Below, in pieces: positions 1 to 64,000 of a DNA stretch of 64,000 bases; the first letter of the stretch is position 1; the number at the start of each line of letters is the position of its first letter. The stretch comes from Longitalea arenae. Its GTDB lineage: Bacteria; Bacteroidota; Bacteroidia; Chitinophagales; Chitinophagaceae. Both the position numbers and the translations under genes were made by a program. The notes below the pieces were generated by a model. It saw only the letters and a list, made by a program, of their open reading frames with translations, was not told the origin of the DNA and did no database searches. Where the stretch lies: positions 124,001 to 188,000 of the forward strand of contig NZ_JAFFJX010000005.1 in NCBI RefSeq assembly GCF_016924755.1, read 5' to 3'.

Positions 1-873
1 GACCTGCAACTGACCTATAGCCAGAAGCAGCGCGAATTTAAATGGGATATCACCGGTAATATCAGTTTCATCAGTAACAAAGTGATCCATCTGAATACAC
101 CCAATGCTACTATCGATCAGGGTGGCGACCAGGATTTTGGCGGCGGGGCGCCCATAACCAGAACCATGGCGGGCCAACCGATCCAGTCTTACCTGGGTTA
201 TATAGTGGAAGGCATTTTCCAGACACAGGCAGAAGTAGATGCCAGTCCTTTCCAAACTACGGGTACCCGGCCTGGTGACCTGCGGTTCAAAGATATCAGC
301 GGGCCCGATGGAAAACCCGATGGATTGATCACAGCTGACGACAGAACCTTTATTGGTAATTATCTGCCTGATTTTACCTACTCCGTAAACTTTTCGGGCA
401 CCTATAAGAACTTTGATGCATCCCTGTTCTTCCAGGGTGTACAGGGGAACAAGATCTTTAATGCCACCCGCATCATCACCGAAGGGATGGCCCGTTTATT
501 CGGGGCTGGTACCGAAGTGTTGAATGCCTGGACGCCTTCCAACACCAATACCAATATTCCGAGGGCGATCAGCGGCGATCCGAACCAGAATGTTCGTCCA
601 TCTACACGATGGATCGAAGACGGATCCTATCTGCGGTTGAAGAATATTGTTATAGGATATACCGTTCCCGGTACTTTCCTGCAATCGGTGACCAAAGGAG
701 CTGTAAGCAATATAAGAGTGTACATTTCATCACAGAACCTGTTAACCTTTACCAAATATAAAGGATGGGATCCTGAGATCGGGACAAAGAATACCACGCT
801 TACCAATGGGATAGACTATGGACAGTATCCGGCTGCCCGTTCTTTCCAATTCGGTATCCAGGCAGGTTTTTAG
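1..873 (+). CDS. SusC/RagA-type TonB-dependent outer-membrane receptor, C-terminal part
   Basis: The reading frame is open from base 1, so only the last 290 residues of a SusC-family outer-membrane beta-barrel are in the window; the start lies upstream. The fragment shows the usual SusC ending: an EGIFQTQAEVDASP stretch, a Ca-binding-like turn with PGDLRFKDISG and a following TADDRTFIG, a GSYLRLKNIVIGYTVP strand near the end, SSQNLLTFTKYKGWDPE, and a terminal aromatic strand FQFGIQAGF. SusC proteins form the TonB-driven channel that imports glycans or peptides delivered by the SusD lid. The susD partner follows 91 bases downstream, so the two very likely share a transcript. The substrate cannot be told from this fragment. 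Confidence 0.93.
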   Translation, partial: DLQLTYSQKQREFKWDITGNISFISNKVIHLNTPNATIDQGGDQDFGGGAPITRTMAGQPIQSYLGYIVEGIFQTQAEVDASPFQTTGTRPGDLRFKDISGPDGKPDGLITADDRTFIGNYLPDFTYSVNFSGTYKNFDASLFFQGVQGNKIFNATRIITEGMARLFGAGTEVLNAWTPSNTNTNIPRAISGDPNQNVRPSTRWIEDGSYLRLKNIVIGYTVPGTFLQSVTKGAVSNIRVYISSQNLLTFTKYKGWDPEIGTKNTTLTNGIDYGQYPAARSFQFGIQAGF

Positions 874-884
874 GTCAATAGTGA

Positions 885-956
885 ATGACTCATTTGACTG
901 ATATGACCAATTTGACTTCTTTGACCGATTTGACTTCTTTGACTCATTTCAACAAT
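885..956 (+). repeat. Eight-unit 9-bp tandem repeat between susC and susD
   Basis: Eight consecutive 9-base units with consensus TTGACTnAT fill the gap between the receptor stop and the susD start: TGACTCAT, TTGACTGAT, ATGACCAAT, TTGACTTCT, TTGACCGAT, TTGACTTCT, TTGACTCAT, TTCAACAAT. The repeat ends nine bases before the susD ATG. It is a degenerate minisatellite and has no open frame of its own that looks like a gene. Its role is unknown: it could be a leader or spacer element, a site for replication slippage, or an RNA- or DNA-binding array. Confidence 0.85.
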
Positions 957-964
957 TGCTTATT

Positions 965-2530
965 ATGAAACGAACTACTTTTTATAAATACAGTGTTGCT
1001 ATTGTACTGGTTTTACTGGGCATTATTGTAGCCTGTGAAAAAAGATTGGATAAGACCAATCCCAGTTATCCCGACCTGGGCAGCTATTTCAAGAACAGCG
1101 AAGAGCTGTTGCGCGGCACCAATTCCGTGTATTCCATTTATCATGGCGGATGGCTGGTAGGCCGCGAATGGTTCTTTGTAGAAGACCTGCGAAGCGATGA
1201 ATTCGCAGCCGGTGGCGGTCAACTGGAAGTGCCCCGGGCGCAGATCCTGAACGGGAATACCACACCCGACAATGCGGTTATGGGTGATGTATGGAGAGGC
1301 TGGTATACCGTTATTCACCGGGCGAATACCGTTATAGCCAATGGTCCCAATGTAACCGATAATGCAGCCCTGCGCGACCGCTGTCTGGCCGAAGCCAAAT
1401 TCTTCCGGGGCGTGGCCTATTTTGAATTATTGTATAAATGGGGACCCGTTCCCCTGTACCTGCAACCGGTTACTGCCGCCAACCAGTTTCAGCCAAGGGC
1501 ACCCGAAGCAGAAGTATATAACCAGATCATCAGGGACCTGAAAGAGGCGGCAGCCGTTTTGCCATTATCATATGGTACAGAAGACCGCGGCAGGGCCACC
1601 AAAGGAGCAGCCAATGCCATGTTGGGCAGGGTATACATGCAGAAAGGAGATTATGACAGCGCCAAAACCGCCTTGCTGGCCGTGGTGAACTCCAATCAAT
1701 ACTCGATCAATATTCCTTATTTGAACAATTTCCTGGAAGAAACGGAATTCAATCCCGAATCGATCTTTGAAGCCGTGTATTTTCAGAATATTCCCAACCA
1801 GTTTAACTGGGGCGGAACCGGTGATGACCCCAGCCAGTCGCAGGGAACCGTGCGCAACCAGGAGTATTCGCCCATTGCCTGGCGTAATTTGATCCCCAGC
1901 AACAAATACCTGGAAGAGTTTGAAAAGACCAGCCAGGGCGCAGCCAAGACCGATCCGCGATTTAAAATGTCGGTCTATGAGACCGGCGACTTATTCAATA
2001 ACAATGAATCGCAGATCACCGATGCCAATCAGAATGGCAACTCATCTGTTGTTCATGGGGTTCAACGCAAGATCAGCTGGCGTAAGTTCACCATCATTTA
2101 TAAACATCCGGTGGCCGACCGTGCCGGTGGCGGAAATAATCAACGCATCATCCGCCTTGCTGAGGTCTTACTGATGCTGGCAGAATGTGAGAACGAGCTG
2201 GGTAATTTCAGCGCCGCCGTAGGATATTTGAATCAGGTACGCGACCGGCCGGGTGTTGAGATGCCGCATTATCCCACGGCACAGTTTCCAACCGGCAATA
2301 AACAACAGATCACCAGGGCCATTATGCATGAGAAAATGGTAGAGCTGGGTGGTGAGGAGATCCGTAACCGCGACATCATCCGCTGGCGGAAGAAAGGCTA
2401 TTTTACAACGGATCCGCTACCTTACTTCAGGGCTAACCGCGATGAATTACTACCCATACCACAAGCAGAAATCGATAACAACCCCGAACTCGGTGCAAGG
2501 GGTATAGCCAGGCAAAACAGAGGATACTAA
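965..2530 (+). CDS. SusD/RagB-family nutrient-binding outer-membrane lipoprotein
   Basis: 521 residues from the ATG at 965; a TTG at 956 lies in the repeat array and is less likely. The N-terminus is a lipoprotein signal ending in a lipobox IVAC with Cys24. The body has the SusD pattern: an early YSIYHGGWLVGREWFFVEDLRSDEF segment, the helical TPR-like region with FFRGVAYFELLYKWGPVPL, a RGRATKGAANAMLGRVYMQKGDY repeat, and the C-terminal RLAEVLLMLAECENELGN helix followed by LNQVRDRPGV. SusD proteins sit on the outer face of the outer membrane and hand substrate to the SusC channel encoded just upstream. The specific ligand cannot be inferred. Confidence 0.94.
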   Translation: MKRTTFYKYSVAIVLVLLGIIVACEKRLDKTNPSYPDLGSYFKNSEELLRGTNSVYSIYHGGWLVGREWFFVEDLRSDEFAAGGGQLEVPRAQILNGNTTPDNAVMGDVWRGWYTVIHRANTVIANGPNVTDNAALRDRCLAEAKFFRGVAYFELLYKWGPVPLYLQPVTAANQFQPRAPEAEVYNQIIRDLKEAAAVLPLSYGTEDRGRATKGAANAMLGRVYMQKGDYDSAKTALLAVVNSNQYSINIPYLNNFLEETEFNPESIFEAVYFQNIPNQFNWGGTGDDPSQSQGTVRNQEYSPIAWRNLIPSNKYLEEFEKTSQGAAKTDPRFKMSVYETGDLFNNNESQITDANQNGNSSVVHGVQRKISWRKFTIIYKHPVADRAGGGNNQRIIRLAEVLLMLAECENELGNFSAAVGYLNQVRDRPGVEMPHYPTAQFPTGNKQQITRAIMHEKMVELGGEEIRNRDIIRWRKKGYFTTDPLPYFRANRDELLPIPQAEIDNNPELGARGIARQNRGY

Positions 2531-2532
2531 GT

Positions 2533-2669
2533 AAGAAGACCTGTAAGGTGTGCATTTAGAGCTAGCCAATGGGTAAGCTGATGCACACCTGACAGGTCTT
2601 CTTAAATTTGACCTGTCAGGTCTGTTAATCAACTGTCTCGGCCAACCTCTGAGACAGACCTTACAGGTC
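2533..2669 (+). repeat. Two long imperfect hairpins built on an ACCTGtCAGGT motif
   Basis: The gap between susD and the next gene holds two inverted repeats. Arm 2533-2555 pairs with 2581-2603 (23 bp, one mismatch, 25-nt loop). Arm 2610-2625 pairs with 2654-2669 (16 bp, one mismatch), and inside it 2634-2639 pairs with 2651-2656. All four arms contain versions of AGACCTGTmAGGT, itself nearly palindromic, so alternative pairings among the arms are possible. No clean U-tract follows the first hairpin. It may be a dispersed REP-like element, a processing site that separates susCD from downstream expression, or a binding site. Confidence 0.8.
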
Positions 2670-2692
2670 TATATAAAAAAATTAACACGCCT

Positions 2693-5600
2693 ATGGGCTC
2701 ACAAAAGCGCATTGCTTTTTGGTTACCGGTATTATATTCCTTCCTTACGTTCAACTGTACAACAAAGAAACAGGATGGCTTATTTACGTCACTGCCGGCA
2801 GCAGTTTCGAACATTGATTTTATTAACCAGGTGAATGAAACAGATTCTACCCATTCTTTTATCAATGAATTTGGCTACATGGGCGGGGGCGTTGGCATTG
2901 GAGATTTTAACAACGACGGATTAAAGGACATTTATTTTACCGGTAACCAGGTGAGTTCAAAGCTGTATATAAATAAAGGCAATAACCGCTTTGAAGATGT
3001 AACTGCAACAGCCGGATGCGGTACCAATACCTGGGCCACGGGGGTCAGTATTGTAGATATCAATAGCGATGGCTTCGATGATATTTATGTTTGTGTATTT
3101 GGAAAGAACCTGCTCGAGCGCGCGCCGAACCTGCTGTTCATCAATCAGCAGAATGGTACATTCAAAGAGTCGGCAGCCGCGTATGGACTGGCAGATACCA
3201 GTTACAGCACGCAGGCGGTCTTTGTAGATTACGACAAAGACGGCGACCTGGATATGTATCTCACCAATTACCTGCTGAGCGCGGCCAATGCCAATACCAT
3301 TTACCCGCGAGACAAAAGCGGCCGCTCGCCGGCCAATGACCGCTTATACCGCAATGAAGGTGTAATCGCACAGGCGGGGCATCCGGTATTTACCGATGTA
3401 ACGATGGCAGCGAATATCAGGGAAGACGGTTATGGATTAGGCGTTGTAGTAAGCGATCTCAATAATGACGGCTGGCCCGATATCTATGTGGCCAATGATT
3501 TTTTAACGAACGATGTATTGTGGTTGAACAACCGAAACGGAACGTTCACCAATTGTATTGCCCAAAGTATCCAACATCAAAGCTACTCAAGCATGGGCGC
3601 CGATGCGGCCGATCTGAACAATGACGGCTGGGCCGATGTAGTGACCCTGGATATGATGCCCGAGCACAATGAACGCCGCAAGCTGAGCTGGTCGGTGATG
3701 AACTATGAGCGGTACCAGGCAGAAAGGGCCTATGGCTATGAGCCGGAATATATGCGAAATATGTTGCAGCTTAACAATGGCATTATGAATAGGGGCGACA
3801 GTTCCATCCCTTTCTTCAGCGAGATCGGCCAAATGGCCGGCATCTCGAACACCGACTGGAGCTGGAGCGTACTCATGGCCGACTTTGATAACGACGGCTG
3901 GAAGGATCTGCATATTACCAATGGCATTGGACGCGATTTTATCAATGCCGATTTCCTCGAGTTCAGTTCCACTGTAATGGGCCGGATAACCGATCTGAAA
4001 GAACAAAGAAAACGGATCAATAAGAAACTCGAATCACTAGATCATGTAGAGCTGGGCAATTATTTATACCGCAACAATGGCAACTATACGTTTACCGATG
4101 TTTCGCAACAGGCCGGCGTTAATGAAGCGTCTATGTCGAACGGCGCGGCCTGGGCCGACCTGGATAATGATGGCGACCTCGACCTTGTAGTGAACAATAT
4201 CAATAAAGAAGCATTTGTACTCATTAATAATACGAACGAAAAAGAGAAACCGCTCACCCAACACTTTCTTAGTATTGAATTAAAAGGGAAGGGGGCGAAC
4301 CCGCATGCTTTCGGCGCGAAAGTAAAAGTGTATACAGGCCGGCAGGTGCAGGTGCAGGAGCAAAACCCGGTAAGGGGTTATTTCTCCACCAACGATACGA
4401 AACTACTCTTTGGTTTGGGTCAGTCTGCATATATCGATTCCATTGTTACCATTTGGCCCGACAATACATACCAGGTATTACGGCAGGTGACGGTGGATTC
4501 GTTATTGGTTATTAAACAACAGCCGGCAGGAGTATGGAATGAAATGGTCGCCTCAGACCAGCCGGCTGTTTTTTCCGATGTAACTCGGGCCACACAAATG
4601 TTTTACAAGCATGTGGAAAGTAATTATAACGACTTCGCGGTACAACGTTTGTTACCGCAAAAATTTTCGCAGTTGGGTCCGTATATAACGACGGCCGATA
4701 TCAATCACGACGGCCTCACCGATCTGTTTGCAGGTGGGGCCTTTAATTATTCCGGCCAGTTATTCCTGCAAGAACCAAACGGAGCATTTACCGCGCAGGC
4801 GCTGACAGACAGTATAAAAATGGAAGAAGACCAGGATTGTATCTTCTTCGATGCCGATAATGATGGCGACCCCGACCTGCTGGTGACCAGTGGCAATGTC
4901 CAGGTAGATGAACATTCACCCTACAATGCGCCCCGTTTATACAGCAATGATGGCAAGGGCCATTTTACATTGCAAGCCAACGCTATTCCTGCAGCTGTTC
5001 GCATCATTGCCGGTTGCGTACAAAGCGGCGATTATGACAGCGATGGCGATGCCGATCTCTTTATCGGCAGCAGAGTGACCAACCGATACCCATTACCCGG
5101 GCGCAGTTATCTTTTGCGTAACGAGAAAGGCGTATTTACGGATGTTACCAGCACAGTATGCAGGGAGCTGGTGCAACCGGGGATGATCACAGCGGCTGTG
5201 TGGACAGACCTTGACAATGACCGTCAACCCGACCTGGTGATCGCAGGGGAGTGGATGCCGGTGCGGTTCTTTAAAAATGATCGCGGCCATTTACGCGAAG
5301 TGACGGCAGGTACCGGCCTGGGTAAGATGAGCGGCATGTGGCGAAGCCTCGCCGCTTCTGATATCGACCAGGATGGCGATATGGATCTGGTGGCAGGCAA
5401 CCTTGGTTTAAATTGCGATTACCAGGTAAGCGACTCCACGCCCATGGAATTGTATGCAGCCGACCTGGATGGCAATGGCAGTATTGATCCCATTCCTTTT
5501 TATTATATAAAGGACCAGACAGGTGTTAAACGTTTATACCCCGGCATTAACCGGCGGCAGTTTGCCGACCAGGTGCCGGCCATTAAAAAGCAGTTCCTGC

Positions 5601-6052
5601 ATCATGCAGACTATGCGAAAGCCGGTTTCAATGAGATCTTTAAAGGTAAAAAAGACAGTTTGCAGCGTTTTACCTGCACCGAAACGCGCAGTTGCTGGTT
5701 TGAAAATCAAGGTGGTGGACGTTTCCGGCCGCATTATTTGCCGCAGGAAGCGCAGTTTGCCCCAGTAAATGCTATATTGTGTGAGGATATTGACCAGGAT
5801 GGCCTCACCGATCTGCTGCTGGCGGGAAATGAATATCAGAATGAAGTGATGACAGGGCGGTACGATGCCAGCTATGGTTGTTTTCTGAAAGGCATTACCC
5901 GGAAAAACTTTTCAGCCATACCGCCTGCACGTAGTGGCTTTTTGGTCCGGGGCGATGTGAAGGATATGGCCTTGATAAAACAGCGCAATGGAAACCGGCT
6001 GATCGTTATCGGGATAAACAACGACGCCTTGAAAGTCTTACAGGTGCGTTAA
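2693..6052 (+). CDS. FG-GAP/VCBS-repeat protein with ASPIC/UnbV domain (CRTAC1-like), exported
   Basis: 1119 residues. Many calcium-binding FG-GAP/VCBS blades are visible as repeated DxNxDGxxD motifs, for example IGDFNNDGLKDIYF near residue 70, VDYDKDGDLDMYL, SDLNNDGWPDIYV and ADLDNDGDLDLVV near 490. An ASPIC/UnbV domain follows (GANPHAFGAKVKVYTG to DTKLLFGLGQS, about residues 535-590). A second set of blades fills the C-terminal half. The N-terminus is hydrophobic and ends in TFNC (Cys22), an atypical lipobox, so a surface lipoprotein is likely. Proteins of this type are often encoded directly after SusC/SusD pairs in Chitinophagaceae, as here. No enzymatic activity can be assigned; a beta-propeller binding role is inferred. 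Confidence 0.88.
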   Translation: MGSQKRIAFWLPVLYSFLTFNCTTKKQDGLFTSLPAAVSNIDFINQVNETDSTHSFINEFGYMGGGVGIGDFNNDGLKDIYFTGNQVSSKLYINKGNNRFEDVTATAGCGTNTWATGVSIVDINSDGFDDIYVCVFGKNLLERAPNLLFINQQNGTFKESAAAYGLADTSYSTQAVFVDYDKDGDLDMYLTNYLLSAANANTIYPRDKSGRSPANDRLYRNEGVIAQAGHPVFTDVTMAANIREDGYGLGVVVSDLNNDGWPDIYVANDFLTNDVLWLNNRNGTFTNCIAQSIQHQSYSSMGADAADLNNDGWADVVTLDMMPEHNERRKLSWSVMNYERYQAERAYGYEPEYMRNMLQLNNGIMNRGDSSIPFFSEIGQMAGISNTDWSWSVLMADFDNDGWKDLHITNGIGRDFINADFLEFSSTVMGRITDLKEQRKRINKKLESLDHVELGNYLYRNNGNYTFTDVSQQAGVNEASMSNGAAWADLDNDGDLDLVVNNINKEAFVLINNTNEKEKPLTQHFLSIELKGKGANPHAFGAKVKVYTGRQVQVQEQNPVRGYFSTNDTKLLFGLGQSAYIDSIVTIWPDNTYQVLRQVTVDSLLVIKQQPAGVWNEMVASDQPAVFSDVTRATQMFYKHVESNYNDFAVQRLLPQKFSQLGPYITTADINHDGLTDLFAGGAFNYSGQLFLQEPNGAFTAQALTDSIKMEEDQDCIFFDADNDGDPDLLVTSGNVQVDEHSPYNAPRLYSNDGKGHFTLQANAIPAAVRIIAGCVQSGDYDSDGDADLFIGSRVTNRYPLPGRSYLLRNEKGVFTDVTSTVCRELVQPGMITAAVWTDLDNDRQPDLVIAGEWMPVRFFKNDRGHLREVTAGTGLGKMSGMWRSLAASDIDQDGDMDLVAGNLGLNCDYQVSDSTPMELYAADLDGNGSIDPIPFYYIKDQTGVKRLYPGINRRQFADQVPAIKKQFLHHADYAKAGFNEIFKGKKDSLQRFTCTETRSCWFENQGGGRFRPHYLPQEAQFAPVNAILCEDIDQDGLTDLLLAGNEYQNEVMTGRYDASYGCFLKGITRKNFSAIPPARSGFLVRGDVKDMALIKQRNGNRLIVIGINNDALKVLQVR

Positions 6053-6210
6053 GCGCCCGTTGCCTTTGGCAGATTTTGCGCCTGTCCGCCATTAGCGGAT
6101 GTAGCCTCTCGCCTTGCTCCTTCAGCATATTAAGTAAATATTAAGAACAATGCCTTGGAAGAAAACATAGAAAATAAAATTGATAACTTGCAGGAACAAG
6201 TAGCGGTTTA

Positions 6211-6813
6211 TTGGAACATCATTTCTTGCATAACGATAAAGAATTATTGCGGCAAATAGCTGAGGGAGACCAGGATGCGTTTGCCAGACTCTATATTGCC
6301 TTCTACGATAAAGTGTATTCCGTGGCCCTGATGTACCTGAAAGTGCATGAACTGGCCGAAGACAGCGCCCAGCAGGTATTTTTACAACTTTGGGAAAAAC
6401 GCAGCTCGCTGCTTGCTGTAAACGATCTGAATGCCTTTATTTTTATTACCGCCCGCAATCAAATCTTCAACAGCCTGCGCAAAAGCGCCCGGCACGAAAC
6501 ACACCGGCAGCTTATCACTGAACGTTTTTTACAGGAAACAGGCTCACCCGAAGATCTGCTGATCCTGAAGCAAAGAGCGGGAATAGTACAGGAGGTCATT
6601 GGCCGCCTGCCCGAACGTCAGCAGCAGGCTTTCCGCCTCAGCCGGGAAAGTGGCCTGCGGCACAAGGAAATAGCGGTCATTATGAAAGTTTCGGTGACCA
6701 CCGTAAAAGAACATATTTCCAATGCCCTGCAACATATAAGAACTGCCTTATCGGTACGTAAAGACGAATTGTTGCTACTGCTTGTGTATCTGCTTGCTAA
6801 CATGCCTGATTAA
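6211..6813 (+). CDS. RNA polymerase ECF-type sigma factor (FecI-like)
   Basis: 200 residues. Region sigma2 spans about residues 10-75 (DAFARLYIAFYDKVYSVALMYL, then LAEDSAQQVFLQLWEKR) and region sigma4 about 125-185 (LPERQQQAFRLSRESGLRHKEIAVIMKVSVTTVKEHI, a helix-turn-helix). The frame begins at a TTG at 6211; an in-frame stop at 6184-6186 and the absence of an upstream ATG make this TTG the best start, since the sigma2 fold begins a few residues later. A FecR-type anti-sigma factor and a SusC with an STN domain follow, the standard arrangement in which substrate binding at the outer membrane releases the sigma factor to transcribe the transporter genes. Target promoters are probably those of this cluster. 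Confidence 0.92.
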   Translation: MEHHFLHNDKELLRQIAEGDQDAFARLYIAFYDKVYSVALMYLKVHELAEDSAQQVFLQLWEKRSSLLAVNDLNAFIFITARNQIFNSLRKSARHETHRQLITERFLQETGSPEDLLILKQRAGIVQEVIGRLPERQQQAFRLSRESGLRHKEIAVIMKVSVTTVKEHISNALQHIRTALSVRKDELLLLLVYLLANMPD

Positions 6814-6910
6814 CCACCCTTCCGATTTTCTTCAAATTTTTTTTTCGGCATACCTACCTTTTTTCAAGTCGCGTGTCTTTATATCTAAACAGAACCCTTT
6901 TCATTCAAAC

Positions 6911-8182
6911 ATGACTACAGAACGGTTCAAACACTTATTGCAGCAATACCTGTCACAGCAGATGACGGAAGCGGAATTGGAAGAATTCCTCGATGCCGCT
7001 GTTTTGCCTGAATTTGAACCGGTTCTCAAAGCGGCCCTCGAAAGAGATTGGCAGTCAACCCGGGTAGCGGGAAGCAGCAGGGAAGGGCAGGCCGAACAGT
7101 CCTTTGAAAACTTCAGGCAGTTGATCGGCCAGCAAGAGGGCGCAGCTGGTAAATACCGCCGCATGCAAACGGGACGCAGCAGCTGGTTGCGTTATGCCGC
7201 AGCCATCCTGATACTGGCAGGCGGTACCGCGACCTGGATGCTGGCGAAAAAAGCGCCTGAGCGTGAAGGGCAGCCGCCAATAACACAGCAAACAACGCCG
7301 ATAGATATTGCCCCGGGCGGTAACAAGGCCATGCTTACTTTGAGCGATGGTTCTGTGATCGTTTTAGACAGTGCCGCCAATGGCACGCTGGCTGAACAAG
7401 GCAACGCAAAAATTGTAAAGTTGAATAATGGGCAATTGGTTTATGCGCAGGAAAACCAAGAGAGTGGTAACGCATTGACCCCGGCGCAGCGGGCAGGCAT
7501 TGACCATTCACCAATGACCTTTAACACTTTGACCACTCCTCGTGGGGGACAATATCAGCTTACCCTGCCCGATGGTTCAAAAGTTTGGTTGAATGCGGCA
7601 TCGAGTATAACCTATCCCACTTCATTTGCATCCAACGAAAGAGTAGTGACTGTTACCGGTGAGGTTTATTTTGAAGTGGCCAAACAGGCAACACGTCCCT
7701 TTATTGTAAAAAAAGGAAGTACCAGTGTCACTGTGCTGGGCACGCATTTCAATGTGAATGCGTATGAAGATGAAGTGAACTTAAAAGTGACCCTGCTCGA
7801 AGGAAGCGTGAAAGTCAATTCGGCAATTGACAATGGGCAATCGGCAATGGACCCTCGATTTGCAGCAATTTTAAAACCTGGCCAGCAGGCCATAGTTTCG
7901 GCACATTCACCATTGACCATTGACCATTCACCAAACGTAGATAAAGTAATGGCCTGGAAGAACGGCATCTTTAATTTTCATAAGGCCAGCCTGCAGGAAG
8001 TGATGCGGCAATTGTCGCGATGGTACAATGTGGATGTAGTGTATGAAAAAGGAGTTCCGAATATGGAATTCGGCGGCGAGATGGGCCGCGACCTTACTCT
8101 TGCACAGGTACTGCAGGGTTTTGAAGACATGGAAATTCATTTTAGAATAGAAGCCGGCAACCGGCTGATCGTTATGCCATAG
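6911..8182 (+). CDS. FecR-family anti-sigma factor (DUF4974-type)
   Basis: 423 residues from the ATG at 6911. A cytoplasmic N-terminal domain (about 1-90) should bind the sigma factor encoded 97 bases upstream. One membrane helix lies near residues 94-110 (YAAAILILAGGTATWML). The periplasmic FecR domain carries the hallmark TPRGGQYQLTLPDGSKVWLNAASSITYP and VTVTGEVYFEVAKQ, and the C-terminal DUF4974 domain (MAWKNGIFNFHKASLQEVMRQLSRWYNVDV) should contact the receptor STN domain. Three short in-frame stretches made of simple nucleotide repeats interrupt the normal family pattern (around 7499-7519, 7817-7854 and 7904-7932). They encode IDHSPM, NSAIDNGQSAMD and HSPLTIDHSP and are probably tolerated loop insertions. 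Confidence 0.93.
   Translation: MTTERFKHLLQQYLSQQMTEAELEEFLDAAVLPEFEPVLKAALERDWQSTRVAGSSREGQAEQSFENFRQLIGQQEGAAGKYRRMQTGRSSWLRYAAAILILAGGTATWMLAKKAPEREGQPPITQQTTPIDIAPGGNKAMLTLSDGSVIVLDSAANGTLAEQGNAKIVKLNNGQLVYAQENQESGNALTPAQRAGIDHSPMTFNTLTTPRGGQYQLTLPDGSKVWLNAASSITYPTSFASNERVVTVTGEVYFEVAKQATRPFIVKKGSTSVTVLGTHFNVNAYEDEVNLKVTLLEGSVKVNSAIDNGQSAMDPRFAAILKPGQQAIVSAHSPLTIDHSPNVDKVMAWKNGIFNFHKASLQEVMRQLSRWYNVDVVYEKGVPNMEFGGEMGRDLTLAQVLQGFEDMEIHFRIEAGNRLIVMP
7499..7934 (+). repeat. Short-repeat insertions inside fecR
   Basis: A 16-base word, ATTGACCATTCACCAA, occurs identically at 7499-7514 and 7919-7934. The second copy is extended leftward by CATTCACCATTGACC to 7904. A related pair, TCGGCAATTGAC at 7820-7831 and TCGGCAATGGAC at 7841-7852, is spaced by 21 bases. 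All lie in loops of the FecR protein and keep the frame. They look like small dispersed repeats that have entered or expanded in coding sequence. Confidence 0.75.
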
Positions 8183-8264
8183 GGAAATTACCCAGCCTAT
8201 CCTTTTATTGTTTTTTTCTTCATCGAATTTATTGGTCCCAACATTTAACCGTAAATGTGCATTT

Positions 8265-11200
8265 ATGAAGTTAACTGCTTTATTATTAGTCCTGTTTGGT
8301 TTACAGATAAGCTTAGCCGCGAGTCCGCAGACCATTACCTTTTCTGGTAAGGACGTCCCGCTTGAAAAGATCTTTGCCGAGGTGAAAACCCAAACCGGTT
8401 ACCTGGTGATGTACAATTACAAAATGATCCGTAATGCACATCCTGTGACCATCACCGTGCACAATGAGCCCTTGCCTTCTTTTATGCAGCAGGTGCTCAA
8501 CCGGCAATCGCTCGATTACAGCATCCTCAACAAGACCATCATCATCAAACGCAAACCCGAAGCACCCGACGTTTCGGTAATCAGGCAGGCGGCCCCTGAA
8601 CAGCCACTACCCATAGATGTAAATGGAAAGGTGACCGATGAAAGCGGTGCACCGCTTTCGGGCGCTACCATTAAAGTAAAAGGCAGTAACCAGGTCACCA
8701 GTTCGGATGCCGCCGGAAATTTCAGTTTTAAAAATCTGAAGGCAGGTGCAGTGTTGGAGGTGTCGTATATAGGCCATATTACCCGCGAGATCAGGCTCGA
8801 TGAAAAGAACAGCATGCCGGTGATCACGCTGCAAAAGGAAGATTCGAAATTGGGCGAGGTAGTGGTGATCGGTTACGGATTCCAAAAGCGCAGGGAAGTT
8901 TCGGCAGCCGTGGCATCGTTCAAACCAACGGAAGAGAACAGCCGGCCGGCATTGAGTGCCGATCAATTGATCCAGGGAAGAATGCCGGGTGTACAGGTGA
9001 GTGCCGGTTCAGGCAGTCCGGGCAGCTCTAACCGGGTATCGGTGCGGGGTATTGGTTCGCTCAGCGCTACCAACGAACCGCTGTATGTGATCGATGGAAT
9101 TCCGGTGGTGCAGCAAAATGCGGCCCTCATTAATATGGGTGAGAACATGAACCCCCTGGCCTTGCTCAATCCCAATGATATTGAGTCGGTAGAAGTGTTG
9201 AAAGATGCGGCCTCTGCCGCCATCTATGGATCCAGAGCTACCAATGGCGTTATCATCATTACAACTAAGTCAGGACGCGCAGGTAAATCAAAATTCACGG
9301 TCGATTATACCACCGGCATTCAGAATGTGCCCAACCTGCATAAAGTAGAGATGGCCAGTTCTGAACAATACCTGCAGGTGATCAATGAAGCGATCGATAA
9401 CTTCAATATGCAAAACAATTACCTGCCCGGCAGCACCAATTATATGCTGCGCAAAGAAAATCCCTACCCCGGCTTGCCGGATACCGACTGGATGGACCTT
9501 GTGTTGCGCACCGCCAGAACACAAAGCGTAGGCTTTTCCGTTACGAGCGGTACTGATAAGACAAAACTGTATATTTCCGGCAACTACCTCAACCAGGAAG
9601 GCGCTGTAAAAACACAAAAGTTTGAGCGGTATACCGGCAAGCTTAACCTCTCGCATAAGTTGAACAGCTGGCTGGAGTTTGGCGCCAATACCAATTTCAG
9701 TTATTCGAGAAATGACCGGGTGCCCGGTTCCAACCTGGGCTCTACGATCATGGCGCGTTCATTACCACAGCGGCCCTTTGACCGGCCTTATAAGCCCAAT
9801 GGCGAATATTATGTGGGTGGAACCGAAGATCTGGTGTACCACAACCCGGTGCAGATCCTGAATGAAGAGAATACCTTCATCAATTCTTATCGCATGCTCG
9901 GCAACTTTTACGGCAGCCTGAACCTTGCGAAAGGTTTGGTGTTCAAATCCGCTTTTGGCGCCGATCTTACGTATACGGTAGATAATGTGCACTACAATGA
10001 AAAACATCCCTACGGAACCGGTGTAGGCAGTTTAACAGATGCCCGCCGCCTTGCTTCCAACCTGTTGTGGGAAAATACCCTCAACTACAACAAGACCTTC
10101 AATAAGCTTGAATTCGGCGCCCTCGCAGGTTACTCATATCAGAAGCTGAACAACTCAACTTCGTCGATCGAAGGGCGCGGTTTTCCATCACCCGCTTTCG
10201 ATGTATTGTCGGTAGCTTCTGAAATTACCAGCGCATCTACCGGTCTTTCTGAAAGCGCCCTCTTGTCGCTGTTCGGCAGAACCAATTTCTCCTGGGATGG
10301 CAAATATTTGCTTGCGCTTTCATTGCGGGCCGATGGTTCCTCAAAATTCGCACCCAATAATCGCTGGGGTTATTTCCCCGCGGTATCGGCAGGCTGGAAT
10401 ATTTCCAACGAGAACTTCTGGAACTGGCAGCATACGCAGGCAAAGCTCAGGGCCAGTTATGGCGCCACGGGTAACCAGGATGGCATCAGCAGTTATGCCT
10501 ACCAGGCACAAATGAGCGGCGGCATGAACTATGGCCTCAGCAGCGGGATTGGCGTAAGCACCAATGGCAATATGAACCTTACCTGGGAAACCGCCCGCCA
10601 GTTCGACATCGGTATCGACCTCAGCCTGCTGAAAGGTAAACTGAATTTCACCGCCGATTACTTCGTAAAGAACACCGACAATCTCTTATATAGCAAACCT
10701 GAACCGGCTACCAGCGGTTTCACCAGCATCATCAGCAATATTGGTTCTATGCGGAATACCGGATTTGAATTCCTTGTAGGCACCAACCTGAATATCGGTA
10801 AAGTACAGTGGTCATCCGATTTCAACATCTCTTTTATCAGGAATAAACTTACCTCGCTCATTGGCAACGACGCCTTATTGATAGGCGATAACCGCACCCT
10901 GAAAGTAGGCGAGGAAGTAGGCAGTCATTATCTGTATAAACAACTGGGCATTTACCAGGATGATAAAGACGTACCTGAACACTTTTATAAGAACGGCGTG
11001 AGGGCCGGAGATGTCATTTACGAAGACATCGACGATAACAAAGCGATCGATGTGAACGACCGGCAGATCGTGGGCTCTTCCAATCCCGACTTCTTTGGTG
11101 GTTGGAACAACAGCTTCCGCTATAAGAATTTTGATCTGAATATTTTCTTCACCTATTCTTCCGGTGCAGAAGTATATGCCAGCTACCGGCTCACGGTCGA

Positions 11201-11585
11201 TCGACTCGGGAACAATTTCGCCAACATCACGGAAAGAGCGGTGAATGAAAGATGGACAGGACCAGGCACCAGCAACAGCACACCTAGAGCCATTTATGGT
11301 TCTACCTGGAATACGCAGAACTCATCGCGATTCATTGAAGACGGGTCCTTCATCCGCCTGCGTTCCCTTAACCTCGGGTATACATTACCGGCGAATGTCA
11401 TCAGCCGCCTGAAAATGACCCGCGTGCGTATATACGCCCAGGCAGATAACCTGTTCCTGCTGACCAGGTATTCAGGTATGGATCCTGAAGTGACCAGCAA
11501 TTTTGATCCCCAATTCATGGGGCAGGACAACCTGATCCTTCCGCAATTACGGGTGATCAATTTTGGCCTGAACATTAGTTTTTAA
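8265..11585 (+). CDS. SusC/RagA TonB-dependent receptor with N-terminal STN signalling domain
   Basis: 1106 residues from the ATG at 8265, which opens a clean signal peptide (MKLTALLLVLFGLQISLAAS). An STN/secretin-like signalling domain spans about residues 25-95 (VPLEKIFAEVKTQTGYLVMY to ILNKTIIIK). A carboxypeptidase-regulatory-like domain follows at about 119-205 (GKVTDESGAPLSGATIKVKG), then the SusC signature LGEVVVIGYGFQKRREVSAAV, the plug (NGVIIITTKSGR) and a 22-strand-type barrel. The STN domain is the partner of the FecR anti-sigma encoded just upstream, so this receptor should both import a substrate and report its presence to the sigma factor. Its susD partner starts 18 bases downstream. 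Confidence 0.95.
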   Translation: MKLTALLLVLFGLQISLAASPQTITFSGKDVPLEKIFAEVKTQTGYLVMYNYKMIRNAHPVTITVHNEPLPSFMQQVLNRQSLDYSILNKTIIIKRKPEAPDVSVIRQAAPEQPLPIDVNGKVTDESGAPLSGATIKVKGSNQVTSSDAAGNFSFKNLKAGAVLEVSYIGHITREIRLDEKNSMPVITLQKEDSKLGEVVVIGYGFQKRREVSAAVASFKPTEENSRPALSADQLIQGRMPGVQVSAGSGSPGSSNRVSVRGIGSLSATNEPLYVIDGIPVVQQNAALINMGENMNPLALLNPNDIESVEVLKDAASAAIYGSRATNGVIIITTKSGRAGKSKFTVDYTTGIQNVPNLHKVEMASSEQYLQVINEAIDNFNMQNNYLPGSTNYMLRKENPYPGLPDTDWMDLVLRTARTQSVGFSVTSGTDKTKLYISGNYLNQEGAVKTQKFERYTGKLNLSHKLNSWLEFGANTNFSYSRNDRVPGSNLGSTIMARSLPQRPFDRPYKPNGEYYVGGTEDLVYHNPVQILNEENTFINSYRMLGNFYGSLNLAKGLVFKSAFGADLTYTVDNVHYNEKHPYGTGVGSLTDARRLASNLLWENTLNYNKTFNKLEFGALAGYSYQKLNNSTSSIEGRGFPSPAFDVLSVASEITSASTGLSESALLSLFGRTNFSWDGKYLLALSLRADGSSKFAPNNRWGYFPAVSAGWNISNENFWNWQHTQAKLRASYGATGNQDGISSYAYQAQMSGGMNYGLSSGIGVSTNGNMNLTWETARQFDIGIDLSLLKGKLNFTADYFVKNTDNLLYSKPEPATSGFTSIISNIGSMRNTGFEFLVGTNLNIGKVQWSSDFNISFIRNKLTSLIGNDALLIGDNRTLKVGEEVGSHYLYKQLGIYQDDKDVPEHFYKNGVRAGDVIYEDIDDNKAIDVNDRQIVGSSNPDFFGGWNNSFRYKNFDLNIFFTYSSGAEVYASYRLTVDRLGNNFANITERAVNERWTGPGTSNSTPRAIYGSTWNTQNSSRFIEDGSFIRLRSLNLGYTLPANVISRLKMTRVRIYAQADNLFLLTRYSGMDPEVTSNFDPQFMGQDNLILPQLRVINFGLNISF

Positions 11586-11603
11586 AAGTTAAATCGGAAT
11601 ACA

Positions 11604-12893
11604 ATGAACCGGCATACACTTATAATATTCGTTTTTTGTGCGATCGCTTTTACCGGCTGTACGAAACTGGATTTTTATCCGCACTCAGCTGCCTCACCGG
11701 ATAATGTATCAGAAAAAGACCTGGACCCATTAATGAAAGGAATGTATAATGCGGTGCAGAACTTTCCGGGCAGGGAATCTTATATCATGTACGACCTGGT
11801 AGGCGGTAATCTTACCGGCGCTTCCGGCGGTAATACGCTGGCCTTTATCAACAATATTCTGCGCACCGATTATTCACTGGTAAGGCAGGATTGGAATGGT
11901 TATTTCCGCGCTTTGTACCAGGTGAACAATGTGCTGCAGATCCTGGAGAAAATGCCTGATTCGGATAAAAAGACCCAGGTAGCCGGCGTAGCGCATTTTT
12001 TAAGAGCACATATCTACTATAACCTCACTACCCGCTGGGGCGATGTACCGCTGATAAAAGTTACCACCTCAGCGCTGGTCTCGCGCACGGCGCAGGCGGA
12101 GATCTGGCAATTCATAGAAGAGGAGTTGCTGGCCGCCATGAACCAGGCGCCTGCATTTATTGCCGGCTTGAATGGTGATTATTATCTGGCATCAAGAGAG
12201 GCGGCCCAGGCGCTTATGGCGCGCGTGAAACTGGCGCAGGGAAAAAACAGCGAAGCGGCTGAGTATGCAGAAAGACTTATCAGCTCGGGTTTATTTCAGC
12301 TCGACCGCTTTGAAAAAATATTCAGGAAGCAGGATAATAAGGAAGTGATCTTTGCATTTGAAAATCTGACCGAAGAATCCAGTATTACCCTCAGTACTTT
12401 ATTTTATACCTACGCACACCCGGTGAAAGGGTCTTATGTGTACAAGCCCACAGACGAGGTAATGAACCTCTACGAAGCCGGCGATAATCGCAAGGCCATC
12501 TCGATAGACACCTATACAAATCTCAACGTGATCAACAAATACCCGAGCGGACAGGCTGGTACTGATCCGGTGATCATCATCCGGCTCGCTGAGATGTACC
12601 TGATCAGTGCGGAGGCGCAGGGCCTTAATGGACTGAACCGGCTGAATCAGTTGCGTGCTGCACGGAATTTGTCAGCGCTCAATCCGTCCTCACTGGAAGA
12701 ATACCAGCAGGCAGTGGCGCTGGAAAGAAGGCGTGAGCTGTTGGCGGAAGGATTTCGCTGGTACGATCTCGTACGTACCGGCAGGGCCGTGAATGAGTTG
12801 GGCATAGAATGGTTCCGGCAGAAATTTCCCATTCCCGATTATGAAAGGCTGGTGAATGAAAACCTGGGCCAGAACGATGGTTATGTTTTTTAA
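11604..12893 (+). CDS. SusD/RagB-family outer-membrane lipoprotein
   Basis: 429 residues, shorter than the other SusD in this window (521). The signal peptide ends in lipobox FTGC with Cys19. SusD landmarks include AHFLRAHIYYNLTTRWGDVPLI, REAAQALMARVKLAQGKNSEAAEYAE, the RLAEMYLISAEAQG helix, and a C-terminal ERRRELLAEGFRWYDLVRTGRA. The gene is 18 bases after the STN-SusC gene, so the two form the transporter pair of this sigma/anti-sigma cluster. The shortness suggests reduced substrate-binding loops, typical of lids for smaller ligands, but that is inference. Confidence 0.93.
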   Translation: MNRHTLIIFVFCAIAFTGCTKLDFYPHSAASPDNVSEKDLDPLMKGMYNAVQNFPGRESYIMYDLVGGNLTGASGGNTLAFINNILRTDYSLVRQDWNGYFRALYQVNNVLQILEKMPDSDKKTQVAGVAHFLRAHIYYNLTTRWGDVPLIKVTTSALVSRTAQAEIWQFIEEELLAAMNQAPAFIAGLNGDYYLASREAAQALMARVKLAQGKNSEAAEYAERLISSGLFQLDRFEKIFRKQDNKEVIFAFENLTEESSITLSTLFYTYAHPVKGSYVYKPTDEVMNLYEAGDNRKAISIDTYTNLNVINKYPSGQAGTDPVIIIRLAEMYLISAEAQGLNGLNRLNQLRAARNLSALNPSSLEEYQQAVALERRRELLAEGFRWYDLVRTGRAVNELGIEWFRQKFPIPDYERLVNENLGQNDGYVF

Positions 12894-12910
12894 AAGAAAA
12901 AAAGACACAC

Positions 12911-13822
12911 ATGCTGCTGAAAAATTATAAAGCATTTGCAATAGGATTATCGCTGCTCGGCTTTGTGGCCTGTAAAAAGGACGAGCCGGTGGAGACCATA
13001 CTCGACAACAACCTGAGTGAAGTATCGAAAGCCCTGCTGGAGAAAACGCAATTGGTAGCCCGGGTTTTTACCGATACAGTGATCGAGGTACATCCCGGCG
13101 TACAAAGTACCGAAATACATTACCTCAGCCGCGAAGGGTATTCCATGCGCTTGTTTGTAATGCGGGTGGATATGAAACAACCCGGATTGGCATTGAAACC
13201 GATCACGCCATTCGGCGGTACCGGGTATGCACGGCAAACGGTTCCCGACATGCTGAAATACATTCAGGGCCCGAACAGTAAACCACTGTTTGCCGCCAAT
13301 TCCGATTTCTTTAATGGCAATACCGGTGAACCCAGGGGTATTGTGTATTTGAATGGACAGGCAGTGCGCACTATCATTCCGGCTGCTGATTGGGGTTATT
13401 TCGGGGTGAGCAAGACCGGTCAGTTGATGCTGGGAGATTCATTGGATTATACACAAAGAAAAGGGGAGATCCTGCATGCGCTGGGCGGGCATCAACGCCT
13501 GGTAAGAAATAAGGTGCTGGAACCGCAAACCGACCAGACCATAGAACCGCGCACCTGCGTAGGGTTTACGGCAGACAATATCCTGTATTTTATGGTGGTG
13601 GATGGCCGCCGGTTCGATTATTCGAATGGCGCTACCTATCAAAAGCTCGGGCAAATGATGCTGGCCGTGGGTGCTGTAGAAGCCATCAACCTCGATGGAG
13701 GAGGTTCTTCAACCTATATGATCAACAATCCCCGCGGCAACATTATGCAGGTACGCAACTGGTCATCAGACGGCGCGCCGCGCGCAGTGGCCAATGGATG
13801 GAGTATTGTATCAACCAATTAA
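12911..13822 (+). CDS. Phosphodiester glycosidase family (NAGPA-like) lipoprotein
   Basis: 303 residues with a lipoprotein signal (lipobox FVAC, Cys21). The domain is the phosphodiester glycosidase / NAGPA family: FAANSDFFNGNTGEPRGIVYLNGQAV, EPRTCVGFTADNILYFMVVDGR and the family's conserved NLDGGGSSTYM near residue 260. Members hydrolyse or bind sugar phosphodiesters, as in mammalian uncovering enzyme and bacterial exopolysaccharide-associated proteins. It follows the SusD gene by 17 bases, so its substrate is probably the one handled by this SusCD pair, perhaps a phosphodiester-containing glycan. That link is inference from gene order. Confidence 0.85.
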   Translation: MLLKNYKAFAIGLSLLGFVACKKDEPVETILDNNLSEVSKALLEKTQLVARVFTDTVIEVHPGVQSTEIHYLSREGYSMRLFVMRVDMKQPGLALKPITPFGGTGYARQTVPDMLKYIQGPNSKPLFAANSDFFNGNTGEPRGIVYLNGQAVRTIIPAADWGYFGVSKTGQLMLGDSLDYTQRKGEILHALGGHQRLVRNKVLEPQTDQTIEPRTCVGFTADNILYFMVVDGRRFDYSNGATYQKLGQMMLAVGAVEAINLDGGGSSTYMINNPRGNIMQVRNWSSDGAPRAVANGWSIVSTN

Positions 13823-13842
13823 AACATCAGATCCTTAACTAT

Positions 13843-15162
13843 ATGATTGCAGTTAAAAGATATCAATGGCTGTTTCTGCTGCCCCTGTTAATTCTCGCAG
13901 CAGCCTGTGAAAAAGACAGCGATACGAATAATAATCCGGTGGATCCGGTGATCGTATCGGTATCACCAGAAAGCGGAACCGGCGCTACCATCGTGAGCAT
14001 TTTAGGAAGAAATTTCAGTCCGGTCGCCGATGAGAATAAAGTACAGTTCAATGGACAGGACGCGATCGTGCTGGATGCCAGTAAGGGCGAGCTGAAAGTA
14101 GTGTCGCCTGCCAATGGGCAAACAGGCAAAATCACTATTACGGTCGGCGATGTTACCCTCGAAGGGCCTGTGTTTACATATAAGGAGCCGGCTAAGGAGT
14201 ACATTGTGTCTACGGTGGCAGGCAATGGTACCGCAGGTTACCAGGATGCGGTAGGGCCCGACGCCCTGTTTGCGGCGCCTGAAGGCGTGTGCCTCGATGC
14301 GCAGGGTAATCTCATTGTTACCGATCGCACCAATAACCGCATCCGGAAGATTGCATTGAACGGAAGCGTTAGCACTATTGCCGGAACCGGCGAAAAAGCA
14401 TTTGCCGATGGACCGGCAGCGGCGGCCAAGTTCAGTTTTCCCTGGCGTTCTGCCATCGACGCACAGGGCAATATTTATGTGGCCGACCGTGATAATCATA
14501 AGATCAGAAAAATAACACCCGATGGAACGGTGAGCACACTGGCAGGCAGCACGGCCGGATATGCAGATGGACAGGGAGTGGCCGCCAAGTTCAACCAGCC
14601 CCTGGATGTGGCCGTTGATGCCAATGGGAACGTGTATGTAGCTGATAACCTCAATCACCGTATCCGGAAGATCACGCCCGGCGGAGCAGTGAGCACGCTG
14701 GCGGGCAGTGCCAGTGGATATAAAGACGGTAGCGGTACGGCAGCCGCTTTTGCCAATCCATCAGGAATAGCCGTTGATGCAGCCGGTAATGTGTTGGTGG
14801 CCGACCGGTTGAACCACCGCATCAGGAAGATTAGCGCTGCCGGTGAGGTGAGCACCCTGGCAGGCGCCGGCACGGTAGGGGCGCTGGACGGCGATGCTAC
14901 TGCCGCCAAATTCAACCAGCCTTATGGAATAGATGTAAACGCGAAAGGCGTAATTGTCGTGGGCGATCTTACGAATAATATGGTGCGGATGATTGATCAG
15001 GGCAAGGTGAGCACACTGGCGGGAACGGTGAGTGGTTTTACCGACGGAGTGGGGACGGCGGCCCGTTTTAACCAGCCGGTGGATGTGGCGATCGATGCAA
15101 ACGGTACTGTGTACGTGGCTGACCTGGGCAATAACCGGGTACGGAAGATTGTGCCGATGTAG
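13843..15162 (+). CDS. IPT/TIG and NHL-repeat lipoprotein
   Basis: 439 residues from the ATG at 13843, which opens a lipoprotein signal (LILAAAC, Cys22); an earlier in-frame ATG at 13798 overlaps the preceding gene and lacks a signal. An IPT/TIG Ig-like domain (about 38-120: IVSVSPESGTGATIVSILGRNFS) precedes an NHL beta-propeller of about six blades, each with a version of VDANGNVYVADNLNHRIRKITPGG followed by VSTLAGS. It lies 20 bases after the phosphodiester glycosidase and ends the cluster. Such IPT-NHL lipoproteins commonly accompany SusCD loci and are thought to be surface glycan-binding proteins. Confidence 0.9.
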   Translation: MIAVKRYQWLFLLPLLILAAACEKDSDTNNNPVDPVIVSVSPESGTGATIVSILGRNFSPVADENKVQFNGQDAIVLDASKGELKVVSPANGQTGKITITVGDVTLEGPVFTYKEPAKEYIVSTVAGNGTAGYQDAVGPDALFAAPEGVCLDAQGNLIVTDRTNNRIRKIALNGSVSTIAGTGEKAFADGPAAAAKFSFPWRSAIDAQGNIYVADRDNHKIRKITPDGTVSTLAGSTAGYADGQGVAAKFNQPLDVAVDANGNVYVADNLNHRIRKITPGGAVSTLAGSASGYKDGSGTAAAFANPSGIAVDAAGNVLVADRLNHRIRKISAAGEVSTLAGAGTVGALDGDATAAKFNQPYGIDVNAKGVIVVGDLTNNMVRMIDQGKVSTLAGTVSGFTDGVGTAARFNQPVDVAIDANGTVYVADLGNNRVRKIVPM

Positions 15163-15315
15163 TGGGTGGTAGAACTGTCAAAAAGGGCCTTTTTAAAAGT
15201 GTATCCGGTTGACGGCGAGCCTGATTTCGGTGATAAATAGTGATTTCCTGAAGGTTATGGGGCTAAACCCGTTGAAATAGTTGAATGCGATAGGAGAAAA
15301 TATCGATAAAAGACC

Positions 15316-15323
15316 TATTTTTG
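15316..15323 (+). promoter_or_regulatory. Candidate -7 box of the tRNA-Arg transcript
   Basis: TATTTTTG matches the Bacteroidota -7 consensus TAnnTTTG and lies 62 bases upstream of the mature tRNA 5' end. No convincing -33 TTG was found at the usual spacing. A hairpin follows at 15326-15345 (CTCCCGA pairing with TCGGGAG), which would sit at the start of the precursor transcript. Confidence 0.4.
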
Positions 15324-15325
15324 CG

Positions 15326-15345
15326 CTCCCGATGAAAGTCGGGAG
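15326..15345 (+). repeat. Small hairpin in the tRNA leader
   Basis: CTCCCGA (15326-15332) pairs perfectly with TCGGGAG (15339-15345) around a 6-base loop. It has no U-tract, so it is not an obvious terminator of the preceding gene. It may be a short dispersed palindrome or a leader structure for tRNA processing. Confidence 0.5.
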
Positions 15346-15419
15346 GTGTGTTTTGAACCGGTAAGCAATTATTGGTTCAAAATAGGACCGGTAGCTCAGC
15401 TGGATAGAGCAGCTGCCTT

Positions 15420-16073
15420 CAAACTTAGGAGCCTTATAAGGGAAACGAAACCTTATAAGTGGATGCCACTATATCGGTGAAACCTTCCTGTACAATGCAG
15501 ATGGCAATACCGAGGAAACTTGAAATCATCTGGTGAAAGGTAAATTCTGATGGTAATAGTTTCATGATTTATCATCATACCAAGAACAAAGGTGATTTAG
15601 GTGTTTTGAAGGTTAAACTGGACCTGTACCTGCAAGGATTTTTGATACTAGCACCTGAAACTGAGCATGCACCATTCGATGTAGTGATTTACAAAGATGG
15701 TGTTTTTAAGTCCGTTCAGGTTAAATTCAGAAATCTTAACAGAAATGGAGTTCTTCAGATCCCTTTTAGAAGTTGTTACAGCACTTCCAAAGGAGTAATG
15801 ACAAAGCTTGTAAACAAGGCAGTTATTGACATTTATGCAGTGTATTGCCCACAAACAGATTCTTGTTATTATTTTGATCCAAAGCATTTCAACAGGTGTA
15901 TAAGTTTAAGGGTAAAAACATCATTGAATAATCAGCAACAAGGAGTTTGGATAGCTGATGATTTCAAAAAGGTTCCGTAGAGACTACACGTGGCACACCT
16001 GAAATGGTGAAGATATAGTCCAGACCACAAATTCTGACGCGAGTCGGAAGCAGGGAAACCTGTAGCGGGTAAG
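15420..16073 (+). ncRNA. Group I self-splicing intron in the tRNA-Arg anticodon
   Basis: The intron is 654 nt. P1: exon CTT plus intron C (15417-15420) pairs with GGAG (15428-15431), placing the required U-G wobble at the 5' splice site. P10: CTTAG (15424-15428) pairs with the first five exon-2 bases, CTAAG (16074-16078). P2: 15433-15441 with 15451-15459. P3: TGCCAC (15464-15469) with GTGGCA (15990-15995). P4: TCGGT (15474-15478) with ACCGA (15509-15513). P6: GGAA (15514-15517) with TTCC (15973-15976). P7: GACTA (15982-15986) with TAGTC (16016-16020), inside the classic AGAGACTA and AAGATATAGTCC core elements. P8: CACC (15996-15999) with GGTG (16006-16009). P9 has a GCGA tetraloop at 16032-16049, and a further hairpin with a GAAA loop is at 16051-16062. 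The last intron base is G (16073). The endonuclease gene sits in the P6 loop. Confidence 0.95.
15564..15980 (+). CDS. Intron-encoded PD-(D/E)XK homing endonuclease (I-Ssp6803I-like)
   Basis: 138 residues, close to the about 150 of I-Ssp6803I, the PD-(D/E)XK endonuclease of a cyanobacterial tRNA-fMet group I intron. The fold's core is visible: a GDLGVLKVKLDLYLQG first helix (10-25), then PFDVVIYKDGVFKSVQVKFR (37-56) containing candidate catalytic Asp39, Gln52 and Lys54. The Asp-to-Gln (13) and Gln-to-Lys (2) spacings match those recalled for I-Ssp6803I. The expected N-terminal acidic residue, at about position 14, is Val here, so activity is uncertain. By family, it should cut intron-less tRNA-Arg(UCU) genes at the anticodon loop and drive intron homing. 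The stop codon (TAG, 15978-15980) lies just before P7, so the last codons double as intron core. By eye the gene is richer in A+T than its neighbours, consistent with transfer. Confidence 0.9.
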   Translation: MIYHHTKNKGDLGVLKVKLDLYLQGFLILAPETEHAPFDVVIYKDGVFKSVQVKFRNLNRNGVLQIPFRSCYSTSKGVMTKLVNKAVIDIYAVYCPQTDSCYYFDPKHFNRCISLRVKTSLNNQQQGVWIADDFKKVP

Positions 16074-16118
16074 CTAAGCAGCAGGTCATTGGTTCGAATC
16101 CAATCCGGTTCACAAGAA

Positions 16119-16147
16119 AGCTTCACTTAAAAAGTGGAGCTTTTTTT
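16119..16147 (+). terminator. Rho-independent terminator of the tRNA transcript
   Basis: AGCTTCACTT (16119-16128) pairs with AAGTGGAGCT (16132-16141) with one G-U pair and a 3-base loop, followed by a run of seven T. It begins six bases after the discriminator base, so the tRNA with its intron looks like a single-gene transcript. Confidence 0.9.
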
Positions 16148-16440
16148 ATGCCCGTACAAGAGCATTTGACTACGGATCAAGAAGTTCAATCAGTCAGCCG
16201 TGGCTCATGCACGGGAATCATCGTCCAATATACGTATTACAGCTATCGCCTGTTGAATGGCCCTTGCTCCCTTGCTGCCCCTGGTGTTCCCGGGATTTTA
16301 CAAATGCCTTATTTATAGAATGCTGCAATTGGCTGCTGATCTCTGGTTGCTTCCTAATTGCTCCTTGTAACTGCCCGGCACAGGCTTTGAAAGTAGTTTT
16401 TGGTAAACCGCTAAGACCTGTTAATGAAAAACCACCCACC
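16148..16440. other. Gene-free stretch before the DUF748 gene
   Basis: 293 bases between the tRNA terminator and the DUF748 start. The DUF748 frame stays open upstream to an ATG at 16207, but its translation there is Cys/Pro/Trp-rich and unlike any signal peptide. I see no RNA gene or strong promoter. Confidence 0.5.
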
Positions 16441-17613
16441 ATGGCAAACACTCCCCAAAAATCACGAAAAAGGCGGAAACTGTTCATAATCCTGGGCAGT
16501 ATATTGGTATTGCTGGTTGCCCTGCACCTCGTGCTTCCTTATTTTCTGTTGAAGTATGTGAACCGGCAACTCACGCTCATTGATGGTTACACAGGGCATG
16601 TTGATGATATTGATGTGGCTCTATACCGAGGTGCGTACACGATTAAATCGATCCATCTCGATAAAAAAAGTGGAAAGGTGCCGGTACCGTTTTTTAAAGC
16701 AGAGGTCATCGATCTTTCGGTTGAATGGAAGGCTCTGTTTAATGGACGGATCGTAGCTGAAATAGATGTGAACCGGCCTGTACTCAATTTCGTGAAAGGA
16801 CCGAGCGCCGCGACTTCTCAAACGGATATTGACAAGGACTGGACGGTGGTGGTAGATAAATTAATCCCTTTCAAACTGAACCGGTTCACGATCAATGACG
16901 GAGAAATTCATTTTAAGGATTTTCATAGTAATCCTAAAGTAAATATCAAGGCGACCAACTTACAGGTAACGGCGCTGAACCTGACTAATGCAAAACATGT
17001 AAAGGAAAAACTTCCTTCAACCGTAACAGCCTCTGCCGCCGTTTATGACGGAGAGGCCAAACTGGCCATGAAGATCGATCCCCTCGCGCCTGAACCCACT
17101 TTTGATATGAATGCCCGCCTTACCACGTTGAACATAACCAAACTAAATGACTTTCTCCAGGCTTACGGAAATTTCGATGCAGAAAAAGGAACCATCAGCA
17201 TGTACTGTGAGGCTGCTGCAAAAGATAAAAAAATTACAGGTTATGTGAAACCGATCATAAAAGACCTGAAAGTAGTAAGTTGGAAAGAGGATAAGGACAA
17301 CCTGGGCAAACTTGCCTGGGAATCGGTCGTTGGCGCCGTCGCATGGCTTTTGAACAACAAACCGAAAGACCAGATTGCCACCCGGGCATCTTTTACTGGC
17401 AATATTGATAATCCGGATGTCAATCTATGGTCCATTATTGGCCAGTTGCTGCGCAATGCTTTTATCCAGGCATTGTTCCCTTCCCTTGAGAATTCGGTGA
17501 ACCTGAATACTGTTGATAAAAAGGAAGAAAAGAAGGGACTTTTAGGTCGCATATTTGATGGTAAAGAAAATAAAGAAAAAGAGAGTGACAAGAAAGAAAA
17601 GAAAAAAAAGTAA
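16441..17613 (+). CDS. DUF748/AsmA-like envelope protein
   Basis: 390 residues from the ATG at 16441. A basic N-terminus (KSRKRRK) precedes one membrane helix (about 13-35, LFIILGSILVLLVALHLVLPYFLL). The rest should face the periplasm and carries the DUF748 pattern: GYTGHVDDIDVALYRGAYTIKSIHLDKK, PFFKAEVIDLSVEWKALFNGRIVAEIDVNRPVLNF and VIPFKLNRFTINDGEIHFKDF-type strands. The protein ends in a highly charged Lys/Glu tail. AsmA-like proteins form elongated beta structures bridging the membranes and are linked to lipid transport, but no specific role is known for this subgroup. The gene is transcribed alone; its neighbour is convergent. Confidence 0.82.
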   Translation: MANTPQKSRKRRKLFIILGSILVLLVALHLVLPYFLLKYVNRQLTLIDGYTGHVDDIDVALYRGAYTIKSIHLDKKSGKVPVPFFKAEVIDLSVEWKALFNGRIVAEIDVNRPVLNFVKGPSAATSQTDIDKDWTVVVDKLIPFKLNRFTINDGEIHFKDFHSNPKVNIKATNLQVTALNLTNAKHVKEKLPSTVTASAAVYDGEAKLAMKIDPLAPEPTFDMNARLTTLNITKLNDFLQAYGNFDAEKGTISMYCEAAAKDKKITGYVKPIIKDLKVVSWKEDKDNLGKLAWESVVGAVAWLLNNKPKDQIATRASFTGNIDNPDVNLWSIIGQLLRNAFIQALFPSLENSVNLNTVDKKEEKKGLLGRIFDGKENKEKESDKKEKKKK

Positions 17614-17709
17614 TATAGGCAGGTGTTGATCATGCATCTGCTACCAGTATTTTTTTGACCAGGGTCAACGATTTGCTTCGTCCGGGCAAATGGGGGAGCC
17701 TGACGATAC

Positions 17710-18702
17710 TCAGCCCGCCTTTTGACCAATGACCAGCTTATACCCTTTGCCATGCTCATTCAGGATGCTTATGCGCGGATCCGCCTGCAACTTTTTCCGC
17801 AATTTCGAGACGAACATATCCAGGCTCCGGCCAACGATGACGCCTTCATCTTCCCACACTTCTTTCATCAACTTGTCACGATCAATCAATTCCTGCTGGG
17901 CATTGGCAAATACGTGTAACAGTTTGGCTTCTTTGGCTGTGAGCAGAATGATGGAAGAACCAGCTACCAGTTGCTGACTTTCCCGCAGGAAAAGGAGGTT
18001 ACCAATAGCAATGCCTGATGACGCCGGAACTTCCTGTATAACTTCATCCGATGGCAGATCTGGTTGAATGTTTTGCGGTCCCGCACCATCCATCGTTATC
18101 CCGGTTGAGGCTTCCAGGGCTGGCATATTGCCTTGCCTGTCGGCAGTTCTTCTTTTTCTTATATACAATGCGCGGAATAATAAACTTACCAGAATAGCCA
18201 TCAGGCTACCTGCCAGCAGGCCCTTTGAAAACGGGTAGGTGCCGGCAGCTTCGGTTTCTGTAAACCTGATCCGGATATTGTAACAGGATTTTTCCTGCCG
18301 GCGACCCAGGCAGGGTACTATATCGCGGGCACTGTTTTTATATATCCGGAATCCATAGACCACTTCGGCCGAAGGGGCGCAACGGATCACCTCCACGAGG
18401 TAACTGGAGGGAAGGCCGTTAGCCGCTACGACCCGGCGCACAGTAGCCACTAATGTATCGGTCAAAAAGGTAAAAGGCGCCGCAAACCGGATCAGGTATT
18501 CCTTGTTCGCCCTTTCCTCCACAGGGAGGATGCGGGAGGAGGAATCGCCGGCCTGTAACAGTAATTGGTGACCGATCTGCCGGATCACCAGCTTTTCAGT
18601 CGCCTGATCTGTAGTGGGCAGTGCAGCCCCGCCACGGATGGCATTCCAGCAAACGATGACTATAACGGCGGTGCCTATTGCCAGCAAGGCTTTCCAGCTC
18701 AT
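17710..18702 (-). CDS. Membrane-anchored winged-helix transcriptional regulator
   Basis: 330 residues. An N-terminal membrane helix (about 4-22, ALLAIGTAVIVIVCWNAI) and a second one (about 165-183, LLAGSLMAILVSLLFRALYI) enclose a periplasmic domain of about 140 residues containing four Cys. After the second helix come a linker and a C-terminal OmpR/PhoB-type winged helix (LTAKEAKLLHVFANAQQELIDRDKLMKEVW to SLDMFVSKLRKKL and LNEHGKGYKLVI). There is no receiver or kinase domain, so it looks like a one-component transmembrane regulator. It resembles ToxR in principle, but its DNA-binding domain is at the C-terminus. It is divergent from the YceI-family lipoprotein gene, a probable target. Confidence 0.85.
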   Translation of the reverse strand: MSWKALLAIGTAVIVIVCWNAIRGGAALPTTDQATEKLVIRQIGHQLLLQAGDSSSRILPVEERANKEYLIRFAAPFTFLTDTLVATVRRVVAANGLPSSYLVEVIRCAPSAEVVYGFRIYKNSARDIVPCLGRRQEKSCYNIRIRFTETEAAGTYPFSKGLLAGSLMAILVSLLFRALYIRKRRTADRQGNMPALEASTGITMDGAGPQNIQPDLPSDEVIQEVPASSGIAIGNLLFLRESQQLVAGSSIILLTAKEAKLLHVFANAQQELIDRDKLMKEVWEDEGVIVGRSLDMFVSKLRKKLQADPRISILNEHGKGYKLVIGQKAG

Positions 18703-18808
18703 ACCTAAAATTACAGCATTCCCTGCGAGCTCCGGTGGCGCCAGCCAGATTTTACATTCGTTTACAAAGTTTTTACTAGGCTTTTACCACTCCAGCAAAT
18801 GGACATTA

Positions 18809-18816
18809 TAGGTTTG
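18809..18816 (+). promoter_or_regulatory. Candidate -7 box upstream of the YceI gene
   Basis: TAGGTTTG matches TAnnTTTG exactly and lies 56 bases before the YceI start, in the divergent region shared with the winged-helix regulator. A TTTTAC near 18782 could serve as a weak -33 element. Confidence 0.4.
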
Positions 18817-18872
18817 TATCAACAACGCGGGTTTCTTTTTTCCGCTTTCATCATCACATAAATCAACATCTT

Positions 18873-19550
18873 ATGCGGTCAATCTTATTGTTCGTTTGCT
18901 TACCTCTGTGCCTGACCGGTGCCGTCGCCTGCCGGGATCGTTCAACGGCGGCTACCGCCCCTGCACCGGCTATTGCATTGCCGGCGCTTTCCTCCCCGGT
19001 GGGAAGTGTAGTGGGTTATTCCCTTGTTATACCAGAAAGTTTTATCAATTGGAAAGGTATGCATGTAATGGGAAGAAATGGTCATCAGGGCTATATCAAA
19101 CCCCTGGCGGGCAACCTGGCTTTCGATGCCGACGGCAATATTGCAGGGGGCTATTTTGAACTCGATATGAATACAATTACCACTACCGACAAAAAAGACA
19201 CTAGCAGCGATAACGGGCTGGTATCGCATCTGAAAGACCCCGACTTCTTTGATGTGAAGAAGCATCCCAGGGGCACGTTTCAATTAACCAAAGCAATTAA
19301 AGGCTCCAGCGATTCTTCTTATGATATTACCGGGCAGCTGACCTTGCGGGCCATTACAAAAGAGATCCATTTTCCGGCCACGATCGTCAAAAATGGGAAT
19401 GATATTGTTGCCAAAGCGTCGCTTACAATAGACCGTACGAAATGGGGCATCACTTACAAGTCAGGCAGTGTATTGGCACTTGTGAAAGACGAGTTGCTGG
19501 AAGACAGGGTACCGGTGTCACTGGCTTTACGGTTTCAGCGGCAGCAGTAG
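18873..19550 (+). CDS. YceI-family lipoprotein
   Basis: 225 residues. The signal ends in lipobox AVAC (Cys20), so this YceI is probably membrane-anchored, unlike the soluble periplasmic E. coli protein. The lipocalin-like YceI domain covers about 45-222: SFINWKGMHVMGRNGHQGYIKP, GGYFELDMNTITTTD, SHLKDPDFFDVKKHPRGTFQLTK, GQLTLRAITKEIHFPATI and SLTIDRTKWGITYKSG. YceI proteins bind isoprenoids or other amphiphiles. The gene is divergent from the membrane-bound winged-helix regulator, an association that suggests regulation by it. Confidence 0.92.
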   Translation: MRSILLFVCLPLCLTGAVACRDRSTAATAPAPAIALPALSSPVGSVVGYSLVIPESFINWKGMHVMGRNGHQGYIKPLAGNLAFDADGNIAGGYFELDMNTITTTDKKDTSSDNGLVSHLKDPDFFDVKKHPRGTFQLTKAIKGSSDSSYDITGQLTLRAITKEIHFPATIVKNGNDIVAKASLTIDRTKWGITYKSGSVLALVKDELLEDRVPVSLALRFQRQQ

Positions 19551-19567
19551 GCTGTACAAATGACGAA

Positions 19568-19592
19568 GGGCTGCTCCAACCCGGGGCAGCCC
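19568..19592 (+). terminator. GC-rich hairpin after the YceI gene
   Basis: GGGCTGCTCC (19568-19577) pairs with GGGGCAGCCC (19583-19592), including one G-U pair, around a 5-base loop. The following sequence is only weakly T-rich, so it may stop or stabilise the transcript rather than be a strict intrinsic terminator. Confidence 0.5.
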
Positions 19593-19653
19593 TGTTATCA
19601 TAGATGCGGTATTTTTTCATTCCGTAATAAGGCTTGGCCAGTAGCAGTATTTT

Positions 19654-19950
19654 TCAGCTATAGTAACAGATATAGGCTACATCCGTAGCACACATTACTT
19701 CAAATGATGTGTTTGCGGCTATTTCAAAACTATCACCTTGCTTGTGCGTGAGCCAGTCGCCGCCGCTCAGCTTTGTGCTCATGTCGCCGGAAATAACTAC
19801 CATAGTTTCAAGAGAAGTGGTGTTAAATACATAATTCCCCTTTTTCATAACGCCAACTGTTGCTGGCCCTTTATCTGTTTCCATACCAAGGCTTTGCACT
19901 TTTCCATCAAAATATACATTGTGCGATACTTTGTCATTTGAGCTGCTCAT
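19654..19950 (-). CDS. ppnP: Pyrimidine/purine nucleoside phosphorylase (PpnP, DUF1255)
   Basis: 98 residues, close to the 94 of E. coli PpnP (YaiE). The single cupin-like domain shows the family pattern: NVYFDGKVQSLGMETDKGPATVGVMKKGNYVFNT, then ETMVVISGDMSTKLSG, SFEIAANTSFEVMC and a terminal AYICYYS. The enzyme cleaves several nucleosides with phosphate to give the free base and ribose-1-phosphate and acts in the cytoplasm in nucleotide salvage. It stands alone, facing away from YceI, with no operon partner. Confidence 0.92.
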   Translation of the reverse strand: MSSSNDKVSHNVYFDGKVQSLGMETDKGPATVGVMKKGNYVFNTTSLETMVVISGDMSTKLSGGDWLTHKQGDSFEIAANTSFEVMCATDVAYICYYS

Positions 19951-20090
19951 ACATTGTTTTATTAAACGTCATTGTTTTCTGGGGCTCTAAGTTAATTGAT
20001 TCCCTCAGACCAGTGAAAACCGACGAAAAAAAATTGACACTTGACAGTGGCTATGTTGCAGCATGGATCTTTTACAAACCAGTTGAAAAT

Positions 20091-22499
20091 TTATTCACTT
20101 CTCAGACTGTTTACCGGGTTGGCCACCGCCGCTTTTATGGCATGCGAGCTAATGGTAAGCAATGCAAACACAACAGCCGTTATACCTGCAATAACAAATG
20201 CCCACGCACTTACATGGATCCTGTAGCTGAATGACATGAGCCATTTATTCATGAGATACCAGGCAATGGGGGAAGCAATGAGGATGGAAATGAGCACCAG
20301 TTTAAGAAAATCGCCCGTTATCAATCTCGTAATGCCAGCTACACTCGCGCCCAGCACTTTGCGGATGCCTATTTCTTTTTTTCTTTGCTCGGCCATAAAA
20401 GCAGTTAATCCAAACAATCCTAAGCAGGCCACGAATATGGCTAAGATCGAAAACACGGTAGCTGTTCTTGCTGTATGCTGTTCAGACGCATACAGGTTCT
20501 GGATATGACTATCCAGAAATTCATAGTCAAAGCTTGCATTTGGCATATCTGCTTTAAACAGCTCCTGCATCTGCTCAATAAAATGGGGTAACTGTTGGGA
20601 GTTGTACCGGATCAACAAGGTTCTCTTCGCTTCCGGTGCTTTATTCATGGCATAATAAACATAGCCACCTACCTCGTTTTTGAGCGACTGGTAGTTAAAA
20701 TCCTTTACCACCCCGACAATGATAGATTTATCAAGCATTTCGGTGTGAACATATTTCCCAACGGCATCCTGGGGAGTTTTGTAACCAAGGTATTTCAGCA
20801 CGGTTTCGTTGATCAATATATAACAACTGGTATCGCTCGCAGCAAGGGTTAAAGGCAACGAACTTCCTGCCAGTAACTTCAGTTGCAGGGTCTTTACTAT
20901 TGAACCATCTGTATTGCAGGTTTTCACGGGTAAGCCCTCCTTATCTGTGGATAGTTTTCTGATGCTTCTGCTGCTTTCCACATCACCGGGAATGGATTGA
21001 ACTGCCGAAATACCTTCAACGCCGGCCATCCCGTATAGATCATTCGTAAGGGCAGCAACCTGTTGCTTATTTTGTGCTGCTTTTATGTTAACAGCAACTA
21101 CGCCTTCCGGATTATATCCCAGGTCTTTATTCATGATATAGTTTATCTGCTGAAGGATGACAATGACCGAGATAATGAGGATAATGGAAGATGCAAACTG
21201 AAATACCACCAGCAACCGGCGGATGAAGTCCGCCACAGCGTGTTTTAACTTCAGTTTGTTCATTAAAACAAGCGGCGAAATGCGCGACATAGAATAAGCA
21301 GGATAACTTCCGGCAATGATGGTTACCATTAACCATGTTGCCAGTAAGCTTAATATAATAGGGGTGGAGAATAAGACTGAACGATTGACAACAATACCTG
21401 TGATATTTTGGAATATTGGTTGAGCTGCAAAAGCCAGGATATAGCCAATAACAATGGCAATCAATGAAAGTAAAGCCGTTTCTGCATAAAGAAGGGCAAG
21501 CAAATGGCGTTTATCTGCGCCTAAAACTTTGTTAACGCCTATTCCCTTTGCCCGTTTTTGTGAGCGTGCAGTCGCCAGGTTCATGTAATTAATACAAGCA
21601 ATGATCAATACCAGCATCGATAAAAACAGCAATGCTTTTACTGTGCTGATATTGCCCATTCTGCTGGAATAGCCTTCACGTATATCTGCAGAATACAGGT
21701 GAATATCGGAAAGTGGCTGAAATATGAAATTGGTAAAATATTTATCTTCTTTTTCTACGCTTTTATCTATAAGACTTGTGGCCAATGCCTGTACCTGCTT
21801 TACATCTGCGCCAGCTTGCAACTGACAGTAAGTTTCATAACTGGCATTGCTCCAATAAACATCTTTGCCGGCCCATGAATCCATGATGTGATAGATCATG
21901 TCGCAATCAATGGTGCTATTAGCCGGCAGATCGGCATAAACACCCGAAACATACATGGTGTCATGATTATTTACGTAAATGATCTTTCCTGACGCCGGTT
22001 CTTTACCATACAATCTTTCCCTGGCTGATTGTGAAATAACTATTGAATTAGGTTGTGCAAACGCCGATTGTGCGCTGCCCTCATTAAATTTGATATCGAA
22101 CATCTTAAAAACCGTTGAGTCGGCCATGTACAATCGCTTTTCCGTGAAGTTCCGGTTGTCGGTTTTTATCGAGACTTTGGCGCCAAAATCATGTTTGATA
22201 AGCCTGGTCATGGATTGTACCTGCGGAACGGATTGAACAATTGCAGGTCCAACTGCGTTGGGTACCTGCGCCCATACCTGGTAATTGTATTGTGCGGTAG
22301 CCTGCATGTTTACCCGGTAGATATTTGCTGCGTTTTTGTACATGCGGTCAAAACTCAGTTCGTAGGAAATGCAGGCAAACAGCGTAATACAGACATACAT
22401 TCCGATACTTAGTCCGGCTATATTAAGTGAAGTGAAAAGCTTGTTGGCAACCATGTTACGCAAGGCTATTTTCAGATAATTCTTTATCATAATATTCAT
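20091..22499 (-). CDS. MacB/FtsX-type ABC transporter permease
   Basis: 802 residues with the eight-helix, two-unit architecture of this Bacteroidota permease family. One helix at the N-terminus (about 21-41) is followed by a MacB-type periplasmic domain. Three helices of the first FtsX unit (LLFLSMLVLIIACINYMNLATARSQKRAKGIGVNKVLGA) come next, then a helix restart near 430 (FIRRLLVVFQFASSIILIISVI), a second periplasmic domain, and a last FtsX unit (EQRKKEIGIRKVLGASVAGI). There is no ATP-binding domain and no adjacent ATPase gene, as is usual for these orphan permeases. The start may be Met1 (22499) or Met4 (22490). Likely role: lipoprotein or small-molecule export, or a mechanotransmission complex; the substrate is unknown. 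Confidence 0.92.
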   Translation of the reverse strand: MNIMIKNYLKIALRNMVANKLFTSLNIAGLSIGMYVCITLFACISYELSFDRMYKNAANIYRVNMQATAQYNYQVWAQVPNAVGPAIVQSVPQVQSMTRLIKHDFGAKVSIKTDNRNFTEKRLYMADSTVFKMFDIKFNEGSAQSAFAQPNSIVISQSARERLYGKEPASGKIIYVNNHDTMYVSGVYADLPANSTIDCDMIYHIMDSWAGKDVYWSNASYETYCQLQAGADVKQVQALATSLIDKSVEKEDKYFTNFIFQPLSDIHLYSADIREGYSSRMGNISTVKALLFLSMLVLIIACINYMNLATARSQKRAKGIGVNKVLGADKRHLLALLYAETALLSLIAIVIGYILAFAAQPIFQNITGIVVNRSVLFSTPIILSLLATWLMVTIIAGSYPAYSMSRISPLVLMNKLKLKHAVADFIRRLLVVFQFASSIILIISVIVILQQINYIMNKDLGYNPEGVVAVNIKAAQNKQQVAALTNDLYGMAGVEGISAVQSIPGDVESSRSIRKLSTDKEGLPVKTCNTDGSIVKTLQLKLLAGSSLPLTLAASDTSCYILINETVLKYLGYKTPQDAVGKYVHTEMLDKSIIVGVVKDFNYQSLKNEVGGYVYYAMNKAPEAKRTLLIRYNSQQLPHFIEQMQELFKADMPNASFDYEFLDSHIQNLYASEQHTARTATVFSILAIFVACLGLFGLTAFMAEQRKKEIGIRKVLGASVAGITRLITGDFLKLVLISILIASPIAWYLMNKWLMSFSYRIHVSAWAFVIAGITAVVFALLTISSHAIKAAVANPVNSLRSE

Positions 22500-22727
22500 T
22501 GAGTAGTTAATGGCCCCTTACCGGCTGCAAGTACTGATCCCTTTCACAATCTGCTGCAAATCATTTCATTATTAATAATTCAAATTCAATTGTTGTCCGT
22601 TTTCGATACATTGTACTGTTCATTTTCGATTGCAGGCACTACTAATCGAACATAACAGAATGCCTATAGAGCAGGATGCCCTCTTCAACAAATGGACTAT
22701 TTTTACGCATTTGAAATCAAACAGTCG

Positions 22728-23891
22728 ATGAGTAAACAAGTTCCAGTAGTTAGGTATAACACCAGTTATCCTTCCATTGAAGATCTGCGCAACAAAGCCA
22801 GAAGAAAGATCCCAAAATTTGCCTTTGAATACCTCGATGGAGGATGTAATGAAGATGTGAATCTGCATAAAAATACGGCAGAGATCAGAGAGGTGGAACT
22901 GGCCCCATATTATTTGAGCAAACACAAAGGGTCGAGCCTTCAAACCGAATTGTTTGGTCATGTATACGATGCTCCCTTTGGTATTGCGCCTGTTGGGCTG
23001 CAGGGGCTCATCTGGCCCAATTCGCCGCAGATCCTTGCCAGGGCCGCAAAAGACCATAATATCCCCTTTATACTGAGCACAGTTACTACGGCCGATATTG
23101 AAACCATCAGCCAGATAACGGAAGGCCGGGCCTGGTACCAGTTGTATCATCCTGCCGAAGATGCAGTACGCGATGACATTTTAAAGCGGCTCGAAGCCGC
23201 TCAATATCCCGTGCTGGTGTTGCTGAGTGATGTGCCATCGTTCGGGTTCAGACCAAGAGATATTCGAAACGGGTTGGCCATGCCGCCCAGGATGACCCTG
23301 AGTAATATTCTTCAGATCATGACGCGGCCGGAGTGGGCATTAAAAACATTAAAATATGGTACACCTAATTTTGCCACACTGAAGCCCTATATGCCGAAAG
23401 GACTAAATATGAAACAGCTCGGGCTTTTCATGAATCGCACCTTTGCCGGCAGGCTGAATGCCGATAAAATAGCACCCATTCGTGATAAATGGAAAGGAAA
23501 AATTGTAGTTAAAGGAATTGCCACCGAAGCCGATACCGAAATGTGCATTAAGTTGGGCGTAGATGGCATCATAGTCTCTAATCACGGCGGCAGGCAGCTT
23601 GATGCGGGCCAGTCGGCTATAAAATCGATGCACCCGATCATCGATCGCTATAAAGGAAAAATAAAAATTATGATGGATAGTGGGCTGCGTTCAGGTCCGG
23701 ATGTAGCGCGGGTAATGGCCAGTGGCGCCGATTTTACCTTTATGGGCCGGTCGTTTATGTACAGTGTGGCCGCACTTGGCGATGAGGGTGGTAACCATGT
23801 GATCGCTATGCTGAAAACACAATTGCAGCAGGTAATGGAGCAGATTTGTTGTGAGCAGATCTATGATTTGCCGAAGCATATTATTAGATAA
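22728..23891 (+). CDS. FMN-dependent alpha-hydroxy-acid oxidase/dehydrogenase
   Basis: 387 residues from the ATG at 22728; an in-frame ATG at 22692 would add 12 residues outside the fold. The TIM-barrel of the LldD/glycolate oxidase family is clear: KIPKFAFEYLDGGCNED near the start, PFGIAPVGLQGLIWP, FILSTVTTADIE, Lys262 in VVKGI, the catalytic SNHGGRQLD with His286, and DSGLRSGPDVARVMASGADFTFMGR binding the FMN phosphate. It oxidises an L-2-hydroxy acid, most likely lactate, to the keto acid. A strong intrinsic terminator follows at 23919-23948, and the upstream permease is divergent, so it is monocistronic. Confidence 0.92.
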   Translation: MSKQVPVVRYNTSYPSIEDLRNKARRKIPKFAFEYLDGGCNEDVNLHKNTAEIREVELAPYYLSKHKGSSLQTELFGHVYDAPFGIAPVGLQGLIWPNSPQILARAAKDHNIPFILSTVTTADIETISQITEGRAWYQLYHPAEDAVRDDILKRLEAAQYPVLVLLSDVPSFGFRPRDIRNGLAMPPRMTLSNILQIMTRPEWALKTLKYGTPNFATLKPYMPKGLNMKQLGLFMNRTFAGRLNADKIAPIRDKWKGKIVVKGIATEADTEMCIKLGVDGIIVSNHGGRQLDAGQSAIKSMHPIIDRYKGKIKIMMDSGLRSGPDVARVMASGADFTFMGRSFMYSVAALGDEGGNHVIAMLKTQLQQVMEQICCEQIYDLPKHIIR

Positions 23892-23918
23892 AACCGTACC
23901 ATTCCGGTTCACGAGTTG

Positions 23919-23948
23919 AAAAAGGCGTTCGTAAAGAATGCCTTTTTT
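23919..23948 (+). terminator. Rho-independent terminator after the hydroxy-acid oxidase
   Basis: AAAGGCGTTC (23921-23930) pairs with GAATGCCTTT (23936-23945), one G-U pair, loop of five, followed by a T-run. It is 28 bases after the stop codon. Confidence 0.88.
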
Positions 23949-24026
23949 GCGTTAGAGAACTAACCTTGATCGGCATCGATCGTTGCTAGGCCAAGCAATA
24001 GGTTGAGCACCGGATAGAGCAGCTTT

Positions 24027-24308
24027 TTACACTGAAATATCCCATACATCTTTCCACCTTTTGAACTCAGCAGGCGTTATCCAATAACGCGCAAAGTTAC
24101 CCTCATGCAATGACATAAGTTCCGTCTCCACCGTCTCAACGAATTTGGCCCGATCATGTGAAGGTAATTGTAAGGACCTGTCATTTATTAAAGCTATGGC
24201 AATTTCTCGCCCAAGCGGTATTGAAATTATCCCTGTTATAGGACTCGGCCCATTTGTGCGACAATTTGTGTGGACTCGAAACAGCACCGAAAACCCATTT
24301 TTTTTCAC
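24027..24308 (-). CDS. Conserved small hypothetical protein
   Basis: About 93 residues if the GTG at 24308 is used; no ATG is available upstream, so the start is uncertain. The sequence has protein-like composition, with a centre reading FVETVETELMSLHEGNFARYWITPAEFKRWKDVW and a Pro/Gly-rich first half (PSPITGIISIPLG). I recognise no domain, signal peptide or membrane segment. It lies between two plus-strand genes and is transcribed against both. The C-terminal segment looks like a conserved feature of small Bacteroidota proteins, but I cannot name a family. Confidence 0.5.
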   Translation of the reverse strand: MKKNGFSVLFRVHTNCRTNGPSPITGIISIPLGREIAIALINDRSLQLPSHDRAKFVETVETELMSLHEGNFARYWITPAEFKRWKDVWDISV

Positions 24309-24369
24309 GCAACCGTTTGCATTTTGAATGCACTCATGAACGCACGGATCCCGGCCTTATATTTACGCA

Positions 24370-25701
24370 ATGAAGAAAATGCCCCTATTGCTTGCCCTTG
24401 GGCTGTTTGCTTTTGCCCCGGCAGTTTTTAGCCAAAAAAATATCGATCCCAAAGAAATTCGTGAAAAGATGCAGTGGTTTGCCGATGCCAAGCTGGGCAT
24501 CTTCATTCATGCCGGAATTTATGCAGTTAATGGCATTGATGAGTCCTGGAGCTTTTATAACAAGAAGATCAGCTATGCAGATTACATGAAGCAACTAAAC
24601 GGCTTCACGTTAAAAAAATACGATCCTGCTTTTTGGGCTAACCTCATCCATGAAAGCGGCGCCCGGTATGCTGTTGTTACCACCAAACACCACGATGGGG
24701 TGGCTATGTACGATACCCGCATGAACGCTCTCAGTATTGTAAAAAAAACACCGGCAAAACGGGATATGATCAAACCCTTGTTTGAAGAGTTACGGAAACA
24801 CAACATCAAATGCGGAGCCTACTATTCGCTTATCGACTGGAGCGATTATAATTATCCCGCCTTTCTGAAAGACAGTGCCCGGTATGTAATATCGAAAGAT
24901 TATGATCGCTGGAACCGCTTCCGTAATTTTTTTCAGGGTCAGATCAACGAGATAGCCACTATGTTCAATCCTGATCTCTGGTGGTTTGATGGAGATTGGG
25001 AACATAGTGCTGAAGAATGGGAATCACAGAAAGTAAGATCCATCATTCTGTCAGCTAATCCCAAAGCTATAATCAACGGTCGGCTCCAGGGCTATGGCGA
25101 TTATGAAACGCCCGAACAGAATTTTCCGGTTACACGCCCTAACTATCACTGGTGGGAACTTTGCATGACCAGTAACGACAACTGGGGTTTCCACCATGAC
25201 AACAACTGGAAAACTCCTTATGAGATAATCACCATTTTTGTAGACGCTGTCGCAAACGGAGGTAACCTGCTGCTCGATATAGGTCCTAAAGAAGATGGCA
25301 CCATTCCGGATGAACAGGTTAATATTTTGAAGGAATTGGGCGCATGGAACAATAAACATGGCGAAGCCATTTTCAATACAGTAGGAGGGTTGCCTCAGGG
25401 ACATTTTTATGGCCCTTCAACGCTTTCAAAAGATTCCACAACCTTATACTTGTTCCTGCACGGAAAAATGAATGGTCCGGTAATGATCAAGGGTCTTAAA
25501 AACAAAGTGGAAGAAGTGACTGTATTGGGCAGTGGAGCAAAGTTGCAATCGAAAGTAGTGGGAAAAATTTCCTGGAGCCCTGTGCCGGGACTGGTTTATA
25601 TTGATGTACCCGCATCTGTTGCAGATAAGTATGTAACTGTATTAAAAGTGAAGCTCGATAAGCCGCTTAATTTATACAAGGGAAGCGGCGGTTTAAATTA
25701 A
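24370..25701 (+). CDS. Secreted alpha-L-fucosidase (GH29)
   Basis: 443 residues with a signal peptide (MKKMPLLLALGLFAFAPAVFS). GH29 landmarks: WFADAKLGIFIHAGIYAV near residue 35, GARYAVVTTKHHDGVAMYDT, CGAYYSLIDWSDYNYP, and MFNPDLWWFDGDW with the nucleophile Asp at about 207, then NGGNLLLDIGPKEDGTIP. It removes terminal alpha-L-fucose from glycans in the periplasm or at the cell surface. The AraC regulator on the opposite strand overlaps its last four bases (convergent ends), a likely but unproven regulatory partner. No sulfatase or SusCD is directly adjacent. Confidence 0.95.
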   Translation: MKKMPLLLALGLFAFAPAVFSQKNIDPKEIREKMQWFADAKLGIFIHAGIYAVNGIDESWSFYNKKISYADYMKQLNGFTLKKYDPAFWANLIHESGARYAVVTTKHHDGVAMYDTRMNALSIVKKTPAKRDMIKPLFEELRKHNIKCGAYYSLIDWSDYNYPAFLKDSARYVISKDYDRWNRFRNFFQGQINEIATMFNPDLWWFDGDWEHSAEEWESQKVRSIILSANPKAIINGRLQGYGDYETPEQNFPVTRPNYHWWELCMTSNDNWGFHHDNNWKTPYEIITIFVDAVANGGNLLLDIGPKEDGTIPDEQVNILKELGAWNNKHGEAIFNTVGGLPQGHFYGPSTLSKDSTTLYLFLHGKMNGPVMIKGLKNKVEEVTVLGSGAKLQSKVVGKISWSPVPGLVYIDVPASVADKYVTVLKVKLDKPLNLYKGSGGLN

Positions 25702-26579
25702 TTAACATTTTGTGATACCCGCTTGCTATTCTTCCGGTATTCGAGCGGACTAACACCGCCGCTGTGCTTCCTGAACTGTTTGTTCAAATGGCTTTCGTCG
25801 GTAAAACCGAGTTCATCGGCGATCTGGCTTACGGTAAGCGTACTGTTCGCCAGCCGGTGCTGCACCAATTGTATCTTATATTGGCTTATATACTGTTGCA
25901 AACTTTCACCTGTAAGCTTTCTGAAATATTCACCCACATAGGTAGCCGACAGATTAAATGCTTTTGCGAGGTATGGGATACGTAGTTTATCGGGATCATT
26001 AATGTTTGCATGCACATGTAATAACATCCGGTTGATGAGTGGTTCCGGTTCGGGATCCTCGTTCGCCGTTAACTTTCCATCGGCCACATTGCGGGCAATT
26101 ATATTCAGCACCATAGTTATAAAATGCTGCAGGTTCTCTTCATAATAAGATTGTTTTCTGTCATACTCCTGCACCATATTGTTGAGCAAAGCAGCAATCA
26201 TTTGGCAGTCGGCTGATTCTTTGATCAATACCCGCTCAAAACGGTTATGATGGTAAAAAATATGTTCCAGCTGCCTTAGCCATGATGATATATGTTCACG
26301 GTCCTGCGCATTTTTGCATTTGCTTAGAAACACTTCTGAAAACCGGATGGAGCAAAACCGCGTAGGTGATTGCATTTCAAAGCCGCGGCAATCGAGTGGC
26401 GTAAACAGGAAAATGCTGCCCTTACTATAGGGGAAACGATTGCGGTTTACCACCCGCACCCCTTCACCTTCGAGAATTTGCACGATCTCAAAAAAATGAT
26501 AGATCAACGGTCGCGATTGCCACTCTTCCATATCCGACACATACAACTCAAAGGGTCGTTGTAACATTTTTTGTTTCAT
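25698..26579 (-). CDS. AraC-family transcriptional regulator
   Basis: 293 residues. The N-terminal half is a cupin-like ligand-binding domain (FEIVQILEGEGVRVVNRNRFPYSKGSIFLFTPLDCRGFEM, about 25-65). The C-terminal half has two helix-turn-helix motifs (IPYLAKAFNLSATYVGEYFRKLTGESLQQYI and LTVSQIADELGFTDESHLNKQFRKHSGGVSPLEYR, about 200-285). It probably senses a sugar and activates catabolic genes. Its 3' end overlaps the fucosidase stop by four bases, and upstream it is divergent from a quinone oxidoreductase; either could be its target. Confidence 0.92.
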   Translation of the reverse strand: MKQKMLQRPFELYVSDMEEWQSRPLIYHFFEIVQILEGEGVRVVNRNRFPYSKGSIFLFTPLDCRGFEMQSPTRFCSIRFSEVFLSKCKNAQDREHISSWLRQLEHIFYHHNRFERVLIKESADCQMIAALLNNMVQEYDRKQSYYEENLQHFITMVLNIIARNVADGKLTANEDPEPEPLINRMLLHVHANINDPDKLRIPYLAKAFNLSATYVGEYFRKLTGESLQQYISQYKIQLVQHRLANSTLTVSQIADELGFTDESHLNKQFRKHSGGVSPLEYRKNSKRVSQNVN

Positions 26580-26664
26580 AACCTGTAAAATTACAGAACA
26601 AACCTTTTATTATACCTGTTTGGGCCTTCGGGGCGCTGTTAATTTTGACGAGAAATATTTGACT

Positions 26665-27681
26665 ATGCATGTAACTGAAAAAACGTCTCGGGCAGCCGGA
26701 TCTGCAATGATAAATGCCGTCCGTGTTCACCAACATGGAGGGCCTGCTGCGCTGACTTATGAAAAAGTTTCTATCGGTGAACCCGGTCCGGGTGAAGTAC
26801 GTGTGCGTAACAGGGCGGTAGGACTGAACTTCGTTGACATTTATTTCCGCAGCGGTGTGTATACGCCACCGGCGCTGCCATTCATCCCGGGCAATGAAGG
26901 GGCTGGCATAGTGGTGGCCGTGGGAGAAGGTGTAACAGATTTTGTACCAGGAGACAGAGTAGCGTATGTCATGACGCTGGGGGCTTATGCGGAAGAAAGC
27001 ATTGTGCCGGCCCACTATATGGTTCAGCTTCCCGATGCCATTGATTTTGAAACGGGCGCTGCTATGCTCCTGAAGGGACTTACGGCACAATACCTGCTTC
27101 GGCGCACTTTCCCCGTGAAAGCAGGGCATACTGTTCTCATTCATGCGGCGGCGGGCGGGGTAGGGCTTATTCTTACGCAATGGGCGAAACATCTGGGCGC
27201 TATTGTGATTGGAACAACAGGTTCGCCGGAAAAAGCGGAGCTGGCTTTAAAGAATGGCTGTGATTTTGTGATCGATTATCGGAAGGAAGATTTTGCCAAA
27301 CGGGTGAAGGAAATTACGAATGGCGAAGGCTGTCATGTCATTTATGACGGCATTGGCAAAGCAACTTTTCCTTCTTCGCTCGATTGTCTTCGCCCTTTCG
27401 GTTATTTTGTTAGTTATGGTTCTGCTTCAGGCGCCATTGAGCCGTTCGATATTATGCTGTTGATGAAGAAAGGCTCCGTATACGCCACCTGGCAATTGTT
27501 GTTCGATCACCTGGCAAAACGGGAAGATGTGCTTGCCATGAGCAGGGAGCTTTTTGAAGTTGTTGCAAGCGGCGCTGTAAAAATTCCTATCCATACGCGC
27601 TTACCGCTGACCGAAGTGATAGAAGCGCACCGGCGGCTGGAAGCCAGGGAAACAACCGGAGCAACGGTACTGGTGCTGTAG
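26665..27681 (+). CDS. NADPH:quinone oxidoreductase, zinc-free MDR family
   Basis: 338 residues from the ATG at 26665. An internal ATG at 26707 would give 324 residues and aligns better with the start of E. coli Qor (327), so it is a serious alternative. The MDR fold shows GLNFVDIYFRSGVYTPPALPFIPGNEGAGIV, the Rossmann VLIHAAAGGVGLILTQWAKHLGAIVIGTTGS, and VIYDGIGKATFPSSLDCLRPFGYFVSYGSASG. The Cys and His ligands of zinc alcohol dehydrogenases are absent, as in quinone reductases. It reduces quinones or enones with NADPH in the cytoplasm. Transcribed alone, divergent from the AraC regulator. Confidence 0.9.
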   Translation: MHVTEKTSRAAGSAMINAVRVHQHGGPAALTYEKVSIGEPGPGEVRVRNRAVGLNFVDIYFRSGVYTPPALPFIPGNEGAGIVVAVGEGVTDFVPGDRVAYVMTLGAYAEESIVPAHYMVQLPDAIDFETGAAMLLKGLTAQYLLRRTFPVKAGHTVLIHAAAGGVGLILTQWAKHLGAIVIGTTGSPEKAELALKNGCDFVIDYRKEDFAKRVKEITNGEGCHVIYDGIGKATFPSSLDCLRPFGYFVSYGSASGAIEPFDIMLLMKKGSVYATWQLLFDHLAKREDVLAMSRELFEVVASGAVKIPIHTRLPLTEVIEAHRRLEARETTGATVLVL

Positions 27682-27804
27682 GTACACAGCTAGATATATT
27701 CACTTTGGACGCACGATTTACCAAACGACTGACATGTTTCCGGGAGCAGCTGCCTGGCTTATAGTTGGATGCTAAATACGATTTTTCAGCATCAGTAATG
27801 TACA

Positions 27805-27843
27805 ATAAAAAACAACCAGCTCTCTGCAGAAGAGCCGGTTGTT
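27805..27843 (-). terminator. Terminator for the FN3-like minus-strand gene
   Basis: AACAACCAGCTCT (27811-27823) pairs with AGAGCCGGTTGTT (27831-27843) with one mismatch. On the minus strand the hairpin is followed by a run of T (A-run at 27807-27812 on the plus strand). It lies about 57 bases beyond the minus-strand stop at 27901. Confidence 0.8.
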
Positions 27844-27900
27844 GGTTGGCTATGCAGGATCCTAAAGAAATGGCATCACTGCTGCTCGAGTGGGCTCACC

Positions 27901-28515
27901 TTACTGGATCACCCTCGAAACAAGTCCGGAGTATACCGCTTGTTTACCCTTGCCGATAGCGATCACGCGGAACCAGTATTTAGCGATAGACCTCAGGTTG
28001 GTGAAAGTGTTCTCGCTTTCAGTAATGGTTTCACTTGTCCATTTGCTATCAGCGGTGATCGGGTCGGGCGTACATTCGTGAATGTATGCCTTGGCGCCGG
28101 TCACCTTTTTAATACGGGTAGTTGCCTGCCCCGGTGGGCCGATCTCTACATCCAATTGCTCGATAGGAGCAAGTATCTGTGATACGGTTTTTGTGCCGCT
28201 AAGATCGAACCCACTGCTTAATAGCATGGTATTATCCCCGTTACTGGTTGCTGTAATATAGTCGGCCAGATTATCCATCATCCCGCTCAACAGGGCTTTT
28301 TTGTCGTTTTTTGCGGATGACAGGGTTCTGTCGTTCCTGCCTGCTATTGATACAGCCATTTGAAAGTCTTGAAAAGCCTTCTCCACGTCTGCTAATGCAG
28401 GTTTTGGATCGGGGAAATAAGAATTCCCTTTAAGGCTTTCCTTTACGCGGTTACATATCTTAAGCAGATAAGTATCGCTGCATTTTCTATGCGAACGCTT
28501 GATCCTGAGTTTCAT
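27901..28515 (-). CDS. Fibronectin-type-III-like hypothetical protein
   Basis: 204 residues, no signal peptide. The N-terminal half is helical and contains NSYFPDPKPALADVEKAFQDFQMAVSIAG, followed by ALLSGMMDNLADYITATSNGDNTMLLSSGF. The C-terminal half (about 120-204) looks like one fibronectin III or Ig-like domain, including AKAYIHECTPDP, KWTSETITESENTFTNLRSIAKYWFRVIAIGKGKQAVYSGLVSRVI. This two-part layout is common in Bacteroidota proteins of about 200 residues of unknown function. The gene has its own terminator and no operon partner. A structural or binding role is all that can be suggested. Confidence 0.7.
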   Translation of the reverse strand: MKLRIKRSHRKCSDTYLLKICNRVKESLKGNSYFPDPKPALADVEKAFQDFQMAVSIAGRNDRTLSSAKNDKKALLSGMMDNLADYITATSNGDNTMLLSSGFDLSGTKTVSQILAPIEQLDVEIGPPGQATTRIKKVTGAKAYIHECTPDPITADSKWTSETITESENTFTNLRSIAKYWFRVIAIGKGKQAVYSGLVSRVIQ

Positions 28516-29832
28516 AAACCAGAAGTTTAAAGAGTTAAGAATACTTGTTTCGAACAGTGCTACAAAAAAGAGCCTTTACCCCTTCATTGGCCAATGAAAG
28601 TGTGCCCAGGCAGGTGAAGCCTGGTGAGACAAATGAACCCCGGTTTATTGGGATGCACTTGTTGGGTCAATTGTACTTATTACAAATGGGAGTTGCATTT
28701 GCGTCCATCGCATCCTGGTTTCCGCTTGGGCGGTTGGCAGTTGCAATGGTTACCGGTTGCAAGCTGCTACTTCATCTTTGGAGCGGGAACGGTAATGAAC
28801 CTGGTCAATTGTAAGTATACCTCTGTTTGGTTATACATCATTGTTTATTCGTTCAATCGATTGACAAGTCAAATGTAGGGTGCCCGGATGAAATCTGTAT
28901 ACATGGTGGCCATTTTGGCCAATTTGGCCATCTTATTTCGTTTTGGCGTCTTTATCGCGTTTGTTTAATTACGTCGCTTTCTTCGCTTATTCATATCGAT
29001 CGGTTATATGGCACAGTTTGTTTCGTTCAATACAAATATAACTTGCTACCTCTGTGCAATCCAAATGGCGTAACATTGAGTGTGGTCTGATCTGGTCTAA
29101 TGTGGTCTGATTTTGTACAAATAGTTCTTTTTAGATCAACGTTTTTGAAAATTGTCAAGAGGTTTTGATGGAATAAGAAAGTAACGATAGTGCGGTACTG
29201 TTCCGTTTGTCTTAGCGCAAACCGTTGAATGACCGGAATTCGTTGGTATTTGACATTACTATCAAATATATGGCCTCCGCCTATTCGGCATTTGACAACT
29301 CCAACCAAAGGATTGCTTCAACCAGTCAGAAATTGACATCGCCGGTCAAATTAAAGCGTCAGCCAGTAGGAGAGAAGCCTCCGCCAATCAGCGCTTGCCC
29401 CGCCCTGGCAGGATTCGTGTTTCGCCGGTTGGGCGAATGACTCCGAAAATTGGATTAACGGTTCCGCTCATCCATTCAATGCTCTCTCCAAACTGGTTGA
29501 AGGGCCATCCCATCGAGCATAAGCTATCGCCGATCGGGAGCAAGCTATTTCTAAATAGCGGAAGGCCAACTCCCCGCAGGATATGGCTTATTTCCTGGGG
29601 GAGAAATGGTCATCTCAACGGGTTGACGCAGAGAACCGATTTGAAATGTCAAAAACCAATTTGTCCTAAACTATATTTCCATCGGAATGCGGGATTTCTA
29701 TGGGAGAAATATGATTTGAAAGATTGGGACATCCAAAAATCGTTCGGCGCTTTCATCTCCCCGATGAGCGTTTTTTTCATATTGTATGGCCCTTTTAAAA
29801 ATCGAACACGAATGACCGCGATTAGGAAATGC
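28516..29832. other. Gene-poor stretch of 1.3 kb with short tandem repeats
   Basis: No frame here has convincing protein character: the longest, about 29395-29919 on the plus strand, is rich in Pro/Arg and runs into the end of the oxidoreductase gene. Short repeats are present, including GGCCA words around 28909-28932 and a 10-base triplet at 29081-29110. It may be a decayed gene region or a regulatory spacer; I see no terminator or RNA gene. Confidence 0.6.
29081..29110 (+). repeat. Three 10-bp tandem units with TGGTCT core
   Basis: TGTGGTCTGA, TCTGGTCTAA and TGTGGTCTGA follow one another directly. The period of ten bases equals about one helical turn, so identical half-sites would face the same side of DNA. 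No regulator can be assigned. Confidence 0.75.
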
Positions 29833-30900
29833 CTACAACACGACCCGTTTTCCCTCCCTGGCCGACCGTTTTGCCGCTTCCAGTATTCTTACTACAATAA
29901 TGTTGTTCTCCAGGGATGAAAGATCATTGCCGGGCTGTACCTTACCATGCAGTACATCCGACAGGTACTGCAAGTTATCCGTATATACAGGTTGTTGCTG
30001 GGGAACGGAATCATAACTGTTCTTCAATCTTTGTTGAAGCGTATTCGGATTTAACGCATGCAAATACCCGCTGGTACCAAAGACTTCCCAGTCTTTAATA
30101 CTGAATGGCCAGTTCCAGGATGCTTCAATAATACCGGTGGCATGGCCATAATCCAGTACGATCGTCGCATCGTCATCTACTTTCGGATAAATGTGCGGTT
30201 TGATCTGATGCGTAACTGCGGTCACCGCAACAGGCGCCTTCCCCTTCATTAACCAGGTCATCAGGTTAGCGCCATAACAGCCAAAGTCAGTAATCGCCCC
30301 GCCGCCATTTTTCACGGGATCGGTTAGCCACTGTAAGAATTCCTTGCTGCAACCGATCTCTTTCGGGCCTTCATGGCCATCGTGCACCACCATTCTTCTT
30401 ACATCGCCAATACGGTTCGATTGTACCAGCTGATACAATTGCTGGTTGCTGGCATACCAGGTGGTCTCATAATTTGTCAATACGTGAATATTGTATTTGT
30501 GCGCCAGTTCGGCCATTCGATTAGCCTGTGCTACGGTGGTAGCCAATGGTTTTTCCACCATTACCGAAATGCCTTTGGGCGCAGAGGCTTCTACTACATC
30601 TATATGCTGATACACGGGGTTGTAAGCGAGCACAGCATCTGGACGGATCTTTTGCAACATCACCACAAGAGAAGGGTAGAAGATCGAATCGGGCAGTTGG
30701 AATCTCCTTTTATATCTACCGATCAGAATGGTATCGGCTTCAGCAATGCCCAGAATGATCACTTTGCCGTTCTTGTACTGGTGCATCAGCCCCAATGCAT
30801 GGTCGTGGCTAAGACCGGCTACGCCTACTTTCAGCGGCTGCTGACTTATTACAGGCAACATAAATGCAAGTGCAGTCAGTGTGAGGAATGTCTTTTTCAT
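29833..30900 (-). CDS. Exported Gfo/Idh/MocA-family oxidoreductase
   Basis: 355 residues from the ATG at 30900. A signal peptide (MKKTFLTLTALAFMLPVIS) suggests export, as in several Bacteroidota members of this family that act on sugars outside the cytoplasm. The NAD-binding Rossmann domain begins KVGVAGLSHDHALGLM, in place of the usual GxGxxG, and contains the family's VEKPLATTVAQANRMAELA. The C-terminal domain has GGGAITDFGCYGANLMTWLMKG and DDDATIVLDYGHATGIIEASWNWP. The altered nucleotide loop (GLSHDH) makes the cofactor uncertain. It is divergent from a secreted amidohydrolase. Confidence 0.9.
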   Translation of the reverse strand: MKKTFLTLTALAFMLPVISQQPLKVGVAGLSHDHALGLMHQYKNGKVIILGIAEADTILIGRYKRRFQLPDSIFYPSLVVMLQKIRPDAVLAYNPVYQHIDVVEASAPKGISVMVEKPLATTVAQANRMAELAHKYNIHVLTNYETTWYASNQQLYQLVQSNRIGDVRRMVVHDGHEGPKEIGCSKEFLQWLTDPVKNGGGAITDFGCYGANLMTWLMKGKAPVAVTAVTHQIKPHIYPKVDDDATIVLDYGHATGIIEASWNWPFSIKDWEVFGTSGYLHALNPNTLQQRLKNSYDSVPQQQPVYTDNLQYLSDVLHGKVQPGNDLSSLENNIIVVRILEAAKRSAREGKRVVL

Positions 30901-31041
30901 ATCGTTCAATGTTCGGAATATGATAAATAAAATTAAAGTTTTAGCAGATAAGCTTCATTCTTCGCCTGTATTTGTTGTAGTTCATCATGCGATTTTTGCT
31001 GCCGGGCCGCTTACATATCTCGATTTGCGTATCTTTAATAC

Positions 31042-33042
31042 ATGACAAAGAATACCTTATCCATCATCTGCTCTTTGCTCTCTCTTTTACCTTGCGTAGC
31101 CCAACAGTCGACTCCCGTTTCATCAGACAGCGGGGTTTTTATATTACACAAGTTTCAGCAAGCCATAGGACGTGAAGTATACCACCTTACCAAATCGAAT
31201 GGTATTACTCAATATGATGTCGATTTTAGATTTGTCGACCGGGGCAGTCCTGTTCCGCTCACCGCCAGCATCCGCGTAAATGCCGGCGGTGAACCGATGT
31301 CTTTTTTGATGAAAGGAAAGACCTCGCGCTTTTCACAGGTGCACGATTCCGTTAGCATTACCGGTCAGCAGGCATTTGTCCGTACAGCCGATACCTCTTT
31401 CCGGCAAGCTCTATTGCCGAATACTTTTACCATCGAAGGGTATTCTCCGGCTACCGTTCAGCAGTTGCTGTTAAAGTACTGGATGCGAAAGAAACAACCC
31501 GCCACAATTCATACACTTCCTGCCGGCTCACTGCAAATCCGCCGCGAAGGCATCGACACCTTAACCGTGAACGGAAAAGACGTTATTCTTAACCGGCTGG
31601 GCATCCGCGGCCTGATCTGGGGCAGTGAAATGGTATGGACCGATCAGCAGGGTGATCTTGTATGCATTCTCACCATCGATGCGGAAGGAGATAAAACGGA
31701 GATGGTTCGGGAAGCCTATGTTTCCCTGCTGCCCTCTTTCATCGCTTTGGGCGCTCAATACGGCATGGCCGCTTTTGCCGCTTCCGTACAAGGGAATAAA
31801 CGGTCGGCACAGATGCTCGCCATAAAGGGCGGCCAGTTAATCGATGTGGAGAAAGGCATAGTTGTTCCCAACGACATGCTGCTGATCAAAGACGGCAAAA
31901 TTGCTCACATCGGCAAGCACCAAACCCTGCCTCCCAACATACGGGTCGTCGATGCCGGGGGAAAAACTATTGTGCCCGGCCTTTGGGATATGCACGCCCA
32001 TTTTCAACAAACGGAATGGGGGCCGGCCTATCTTGCCGCCGGCGTAACCACCGTGCGCGATTGTGGCAATGAACTGGATTTTATTACGGCAACGAAAAAA
32101 GCGATCGACAGCGGCAAAGGCGTAGGCCCTCGTATCTTAATGGCCGGCATCATCGACGGCAAGGGGCCGATAGCGCTTGGGATCATCCAGGCCGATACAC
32201 CGTCGGCTGCTATCAAAGCCGTTAACCATTATAAATCCCTGGGTTTCGATCAGATCAAAATATATAGTTCCGTAAAACCGGCGATCGTCAAAGTGATCTG
32301 CGATGAAGCACACCGCCTTGGGCTTACTGTTACCGGACATGTCCCACGCGGCATGAACCTTCGGGCAGCTGTTGACTCGGGTATGGATATGGTGAACCAT
32401 CTGCCTTTTTTGATCGACCTGATGAAAGCTGATAAATACCGGAATGTTGATTTTAATGATGCGGCGACCCAGGCAGCTATCGATTTTGTCATACAGCATC
32501 GCACGGTAATAGACCCCACTATCGGCGTTTATACCCTCGCAACCCGGAATATTAAGGAAGATGTTTCCAGGATGGAACCGGCTTTTTATACCTTGCCGCT
32601 TACCCTGCAGATCCAGTTTAAAAGTATGGGCTTGGATCCGGCCACTGCAGCGTTGTATAAACCTGCGCTTAAAAGTATGGGCATATTGGTCAATAAGCTG
32701 TATAAAGCAGGTGTACCCATTGTAGCCGGCACCGATATGGGTTTCCCTGGTTACAGTGTGGCCCGTGAGTTGGAACTGTATGTAGAGGGTGGCCTCACGG
32801 CTGCCGAGGCGCTTAAAACAGCTACGATTATTCCCGCCCAGGTCATGGGCAGGAGTACCGTATCCGGCTCTATTGCAGCTGGCAAACAGGCCGACCTCTT
32901 TATCGTGGACGGCAACCCGCTTACCAATATCAGCGACCTGCGTAATGTAGAAGTAGTGATCAAGGACGGCCAGTTGTATGACCCGCAGGTATTGCACCGG
33001 TTAGTTGAATTCAGCAGTAAGAAAGCTAAACCAAAAAATTGA
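31042..33042 (+). CDS. Secreted metal-dependent amidohydrolase
   Basis: 666 residues with a signal peptide (LSIICSLLSLLPCVAQ). A family-specific N-terminal region of about 260 residues is followed by the amidohydrolase barrel: GGQLIDVEKGIVVPNDMLLIKDGKIAHIG, IVPGLWDMHAHF with metal ligands His318 and His320, LTVTGHVPRG, MVNHLPF, VAGTDMGF and the closing ADLFIVDGNPLTNISDLRNVEVVIKDGQ. Such enzymes hydrolyse cyclic amides or peptides (imidazolonepropionase-like and prolidase-like relatives) in the periplasm. The substrate is not predictable. Its neighbour on the right is convergent. Confidence 0.9.
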   Translation: MTKNTLSIICSLLSLLPCVAQQSTPVSSDSGVFILHKFQQAIGREVYHLTKSNGITQYDVDFRFVDRGSPVPLTASIRVNAGGEPMSFLMKGKTSRFSQVHDSVSITGQQAFVRTADTSFRQALLPNTFTIEGYSPATVQQLLLKYWMRKKQPATIHTLPAGSLQIRREGIDTLTVNGKDVILNRLGIRGLIWGSEMVWTDQQGDLVCILTIDAEGDKTEMVREAYVSLLPSFIALGAQYGMAAFAASVQGNKRSAQMLAIKGGQLIDVEKGIVVPNDMLLIKDGKIAHIGKHQTLPPNIRVVDAGGKTIVPGLWDMHAHFQQTEWGPAYLAAGVTTVRDCGNELDFITATKKAIDSGKGVGPRILMAGIIDGKGPIALGIIQADTPSAAIKAVNHYKSLGFDQIKIYSSVKPAIVKVICDEAHRLGLTVTGHVPRGMNLRAAVDSGMDMVNHLPFLIDLMKADKYRNVDFNDAATQAAIDFVIQHRTVIDPTIGVYTLATRNIKEDVSRMEPAFYTLPLTLQIQFKSMGLDPATAALYKPALKSMGILVNKLYKAGVPIVAGTDMGFPGYSVARELELYVEGGLTAAEALKTATIIPAQVMGRSTVSGSIAAGKQADLFIVDGNPLTNISDLRNVEVVIKDGQLYDPQVLHRLVEFSSKKAKPKN

Positions 33043-33103
33043 CACAAAAACCATCTCGCTTTGAAAGGCAGGCCTGTCAAATTTTAAATGTCAATGATCC
33101 TTG

Positions 33104-34612
33104 TTACCGGTTGATCAGTTCGAAGCTGGAGAATGCCGCATGTTGATCCGGAGCTCCTTTAAAATGCAAACCAGGCCGCGGACTTCGGTCCCATTGTGGC
33201 AAAAAGCCCAGGTCTTGTTTTATGCCTGAACCAATTTGCTGCCAGCCGGCTTCGGCCTGCTTGTAAAAGACTTCACAGCTAAGGTCGGGTTTCATGGTGA
33301 GCTTTAATTGCACAGGAACACCGGCCTTTATATCTTTAGTAGCCAAGATTGTTCTTTTATCGTCATTCACCATCCAGAATTCTACTTTATTGCCGATAGC
33401 GCCTATTCCTATGGCTGCTTTCGCATCCCCATAAAATACCAATCCTTTAAGTGCTTCATTGCTGTTTACTACTGTAGTGGTAACATCAAAATCATGGCTA
33501 ACCGGCCGCACCGTCAATGCCACACCTGTTTTATTACTTTCTTTGAAGGTTCCAGACAGGTAGAACGCCCCTTTTTGCTGTTTTACAACGGGCGTGCTGT
33601 TGCGGAAATCCCATTGCCAGTAATGCCCTGCCTGCTTTTCCTTAAATGTGGTAGCAATATTGTTAGGGTTGGTATTGCTTGTTGCCTGAGTTACCAGGGA
33701 AGGCCAATCATTTTCATTTCTCCAATCCAATACTGCCAGCATTCCCTCCCGGCCGGTGAACACATTGCTTTCTTTGTTGTAGGCATGGTGAATGTAGATG
33801 TGTTTACCATCGTCCTGCTTTACAAATGTTCCATGTCCCGGGCATTTCCAGGCTTCATTGGATGCTAAAATAGGATTCTGGTTATAGTCTTCGTATGGAC
33901 CTGTAAAGCTCTTTGATCTGGCCACCCGTACATTATAACTGCAACCACTGCCACAACAATTACCTGCAGAATAGAACAGGTAGTAATAGTCGCCGTTTTT
34001 CACAATACTCTGACCTTCCATTCCGATACGGTTATTATCTTTCAATAAGGAGAACACTTCACCCTCCAGCTTTAAACCATCCGCAGACAGCCTGCTGCCG
34101 AGAATTTCGATCGGACGGTCATCAAGGCCATAGGCTTTAAAAGTGATAAATAATTGTCCGTTGTCGTTATAAACAAATGCATCGATCGCTTCTTTCCCAT
34201 AGCTTACAATAACGCCCTGGTCTTTGAATCCCCGGTCAGGATATTTTGAGGTAGCAACGCCTATACAGGAGATATTGTCAGCTTTCCGGCGGGCGGTATA
34301 ATAAATGTAATACGTGTTATTATGGAAATAATACTCAGGCGCCCAAAAAGACCCGGAGGCCCATTCAGGTGTTTTGTCAAAAACATAACCGGTCTGTTCC
34401 CAATGCCGCAGATCTTTCGAGGTATAGATGGGAAAGTGCGGCGCCCATTCAGACGAAGTTCCGGTGGCATAATAGCTACCCTTTGTTTTAATGGCCGATG
34501 GATCGGCAAAATCGCCGGCAATAAAAGCGCCGGAGCCGGCTTGCGCCTGCAAGGTTTTAAATGAGGGAATGAAAAAAATGCCTATCAATAAACTGACGAA
34601 ATGATATTTCAT
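33104..34612 (-). CDS. Secreted glycoside hydrolase family 43 enzyme
   Basis: 502 residues with a signal peptide (LLIGIFFIPSFKTLQAQ). The five-bladed GH43 propeller shows FIAGDFADPSAIKTKGSYYATGTS with the general base Asp at about 37, SGSFWAPEYYFHNNTYYIYYTARRK, EAIDAFVYNDNGQLFITF with the pKa-modulating Asp, and RIGMEGQSIVKNGDYYYLFYSAG with the acid Glu. A C-terminal beta-sandwich (about 330-500) resembles the concanavalin-like domain of many GH43 proteins. Likely activity: arabinofuranosidase or xylosidase in the periplasm or outside. It is not directly next to a SusCD pair. Confidence 0.92.
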   Translation of the reverse strand: MKYHFVSLLIGIFFIPSFKTLQAQAGSGAFIAGDFADPSAIKTKGSYYATGTSSEWAPHFPIYTSKDLRHWEQTGYVFDKTPEWASGSFWAPEYYFHNNTYYIYYTARRKADNISCIGVATSKYPDRGFKDQGVIVSYGKEAIDAFVYNDNGQLFITFKAYGLDDRPIEILGSRLSADGLKLEGEVFSLLKDNNRIGMEGQSIVKNGDYYYLFYSAGNCCGSGCSYNVRVARSKSFTGPYEDYNQNPILASNEAWKCPGHGTFVKQDDGKHIYIHHAYNKESNVFTGREGMLAVLDWRNENDWPSLVTQATSNTNPNNIATTFKEKQAGHYWQWDFRNSTPVVKQQKGAFYLSGTFKESNKTGVALTVRPVSHDFDVTTTVVNSNEALKGLVFYGDAKAAIGIGAIGNKVEFWMVNDDKRTILATKDIKAGVPVQLKLTMKPDLSCEVFYKQAEAGWQQIGSGIKQDLGFLPQWDRSPRPGLHFKGAPDQHAAFSSFELINR

Positions 34613-34683
34613 CTTTTAAAAATAAGCTTTTTGAACGATGGTTCTTATTTTTCAATTGTACAGGTGACCTTATCTATGTAGCA

Positions 34684-35355
34684 TCAATTACCCTCATACC
34701 CGAACAGCACATGTTCGCGGTTCACTTCAAAGCCTTTCAATTTGGCGGCTAAAAGGGATTTGTGCAGTGCTTTAGAAATGAGAATTTCATCAACACCGAA
34801 ATACATTAAAAACAGGTCGAGTTCAAACAGGCTCTTATCGTTCAGAAAAATTTTCCTGCAGAATATTCTTCCGGGATTTGTGTCATCCAATAGCTGTCCT
34901 GCGAGGTCCTTTGCATTTGTAGCCCGGAACTCCTTAGTGGTTTCATTCAGAAAATCATATTTACTGAAAACGGTCTTTTCATAATGTATGGCAGTTTCAT
35001 AATCTTTTGTGGGATTGAGCCAAATGTAATCCATGACCTTATCCTTATGCTCGATCTTCACCTGGTACACTTCATGATCCGGTTGAATGTTAAATGTCGA
35101 AATGACCTCATATGCTTTTGGACTGATGAGTAATCCCCTTGCCCGGATACAGGATTGCGAAACAAAATCAGTTGCAACAGTCCGCGGATCCATTCTAAGG
35201 ATAAATCTTTCAGGCGCTTTATTACCTTTTTTATTGCTGAGTTGCATCAAAGGATCAAATTCTATAGGTATCATACTGGCAAAAATTTGGGGGTAGATAT
35301 TCCTGGTATGAGTATGGGGCATCCCTGAATGAATGATTAAATATTCTTTTTCCAT
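34684..35355 (-). CDS. Imm11-family (DUF1629) protein
   Basis: 223 residues from the ATG at 35355 (MEKEYLIIHSG, the usual type of start for this family). The frame is open to an ATG at 35410-35412 that directly abuts the stop of the upstream T9SS gene (TAGATG) and would add a hydrophobic 19-residue leader. Family features: a variable N-terminal half, then GLLISPKAYEVISTFNIQPDHEVYQVKIEHKDKVMDYIWLNP and a C-terminal KIFLNDKSLFELDLFLMYFGVDEILISKALHKSLLAAKLKGFEV. Imm11 proteins are predicted immunity proteins of polymorphic toxin systems. No toxin gene is recognisable beside it; the neighbour is a large cell-surface protein. Confidence 0.75.
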   Translation of the reverse strand: MEKEYLIIHSGMPHTHTRNIYPQIFASMIPIEFDPLMQLSNKKGNKAPERFILRMDPRTVATDFVSQSCIRARGLLISPKAYEVISTFNIQPDHEVYQVKIEHKDKVMDYIWLNPTKDYETAIHYEKTVFSKYDFLNETTKEFRATNAKDLAGQLLDDTNPGRIFCRKIFLNDKSLFELDLFLMYFGVDEILISKALHKSLLAAKLKGFEVNREHVLFGYEGN

Positions 35356-35412
35356 AGTTAAAGCTGGCAATAAAAATAGTGCTATAATACGTATTTTCAG
35401 CCACACCCTCAT

Positions 35413-38226
35413 CTACCACTTCACCACCTGCACGGCCGCCTGTTTGCCATTCTCCATATACCGCACGAAATAACTGCCATTCGCCAGGCCGGTGGTGGGT
35501 AAGAGCGTTGACGTGCTGCCTGCTGCTACCGGCCGGCTCATCAGCACCCTGCCATCGATGGTAGTGAGCTGTACATGGGCCGCTTTCCACACGGCGCTAT
35601 GGTTCACCCGGATCTCGCTGTTGCCGGTAATTAACCGGGGAGTTACTGTCAACATCGGTTCACCGGCGGCATTCACCGTTACAATGGTGCTGTACCGGCT
35701 GCTGCCATCTTTATCTGCCATCAATAAGCGATAATAAAGTTTGCCGGTAGGAGCCTGCTGATCTACCGTTGTATAAATGCCCGGTTTAGTGCCAGTGGCC
35801 ATTATCCGATGTAAAGCGGTAAAATGCCGGCCATCGGTGCTTCTTTCTACAATAAAATGACTGGCGTTTTGTTCATTGGCCGTCTTCCATTGCAATACGA
35901 CTTTATCATTTTGCCTGTTACAGCTGAAGTGCAGCAAATGTATTGGTAACGGCAACATCACTGAGCAATAATTTACCTGTACGGTGCTGCTCTTACTGTC
36001 GGTGCAGCCGTTGATATTGCTGGCAACCGTTATGGTATAGCGGCCTGTATCGGCGTCATTGACCGCATTCAGGGCAAGGGTATTGCCAGGAACAATACTA
36101 CCATCCGGCCGTTGCCAGCTATAGCTATAATAAGCATTGCCCGGTAATGTAAGCGTGAGGGGCGTTCCCTGGCATGCCGTGCCCTGTACATTTATAGCAG
36201 GTACAGCCAGTGAATCTATTGAGATATTGCGTGAATAACTGTTGCCGCAGGCATCTGCCATTAACACATTGTAGGTGCCTGCAGGCAGGTTACTAAATAC
36301 TGGGCTTGCCTGGGAGGCCCGGGTTACCGGTCCGCCGTTGATCATGTATTGATAAGGCGCTACGCCGGCGCTGCTATCGGGCAGCATGGCCATCGTTCTG
36401 TTGCTGCCGCAAACAGCCACGGCTGCGGGCAACGATGCGAAGGTGGGCTGGGTATAAGGCAGTACCGTAAAGCGCTGTGTAATAGTGTCTGCGGTATAAG
36501 CGCTCATGCCTTTTAAATGTCTGACCGAGTTCTGATATTCAATATCTGAATACAGATATTGGAGGGTATACGTACCGGGTGGAACATTCAGCATAGAATC
36601 GGTCGTTTCCGATGTATTAAGGTATCTCCAATAACCGCGTTCCGAAACGGAAACCATTGCATGTCCCAATTGAAGCGCGCCGATATTGGTGTTGGCGGTA
36701 TACACGATCCGGTTGTCATCAACGCATCCTTTTTTAAGGGTGGCAGCCAGGGTGGAATGCCGTAAATCACTGCTGTCGATGGTAATGCTGACACTGTCTT
36801 TATTACCACAGGTATCCAATGCATAGATCTTATAATTGCCGGCTGTCAGATAATTTATGAACAGACTGGTATATGCAAAAGGGATATCAGATAAAGTGTC
36901 GGGGTAGCTATAATGGTGCACCGTACCGTCTTTGAACGTGACCGAGGGCGGACCGGATTCTATTATTACATGGCCGTAAAATGCATTAAAGATAACCAGA
37001 TGCAGTGCCGTTGTGCCTTCCTTGTTCGTGTAGGCGGGCACAAGTCCGGCACTTGCAATATCGATCGGGGGTACCTGCTCCCAGTCAAAGTAGATGGAAT
37101 CTTTTTGACAACAATCTTCTCTTACCAGTTTATAGCCATTGCCTGCCGGGTATCCCTCGAAGGTTGAATTATTGGTTTGCGTGATCAAATGCGCCCCGCC
37201 GGGATCGTATAAGCTGTACGTCACCGTGGCACAATGCAATATAGATGGGTCGGTTCGCGACGGATTGTTATCGCCTTCATCAAAGGTATACCTGTACTGA
37301 CCTCCACAGCCCGACAATTGAATGAATTGCTTCCACATATCGAGGGGAGTAAAATAGCCCCAGGTGGAACCGCTGGCGCCGCAATTATTAGCCGCGTCTA
37401 TTGTCCAGCTTTCCATGCTATATGGTGTGTGGTGAAACCTGAAATAAAAAGTATCCAGCAGGTAACCAGAACTGTTCTTCGGAGTAGAAGCGTCCAGGGT
37501 ATGGGTTATGGTAACATTATTGGGCAAGGTAAAAGTAACAGTATATGGATAACGGTAATGACCGTAGGTAAATGGGCGGATATAATAAGGAAGGTAGAAG
37601 GAGTCGCAATCGATGTAACGGAAACGTTGATAGCTGACCTCAAACGGTGCATTGTCTCCCTGTATAATGGATACCGTGCGTGTTTGAAAGTTTCCACAGG
37701 AATCGGTTACCTGGTAGGTATAATTGCCTGCGGGCAGGTTATTGAACACATTGCTGGTTTGTACGGGCACAGTTACCGGGGAAGGGGCAATCAATGCATA
37801 AGTGAAAGGACCACGCCCGCCGGTTACCATGATATCCAGCTGGCCATCCTGTTCACCGGGACAGGAGGTATTGGTGATATACGCACTTACGTTCGGCGTG
37901 CCATAGGATCCGGCAATCGTAAAATTCCGTACAACCGATGTATTGCAATTATCCGTTATGCGTACGGTGTAGTAGCCGGCAGCTAATGATTCGAAGATGT
38001 TTGATGATTGTGGCGGTGGTTGTACGGGTCCATGCGTGATAGTATATACATAGGGGGCCGTACCACCGCTTACTGTAATAGTGGCCGAACCAGACGACTG
38101 GCAACGGCTTTCCGTGGTAGCTACATTGGATATGGTTAAGGGAATGGCTGCGGGGCACTGCGCTTTGCCGCGGAATGTGGTGCATAACAAAATTCCCGCT
38201 AGCAAGGCTGGTACGAGATATCGCAT
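35413..38226 (-). CDS. SprB-repeat surface protein with T9SS type A sorting domain
   Basis: 937 residues, signal peptide MRYLVPALLAGILLCTTFRGKA. SprB-type repeats start near 40 and 115 (GSATITVSGGTAPYVYTI to LAAGYYTVRITDNCNTS; MVTGGRGPFTYALI to LPAGNYTYQVTDSCG), and another is near 650. An Ig-like segment (DADTGRYTITVASNINGC) precedes a stalk with LHFSCNRQNDKVVLQWKTANEQNASHFIVERSTDGRHF. The last about 80 residues (TIDGRVLMSRPVAAG, LANGSYFVRYMENGKQAAVQVVKW) form a type A sorting domain for export by the type IX system and surface anchoring. Likely an adhesin or gliding-related protein. The following Imm11-type frame begins at the base after its stop. Confidence 0.92.
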   Translation of the reverse strand: MRYLVPALLAGILLCTTFRGKAQCPAAIPLTISNVATTESRCQSSGSATITVSGGTAPYVYTITHGPVQPPPQSSNIFESLAAGYYTVRITDNCNTSVVRNFTIAGSYGTPNVSAYITNTSCPGEQDGQLDIMVTGGRGPFTYALIAPSPVTVPVQTSNVFNNLPAGNYTYQVTDSCGNFQTRTVSIIQGDNAPFEVSYQRFRYIDCDSFYLPYYIRPFTYGHYRYPYTVTFTLPNNVTITHTLDASTPKNSSGYLLDTFYFRFHHTPYSMESWTIDAANNCGASGSTWGYFTPLDMWKQFIQLSGCGGQYRYTFDEGDNNPSRTDPSILHCATVTYSLYDPGGAHLITQTNNSTFEGYPAGNGYKLVREDCCQKDSIYFDWEQVPPIDIASAGLVPAYTNKEGTTALHLVIFNAFYGHVIIESGPPSVTFKDGTVHHYSYPDTLSDIPFAYTSLFINYLTAGNYKIYALDTCGNKDSVSITIDSSDLRHSTLAATLKKGCVDDNRIVYTANTNIGALQLGHAMVSVSERGYWRYLNTSETTDSMLNVPPGTYTLQYLYSDIEYQNSVRHLKGMSAYTADTITQRFTVLPYTQPTFASLPAAVAVCGSNRTMAMLPDSSAGVAPYQYMINGGPVTRASQASPVFSNLPAGTYNVLMADACGNSYSRNISIDSLAVPAINVQGTACQGTPLTLTLPGNAYYSYSWQRPDGSIVPGNTLALNAVNDADTGRYTITVASNINGCTDSKSSTVQVNYCSVMLPLPIHLLHFSCNRQNDKVVLQWKTANEQNASHFIVERSTDGRHFTALHRIMATGTKPGIYTTVDQQAPTGKLYYRLLMADKDGSSRYSTIVTVNAAGEPMLTVTPRLITGNSEIRVNHSAVWKAAHVQLTTIDGRVLMSRPVAAGSTSTLLPTTGLANGSYFVRYMENGKQAAVQVVKW

Positions 38227-38334
38227 AGGACGGAAAGGATATTTAGCGGCTATAAACGGTTAGTAATGACCGCTTATTGAAGACAGCCAGATAGAAATAT
38301 TATCTTAATATGACCGCTAAAGCATAGTATACTA

Positions 38335-38364
38335 AAAAGAGCCCTTCCGTTTACCGGAAGGGCT
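38335..38364 (-). terminator. Terminator of the heparin-lyase-like gene
   Basis: AGCCCTTCCG (38340-38349) pairs perfectly with CGGAAGGGCT (38355-38364) around a 5-base loop. On the minus strand it is followed by CTTTTTAG. It is 40 bases beyond the stop at 38404. Confidence 0.87.
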
Positions 38365-38403
38365 ATGTATAATTGAGGTTTTGTTCTGTCAGCAGCCTGC
38401 TTA

Positions 38404-39246
38404 TTACATCGGCGCCATCACGGAATAGCTGGCGTATTCATCGCCCATTTTTACGTCATCAAAGTAAATGACTCTTTTGTTGGTAGCCGATGTACGGCTG
38501 CCATTCCAGTATGATTTGTAGATCCCGAATTTCCAGAAAGGCAGGTGAAAGCTACCATTGAGCGGATAGCTGTTAGCACCCGTGTAATTCACGATCAGCG
38601 CACCATCGCGCCAGATCTCCACCACACCGTCTGACCCCGCTGTATGGTTCACATGCATTACATATGAATGCCATCTGTCTTTATCGAGCGGCCCCATATC
38701 GATCCAGGTTTTGGCAAGCACCCGCAGGTACAGCCGGTCATTTTTTATCCGCAGGCAAAGTGCCGGAGTAGCGCCGCCGCCCTGGTGCCATTGGGTGATC
38801 ACTTCCTCGGTGGCATCTGGTGCATATTCAGCGCTGGGAATATACATGGCATAAGAATACCAGCGGTTGCTGCTTGTTGCGATGGGAAAAGTGATCTCGG
38901 CTCTTGTTCCGCCTTGTACTTCGGGGTCATTCTCTCTTAATTCGAAGCGAATTGAATTGGTACCACTAAAGCGTTGGTCGGCAGAAGGTGTAATTGAATG
39001 GGGGGCTGCTGCCTGCAATTTTGCATACGTATTATTAAACCAGATCCCATCGGCATTCTCCTGCCAAAGTACATTGCCAATAGCTTTGATAGAGACCTGT
39101 TCGGTCATAGTATTGTCTATATCGCTTTCAATGGGAGCTGTCACAGCTTCTTTTCTGCAAGAGTATAAAGACGCTACTAATAAGGGAAGGGCCAGCAGTT
39201 GCTTGTTCTTAAATAATTTGCCTGAATTACGCATGGATGTCTTCAT
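38404..39246 (-). CDS. Heparin-lyase-I-like polysaccharide lyase lipoprotein
   Basis: 280 residues with a lipoprotein signal ending SLYSC (Cys30). The concanavalin-like beta-jelly roll of the polysaccharide lyase / heparin lyase I family is seen in GTNSIRFELRENDPEVQGGTRAEITFP, RWYSYAMYIPSAEYAPD, EVITQWHQGG, LCLRIKNDRLYLRVLAKTW, KDRWHSYVMHVNHTAGSDGVVEIWRDGALI and the final KFGIYKSYWNGS followed by VIYFDDVKMGDEY. Relatives cleave uronic-acid-containing polysaccharides such as glucuronan or heparin by beta-elimination. It is monocistronic, with a terminator just downstream. Confidence 0.87.
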   Translation of the reverse strand: MKTSMRNSGKLFKNKQLLALPLLVASLYSCRKEAVTAPIESDIDNTMTEQVSIKAIGNVLWQENADGIWFNNTYAKLQAAAPHSITPSADQRFSGTNSIRFELRENDPEVQGGTRAEITFPIATSSNRWYSYAMYIPSAEYAPDATEEVITQWHQGGGATPALCLRIKNDRLYLRVLAKTWIDMGPLDKDRWHSYVMHVNHTAGSDGVVEIWRDGALIVNYTGANSYPLNGSFHLPFWKFGIYKSYWNGSRTSATNKRVIYFDDVKMGDEYASYSVMAPM

Positions 39247-39820
39247 TTGAGTTTTTTAATTAATTGTTTAAATAGAGCATCTCGCTTTGCTTCGTGGTCA
39301 GCGGATGGACAAAGAATTCCCTGTCGCATCACAAGCCTTTTTTTTAAGCTGTGATCCGTTAACCGCGAAGGCATTTCATTACTGTTTCAGTTTACTTTTT
39401 CGTTGTATGGCGTACTTGAAGTACACGATACATCCTGGTGCACAACTGTAAACACGGCACACCGGTACGACGCTTACTTTTGATGATTAGCTACAGGTAC
39501 GACTTTAACCAAATAACAACCTTGTGTTATTATGCTTTCTATTAGTCGGATAGATTGGCTTCCAATACTGCACGGGATAAAATAGCTTAAGCTGTAGAAG
39601 TTTCACAAGGGACAATAGGGCAGGGTTTACTAACTCGGTGTTAGTATCATGTTGTTTTTTAACAATACTCTTGCAATGATAATTCAACTATACGTTCTCT
39701 TCCAGCTGCCTGATCAAAATAGCAGCACCATTCCATTTGCCGTAAAACAGCCCTCAAACAGTTTTGAATAGTTTCAATACTGTTTCGGCCAGTTGAGCAC
39801 TGTCTTCTGACAACCTAAAA

Positions 39821-39985
39821 TCAATCTTTGTGTAAATGGAACTTTTCGGGCATGCTGAAATAAGTGTCTGGCATGCATTTCACCGGTGTTGGCACGGATT
39901 CCTTTTGTTTAACGCCCGGTTGAGATCTTTTGGCTGCGATAGGTGACGCACCCGGGAAGAATTGACTCAAAATGATGTTTCGCAT
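39821..39985 (-). CDS. Possible small protein of 54 residues
   Basis: A short frame in an otherwise empty region. The ATG at 39985 is preceded on the minus strand by AAAGGACCT, a purine-rich stretch that could act as a ribosome binding site although the spacing is tight. The product is basic and Pro/Ser-rich, starting MRNIILSQFFPGASPIAAK and ending CMPDTYFSMPEKFHLHKD, with a single Cys at residue 37. There is no signal peptide or membrane helix. It could be a small regulatory or precursor peptide, or a chance frame; I recognise no family. Confidence 0.3.
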   Translation of the reverse strand: MRNIILSQFFPGASPIAAKRSQPGVKQKESVPTPVKCMPDTYFSMPEKFHLHKD

Positions 39986-40423
39986 AGGTCCTTTGTTTTT
40001 CTAAAGAGTATTTGTGCCTAGGTTGACAATTATGGTGCCTTAAAAGCCAGGGAAAAGAAGCAAATGAGCTCCGTCAGTAAATTTGGGTAAGGGTTGATAA
40101 GGGTTTCTGCTTACTGAAGTACATAAAACAGCCGTTTAAGCGGAGATAAAATAAGCGTAACAAAAACCACAAGCCTTGAGGAGAAAATGAGGAATGAATG
40201 CAGCACTGCCAAATTGAGTGTTTGTATTACAATTAAATGACTGCTCCTCTGCCGGCAAGCGCTGTGTAGGTTACAGCGCTAACCAGATCGGCCAGCGCAG
40301 CGCTAAGTAGTACAGATGCGAATTGTTCAGGACAAATGCAATTTTTCATGGTATTTTAATCAGCATGAGCAGACCAATTTATTGCTAGCTGCAAAGACAA
40401 AACATCTTCACGTCGTAAGTAAC

Positions 40424-40457
40424 AAAGCCGCGTAGATCAAATGATGTACGCGGCTTT
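40424..40457 (-). terminator. Hairpin terminator after the NTF2-like gene, copy 1 of a repeated hairpin
   Basis: AAAGCCGCGTA (40424-40434) pairs perfectly with TACGCGGCTTT (40447-40457), with ATGATG in the loop. It lies 40 bases past the minus-strand stop at 40498. A nearly identical hairpin is at 42183-42216. Confidence 0.75.
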
Positions 40458-40497
40458 TAACAAATTAATACCAGAAATGAAATGCGGTATGGGTGTC

Positions 40498-40893
40498 TTA
40501 TGACCAAAATGCGTTCTCTGCCGCTATATCGGAAGTAAACACTTTAGCGCTTACGATCTCGCCATTGTTGACGGTATAAACATCTATATTCTCTACATCG
40601 AGTGTAGTGCCATCCGCTTTAGACGCCTGCCATTGCAGCAGGCAGGCTACTTCATTTCCGTTGACGGTAACTGATTTAATATTCGTTAAGCGCAGGCTGT
40701 TTCCCGATAGCTCAAACATTTTTCCTACCATGCCAAAAACTTCGGCTGATGAATTTTTGATCCCTGATACCAGATTATCACCCGGTTGCTCCCAGCGAAT
40801 ATGGGGGCTCAAAAGCGCAGCAAGTTGTCCGTTATTACCGGTTTGAACAGCAGTCAGAAATTCGGTCACAATTGTTTTTGCCTGATTTTCCAT
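40498..40893 (-). CDS. NTF2/SnoaL-like protein
   Basis: 131 residues forming one NTF2-like cone fold: AKTIVTEFLTAVQTGNNGQLAALLSPHIRWEQPG, VFGMVGKMFEL, IKSVTVNGNEVACLLQWQASKADGTTLDVENIDVYTVNNGEIVSAKVFTSD. Members are small enzymes or ligand-binding proteins (isomerases, limonene epoxide hydrolase relatives, or stress proteins of unknown role). It is divergent from an AraC regulator over a 243-base intergenic region, the usual layout for a regulator and its target. Confidence 0.88.
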   Translation of the reverse strand: MENQAKTIVTEFLTAVQTGNNGQLAALLSPHIRWEQPGDNLVSGIKNSSAEVFGMVGKMFELSGNSLRLTNIKSVTVNGNEVACLLQWQASKADGTTLDVENIDVYTVNNGEIVSAKVFTSDIAAENAFWS

Positions 40894-41136
40894 ATTAAAC
40901 GTTTTTGAAATGATGAATCGATTTTTGTTTTATGATCAAAGTTTGTTTGTTCGTTTGACGGTTCAAAGGTGGGAAGAAAAGTACGGATCGTTGTTACCAT
41001 TTGACGACCATGACTTGTCATATCGCGCCATTTTGCGTTTTTGCCATTTTGCGACAATATGTATACCTTTCGCGCCAATACCTGATTTATCTCCCCGTAA
41101 GCGCTTACCTTAGTGCTGTTATTATTATCTATAAGC

Positions 41137-42156
41137 ATGGAAACGCCTGCAACTAACTTTATACTGGGCCTTTTGGCTTATGCCGCACAACGGGATCTGA
41201 GACCGGATCAACTTTGTAAGCTGGCTCATATCGATGCAGCCTGGTTAACTGCCGCCAATAAGCGGCCTTTGTCGGAAAAACAGGTAAACGATCTTTGGCT
41301 GAATGTGCTGCACCTTAGTCAGGACGCCCGGTTCGGTTTACACCTTGGCGAATCACTGCAACTGGCTGCGCTGGGAATAGTAGGCGAGATCATTAAAAGC
41401 AGCACGACAGTGGGCGAAGCAGTAACGAATGCTGCAGGGTTGGTAGAACATGTGACCGATTGGTTCAATATGACCGTCACCAGGAACAGTAGATCATTTA
41501 CCATACAGATCAATCCATTGAAGGCAGACTGGAAGTCTTCTGTTCCCGCAGTTCAAATGCTGGATGTATTGATGGTCCTGACCATCCACGAGTTGGATGG
41601 GCTGTTATTGCATAAGATCACCCCGTTATCGGTGAGCTACATGCCTGATATTTCGAACCCCGAAGAATATGAACGCGTGTTTCGCTGCAAGCCTGTAGCT
41701 AAAAGCAGGAAAAACGCCATCAGCTTTGACAGCTCCTTTTGGGCCGAACCGATCATCACGGCGAATTACGAGCTACAGCATTTTTTGAAAGAGAAAATGA
41801 CTGCTGTATTGCATACGGTGAAAAGGAAGGAGCGGTTGTCGGATAAGATCTACCGTTATCTTATCACCAATGCCTACCTCGGCATAGTGTCGCTGGAGGA
41901 AACGGCTGCTAATTTTCATATGAGTCCGCGCACCCTGCAACGCCGGCTGAAAGAAGAAGCGGTCAATTTTCAGCAGCTTGCCGACAATGCCCGCCAGTAT
42001 CTCGCTGTACAAACACTTAAGCAGGGAAAATATACCGTGAAGGAAATAGCCTATATGATGGGGTATAATGAATTGAGCGCGTTTTCAAGAGCCTTTAAAC
42101 GCTGGACAGGCAAGAGCCCTGAAAGCTACCGGTTAAAATATAGCGCAAGCTCTTAA
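41137..42156 (+). CDS. AraC-family regulator with arabinose-binding-like N-terminal domain
   Basis: 339 residues from the ATG at 41137; an earlier in-frame TTG at 41113 is unlikely. The N-terminal domain is the OruR/ArgR-like AraC type: DLRPDQLCKLAHIDAAWLTAANKRPLSEKQVNDLWLNV, FGLHLGESLQLAALGIVGEII. The C-terminal helix-turn-helix region (about 245-335) reads VSLEETAANFHMSPRTLQRRLKEEAVNFQQL and YTVKEIAYMMGYNELSAFSRAFKRWTGKSPESYR. It probably controls the divergent NTF2-like gene. The hairpin downstream (42183-42216) ends its transcript. Confidence 0.93.
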   Translation: METPATNFILGLLAYAAQRDLRPDQLCKLAHIDAAWLTAANKRPLSEKQVNDLWLNVLHLSQDARFGLHLGESLQLAALGIVGEIIKSSTTVGEAVTNAAGLVEHVTDWFNMTVTRNSRSFTIQINPLKADWKSSVPAVQMLDVLMVLTIHELDGLLLHKITPLSVSYMPDISNPEEYERVFRCKPVAKSRKNAISFDSSFWAEPIITANYELQHFLKEKMTAVLHTVKRKERLSDKIYRYLITNAYLGIVSLEETAANFHMSPRTLQRRLKEEAVNFQQLADNARQYLAVQTLKQGKYTVKEIAYMMGYNELSAFSRAFKRWTGKSPESYRLKYSASS

Positions 42157-42182
42157 AGCACACCAACTGCGCACAGGATATA

Positions 42183-42216
42183 AAAGCCGCGTACAACGAA
42201 TGATGTACGCGGCTTT
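42183..42216. terminator. Bidirectional hairpin terminator, copy 2 of a repeated hairpin
   Basis: AAAGCCGCGTAC (42183-42194) pairs perfectly with GTACGCGGCTTT (42205-42216) between the convergent AraC and SRPBCC genes, followed by a T-rich stretch. Stem and part of the loop (ATGATGTACGCGGCTTT) match the hairpin at 40424-40457. Confidence 0.8.
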
Positions 42217-42245
42217 CCTTTTATTGGGATCTGGCAGCACCTGCA

Positions 42246-42695
42246 TTATGCGTCGGGGATCTCGGGCTCTACTAATTTGGCCAGCTTTTCCAAAGACTCC
42301 TGCCAGCCTAAATAACACATTTCAGCAGGTATAGCAGCAGGAATACCTTCCTGGTTGATCTTTATTTCTGTACCAGCGATCGTTTTCCGAAGCGAAACAG
42401 TGGTGATGATCTCTCCCGGCAGGTTAGGATCGTCGAATGTATCGGTGTATTTCAAATACTCATTAGGTTTCAGCTCCAGGTAGCTTCCGCCGAATGAATG
42501 GCTATTGCCGGTTGTAAAGTTCATGAATGACATCTTAAAAGTGCCACCCGTTTTTACATTCATTTCGTGAACGGTGCAAAGGAACCCATAAGGAGGCAAC
42601 CAGGATGCAATGGCAGGCGCTTCGGTAAAGGCGCGGTATACTTTTTCAGGTGATGCTTTAAGCATCCGGTGTAGCGAAACAGCATTGTTCGACAT
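42246..42695 (-). CDS. SRPBCC/AHSA1-domain protein
   Basis: 149 residues, a START-like AHSA1 fold: LHRMLKASPEKVYRAFTEAPAIASWLPPYGF, GGTFKMSFMNFTTGNSHSFGGSYLELKPNEYLKYTDTFDDP, EIITTVSLRKTIAGTEIKINQEGIP and the final helix CYLGWQESLEKLAKLVEP. This family binds hydrophobic ligands, and its members often have unknown physiological roles. It is separated by 180 bases from the DoxX gene further upstream, which has the same orientation. Confidence 0.92.
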   Translation of the reverse strand: MSNNAVSLHRMLKASPEKVYRAFTEAPAIASWLPPYGFLCTVHEMNVKTGGTFKMSFMNFTTGNSHSFGGSYLELKPNEYLKYTDTFDDPNLPGEIITTVSLRKTIAGTEIKINQEGIPAAIPAEMCYLGWQESLEKLAKLVEPEIPDA

Positions 42696-42875
42696 AAGAT
42701 TTGTTTTTGATCCTACTCGTTTGGCTTTTCGGTTCCGCCCGTTTTTTGAGTGGTCGCTGCTCCACTTACTATTGTTTTATGCTGGAACAAAAATAAAACG
42801 GACAGCGGTATCCGAGCGGGGGTGTTTGCGCCAATATAAGGGCAGTTTGTGACTATTTGGAAACGTGAAGGATCG

Positions 42876-43268
42876 TCAGACCCGGTCGATGGCAAATTTA
42901 CCCGGTCCGGTAAACAGCAATAACACCGCACCAAAGAACATAGCCAGGGCAGGCGTCATGGTTTCTACTGAATCATTCCGGTGAACAACGATCACGGCAA
43001 CGAGAAAATTAATGATCAGCAATAAAGATGCGATCCGCGTCATCCAGCCCACAAGCAGCAATAGTGCGGCTATCAGTTGTGCATATACGGAGAGAATGGC
43101 AGCGATGACCGGTAAGGGAAAATGGAATGCTGCCAAAAAGCGGCTGAACTCGATCATCCTTTCCCAACTGAGTACGTTATCAACAACTCCGTACAGAATG
43201 CGGAGGCTGATAAACAATCTGAATATGCAAATACCCAGGTCTGCATGTTGTTTAAACCAGCTGTTCAT
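42876..43268 (-). CDS. DoxX-family membrane protein
   Basis: 130 residues from the ATG at 43268. Four membrane helices fit the DoxX fold: about 12-28 (ICIFRLFISLRILYGVV), 48-70 (FHFPLPVIAAILSVYAQLIAALLLLVGW), 75-92 (IASLLLIINFLVAVIVV) and 105-122 (LAMFFGAVLLLFTGPGKFAID). DoxX proteins are associated with respiratory quinone chemistry and redox stress, but most are uncharacterised. Same strand as the SRPBCC gene. Confidence 0.9.
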   Translation of the reverse strand: MNSWFKQHADLGICIFRLFISLRILYGVVDNVLSWERMIEFSRFLAAFHFPLPVIAAILSVYAQLIAALLLLVGWMTRIASLLLIINFLVAVIVVHRNDSVETMTPALAMFFGAVLLLFTGPGKFAIDRV

Positions 43269-43274
43269 TGGCAA

Positions 43275-43682
43275 TTTTTTATTATTGAATCGTTAGCGTT
43301 AACAGTAGTGGTATTGTAAAAGAAGAAGGTTCCAGCAATTTACAATCCTCCCAGGGTTTCAAATATAGGATTTTTGGAGAGGAGGTGGCTGTACTATAAA
43401 GCACGCTTACATTATATAAATGGCTCTTTAAAAAAATAATAACAGGCGTTCGTTTGTTATAACTATTTGCAACAATTGCCGAATAAATTATAGTTTTTTA
43501 CCCTGTTTTTTTAGTCTTGGACATCATGTTGTTTATTTTATGAAATCCGCTTCCAGAGCGGATTTTAACATTTAATACGGGGTTTTAGTATCCTAAAAAT
43601 GCCCTTGAGTTGATTTCCATAGGCTCAAAACCCGCGCTATGTTTGCATCATCAAACGCAACAAACTCTTAAAACATACAATT
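43275..43682. other. Intergenic region with hairpin and candidate -7 box
   Basis: 408 bases between divergent genes. AAATCCGCT (43543-43551) pairs with AGCGGATTT (43556-43564), followed by a short T-run on the plus strand, suggesting a terminator for some plus-strand transcript or a leader hairpin. TATGTTTG at 43638-43645 is a good -7 box for the next gene. No coding frame is seen. Confidence 0.5.
43638..43645 (+). promoter_or_regulatory. Candidate -7 box for the small secreted protein
   Basis: TATGTTTG fits TAnnTTTG exactly, 37 bases before the ATG at 43683. A TTG at 43610-43612 is 25 bases away, longer than the usual spacing of about 19-21. Confidence 0.45.
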
Positions 43683-44090
43683 ATGAAAACTGATTCGAGG
43701 AATTACGGAAAATTAGCTATCGTAGCGCTGGCTTTTACCCTGGCTTTTACTACTCCTTCAATGGCTAATGATGGCGGAAAAGGTGATCATAAATCTGAAT
43801 TGAAGTTCATTGGGAACGTAGACAATCAACCGGTATTCGAATTGAACCTGGACAATAAAGTGGAAGACGAATATACAGTGATCTTCCGCGATGAAAATGG
43901 TAATGTACTGTTTAATGATACATTCAAAGGCGCTGGTCTTACCAAAAAGTTCTTATTGAAATCAGATGAGCTCGGTGATGCCGCCCTGAAGGTAACGGTA
44001 AGATCTAAAAAAGGCAATACTACTGAAGTGTATTCTATCAATAGAAGTCATAGTTACGTTGAAGAAACACAAGTTAACAAGGTTAAATAA
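43683..44090 (+). CDS. Small secreted protein of unknown function
   Basis: 135 residues. A signal peptide (about 1-28, ending TPSMA) precedes one domain with IGNVDNQPVFELNLDNKVEDEYTVIFRDENGNVLFNDTFKGAGLTKKFLLKSDE and LKVTVRSKKGNTTEVYSINRSHSYVEETQVNKV. The alternating pattern predicts a small all-beta, Ig-like fold in the periplasm or outside. Similar short exported proteins are common in Bacteroidota. It has its own promoter-like box and a very strong terminator, so it may be highly expressed. No function is known to me. Confidence 0.85.
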   Translation: MKTDSRNYGKLAIVALAFTLAFTTPSMANDGGKGDHKSELKFIGNVDNQPVFELNLDNKVEDEYTVIFRDENGNVLFNDTFKGAGLTKKFLLKSDELGDAALKVTVRSKKGNTTEVYSINRSHSYVEETQVNKVK

Positions 44091-44129
44091 GAAGCTATTC
44101 AGTCAATATCCTACATTAGTGTTTTATAG

Positions 44130-44156
44130 GCGCCCCGTTCACCGGGGCGCTTTTTT
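44130..44156 (+). terminator. Strong Rho-independent terminator
   Basis: GCGCCCCG (44130-44137) pairs perfectly with CGGGGCGC (44143-44150) over a 5-base loop and is followed by six T. It is 40 bases after the small secreted protein. Confidence 0.93.
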
Positions 44157-44343
44157 GTGTATTTATAGAACCTTGAAAGTAGATACGCAGTACAAAAGAT
44201 CAAAATTATCCCTAATGTGTCCGCGTCCGTTACACTTTCACGATCACGGGCAGGTGAATAATTTTTTTTGATAAAGCAGCTATCTGGAACGATTTTTTAG
44301 CGGGTAACAGCACTCTAATTATCCACCACAAAAATGAAGTTTC

Positions 44344-45576
44344 ATGAAATCTGTTTCCTGGTTTATCACCCTTGCAGTTGCATTGACCGTGTTGAATGGC
44401 TGCTCCAAGGATGATAAAGACAAAAAACCTGAGTCGCCCTCTACAGGCAAACCTGTGGAGACCAATCCTCCCAATACCAATTACCCACCCGCATTTGCCG
44501 GTCAAACGCGGGTAAATGGTGTGAAGACTGCTGCTGCCTACCAGGCAACCGTTCTAACGTCTGCACTGGCCGCTCCCTGGGGCATCACCAGCCTGCCCGA
44601 TGGTCGTTTACTGATCACCGAAAAAGCCGGCAGGATGCGTATTGTTACCAACACGGGCCAGGTGGGTAATCCCATTACCGGCATTCCTGCGGTGAATGCT
44701 TCTGGTCAGGGTGGTTTGTTAGGTCTTTGTATCGACCCGCAGTTTACCTCGAACAGAATGGTATACTGGGTGTTCGCTGAAAACGTCAGCGGCGGTACCG
44801 TTACCGCAGTCGCCAAAGGCCGGCTGGCCGACAATGAGGCCAGCATAGAAAATGCTACCGTGATCTATCGCGCCAATCCACCATTTAATGGCAACCTGCA
44901 TTACGGCGGCCGTATTCTTTTTGACAATACCGGTCACCTGATCGTGAGCACCGGCGAACGTTCCAGTTTAACCACACGCTCCCTGGCACAGTCGGTTACG
45001 GCTGCATTGGGAAAAATAATCCGCATAACCACCAGCGGAAGCCCGGCGCCCGGAAATCCAGGCTTCAGTCAATCAGGTGCGTTGCCGGAATTATACAGCA
45101 TCGGTCATAGAAACCCACAGGGAATAGCCATACACCCCAAAACCGGTGATCTTTGGGAGAGTGAACACGGTCCACGCGGCGGCGATGAGATCAACCGCGT
45201 GCAGGCAGGCGCTAATTATGGCTGGCCGGTAATTACCTATGGCATCGAGTATAGCGGACAGCCCATTGGTAACCCACCCATACAGCAGCAGAACGGTATG
45301 GAGCAACCGGTGTATTACTGGGATCCGGTTATTTCACCCAGCGGTATGACCTTTTACAAAGGCAACCGGATCCCTGAATGGGAAAACGATCTTTTTATCG
45401 GTGCATTAAGCGGTACGCATATCGCACGCCTGGTGATCGAAGATAATAAGGTAGTAGGGGAGGAAAGATTACTGGCAAGCGAAAATCAACGTTTCCGGGA
45501 TATTACGCAGGGAAAGGATGAAGCCCTGTATGCCATAACCGACGGCGGCCGCTTATATAAGATCGATAAGCAATAA
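44344..45576 (+). CDS. PQQ-dependent sugar dehydrogenase-like (GSDH) lipoprotein
   Basis: 410 residues with a lipoprotein signal (LNGC, Cys20) and a Lys/Asp/Pro-rich linker. The six-bladed soluble glucose dehydrogenase fold is clear: LAAPWGITSLPDGRLLITEKAGRMRIVTNTG, GQGGLLGLCIDPQFTSNRMVYWVF, FNGNLHYGGRILFDNTGHLIVSTGER, SIGHRNPQGIAIHPKTGDLWESEHGPRGGDEINRVQAGANYGWPVITYGIEYSG, and PVISPSGMTFYKG. The GHRNPQG and EHGPRGGDE motifs carry the quinone-site residues of this family. It oxidises aldose sugars at the outer face of the periplasm, if PQQ is available. No pqq genes are in the window. Confidence 0.92.
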   Translation: MKSVSWFITLAVALTVLNGCSKDDKDKKPESPSTGKPVETNPPNTNYPPAFAGQTRVNGVKTAAAYQATVLTSALAAPWGITSLPDGRLLITEKAGRMRIVTNTGQVGNPITGIPAVNASGQGGLLGLCIDPQFTSNRMVYWVFAENVSGGTVTAVAKGRLADNEASIENATVIYRANPPFNGNLHYGGRILFDNTGHLIVSTGERSSLTTRSLAQSVTAALGKIIRITTSGSPAPGNPGFSQSGALPELYSIGHRNPQGIAIHPKTGDLWESEHGPRGGDEINRVQAGANYGWPVITYGIEYSGQPIGNPPIQQQNGMEQPVYYWDPVISPSGMTFYKGNRIPEWENDLFIGALSGTHIARLVIEDNKVVGEERLLASENQRFRDITQGKDEALYAITDGGRLYKIDKQ

Positions 45577-45597
45577 ACAAGACGGATACCATGAATA

Positions 45598-45631
45598 AAC
45601 GATGCCATCCGCTCGAGCGGATGGCATCGTT
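45598..45631. terminator. Perfect 34-bp palindrome, bidirectional terminator
   Basis: The 34 bases are exactly self-complementary, each arm 17 bp (AACGATGCCATCCGCTC). It lies between the convergent sugar dehydrogenase and phosphodiesterase genes, with T-rich sequence on the plus-strand side (GTTTTATA). It most likely terminates both transcripts. Confidence 0.88.
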
Positions 45632-45643
45632 GTTTTATAAAGA

Positions 45644-46429
45644 TTATGATTGCCTTACTCCATTCTTTTTTAAGAACTCCGCAAGGGCTTTAATGCTGTC
45701 TGTGTTAATATAATCAACCCCCAGTTCTATGAGCTTTTTCCAGCCTTCAATGAAATCAGGCGTATTCCACAATCTTATTTCTTTGCCTAAAGCATGGCCT
45801 TTGTCCACCGCCTTCTTTAATTTTTCCCAGTCATTCTCCGGCAAGGGTTCGTGCCCGTTCCATTTAGAATAATTAATGAAGTTCTCGCCCAGCAAAGCGA
45901 TGCGGGAAAGGGCTTCCTTGCTGTAATTGGCGCTTAATAAACCATCGAACCACAGAAAAGAAGGATAAGAACCATAGGTAGTATGATGGGGTTTACTGCC
46001 GGTTACCAATATAGTCAGGGACGGACATTTTGTAACGGCCGGGTATTTCATAAACAGATCTATCAGCTTATTGATGGTGGTAATGGCTTCCGTTTTTACG
46101 TCGAGCATTAATATCAGCTTCCTTGTTGTATCGGCATATACATAACCGCCGTTCTTTTGAATGATGTCTGCCAATGGGCTCAGATACAGATTTTCAAAGG
46201 TGCGGTTTTGTGCTACATCCTTTATCGTATGCGCCACATACAGCTCATTGTCGTTCAGGCTTAGATATACATCTACTTCAATGGAGCCGTACTGCAGGTT
46301 ATATGCCGAATAAAAAGGAGCCGATTGTTGGTAGTCATTGTGTGAATGCGCATTGGCCGTGGTATAAACAGCAGGTTGGGCATACACATGCAAACATGGT
46401 AGCAGGAAGCAAAGCAATAGGGTTTTCAT
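45644..46429 (-). CDS. Secreted PI-PLC/GDPD-like phosphodiesterase
   Basis: 261 residues with a signal peptide (MKTLLLCFLLPCLHVYA). The fold is that of the phospholipase C / glycerophosphodiester phosphodiesterase superfamily: NAHSHNDYQQSAPFYSAYNLQYGSIEVDVYLSLNDNELYVAH holds the catalytic His and metal-binding Glu/Asp; then LILMLDVKTEA, and the closing IRLWNTPDFIEGWKKLIELGVDYINTDSIKALAEFL. Likely hydrolyses phosphodiesters of glycerol or inositol lipids in the periplasm. Convergent with the sugar dehydrogenase. Confidence 0.88.
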   Translation of the reverse strand: MKTLLLCFLLPCLHVYAQPAVYTTANAHSHNDYQQSAPFYSAYNLQYGSIEVDVYLSLNDNELYVAHTIKDVAQNRTFENLYLSPLADIIQKNGGYVYADTTRKLILMLDVKTEAITTINKLIDLFMKYPAVTKCPSLTILVTGSKPHHTTYGSYPSFLWFDGLLSANYSKEALSRIALLGENFINYSKWNGHEPLPENDWEKLKKAVDKGHALGKEIRLWNTPDFIEGWKKLIELGVDYINTDSIKALAEFLKKNGVRQS

Positions 46430-46630
46430 ACGAATGTATGTAAGGGTTTAATTAAGTGCTTTTCTCAGGAATTGATCTCCAGGGGCTATAATGGTTGGCT
46501 GATAGTGTAAAACAAATAAAGAAAAATTAAGTGAGAAATGCAAGGTTTTTACAGATTCTCTGCAAAAGGAAGGCGTTTTCCGCTGATAATCATACAGCTT
46601 AAAATGTTTTAATAACCTTTTTCGTTTGGG

Positions 46631-47746
46631 TCACTTCTTTTTTTTCAGGGCAGCCGCTGCGTTTTTAAAAAAGGTCTTTACTTTCTTTTTAACTCCTGTG
46701 TCCTCTTTTTTCTCATTGCCGATGAGGTAAGCATAGGGTTTAAGCGGGGGCACATGCTCGCAGATGATTTTGGTGATGCCTAACATCGGTATGGCCAGTA
46801 CCATTCCGGGAATGCCCCATAGTACTTCTCCGGCAACCAATCCTATAATGGTAAACAATGGATTGATCTGCACCTCGGCGCCTACGATCAAAGGCTCCAG
46901 CAGGTATGATTGAATAAACTGTACAAGTACGTAGGTAACAAGAATACCGATCAATACATTGGAACCTCCGCCCTGTACAAGCGACATACTTAAGGTGAGC
47001 GCTGTTCCTATGAGGTTGCCCACAAAGGGCACTATTTCAAGTAAACCGCAAATGATGGCGAAGAACAAAGCATTTTTAACGCCGGCAATGGTAAACCCGA
47101 TGGTATACATGATCCACAGGCAAACGATCATCAAAAAAAGACCGGTTAAGTATTGCTGCGAAACTTTCTGTGCTTCATTCACTGTCTTCAGCGCATCTTC
47201 AGCGCGCGCTGGCGGCACCATTTTAACAATAAAGCCTTTCAGCTTTCTGCGGAAAAAAAGAAAAAGGAAAATATACACGAGGGTCAACACGGCGTTTGTC
47301 AGAAAGCCGAATAAACCGGTCAAAAAACCAGTCACGAATGAACCGGTTTTACCGGAGCCGGATGATTGTTGCTTTTCAATTAATTGTTTTTGCTTCTCCT
47401 GTGAAATGTTGAACACCTGTTCTATATACTGGCGAACGCTATTATATTTTTTAGTAACCTGTTGTTCCAATTTGGCGCTATCCTGGCCGATACTGGCCAT
47501 TTGCAGGCTGGTAAATAAAATGATCCCCGCAAAAAAAGCCACTAATGTGAACATGGCAAGCAGGATCGCCAGCACATGAGGGACCTTCTTTTTTTGCAGC
47601 CATTTAACCAGTGGCAGGAGCAGCATTGCCAGGAGGCCTGCAAATGTCAATGGCATTAAGAAGGGTTTGGCATAGACCAGGATCACCACTATCAGCGCGG
47701 CGATGCCTAAAGCAAGTGTGGGTTTTAATAATTGCCTGGTGGTCAT
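46631..47746 (-). CDS. AI-2E (PerM/TqsA-like) family membrane protein
   Basis: 371 residues from the ATG at 47746; the frame runs open about 250 bases further upstream but that part has no protein character. About eight membrane helices are seen, with the family's arrangement: two at the N-terminus (LALGIAALIVVILVYAKPFLMPLTFAGLLAMLLLPLVKWL), one near 70, a long soluble loop, then a group (AVLTLVYIFLFLFFRRK to LFLMIVCLWIMYTIGFTIAG, FFAIICGLLEIVPFVGNLIG) and the conserved PLIVGAEVQINPLFTIIGLVAGEVLWGIPGMVLAIPMLG. The C-terminus is Lys-rich. Members export signals or ions; the substrate is unknown here. Confidence 0.9.
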   Translation of the reverse strand: MTTRQLLKPTLALGIAALIVVILVYAKPFLMPLTFAGLLAMLLLPLVKWLQKKKVPHVLAILLAMFTLVAFFAGIILFTSLQMASIGQDSAKLEQQVTKKYNSVRQYIEQVFNISQEKQKQLIEKQQSSGSGKTGSFVTGFLTGLFGFLTNAVLTLVYIFLFLFFRRKLKGFIVKMVPPARAEDALKTVNEAQKVSQQYLTGLFLMIVCLWIMYTIGFTIAGVKNALFFAIICGLLEIVPFVGNLIGTALTLSMSLVQGGGSNVLIGILVTYVLVQFIQSYLLEPLIVGAEVQINPLFTIIGLVAGEVLWGIPGMVLAIPMLGITKIICEHVPPLKPYAYLIGNEKKEDTGVKKKVKTFFKNAAAALKKKK

Positions 47747-47943
47747 ACTTAGCCTATAGAAATAATTATACCTATGGGCTTCAATGCTTTGAGGGCGATG
47801 TTCCCTTTCCCTGCAGCTAACCGTTATCTGTTCTGCATTCGTTTGTGGAAGAATGTCTACAGGTAAATGTTTAGCTTTCAATTGAACGAATGTGGTAATA
47901 TTGTTCCCGGTTAACAAAAGCTGGGATATATAAAAACATTCGA

Positions 47944-48765
47944 ATGAAATTATTACCATTCCTCCTTCTTTTCCATGTAACCTGCCTGCAGGCACAGCAA
48001 ACTTATGTAACTGAAAAAGATATCAGCTATTATCCTGCATCGGTTGCCAATAAGGATGCCTATATGAATAGCCAATGTAAACTGGATCTTTACTATCCTA
48101 AAGGTGCAAAGAACTTTGCCACCATCCTGTGGTTGCATGGGGGTGGTATTACGGGTGGAAAAAAAGAAATACCCGCAGCCCTGATGGAGAAAGGGTATGC
48201 GGTGGTGGGGGTAGCTTACCGTTTGTCGCCAAAGGTAAAAGCCCCGGCCTATATTGAAGATGCCGCAGCGGCCCTTGCCTGGGTATATCAGCATATTCAA
48301 AGCTATGGTGGTAATAAGCGGCTGATCTTCGTATCCGGTCATTCAGCAGGCGCCTACCTGGGAACGATGATCACCCTGGATAAAAAATATTTGAAGCATT
48401 ATGAGATCGATGCCGACAGTATTGCCGGTCTAATTCCTTTCAGCGGCCAGGCGATCACGCATTTTACTATCCGCAATGAACGAGGCATCAAGGGTACACA
48501 ACCGGTTATCGATGAATATGCACCTTTATATCATGTCCGGAACAATGCACCGCCCATGCTGCTGATTACCGGCGACCGCGAAAAGGAACTGCTGGGGCGA
48601 TATGAAGAAAACGCCTATTTATGGCGCATGATGAAACTGGCCGGCCATACCAAAACAAGATTATATGAACTGGATGGGTTTGATCATGGTGGTATGGCAC
48701 AGCCTGCCTTTCCCTTATTGCTTAAAGAAGTGGCTGCCATCAGCAAGGAGCATATGAAGCAGTAA
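47944..48765 (+). CDS. Secreted alpha/beta hydrolase (esterase-like)
   Basis: 273 residues with a signal peptide (MKLLPFLLLFHVTCLQA). The hormone-sensitive-lipase-like fold: LDLYYPKGAKNFATILWLHGGG with the oxyanion HGGG at about 65-68, AAALAWVYQHIQSYGGNKRLIFVSGHSAGAYLG with nucleophile Ser134 in GHSAG, APPMLLITGDREKE, and the catalytic His in LDGFDHGGM near 247. It probably cleaves acyl or acetyl esters in the periplasm. Convergent with, and 2 bases from, the LTA-synthase-like gene. Confidence 0.92.
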   Translation: MKLLPFLLLFHVTCLQAQQTYVTEKDISYYPASVANKDAYMNSQCKLDLYYPKGAKNFATILWLHGGGITGGKKEIPAALMEKGYAVVGVAYRLSPKVKAPAYIEDAAAALAWVYQHIQSYGGNKRLIFVSGHSAGAYLGTMITLDKKYLKHYEIDADSIAGLIPFSGQAITHFTIRNERGIKGTQPVIDEYAPLYHVRNNAPPMLLITGDREKELLGRYEENAYLWRMMKLAGHTKTRLYELDGFDHGGMAQPAFPLLLKEVAAISKEHMKQ

Positions 48766-48767
48766 GC

Positions 48768-50717
48768 TTATTCTTTCAACCCTCCGTGTTTATACAGGTA
48801 ATAAGCCGTTTGATAAGAAGCCACGGCATGTTTCAACAGGTTTTGATCAATGCTTTTTTGGGGCACGAGCTCATCTGTTTGTTTATGCCATTGATAGGTG
48901 GCATTTTTTTGTTGCGGACTTAAGACCGCCAGTTTGTCGGGCAGCAGATAACCCAGTTTTTGATAGGTGGCCACCCATGCTCTTGGCTGGTAACCTGGCA
49001 ACAGCACGTTTTGTCCATACCAGTTGCTTTCATATTGCCAGTTGAGTAATCCAAATAAAGTGGCGAACAGATCGATCTGGGAGCAATGCTGGTCAATAAT
49101 GCGGCCGTCTTTTGCCAGATTGTAGATGATACAGGGAATATGGTATTTTGATACATTGATCTCATTCTTGCCGGCGCTGCTGGCGCAATGATCCGCCACA
49201 AATATGATGACCGTATTATTGAACCAGGGGGCTGATTGTATCTTCTTCAGAAATTGTCCAATGGCATAATCTGTATATTCCACTGCACCTTCTCTGCCTG
49301 AACCGGAGGGAATGGCCACTTTCCCGGAAGGGTAGGTATAAGGCTTATGATTGGAGGTGGTCATTACAAAATCAAAAAAAGGTTGATGATGTTGGTATTT
49401 CCGGTCAGCATCGCGAATAACCGCATTGTACAGGTCTTCATCACAGATACCCCAGGCATTCTCAAAGTGGATCTCCTCTTTTGGGATCACGGCGCGTTTG
49501 GCGTGTATGGCTTCATCAGGGATCATACGCCCGCCTTTGTCGCAGATATCGAAGCCGTTGTTGCCAAAATAATTATTCATATTATCGAAGTAGCCATCGC
49601 CGCCATAGAAAAAAGTACTTTGGTAACCGGCTTTTCTGAAGATGCTGCTTACGGTAAACAGGCTATCATTATCGGTCCTGCGCACAATGCTGTTGCCGGG
49701 CGTTGGTGGCACACACAAAGTTAATGCTTCCATACCGCGCACGGTGCGGGTGCCTGTTGCATACATGTTGGTGAAGAGGATACTTTTGTCGGCCAGGGAA
49801 TCCAGTACAGGTGTAATGCCTTGTGTATTCCCGAAATGTTGCATAAAATCGGCGCTGAAGCTTTCGATGGTCACGAGGATCACATTGGGCCTTTGTGCTG
49901 TACCCGGATTATTAATACGGCGGCGAATGCTATACCCATTGGATACAAATTGCGTTAGCTCGTCTGTCAGATCTGTTCTTACGGTCTGAAAAACCTTTTC
50001 TTCGTTTTCTTTTGCATAAAAATCATAATAGTTCAGCTCATTACTTTTGAAGGCGGCAAAAAAAGAAAAAATGCCAGCTTTTGCTAATTCATTCTGGTAG
50101 TGATTTGGACTGGTATCGGCCCAGCTGTTTGACATAAAGCAGGCTGCGATCGCTGCGGCCAGTAAACTGCCTGTGATGATGAGCCGGTGTTTTACCGGGG
50201 TAAAAGCCTTGAAACTATCGTAAAAAATGTTTCGTTGATAGAACAAGAATAAGACCAGTACCGTGAGGGCTACCATGGCGCTGATCAACCAGGGGAGGGG
50301 ATAAGACTGGTTGATATTATTGATCACTTCGAAAGTGTATACCAGGTAATCAACCGCAATAAAATTGAAACGGCTTTCAAATTCATCCCAGAAAGCAAAC
50401 TCCGCAAAAAAGGCGAACAGGACAATGAGCACAACCAGGAAAGAGCCGGTATACGTTATTACTTTGTTAATGGCAGACCTGTTCCATTTTTCCGGCAGCA
50501 GTAACAGGTAAACCCCATAAGCGCTCGTGAAAAACAAGGCAACCGCGGTATCGTATAGCAGTCCCTTGCCCAGGATCAGAGGTATGGCCAGGACGGTGGT
50601 GATGCTGGCTTTATGGAAGTAAAGCCCCAGGAAGATAAGCCTGGTAAGCAATGAAATAATAAGGAAGAACACGATGAAGCTGAAGAGGACCGAGTACCGG
50701 GTTTTGAAAAGTCGCAT
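48768..50717 (-). CDS. LTA-synthase-like sulfatase-family membrane enzyme
   Basis: 649 residues. Five N-terminal membrane helices (about 8-30, 40-62, 75-107, 145-162 and 180-198) precede an extracytoplasmic sulfatase/alkaline-phosphatase fold: RPNVILVTIESFSADFMQHFG with metal-binding Glu, MYATGTRTVRGMEAL with the presumed nucleophile Thr, FFYGGDGYFDNMNNYF, and FVADHCASS with metal-binding Asp-His. This is the LtaS/OpgB-type phosphoglycerol or phosphoethanolamine transferase layout. In a Gram-negative host it more likely decorates periplasmic glucans or lipids than makes lipoteichoic acid. Confidence 0.9.
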   Translation of the reverse strand: MRLFKTRYSVLFSFIVFFLIISLLTRLIFLGLYFHKASITTVLAIPLILGKGLLYDTAVALFFTSAYGVYLLLLPEKWNRSAINKVITYTGSFLVVLIVLFAFFAEFAFWDEFESRFNFIAVDYLVYTFEVINNINQSYPLPWLISAMVALTVLVLFLFYQRNIFYDSFKAFTPVKHRLIITGSLLAAAIAACFMSNSWADTSPNHYQNELAKAGIFSFFAAFKSNELNYYDFYAKENEEKVFQTVRTDLTDELTQFVSNGYSIRRRINNPGTAQRPNVILVTIESFSADFMQHFGNTQGITPVLDSLADKSILFTNMYATGTRTVRGMEALTLCVPPTPGNSIVRRTDNDSLFTVSSIFRKAGYQSTFFYGGDGYFDNMNNYFGNNGFDICDKGGRMIPDEAIHAKRAVIPKEEIHFENAWGICDEDLYNAVIRDADRKYQHHQPFFDFVMTTSNHKPYTYPSGKVAIPSGSGREGAVEYTDYAIGQFLKKIQSAPWFNNTVIIFVADHCASSAGKNEINVSKYHIPCIIYNLAKDGRIIDQHCSQIDLFATLFGLLNWQYESNWYGQNVLLPGYQPRAWVATYQKLGYLLPDKLAVLSPQQKNATYQWHKQTDELVPQKSIDQNLLKHAVASYQTAYYLYKHGGLKE

Positions 50718-50908
50718 AGTTTCTTAAAATGTCAAAACAACACGGCGATTCTGAAAAAAATCTGAAGTGGCCCCAATACTACATGTTACCAATGGCTATG
50801 CTATAATGCCGTTAACTGGCTGATCGTGCCTGAATCTTTTTCACGGTAGACTCTTCCCGGACAAACTGGTGCGCTTTCCAGCATCACATATTTAACATAA
50901 GCTCCACT

Positions 50909-51211
50909 TTATGCAAGCAAGGCCTTTGCTTTTTCTGTAATTATAGATGCAATTTGTCCTTTAAACAACGCTACTGCAAAAGGCAGGTCTGAATCCAGTT
51001 GCACTTCATTTTCCCTTACCTGGATAGTGCCAGCAATATTAAAACCCTTGGCAGAAAAGCTGAAATCGCCGTTCGGGCCATTCCAGTTCTCCTGTACATT
51101 GGTCACTGTGCCTTTTTGTTCTTCCTGTAAACGGCCCAGCAATTGTTTTATGCGGCTCAATGCTTCTTCCTGGGTTTGTGCATGTGGTATATTCAAAGAT
51201 AATTTCGACAT
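50909..51211 (-). CDS. Polyhydroxyalkanoic-acid-system family protein (PHA_gran_rgn)
   Basis: 100 residues from the ATG at 51211; a TTG/ATT extension to 51304 has no conserved character. The domain pattern LSLNIPHAQTQEEALSRIKQLLGRL, NWNGPNGDFSFSAKGFNIAGTIQVRENEVQLDSDLPFAVALFKGQIASIITEKAKALL fits the PHA granule-associated family. No PHA synthase or phasin gene is nearby, so a general START-like lipid or surface-binding role is equally possible. Confidence 0.82.
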   Translation of the reverse strand: MSKLSLNIPHAQTQEEALSRIKQLLGRLQEEQKGTVTNVQENWNGPNGDFSFSAKGFNIAGTIQVRENEVQLDSDLPFAVALFKGQIASIITEKAKALLA

Positions 51212-51459
51212 ATTATATTGATTGATAAGATTATGATAATCGGCACAAATGTATAACATCTGTCCTTTAGTTTTTTCTTTTACAATTCCTGCCAAAAGTA
51301 TCAATTGATGACAAAAAAGTACAGGATGTAATTTTCTAAGTACGATGTATCCTTTTTTTGTTATGTCAGCAATTTATATTCCAATAGTTTATCGTCACCA
51401 TTATGTATTATTCATTCTTTCTGCCTATTGCCTTTAGTATAGAATGCTAAGTATTTTAG

Positions 51460-51467
51460 TAGGTTTG
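51460..51467 (+). promoter_or_regulatory. Candidate -7 box for the imuA operon
   Basis: TAGGTTTG matches TAnnTTTG and is eight bases before the imuA ATG, implying a nearly leaderless transcript. No -33 element at the right distance is seen, so confidence is low. I could not recognise a damage-response operator. Confidence 0.3.
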
Positions 51468-51474
51468 CTTTTGC

Positions 51475-52206
51475 ATGAATCAACCAAATTCCGATATAAT
51501 CCGGCAGCTTCAGCATGAGATCTTACCGCTCCAGGGCTATAGATCTGCATGGGGAGAATCGTTTATAAAAATTGATCTCGGCCCTGTGAATGCCGCATTC
51601 CCGAATGCCCGTTTCCCGGTGGGTGCAATCCATGAATTTATGGTGAACAGTCCGGAAGAAAAGGCGGCAACATCAGGATTCATCGCTGCTATCCTTTCCT
51701 TTTTAATGCAGCGCGAAGGAGTGGTGTTATGGATCAGTGCAGGCCGGAACATCTTCCCACCCGCGCTTGCCTTTTTTAATATCGATCCGCACCGCATCAT
51801 TTTTATTGATCTGCATAATCAAAAGCAGGTAAGCTGGGCGGTGGAAGAAGCATTGAAACTACAGGGGCTCGCAGCTGTGATCGGCGACCTCCGTGAACTT
51901 GATTTTACGGCAAGCAGGCGTTTACAACTGGCGGTAGAAAAAAGCCGGGTCACCGGATTCCTGCTGAATGCCAGTAGAAACAACAGCAATACCAACGCCT
52001 CTCTATGTCGCTGGCAAATATCGCCGGTGCCCAGTATACCCATCGATGAGCTGCCAGGACTTGGTTATCCATGTTGGCAAGTGAAGCTCTTAAAAGTTCG
52101 GAATGGCCGGCCAGGTTCCTGGGAGATCGCCTGGATGAACAAACAGTTCGTTGCTAAGCATAATACCCGGATAATGATTCCTGAATGGCACAAAAAAACA
52201 GGGTGA
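51475..52206 (+). CDS. imuA: ImuA-like RecA-fold mutagenesis accessory protein
   Basis: 243 residues related to RecA/SulA-like ImuA: IRQLQHEILPLQGYRSA, FPVGAIHEFMVNSPEEKAATSGFIAAILSFLMQREGVVLWIS, then LGDLRE-type strand IGDLRELDFTASRRLQLAVEKSRVTGFLL. The Walker-like loop is altered, as usual in ImuA. It ends two bases before imuB and should form part of the ImuA-ImuB-DnaE2 translesion complex that promotes mutagenic repair. Confidence 0.88.
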   Translation: MNQPNSDIIRQLQHEILPLQGYRSAWGESFIKIDLGPVNAAFPNARFPVGAIHEFMVNSPEEKAATSGFIAAILSFLMQREGVVLWISAGRNIFPPALAFFNIDPHRIIFIDLHNQKQVSWAVEEALKLQGLAAVIGDLRELDFTASRRLQLAVEKSRVTGFLLNASRNNSNTNASLCRWQISPVPSIPIDELPGLGYPCWQVKLLKVRNGRPGSWEIAWMNKQFVAKHNTRIMIPEWHKKTG

Positions 52207-52207
52207 T

Positions 52208-53710
52208 ATGAAAAAGCGTTTTGTGGCTCTGTGGTTCCATCACCTGGAAACAGATTGGTTTATTGTACGTCAACCTGCATTACAAACGGTTCCTTTTGTG
52301 CTTGCTGTGAAAGACCATGGCCGGCTGGTAATTACAGCCGCCAGCAACCCGGCAGAAGAGCAGGGCATCAAAAAAGGAATGGTAGTAGCAGACGCCCGCA
52401 TGCTGCTGCCTTCCCTGGAAGTGCTGGACCATATCCCTGGCCTATATGAAAAATTATTGGGCAAACTGGCGGAATGGTGTATCCGCTTTTCTCCCTATGT
52501 GGCTATCGATGCGCCGGATGGACTTATCTTCGACGCTTCAGGATGTGCTCATTTATGGGGTGGAGATATAGATTACCTGTCAACCATTATAAAGCGGCTG
52601 CATGGCCGCGGTTATCAGCTGCGGGTTGGCATGGCCGATACCATTGGCGCTGCCTGGGCCATTGCACGCTATGGAAGATCATCGCCGGTTATTGAGCCGG
52701 ATATGCAATCGACCGCATTGCTGCCATTGCCGCCCGCTTCCCTGCGCATTGAACAGGAACTGGTGGAACGGTTCTATAAATTAGGTTTACATCAAATACA
52801 GGACTTTATCAGTATGCCGCGTTCTTCGCTGCGGCGGCGTTTCGGCCAGGCTTTTTTGCAAAGACTGCACCAGGCCCTTGGTATGGAGCCCGAATATATG
52901 CAGCCGGTTCAACCGGTAGAACTTTACCAGGAGCGCTTGCCCTGCCTGGAACCCATTGTTACCCGTTCCGGCATTGAGATCGCATTACAACAGCTATTGG
53001 AAAAATTATGTAAGCGGCTCGAGCAGGAAGAAAAAGGCATCAGGACCCTGCGCCTGCATTGCCACCGGGTAGATGATGCCATTATAACAATAAGCATTGG
53101 TACTAATTTCCCTTCCCGCCATGGTGAGCACCTCTTTAAATTATTTGAGAACAAACTGCCCACTATTGAACCTGCATTAGGGATTGAACTATTTGTACTG
53201 GAAGCGGTAAAAGTAGAAAATCATGTTCCCATCCAGGAAAAGTTATGGGAAAAGCGCAACGGCTTGCAGGATACCCGCCTCGCGGAGTTGTTAGATCGCT
53301 TCACCGACCGTTTTGGCGCCAATTGTTTTCACCGGTACCTGCCTGATGCGCATTACTGGCCTGAACGAAGCATACGATTGTCAACTTCATTGCAGGAACC
53401 GCCAACTAACAACTGGCGAATGGATCTGCCAAGGCCCATACATGTACTTGCCCATCCACAACCTATACAGGTTACAGCGCCCATTCCGGATTACCCACCT
53501 ATGTTATTCCGGTATAAAGGCCGGTTGCATAAGATCGTAAAGGCCGATGGGCCGGAACGGATTGAGCAGGAATGGTGGCTGACAGCAGGCGAGCACCGCG
53601 ATTATTATTGTGTGGAAGACGAGGCGGGACAAAGGTTCTGGCTGTTCAGGAGTGGTCATTACGATGCGGAAAAAATGGTTGGTTGGTTCCTGCATGGATT
53701 TTTTGCATGA
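52208..53710 (+). CDS. imuB: ImuB, inactive Y-family DNA polymerase homologue
   Basis: 500 residues with a Y-family polymerase fold: KKRFVALWFHHLETDW at the start where active enzymes have a metal-binding Asp, VAIDAPDGLIFDASGC where the catalytic Asp-Glu pair is replaced (IDA instead of IDE), then AWAIARYG and a helix-hairpin-helix thumb (FYKLGLHQIQDFISMPRSSLRRRFGQAFLQRLHQALG). Loss of catalytic residues is characteristic of ImuB, which tethers DnaE2 to the clamp. It is 14 bases upstream of dnaE2 and nearly abuts imuA, so the three form one operon. Confidence 0.9.
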   Translation: MKKRFVALWFHHLETDWFIVRQPALQTVPFVLAVKDHGRLVITAASNPAEEQGIKKGMVVADARMLLPSLEVLDHIPGLYEKLLGKLAEWCIRFSPYVAIDAPDGLIFDASGCAHLWGGDIDYLSTIIKRLHGRGYQLRVGMADTIGAAWAIARYGRSSPVIEPDMQSTALLPLPPASLRIEQELVERFYKLGLHQIQDFISMPRSSLRRRFGQAFLQRLHQALGMEPEYMQPVQPVELYQERLPCLEPIVTRSGIEIALQQLLEKLCKRLEQEEKGIRTLRLHCHRVDDAIITISIGTNFPSRHGEHLFKLFENKLPTIEPALGIELFVLEAVKVENHVPIQEKLWEKRNGLQDTRLAELLDRFTDRFGANCFHRYLPDAHYWPERSIRLSTSLQEPPTNNWRMDLPRPIHVLAHPQPIQVTAPIPDYPPMLFRYKGRLHKIVKADGPERIEQEWWLTAGEHRDYYCVEDEAGQRFWLFRSGHYDAEKMVGWFLHGFFA

Positions 53711-53724
53711 TATAAACAGGTGTT

Positions 53725-56700
53725 ATGGAGTATACAGAACTACAGGTAACCAGCAACTTTAGTTTTTTACGGGGCGCCAGTCATCCGGAAGAAATAATGG
53801 AGCATGCGGCGGCTTTAGGGTATAAACAAATTGCCATTACCGATCGCAATACGCTGGCCGGCATCGTACGGGCGCATGCAGCCGCTAAAAAAGCAGGCCT
53901 ACGGTTGATCATTGGTTGCCGGCTCGACCTCCAGGATGGCCCATCCCTCCTGGCTTATCCAACCGATGCTGCTGCCTATTCCAGGCTTTGCCAGTTATTG
54001 AGCCGGGGTAACCTGCGTGCTGAAAAAGGAGAATGCCATTTAAATAAAACGGATGTATATGAACTGTCAGCGGGTTTGCAGTTTATTGTTGTGCCGCCCG
54101 ATGCCCTGAATGAGCAGTTCCGGTTTGATGATGCGTTTATAGCAGCACTGCATGAGTACAAACAGGAAATAAAAGACCAGCTATACATCGCTCTTTCCCG
54201 CCGCTATTATGCACATGATGCAAAATATATGGTGAGGCTGGCACAACTATCCAGGGAGGTAGGGGCGCCAATGGTAGCCGTGAATGATGTGCACTATCAT
54301 GAACCCGGGCGGCGCGAGCTCCAGGATATTGTTACCTGCATCCGTGAGAAATGTACGATCTATACAGCTGGTTTCCGCTTACACGCAAATGCAGAGCGCT
54401 ACCTGAAACCAGCAATCGAAATGATGCGGCTGTTCAGGCAATTCCCGGATGCTATTGAGAATACGGAAAAGATAGCCAGGACCTGTACCTTCAGTCTCGA
54501 CTCCCTGAAATACGAATATCCGCAGGAGATCACCAGTGAAGGCCGCACGCCGCAGGAAGAATTAACGCTGCTAAGCTGGCAGGGCGCGCATGAACGTTTT
54601 GGTGAGACCATCCCTGAAAAAACAGTAGCTGCCATAAAATATGAGCTCGCCTTCATTGAGCAGATGAAGTATGCTTCCTATTTCTTAACGGTATATGATA
54701 TAGTTCGATTTGCGCGCTCAAAACAGATCCTGTGCCAGGGCAGGGGTTCTGCCGCCAATTCAACAGTTTGTTATTGTTTGGGCATCACGAGTGTAAACCC
54801 TACGAAATTCGATCTCTTGTTTGAACGGTTTATCAGTACCGCCCGCAATGAGCCGCCCGATATTGATGTTGATTTCGAACATGAGCGCAGGGAAGAAGTG
54901 ATCCAGTATGTGTATGAAAAGTATGGGCGCGACCGGGCCGCCATTGTAGCCACGGTTACCCAGCAACATCAGAAAGGCGCCTTACGCGATGTAGCCAGGG
55001 CCATGGGCATTTCTGTGGATACCATCAACCAGTTATCCGGTTCCATCTGGGATTCCATCACAGAACGGATTGACCATAAAACACTCCTGCAGCAGGGCCT
55101 TGATCCGGGGGATCAACATTTGCTGAAAGTGTTGCAGCTCACCAATCAATTCATGGGTTTTCCGCGGCAGCTGGGCCAGCATACGGGCGGCTTTGTTATT
55201 ACCAAAGGCAAATTGACAGATCTCTGTCCCGTGCTCAATGCCCGGATGGAAAACCGTACCTGCATAGAATGGAATAAAGACGATATAGATGCATTGGGAT
55301 TTATGAAAGTGGATGTACTTGCATTAGGCATGCTGACCTGTATTCGTAAAGCATTTGATCTGGCTAAACGGCATTATAACCTCGATTGTACACTGGCCAA
55401 TATTCCGCAGGATGATCCGGCGGTGTATGAAATGATCTCCCGCGCCGATACCATCGGTGTATTCCAGATAGAAAGCCGGGCGCAGCAAAGCATGTTGCCG
55501 CGGTTAAAACCCAAAACATTTTATGACCTGGTCATAGAAGTGGCCATTGTTCGTCCGGGCCCCATACAGGGCGATATGGTGCATCCTTACCTGCGCCGCC
55601 GCAATGGGGAAGAACCGGTTGTGTATCCATCTAAAGAACTGGAGGAAATATTAGGACGTACTTTAGGCGTTCCTTTATTCCAGGAACAGGCCATGAAGAT
55701 CGCCATTGTAGCAGCGGGTTTTACCCCGGCAGAAGCAGATGGATTGCGCAGGAGCATGGCTACATTCAAGTCGCAGGGGATGATCACCCGGTTCCAGGAA
55801 AAACTGGTCAAAGGAATGACTGAAAGAGGGTATCCGATGGAATTTGCACAAAGGGTATTTAAACAGCTGGAGGGTTTTGGATCTTATGGTTTCCCCGAAA
55901 GCCATGCCGCCAGTTTTGCATTGCTGGTATACGTGAGCAGCTGGCTGAAATGTTATTATCCGGATGTGTTTGCATGTGCATTATTGAATAGCATGCCGAT
56001 GGGGTTTTACCAACCGGCACAGATCGTCATAGATGCAAAAAACCATGGGGTAGTTGTAAGACCGGTGGATATAAATCATTCCGGTTGGGATAATTCCCTC
56101 GAAGAGCCCGATGGCAAATACCGCGCTTTGCGTATCGGTTTCAGGCAAATAAAGGGAATGCGCAGGGAAGATATAGAAGTATTGGTGAGTAAGCGAAATA
56201 CTGGTTTTACAAGTATTCATGGGCTGCGGGATACCGGATTGTCGCAAAGCTGTCTGGAAATGCTGGCCGATGCAGATGCTTTCCGGTCACTGGGGCTCGA
56301 CCGGCGCCAGGCCTTATGGGAGCTTTCGGCAAAGGACAGTTCCATTGAACTGTTCAGGGGACAGCCACCTGCGGAAGCAAAAGAAGAACAGGTGCAATTG
56401 CCTGCCATGAGTGAAGGGGAACATGTGGTACAGGATTATGCGTCGGTATCGCTTTCATTGAAAGCCCATCCCGTAAGTTTTATCCGCGAAAAACTGGAGC
56501 AGTTACATATTACACCGGTCAATCAGCTCGCTTCAATGAAAGATGGCGACCTCGTTAAAGTATCAGGCCTGGTATTGGTACGCCAGCGGCCGGGAACCGC
56601 CAGTGGGGTTTGTTTTATGACCATTGAAGATGAAACGGGTTGGGCAAACCTGGTGATCTTTCAAAACCTCTTCGATCTGTACCGCAAAGAGATCCTGCAA

Positions 56701-56904
56701 TCGCGGTTGATCATGGTGGAAGGTAAACTGCAAATCGAAGGCGATGTGATCCATATAATTGTTTCTGCCTGTTATAATTTTTCCAGGCTGTTAAAACATT
56801 TGACTGCCTCGCAAAAAGAGCAGGCTGCATTATTGACCCTCTCGCGGGGCGATGAAAGACCTGCGCCTGCAAAACTATTTGGTGAAGCAAGGAATTTCAA
56901 ATAA
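53725..56904 (+). CDS. dnaE2: Error-prone DNA polymerase DnaE2
   Basis: 1059 residues, the usual size of DnaE2. The PHP domain opens with VTSNFSFLRGASHPEEIMEHAAALGYKQIAITDRNTLAGIVRAHAAAKK. The polymerase palm has the acidic motif PPDIDVDFEHERREEVIQYVYEKYG (about 376-400) and the ICQGRGSAANSTVCYCLGIT loop; FPESHAASFALLVYVSSWLKCYYPDVF and an OB-fold (LVKVSGLVLVRQRPGTASGVCFMTIEDETG) follow. With ImuA and ImuB it replicates past DNA lesions with low fidelity. The DIDVD catalytic motif is intact. Confidence 0.95.
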   Translation: MEYTELQVTSNFSFLRGASHPEEIMEHAAALGYKQIAITDRNTLAGIVRAHAAAKKAGLRLIIGCRLDLQDGPSLLAYPTDAAAYSRLCQLLSRGNLRAEKGECHLNKTDVYELSAGLQFIVVPPDALNEQFRFDDAFIAALHEYKQEIKDQLYIALSRRYYAHDAKYMVRLAQLSREVGAPMVAVNDVHYHEPGRRELQDIVTCIREKCTIYTAGFRLHANAERYLKPAIEMMRLFRQFPDAIENTEKIARTCTFSLDSLKYEYPQEITSEGRTPQEELTLLSWQGAHERFGETIPEKTVAAIKYELAFIEQMKYASYFLTVYDIVRFARSKQILCQGRGSAANSTVCYCLGITSVNPTKFDLLFERFISTARNEPPDIDVDFEHERREEVIQYVYEKYGRDRAAIVATVTQQHQKGALRDVARAMGISVDTINQLSGSIWDSITERIDHKTLLQQGLDPGDQHLLKVLQLTNQFMGFPRQLGQHTGGFVITKGKLTDLCPVLNARMENRTCIEWNKDDIDALGFMKVDVLALGMLTCIRKAFDLAKRHYNLDCTLANIPQDDPAVYEMISRADTIGVFQIESRAQQSMLPRLKPKTFYDLVIEVAIVRPGPIQGDMVHPYLRRRNGEEPVVYPSKELEEILGRTLGVPLFQEQAMKIAIVAAGFTPAEADGLRRSMATFKSQGMITRFQEKLVKGMTERGYPMEFAQRVFKQLEGFGSYGFPESHAASFALLVYVSSWLKCYYPDVFACALLNSMPMGFYQPAQIVIDAKNHGVVVRPVDINHSGWDNSLEEPDGKYRALRIGFRQIKGMRREDIEVLVSKRNTGFTSIHGLRDTGLSQSCLEMLADADAFRSLGLDRRQALWELSAKDSSIELFRGQPPAEAKEEQVQLPAMSEGEHVVQDYASVSLSLKAHPVSFIREKLEQLHITPVNQLASMKDGDLVKVSGLVLVRQRPGTASGVCFMTIEDETGWANLVIFQNLFDLYRKEILQSRLIMVEGKLQIEGDVIHIIVSACYNFSRLLKHLTASQKEQAALLTLSRGDERPAPAKLFGEARNFK

Positions 56905-56908
56905 GCCT

Positions 56909-58507
56909 TTAATGCAAACGTACCAGTATACCCTCATCTCCCCCTAAACTTATGGCCCCTTTCACAAAACTGCCTTCCAGCTCGGCGTGTGTCGAGATCT
57001 CGATTTTTCCATGTACCGGCATCTGCGGCTCAAAATAACAAACGCCATGGCTCAGGTTCAGCACAATGAGAAAACGCTGTTCCTGGTATTCCCGCAGATA
57101 AGCGATCATTTTCTGATCGGTGTACAGCGGTTTGTAGCTGCCGATCATTAAAGCCGGGTGTTCCTGGCGGAAATGAATGAGCCGGCGATAAAAATTAAGT
57201 ATGGAACTTTCATCCTGTTGCAGCAGATTGACATTCTGGCCTTGAAAATTTCTGGATACCCTTAGCCAGGGTTTGGCTGTTGAAAAACCGGCATGCTGAC
57301 TATTATCCCACTGCATAGGCGTACGCTCGGGGTCCCTGCTTAAATATTTTCCCGGCATATTCAAACCCTGCGGGTCCTGCACTTCATCGAGTGGTATGGG
57401 AACATCCTGCATACCGATCTCATCACCGTAATAGAGGGTTGGCGTACCGCGCAGGGTTAACAACAACAAGGCGGCCACCCGGGCCTGCTGCAGTCCGATG
57501 CGGCTGGCTATGCGCGATTGATCATGATTGCCAAGCACCCAGTTTGGCCAACCGTTGGCCGGCAATGCCCCTTCATAGGCATCTATGGCCGATGAGATCT
57601 GCTGTGCATCCCAGGGCAAACTGATCAGCTGAAAATTGAAAGGTAAATGAGCACCTTTGTTGTCGCCGATCCCATAATACACCACCAATTGCTCGATAGG
57701 CAAATAAATCTCACCGATCATTACTCTTTCATCATAGGCATCCAGTAAGCCGCGCATTTGCTGAACAATTGTATGCACCTCGGGCTGATCGGTAGAATAC
57801 ACGGGCAGGAGCTTACTGTAATCCGGCATATGTTCCCTGAATTCAGGGTTATGCGGATTGTCACGCAATTGGGCATCTTTGATCATATGCCACATCACGT
57901 CCACCCTGAAACCATCCACGCCTTTATCGAGCCAGAAACGCATCACATCGAACATGGCCTTCTGCACTTCCGGGTTGCGCCAGTTCAGGTCAGGCTGCTT
58001 TGTAAGGAATGCATGGTAATAATACTGCCCGGTGTGTTCGTCCCATTCCCAGGCAGGGCCACCAAAAACCGAGAGCCAGTTATTTGGCGGATGTCCATCT
58101 TTTGCATCTTCCCAGATATACCAGTCGCGTTTTGGATTGCTGCGGGAAGAACGGGATTCCAGGAACCAGGGATGTTCATCAGAACTATGGTTTGGCACCA
58201 GGTCAAGGATCAGTTTCATGCCGCGCTGATGCACTTCATGAAGCAGTTCATCAAAATCTTCCATACCGCCAAACAGGGGATGGATCCCTTTATAATCTGA
58301 AATATCATAGCCGAAATCAGCCATTGGAGAGGGATACACAGGGGAGACCCAGACGGCCGTTATACCCAGCCATTTCAGATAATCCAATCTTTGCGTGATC
58401 CCTTTCAGATCGCCTACGCCATCTCCATTACTATCCTGAAAAGAGCGGGGATATACCTGGTAAATGATCCCTGTCTGCCACCATAAATGCTGTGCTGCCT
58501 GTTCCAT
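56909..58507 (-). CDS. GH13 alpha-glucosidase / oligo-1,6-glucosidase
   Basis: 532 residues, no signal peptide, so cytoplasmic or periplasmic by other means. GH13 motifs: IIYQVYPRSFQDSNGDGVGDLKGITQRLDYLKWLGITAVWVSP, GMKLILDLVPNHSSDEHPWF, GVDGFRVDVMWHM with nucleophile Asp203, RVMIGEIYLP with acid/base Glu266, and WVLGNHDQSR with Asp329. The NHSSDEHPWF region fits exo-acting alpha-glucosidases. It is 24 bases beyond the alpha-amylase on the same strand, so the two probably form an operon for alpha-glucan breakdown. Confidence 0.93.
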   Translation of the reverse strand: MEQAAQHLWWQTGIIYQVYPRSFQDSNGDGVGDLKGITQRLDYLKWLGITAVWVSPVYPSPMADFGYDISDYKGIHPLFGGMEDFDELLHEVHQRGMKLILDLVPNHSSDEHPWFLESRSSRSNPKRDWYIWEDAKDGHPPNNWLSVFGGPAWEWDEHTGQYYYHAFLTKQPDLNWRNPEVQKAMFDVMRFWLDKGVDGFRVDVMWHMIKDAQLRDNPHNPEFREHMPDYSKLLPVYSTDQPEVHTIVQQMRGLLDAYDERVMIGEIYLPIEQLVVYYGIGDNKGAHLPFNFQLISLPWDAQQISSAIDAYEGALPANGWPNWVLGNHDQSRIASRIGLQQARVAALLLLTLRGTPTLYYGDEIGMQDVPIPLDEVQDPQGLNMPGKYLSRDPERTPMQWDNSQHAGFSTAKPWLRVSRNFQGQNVNLLQQDESSILNFYRRLIHFRQEHPALMIGSYKPLYTDQKMIAYLREYQEQRFLIVLNLSHGVCYFEPQMPVHGKIEISTHAELEGSFVKGAISLGGDEGILVRLH

Positions 58508-58531
58508 GAAATGTAGTTTAAATAGGAATAT

Positions 58532-60025
58532 TTAGTGGGGCTGCCCATGCTGCACCCAAACAGATACCGACCCCGGGCTTACGGGAAATTCAGCCCATCC
58601 ATTATCACCGATCCTGATCTGCGCCGGATGGTTGCCAAGGAGGTCGCTAAAAAGCCGGCCTGCATGCGAAGCGCCTATTTCCATCGATTTCGCAGTGGCG
58701 TCGCCGTTGGTAAGTATAACGGCGCATCCCGATCGCGGATGCGCGGCATCTCCCTCCCTTGTCCAACCGATACAATTGGGATCATCGAAATAATCACGCT
58801 GAAGGCCATAAGCATAACGTTGCCGTCCGATGAGCAGTTTATCGAGGTTCGCGCACTTTTCCAGCCAGATCTCATGCTCATTGCCATCGGGCCCTTTGTT
58901 GAAATAGTGACCGCCGTAGAGGTCTCCGTAGAACACACAGGGATAACCTTTATCACGCAGCAGGATCAGCGCGTACGCCAGCGGTTTGAACCAGCTTTGA
59001 ACCGTAGCCTCGAGCAGTTCAAGCGGCTGCGTATCGTGATTGCTGACAATGGTCACTGCAAGCTCCGGCTTTTTCTCCAGGATGCAGTTGTTAAGCACCT
59101 GCCGCAGATCATAGTCTTTACCCTGGTTGGATGCCGTGAATAAGTTATTGTGCAGGGGTGCATCGAACAAGGCTATACGCGCACCGGTTGCTTCCATGAA
59201 TTGCATCATGATCGACAGGTCTTCCGGTGCCCAGTATTCGCCGACGGCAAAAAGGTCCTGTTTCAGGTTTCGCATAAAATCGAGCCACTCGGCAATGAAA
59301 CCGGGTGTCATATGCTTCACTGCATCCAGCCTGACGCCCGCAAAGGGTGCTTCCTGCAAAAACCAGGCGCCCCAGTTCCTTAGCTCTTCCCTCACGTAGG
59401 GATTGCGAAACTCGATATCTGCACCCATAAGATAGTCATAGTTCCCTTTTTCCCGGGCCACCACCGGTTGCCAGCCGACTCCATATTCATTCACGATGGT
59501 ATAAATGGCTTGTTCATTCAGATTGTCGGCATAGTCTACACCCGAAAAGCAACGGTGATCCCAGATAAATTGGGAATATTTGCCCTTACGGCCGGGAAAG
59601 GTAAAGCGGGTATACGCTTCGATCTCGATAGGTTCACCCATCAACTCTTTCCGGTTTTCAGGATTAACGCGGTAAACCTTGATCTTTTCTTTTTCGTCGG
59701 CGCCCGATTTGTGGTTCAATACAACATCAGCGTAAACGCCAATATTTTTTTCATTCAGTGTGCGGATGGCATTCTGCAACTCCGCTTTGGTACCATACCT
59801 TGTGCGCACCGAACCCTTTTGATCGAATTCACCCAGATCATAGAGATCGTAGGCGTCATAGCCGCTTGCATTGGCACCTTCACTTCCTTTACTGGCAGGT
59901 GGCAACCAAACGGCGGTTATCCCGAGATCTTTCAGTTCCGAAGCCTTTTCGCATGCATGATTCCACAAGCTTCCGTCTGCCGGATAGTGTGCGTAGAAGA
60001 ATTGCATCATCGTTCCGTTTACCAT
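58532..60025 (-). CDS. Cytoplasmic-type alpha-amylase (GH13_5-like)
   Basis: 497 residues, no signal peptide, similar in layout to E. coli cytoplasmic AmyA: MMQFFYAHYPADGSLWNHACEKASELKDLGITAVWLPPASKG, GVYADVVLNHKSGADE, AGVRLDAVKHM with nucleophile Asp234, FAVGEYWAPE with acid/base Glu263, and IVSNHDTQ with Asp331. It hydrolyses internal alpha-1,4 bonds of starch or glycogen. Together with the following glucosidase it forms a short alpha-glucan operon. No SusCD is adjacent, so substrate import must be encoded elsewhere. Confidence 0.93.
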   Translation of the reverse strand: MVNGTMMQFFYAHYPADGSLWNHACEKASELKDLGITAVWLPPASKGSEGANASGYDAYDLYDLGEFDQKGSVRTRYGTKAELQNAIRTLNEKNIGVYADVVLNHKSGADEKEKIKVYRVNPENRKELMGEPIEIEAYTRFTFPGRKGKYSQFIWDHRCFSGVDYADNLNEQAIYTIVNEYGVGWQPVVAREKGNYDYLMGADIEFRNPYVREELRNWGAWFLQEAPFAGVRLDAVKHMTPGFIAEWLDFMRNLKQDLFAVGEYWAPEDLSIMMQFMEATGARIALFDAPLHNNLFTASNQGKDYDLRQVLNNCILEKKPELAVTIVSNHDTQPLELLEATVQSWFKPLAYALILLRDKGYPCVFYGDLYGGHYFNKGPDGNEHEIWLEKCANLDKLLIGRQRYAYGLQRDYFDDPNCIGWTREGDAAHPRSGCAVILTNGDATAKSMEIGASHAGRLFSDLLGNHPAQIRIGDNGWAEFPVSPGSVSVWVQHGQPH

Positions 60026-60245
60026 CGCTGTTCTTTAGGGGGTATTAATAGAAGTCAGTTATGCAAAAGATAAGCCATCACAGGCCTGGCTTACTGTAAC
60101 AGGTGTGAAATATTAACACGGTCATGCCAGGAATGATATATCAGGCTGTCAGAAAATAAGAAAATTTTTCAGCATCCTGCCGTTCCTGACGACCCCGGCC
60201 CATACTTTGCAATGCGCACACTCAGGTCCTTTAAAAACTACTGGT

Positions 60246-61139
60246 ATGCTTGTAGAGAACAAATTTCCTTTAGGTTACATGGTAAAAAAGGTATGGTTCG
60301 ACCTGACCATGGTTGTACTGGTGGGCCTTTGCGCTCATTTTATCAGTCAGCGATATGAGAACCTTTTACCTGAGATCCCACTTAACATTCCCATCTTTTT
60401 GGGTACCGCAATATCCGTTTTGCTATCTTTTAAAATGAACCAGTCGTACGACCGCTGGTGGGAAGCCAGGAAGATCTGGGGCTCTATTGTGAACGATTCC
60501 CGCAACCTGGTCATTCAATTACAAACATTTTTGAGCAGAAAACATGGGGCATTCATCCGGACGATCGCTTACCGGCAAATTGCGTGGTGTTATTGTCTCG
60601 GACAATCATTGCGGGGTTTATCACCGTTAGAAAATATGCATGCGTATTTAAGTAAAGAGGATATAGAGGTCTTAAAAGCGCATAATAACAAGCCGCTTGC
60701 CATTGTGCAGCTCAATGCACGGGACCTGCAGCAGGTGAAAGAAGCAGGTGAAGTGGATGTGTATTGTTATGTTGAACTTAACAATACGCTTTCTTCCCTT
60801 GTAGATTATATGGGCATGGCCGAAAGGATCAATAATACGGTGTTCCCGGTCACATACAGGTACTACCTGCATCTCATTATCTATATTTTCGTGGTCACTT
60901 TATCCATTGCCCTGGAAGATGTGAACGCTTTGTTCAAGCTGCCGCTCCTGGTGCTTATTTGCGGCTGTTTTTTCCTGATAGAAAAAAGCGCTTATCACTT
61001 ACAGGATCCGTTTCGTAACCGGCCCAGCGATACGCCGGTGACTTCCATTGCCCGCACCATCGAAATAAATATCCGGCAACTGCTGGGCGAAAGCAAAGTG
61101 CCTGCACCGATGGTAGCCAAAAGCTTTTATGTGACATAG
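60246..61139 (+). CDS. Bestrophin-like (UPF0187) membrane channel protein
   Basis: 297 residues from the ATG at 60246. Four membrane segments are apparent: about 12-32 (VWFDLTMVVLVGLCAHFI), 45-62 (NIPIFLGTAISVLLSF), 215-240 (YYLHLIIYIFVVTLSIAL) and 245-265 (LPLLVLICGCFFLIEKSAYHLQ). Family marks: SFKMNQSYDRWWEARKIWGSIVNDSRNL and the C-terminal DPFRNRPSDTPVTSIARTIEINIRQLLGE. Bacterial homologues form pentameric anion or Na+ channels. It is divergent from the alpha-amylase gene. Confidence 0.93.
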   Translation: MLVENKFPLGYMVKKVWFDLTMVVLVGLCAHFISQRYENLLPEIPLNIPIFLGTAISVLLSFKMNQSYDRWWEARKIWGSIVNDSRNLVIQLQTFLSRKHGAFIRTIAYRQIAWCYCLGQSLRGLSPLENMHAYLSKEDIEVLKAHNNKPLAIVQLNARDLQQVKEAGEVDVYCYVELNNTLSSLVDYMGMAERINNTVFPVTYRYYLHLIIYIFVVTLSIALEDVNALFKLPLLVLICGCFFLIEKSAYHLQDPFRNRPSDTPVTSIARTIEINIRQLLGESKVPAPMVAKSFYVT

Positions 61140-61220
61140 GATAGTGCGGCTCGTCTTACATCGCCTTCGAGATGATGTATATGATGTTGGACCGGCGGGA
61201 TAATAGCCGGAGTTTTTCGG

Positions 61221-61865
61221 TCAGCTGCCATCGTTCTGTAAACGCAGTAAGCTGATGGGGGTGTGCTGCTGTAAATGATAAATATTCATTTCATATTGTT
61301 CGCTGATCCAGGGTAAGAGCTTTTCAATAAAAGGTTTGGCCATGAGCCGTTGGGGTGTGGTTAAGAGAACAATTGTTCCCTGTTGCAGGAATCGTTGCAA
61401 GACCCTGTAAAGCTGGTCAAACTGGCCGGGGTCGTAATTGATATCACTTAGCAGCAATACATCTGCAGTGAGATTGGCAGGCAAATGGTTCCAGTTCAGT
61501 AAGCGGCAGCTGACATTCAAGCGTTGTAAATGTTCAGCAGACCTCGCCATGGTGGCAACGGCTTCTTCCTGGTAGTCGCTGCAACAGACAGTTTTTGCAT
61601 AGCGGGCAGCCACAAAAGAGGGAAGGCCCAAGCCGGCAGCCAGCTCCAGCACATCTTTGTTTTGGAACAGTTCGGGGTGCTCGTGAATAAAATCAGCCAT
61701 GGCCAATGCCGCAGGCCAAAGCTTGGTCCAATGAGGAAAAGACACTTGTACTTCTTCCTGCTTTTGCTGCAGGTACTTGTCCTGTACTTCCTGTGCATTG
61801 GGCACAAAAAGGTCTATATTATAACCTGGTCTTTCCAGGTGCTGTAATTCCAGTGATACTGACAT
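61221..61865 (-). CDS. Class I SAM-dependent methyltransferase (METTL21/EFM-like)
   Basis: 214 residues. The Rossmann-type SAM site is NKDVLELAAGLGLPSFVAARYAKTVCCSDYQEEAVATM (motif I about 70-90), followed by the family's LLLSDINYDPGQFDQLYRVLQRFLQQGTIVLLTTPQR. The WTKLWPAALAMADFI lead-in fits the lysine-methyltransferase-16-like group, which methylates proteins. The substrate in bacteria is unknown. The next gene upstream on this strand is an SDR gene with a terminator between them, so it is transcribed separately. Confidence 0.87.
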   Translation of the reverse strand: MSVSLELQHLERPGYNIDLFVPNAQEVQDKYLQQKQEEVQVSFPHWTKLWPAALAMADFIHEHPELFQNKDVLELAAGLGLPSFVAARYAKTVCCSDYQEEAVATMARSAEHLQRLNVSCRLLNWNHLPANLTADVLLLSDINYDPGQFDQLYRVLQRFLQQGTIVLLTTPQRLMAKPFIEKLLPWISEQYEMNIYHLQQHTPISLLRLQNDGS

Positions 61866-61920
61866 GCATGTTGCGTAAACCGCTAAAGTAAACGATTTTT
61901 TTCTGGCTTTTCATAGAAGC

Positions 61921-61960
61921 AAAAAAGCCATTCCTGCTGCTGGGCAGCATGGAATGGCTT
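61921..61960 (-). terminator. Terminator after the SDR gene
   Basis: AAGCCATTCC (61925-61934) pairs with GGAATGGCTT (61951-61960), extended by TGCTGC with GCAGCA inside. On the minus strand it is followed by TTTTTTGC, giving a strong intrinsic terminator 30 bases past the stop at 61991. Confidence 0.92.
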
Positions 61961-61990
61961 CTGATCATTAGTACTAAACGAGATTAAGTA

Positions 61991-62710
61991 TTATGGATGT
62001 AATTTGGCAAATTCCTTTTTCAATTCTTCAGCGCCTATTTTCACCCGGTCGGCACTGCTGCCATAACTGAGCTCTGTCTTGCCTTGCGCCAATTGCTCAA
62101 ATATGCTTTCGATGAATGGACCAACAGCCGGTGCATGATCATGCAGGCCTTTGCCGCCGAGGTCGGTATTCAATGCCGGTGGCACAATTTCCACTACGTT
62201 GATGTTGCGGTCTTTTAAGAGATAGCGGAGCGAGTGGGTAAATGATCTGAAGAAAGCTTTTGTAGCCGAATACACGGGCACTTTCGCAAAAGGCGAAATG
62301 GCCAGTCCGGAAGTTACATTCATAATCGTATCCAATGCAGGCAGTTTCATGAACAGCGATATGAGGTGCAGGGGCGCTTCAATATTGATAGCGATCTCCT
62401 GCCGGGCCCGGGTAAAAAAGTTTTCATCTGTGGGCGACATCCAGTTTTGAATACCGGCATTGTTCACGAGTACATTCAGATCATTGTGTTCGGCAGCCAC
62501 CCATTGGTACAGGGCTTCTCTTTCAGCCACATTTTCCAGGTCGCATTTTCTGGTAATTACAGCCGGATGGCGGGCGGTTAATTCCTGTAATACATCTTCC
62601 CGCCGCCCACAAACGATCACGGTATGTTTTTCTTTTAATAAGCGTTCAACAATGCCCAGTCCGATACCGGATGCGCCACCGGTCACAAGTATTTTACTAT
62701 TAGGTTTCAT
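61991..62710 (-). CDS. Short-chain dehydrogenase/reductase (DltE-like)
   Basis: 239 residues. SDR marks are all present: ILVTGGASGIGLGIVERLLKE (cofactor loop TGGASGIG), LNVLVNNAGIQNW, a Ser in NVTSGLA and the catalytic VYSATKAFFRSFTHSLRYLL with Tyr and Lys. The first residues and the INVVEIVPPALNTDLGGKG segment resemble the DltE group. It is a cytoplasmic NAD(P)-dependent oxidoreductase of unknown substrate. The AraC gene 92 bases upstream on the same strand may regulate it. Confidence 0.92.
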   Translation of the reverse strand: MKPNSKILVTGGASGIGLGIVERLLKEKHTVIVCGRREDVLQELTARHPAVITRKCDLENVAEREALYQWVAAEHNDLNVLVNNAGIQNWMSPTDENFFTRARQEIAINIEAPLHLISLFMKLPALDTIMNVTSGLAISPFAKVPVYSATKAFFRSFTHSLRYLLKDRNINVVEIVPPALNTDLGGKGLHDHAPAVGPFIESIFEQLAQGKTELSYGSSADRVKIGAEELKKEFAKLHP

Positions 62711-62802
62711 GTTCAGGTATTTTTTACTTCATTAATTGAAGTGTAAAGGTAGCAGGGAGCGGAGTGGGGAATTTGCAAACAACAATCCAATATTTGCAAA
62801 AA

Positions 62803-63732
62803 TCAAACCTTATCTAATTGTTCGCGGAAGGGGTTTGGCGAAAGGCCGGTATGTTTACGGAAGAAATTGCTGAAATGCGCCAGCTCTTCAAAACCCAGAC
62901 ACCAGGCGATCTCAGAGATATTCCAGTTGGTATGCCGCAGCAGGATCTTCGCTTCCTGCAGCACCCGCTGGCTAATGATCTCGCTGGTGGTTTTGCCCGT
63001 TGATTCTTTTAATGCCTTATTTAAATAATTGACATGAACTGATAACCTGTCGGCATATTCGCCCGGCGTGCGCAGTTCCAGTTGCTGGTATAAGGTTTCA
63101 ATGGGGAATTGCCTTTCGAGCAGTTCAATGAACAATGAAGCAACACGGTCAGCCGCGGTATGAGCGGTTGGCAGGGTAGAAGCGGGTTGTAACTTTTGTC
63201 CGTAATGGATCAATTCCATCAGGTAATTGCGCAACAGATCGTATTTATAGGCGTAGTCGGAAGCCAGTTCTTTCATCATCTTTTCAAAGATGTAAGCTAT
63301 TTCCGCATATTCTTCATTGGTGAGCTGAAAGACCGGGTAACCGCCGGGTTTAAAAATAGGCAGTTCATCCAGTACGATGCCGTTTTTGGCCGATGTAAAA
63401 TAGGTATCGGTAAAAATGCAGAAAAAGCCTTTCTGATTATCGTTTTGCGGAACATAGTGATAGGGAATGCGCGGTGTACCAAACAGGAGAGCGCATTTTT
63501 CAATTTCAATCACTTTATCGGCATATTCCACATGGTTACGCCCGTTTATCAAACTGATCTTATAATAATTCCGCCGGTTATAGGGCATAACGCCTTTAGT
63601 AGCGCGAACCCGGGCAATGAACTCATCGATCCTGAACACATTAAAATGGCCTACCGCTTTATCAATGCCGTCGGGCATATTGGCGGAAATGCTTTTATAA
63701 AACGCTGCCAGGGTCTTTACTTCTTTGGCCAT
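62803..63732 (-). CDS. AraC-family transcriptional regulator
   Basis: 309 residues from the ATG at 63732; a TTG at 63756 is less likely. The N-terminal domain (about 20-170) includes HFNVFRIDEFIARVRATKGVMPYNRRNYYKISLI and DNQKGFFCIFTDTYF, a cupin-like sensor. The C-terminal double helix-turn-helix reads SVHVNYLNKALKESTGKTTSEIISQRVLQEAKILLRHTNWNISEIAWCLGFEELAHFSNFFRKHTGLSPNPFR. It lies upstream of the SDR gene on the same strand, a common pairing for activator and oxidoreductase target. Confidence 0.93.
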   Translation of the reverse strand: MAKEVKTLAAFYKSISANMPDGIDKAVGHFNVFRIDEFIARVRATKGVMPYNRRNYYKISLINGRNHVEYADKVIEIEKCALLFGTPRIPYHYVPQNDNQKGFFCIFTDTYFTSAKNGIVLDELPIFKPGGYPVFQLTNEEYAEIAYIFEKMMKELASDYAYKYDLLRNYLMELIHYGQKLQPASTLPTAHTAADRVASLFIELLERQFPIETLYQQLELRTPGEYADRLSVHVNYLNKALKESTGKTTSEIISQRVLQEAKILLRHTNWNISEIAWCLGFEELAHFSNFFRKHTGLSPNPFREQLDKV

Positions 63733-63811
63733 ATACCGGGAATTTGCAAAAATCAAATATACATAAAGTTTCTGACGGCGCTATGGGCTATGGCTGTGGC
63801 GGTATTCCGGC

Positions 63812-64000
63812 TTATTGGATCGGTTCGTAAATAAGCTGCACCACACCCGATTTGAAGGTGTTGGCTTTGAGCAATCTTAATGCTAACCGTTCCTGAAGAT
63901 CTTCAAATAAGGGTTTGCCGGTGCCCAACACGGTTGGATGAACGGATAATCTATATACATCAATAAGCCCTAATTGAATAAAGGTTTTGATGAGTTTTGC
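63812..64000 (-). CDS. Dihydrofolate-reductase-family (RibD C-terminal) protein, 3' part
   Basis: The window ends inside this gene; the last 62 residues are present with a stop at 63812-63814. The text LIKTFIQLGLIDVYRLSVHPTVLGTGKPLFEDL followed by LRLLKANTFKSGVVQLIYEP is the C-terminus of the DHFR/RibD-C family, common as small standalone reductases in Bacteroidota. These bind NADPH; the substrate is unknown. Confidence 0.88.
   Translation of the reverse strand, partial: AKLIKTFIQLGLIDVYRLSVHPTVLGTGKPLFEDLQERLALRLLKANTFKSGVVQLIYEPIQ

Follow-up and report, generated by a model that had tools for sequence, protein, structure and literature searches.

A group I intron with a putative homing endonuclease gene in the tRNA-Arg(UCU) gene of a Bacteroidota genome

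A tRNA-Arg(UCU) gene in a Niastella-like genome of the phylum Bacteroidota is very probably interrupted after U34 by a group I intron that carries a gene for an I-Ssp6803I-type homing endonuclease; from the anatomy of the locus we infer splicing of the intron, cleavage by the enzyme and homing of the element. The locus lies on the plus strand of the window, i.e. the whole stretch of 64,000 nucleotides that was analysed, which is part of contig C35 of the source genome (G000; 7.28 Mb in 40 contigs). Group I introns are found in other bacterial tRNAs, and tRNA-Leu(UAA) introns are known from cyanobacteria. An earlier note, made from the letters of the window alone, had proposed a group I intron in tRNA-Arg(UCU) with an I-Ssp6803I-type PD-(D/E)XK endonuclease in a Bacteroidota host, and each of these elements is now backed by separate tests. 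All features tested have precedents in known tRNA introns or I-Ssp6803I-type genes, and what appears to be new is the tRNA and the phylum for a gene-carrying intron of a known kind.

The interrupted tRNA gene and the ribozyme fold

No tRNA was detected by ARAGORN in the unspliced window, and the interrupted tRNA gene scored 24 bits with the Rfam model RF00005, whose cut-off is 29. When the 5' exon (15385-15419, through U34) was joined to positions 16074-16113, ARAGORN reported a tRNA-Arg(tct) of 75 bases in which all four stems are formed, starting at 15385, as expected from the two tRNA halves recognised in the earlier note. The 3' exon extends from nucleotide 35 of the tRNA to the discriminator base (16074-16112). 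The insertion of the intron therefore explains why both ARAGORN and RF00005 miss the tRNA gene in the window. The exon ends read CTT|CTAA, and the splice site is ambiguous by one base, with a C at both 15420 and 16074. The cut was placed after U34 because the first intron base is a T in seven loci (L035, L062, L063, L064, L066, L067 and L068), which retain the UCU anticodon only in this way. A splice site after C15420 was ruled out, since the same seven loci would then have a UUU anticodon. The cut after U34 also yields a U.G pair in P1 and G16073 as the final intron base. So delimited by the joined tRNA, the anticodon-preserving cut and covariation, the intron comprises 654 nt (15420-16073), with omega-G at 16073.

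Reading of the sequence upstream of the tRNA revealed a promoter-like -7 element, TATTTTTG, at 15316-15323, which fits TAnnTTTG, a motif that we take to be a Bacteroidota-like -7 promoter motif; the element is absent from the output of a sigma-70 scan. The word TATTTTTGCG upstream of the tRNA also occurs in the seven relatives inspected (L033, L036, L073, L074 and the intron-free L085, L086 and L087). Downstream of the tRNA, a terminator-like hairpin with a U run (16114-16146) has a folding energy of -16.5 kcal/mol (z -5.22; equalled by 1 of 200 shuffles). The private terminator proposed in the earlier note is thus found as a stable hairpin with a U-rich tail, but it is missing from a consensus terminator scan. 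A single transcript would run from the tRNA promoter to this terminator. The intron RNA would fold via P3-P9 and form P1 by pairing of its GAG guide with the terminal CUU of the 5' exon, and two transesterifications with an external G would excise the intron, restoring an AGA-reading tRNA.

The restored tRNA would be the only conventional reader of AGA found in the genome. Searching the genome with RF00005 yielded 56 tRNA matches, whose surroundings were all rerun through ARAGORN. The Arg anticodons among them are ACG (two kinds), CCG, CCT and one TCT, and no second conventional tRNA-Arg(UCU) is present among these 56 matches according to RF00005 and ARAGORN. AGA accounts for 93 of the 769 Arg codons in 33 long open reading frames of the window. 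The lone TCT anticodon belongs to a class II gene (G000:C1:69916-70000; L056, L160), which is called tRNA-Arg(tct) by ARAGORN and has G73 and a long variable arm like a tRNA-Ser. Of 13 genomes searched, a single one has it; G071, which by RpoB is closest to the source genome, gave no match. If expressed and charged with serine, such a tRNA would misread AGA. Thus, another intact tRNA-Arg(UCU) gene serving the cell, which the earlier note had named as a possible objection, was not seen. It is extremely improbable that the interrupted gene is dead and that the class II tRNA serves AGA: the existence of that gene and its assignment by ARAGORN fit such a view, but its tRNA-Ser-like features, its rarity, its absence from the search result for G071, which has an interrupted gene, the negative search for an intact site in all 13 intron-bearing genomes and the covariation of the exon stems all argue against it.

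The helices of the intron are arranged in the order of a group I ribozyme, with a P3-P8 core containing the P3/P7 pseudoknot, P4-P6 and P9. Presumably, the intron resembles the Azoarcus tRNA-Ile intron. For counting base pairs, 20 intron cores were aligned after removal of the endonuclease stretch; the duplicates L061 and L069, the differently placed L101, the seven loci L103-L109 and L066, which comes from the same genus as L064 and is almost identical to it, were omitted. The P1-P9 structure and the tRNA stems were drawn from the window sequence and the pairs were then counted on the alignment. In the 20 sequences, 97.5% of the 1507 helix cells are paired and pairing drops to 28-41% when the partner is shifted by 1-3 columns, a comparison that is biased toward pairing in the unslid version because one of the aligned sequences had served as the template for the structure. 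Both sides have changed in 45 of the 76 pairs, as opposed to a mean of 23.1 in shuffled alignments, and none of 500 shuffles reached 45; the acceptor, anticodon and T stems of the tRNA contribute to this total.

The two core words singled out in the earlier note, AGAGACTA (15979-15986) and AAGATATAGTCC (16010-16021), are indeed located at these positions. P1 is formed by the exon sequence CUU (15417-15419) and the guide GAG (15429-15431), and the U15419.G15429 pair at the splice site is invariant in 20 of 20 sequences. P7 (15982-15986 / 16016-16020), which encloses P3' and P8, is likewise invariant, and the invariance of P1 and P7 speaks neither for nor against those helices. P2 (15433-15441 / 15451-15459) consists of 9 bp with double changes in 9 of 9 pairs. 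P3 (15464-15469 / 15990-15995), which has 6 bp and crosses P7, shows double changes in 5 of 6 pairs with 100% of the cells paired. P4 (15474-15478 / 15509-15513), also included in the alignment count, is followed by a short P5. P6 (15514-15521 / 15969-15976) is paired in 97.9% of the cells with double changes in 3 of 7 pairs; its loop of 447 nt contains nearly all of the endonuclease gene and is replaced by a short loop in gene-less relatives. Double changes were also counted in P8 (15996-15999 / 16006-16009; 3 of 4 pairs), in P9 (16032-16038 / 16043-16049; 7 of 7 pairs, 87.6% of the cells paired) and in P9.1 (16050-16054 / 16059-16063; 4 of 5 pairs), which is closed by a GAAA loop. P9.0 is formed by 16024-16026 and 16068-16070. 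Among the pairings listed in the earlier note, P1, P2, P3, P4, P6, P7, P8 and P9 belong to the set whose count exceeds that of the shuffles, while P10 is not shared. P10 was rejected as a common feature: a 4-bp match exists in the window, but only 70.9% of the cells are paired and no covariation occurs across the set. The P4-P5 arm of 40 nt has no P5abc-like extension, in line with subgroup IC3, whose introns are described as lacking the P5a-d region (PMC11835236).

The Rfam group I model RF00028 did not match the window copy of the intron, which is attributed to the 447-nt P6 loop. By contrast, three gene-less relatives were aligned end to end (positions 1-253), with 40.6 bits for L074, 38.3 for L073 and 37.7 for L082 (E 2.1e-7, 1e-6 and 1.6e-6, respectively), all below the gathering score of 50. 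Scores above 50 were obtained for L103, L107 and L110, the 399-nt intron L037 reached 16.8 bits and the gene-less L102 was searched with RF00028 and remained unmatched. According to the earlier note, the lack of a hit to this model would refute the group I assignment. The window copy is indeed unmatched, but the alignment of its gene-less relatives overturns that refutation. RF00028 on its own was discarded as a test for group I introns, as it misses the window copy and as its two weak, sub-threshold matches in the source genome (L001, 18.1 bits; L002, 16.8 bits) lie elsewhere. The sole Rfam match above threshold in the window is a DUF805 RNA (RF03081; 42706-42770, minus strand, 70.3 bits).

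The endonuclease gene and its allelic states

The endonuclease gene (15564-15980) encodes a protein of 138 residues. The earlier note had placed an intact gene in the P6 loop; the open reading frame does start there, but its final codons extend into P6' and the stretch preceding P7, with the stop codon TAG (15978-15980) lying between P6' and P7. The gene has a GC content of 35.5% versus 46.8% for the window. Its product was assigned to the Pfam family PF11645 (PDDEXK_5; 99.2 bits, E 2.7e-28), and a search of NCBIfam with the window protein gave no match. The PHROGs match is phrog_5018, a family of unknown function (E 7.9e-9), and PADLOC returned a single weak match (E 0.038). The best named matches that were found are from Niastella soli (91% identity) and N. 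yeongjuensis (87% identity). AlphaFold2, run on 12 sequences, delivered one usable model out of five with a mean pLDDT of 68.7; the values for the other four range between 33 and 39. In a Foldseek search, ranks 1-4 are taken by the four chains of I-Ssp6803I (2OST; E 1.4e-7 to 2.7e-4), with which the window protein shares about 18% of its residues in the structural alignment. The sequence profile matched 2OST at E 0.52, ranked behind an unrelated dehydrogenase at 0.081, and in this comparison the T-K-x-K-G-D, D and Q-V-K positions align with 2OST. All 15 sequences compared share D39, Q52 and K54, which are aligned to D, Q and K of 2OST. We take these residues (D...QxK) to be the catalytic set. 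In many PD-(D/E)XK active sites a glutamate is expected upstream; the corresponding position is V14 in all 15 sequences. The family match and the predicted fold support the assignment of the protein as a putative PD-(D/E)XK homing endonuclease of the I-Ssp6803I type.

The endonuclease is under purifying selection. Among 66 pairs compared by the Nei-Gojobori method, dS is finite in 31, for which the median dN/dS is 0.092 and the maximum 0.17; in the four close pairs dN/dS lies between 0.06 and 0.12. The reading frame is open in the 12 aligned copies, which had been picked as full-length matches.

The distribution of the element was studied in a sample of 294 genomes of the family and in 395 genomes of the phylum. 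Protein matches were found in 10 of the 294 family genomes, nine of them full-length and one a remnant (G175). The intron core is present in 13 of the 294 genomes (4 genomes in a reversed-pattern control), including 3 of the 6 genomes of the window's own genus. The three additional intron-bearing genomes carry no endonuclease gene; their introns measure 212 nt (G071), 213 nt (G253, like G071 from the window's own genus) and 232 nt (G163). A search for an intact tRNA site was negative for all 13 intron-bearing genomes and positive for 17 of 25 further genomes from the same genera; the remaining 8 of the 25 may have variant stems.

Within the window's own genus, the source genome has the gene-carrying intron, G071 and G253 have the gene-less intron and G150, G209 and G288 have a full tRNA-Arg(UCU). 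In the latter three genomes, 100-113 bases upstream of the tRNA are 78-81% identical to the window. The RpoB proteins of the source genome and G071 are nearly identical, and the two loci, which share 81% DNA identity over 1365 upstream bases, differ in the presence of the gene. A gene-carrying intron, a gene-less one of about 212 nt and an empty site within one genus are what would be seen if a mobile parasite had been caught at different stages of a homing cycle. The endonuclease would cleave an intron-free tRNA-Arg(UCU) gene close to the anticodon, and repair from an intron-bearing copy would insert the intron into the cut gene. As all three allelic states occur in one genus, experiments in bacteria could follow how the intron invades, loses its gene and is itself lost. 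In one of the intron-free loci (L085, G209), an exact second copy of the final 38 bases of tRNA-Arg(UCU) is present at 2111-2148, about 0.6 kb downstream of the uninterrupted gene, a pattern that an integrated element would leave.

In the phylum sample, the core pattern was detected in 15 of 395 genomes (5 in the reversed control), 12 of which are outside the family, and 11 of these 12 introns reside in tRNA-Arg(UCU). Two genomes (G433 and G528) have a gene-carrying intron at the same site as the window, and G486 has a gene-less intron there. In G559, a gene-carrying intron is inserted two bases downstream of the window's site. This downstream site, after the UCU anticodon, is also occupied by compact introns of 194-204 nt in seven genomes of family f38 (L103-L109). 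The twelfth intron is located in tRNA-Leu(UAA) (G525). Joining the exons of 31 distinct introns, including viral ones, gave 29 tRNA-Arg(tct), one tRNA-Leu(taa) and one phage tRNA-Lys(ttt).

Judged by eye, the nuclease tree broadly tracks the rpoB tree within the family; thus, many of the copies may be ancient and inherited vertically instead of being products of recent transfer. Horizontal transfer across the family, sought as a conflict between these broadly similar trees, was not supported. The agreement of the trees would also suit an intron that still splices but is no longer mobile, with the endonuclease as an inactive relic and the patchy distribution resulting from losses of an old vertical intron. 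Moreover, the gene is absent from G071, G253, G163 and G486, only a remnant is left in G175 and the frame of one viral relative (L135) looks broken. We nevertheless regard an immobile relic as unlikely, as a relic would drift, whereas the dN/dS values of the close pairs are low, the frame is open in the 12 copies selected as full-length and the putative catalytic residues are invariant. The presence and absence of the intron, the alleles with and without the gene and the purifying selection support the reading of the earlier note that the intron is probably mobile.

Comparison with known tRNA introns

The Synechocystis tRNA-fMet gene contains a group I intron of 655 nt that encodes I-Ssp6803I, a protein of 150 residues (PMC1995217). 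The window intron is like it in that a group I intron of similar length in a tRNA gene encodes a PD-(D/E)XK homing endonuclease, and unlike it in that the tRNA is tRNA-Arg(UCU) instead of tRNA-fMet and the host belongs to the Bacteroidota instead of the cyanobacteria. The locus would extend endonuclease-carrying tRNA introns from the one setting to the other. The tRNA-Leu(UAA) intron of the phylum (L110; 61.8 bits with RF00028; joined tRNA-Leu(taa)) has the same core words as the window intron, but with 271 nt it leaves no room for an endonuclease gene.

Introns in the tRNA-Arg(CCU) genes of alphaproteobacteria, such as BbgpI of Bartonella, are likewise group I introns in an arginine tRNA (PMC7717549), but they occupy another isoacceptor than the UCU of the window. 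The word "homing" does not occur in the main text of that article, and no homing endonuclease is mentioned there. The Bartonella intron self-splices in vitro (PMC7717549), and this argues against the view that splicing of the window intron is inefficient or dependent on a host protein, which would make the element a regulator of AGA decoding and not a neutral parasite. The efficiency of splicing would set the level of the only conventional tRNA for AGA detected in the genome; however, relatives without the intron exist, and we consider a regulatory role very unlikely. The earlier note knew of no described example, which is consistent with the open-licence literature: no report of a group I intron in a Bacteroidota tRNA-Arg(UCU) is among the matches listed, judged from titles and the beginnings of abstracts, so that this negative result carries little weight.

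Viral relatives and a tRNA-plus-endonuclease cassette

The endonuclease alignment matches 20 loci on viral contigs with 47-72% identity in the best segment. One of them (L131) is matched over residues 1-43 only and another (L130) over residues 1-111; the 18 matches that cover most of the window protein or residues 1-111 are 47-53% identical. L113 is a viral gene-carrying intron in tRNA-Arg(UCU). A pattern scan of the viral contigs recovered the L113 contig and, in addition, L135, the locus with the seemingly broken frame. The branch of L113 in the nuclease tree is implausibly long, probably due to a fault in the frame or the alignment, and no claim is drawn from it. In 17 of the 20 viral loci, a complete tRNA-Arg(tct) starts 131-141 bases upstream of the endonuclease match. 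In L115, a tRNA-Arg(tct) directly follows the match, and the tRNA upstream of the match in L112 was labelled Pyl(cta); on inspection by eye, its anticodon may be a TCT displaced by a single base. A search for plasmids as a vehicle gave no match.

Nine loci share a 568-bp cassette, 92-100% identical, that consists of a complete tRNA-Arg(UCU) and the PD-(D/E)XK endonuclease gene (L118, L120, L121, L123, L125-L128 and L132, the latter from Synechococcus phage Sf-FR1, PV340855.1, 163771-164345). The 300-base flanks of the cassettes are mostly 15-45% identical. Common flanks (78-100%) were found for L118 and L120 and for L123, L125 and L126; the right flank of L121 is 74% identical to those of L118 and L120, and the left flanks of L127 and L128 are 94% identical. 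Given these shared flanks, there are about four independent cassette contexts. Eight of the nine cassettes lie between a 5' tRNA half ending in TTCT and a 3' half starting with AAG; Sf-FR1 has only a short left tRNA remnant. The flanking halves can be joined to a tRNA-Arg(tct) in three of six tested loci (L123, L127 and L128). Those of the other three (L118, L120 and L121) do not fold together, and thus not every insertion was clean. The joined halves of L115 have an odd anticodon loop of 8 bases. No group I match was reported for L118, L123 and L128 in a search that also misses the L113 intron, and exact uninterrupted forms of two of the split phage tRNAs were not present in the viral contigs. 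In a similarity search, 205 phage records matched the joined tRNA of L128, 83 of which cover 80% or more of this tRNA; Synechococcus, Cyanophage or Prochlorococcus appears in the names of 143 of the 205 records.

Searching with the L118 protein gave matches in 28 phage records, six of which were inspected. In Sf-FR1 and in Acinetobacter phage Herod, whose protein is 40% identical to that of L118 (the comparison being with L118 and not with the window protein), a tRNA-Arg is located just 5' of the endonuclease gene. More distant relatives are found directly after tRNA-Met in Salmonella phage vB_SenA_SM5 (L138) and with a tRNA-Ser overlapping the end of the gene in Streptomyces phage Navo (L139). 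In Haloarcula tailed virus 2, a tRNA-Ala follows the endonuclease gene at about 0.2 kb, and no annotated tRNA is present near the relative in Enterococcus phage EFP01 (L136). The PF11645-like nucleases of phages such as Sf-FR1 and Herod are, like that of the window, tied to tRNA-Arg(UCU), either beside it or between its parts. Unlike the window protein, most of them are encoded without an intron beside a complete tRNA-Arg(UCU).

One small PD-(D/E)XK lineage could have specialised on the anticodon of tRNA-Arg(UCU), persisting as the rider of an intron in Bacteroidota and in two viral contigs and, in cyanophages, as the 568-bp cassette whose replacement tRNA compensates for the split gene, which would be a natural cleave-and-rescue element; in our judgement, the chances of this being correct are about even. 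The tRNA of the cassette would both rescue the function of the split gene and resist the enzyme, and as a kind of element the phage cassette may be more novel than the intron. The viral relatives are of interest as a possible vehicle and as an unexpected way, other than in an intron, for the nuclease to persist in a tRNA gene. An uncultured phage (L166; LR756508.1, ~12.2 kb) has a gene-less intron of 193 nt with group I core words in tRNA-Lys(UUU).
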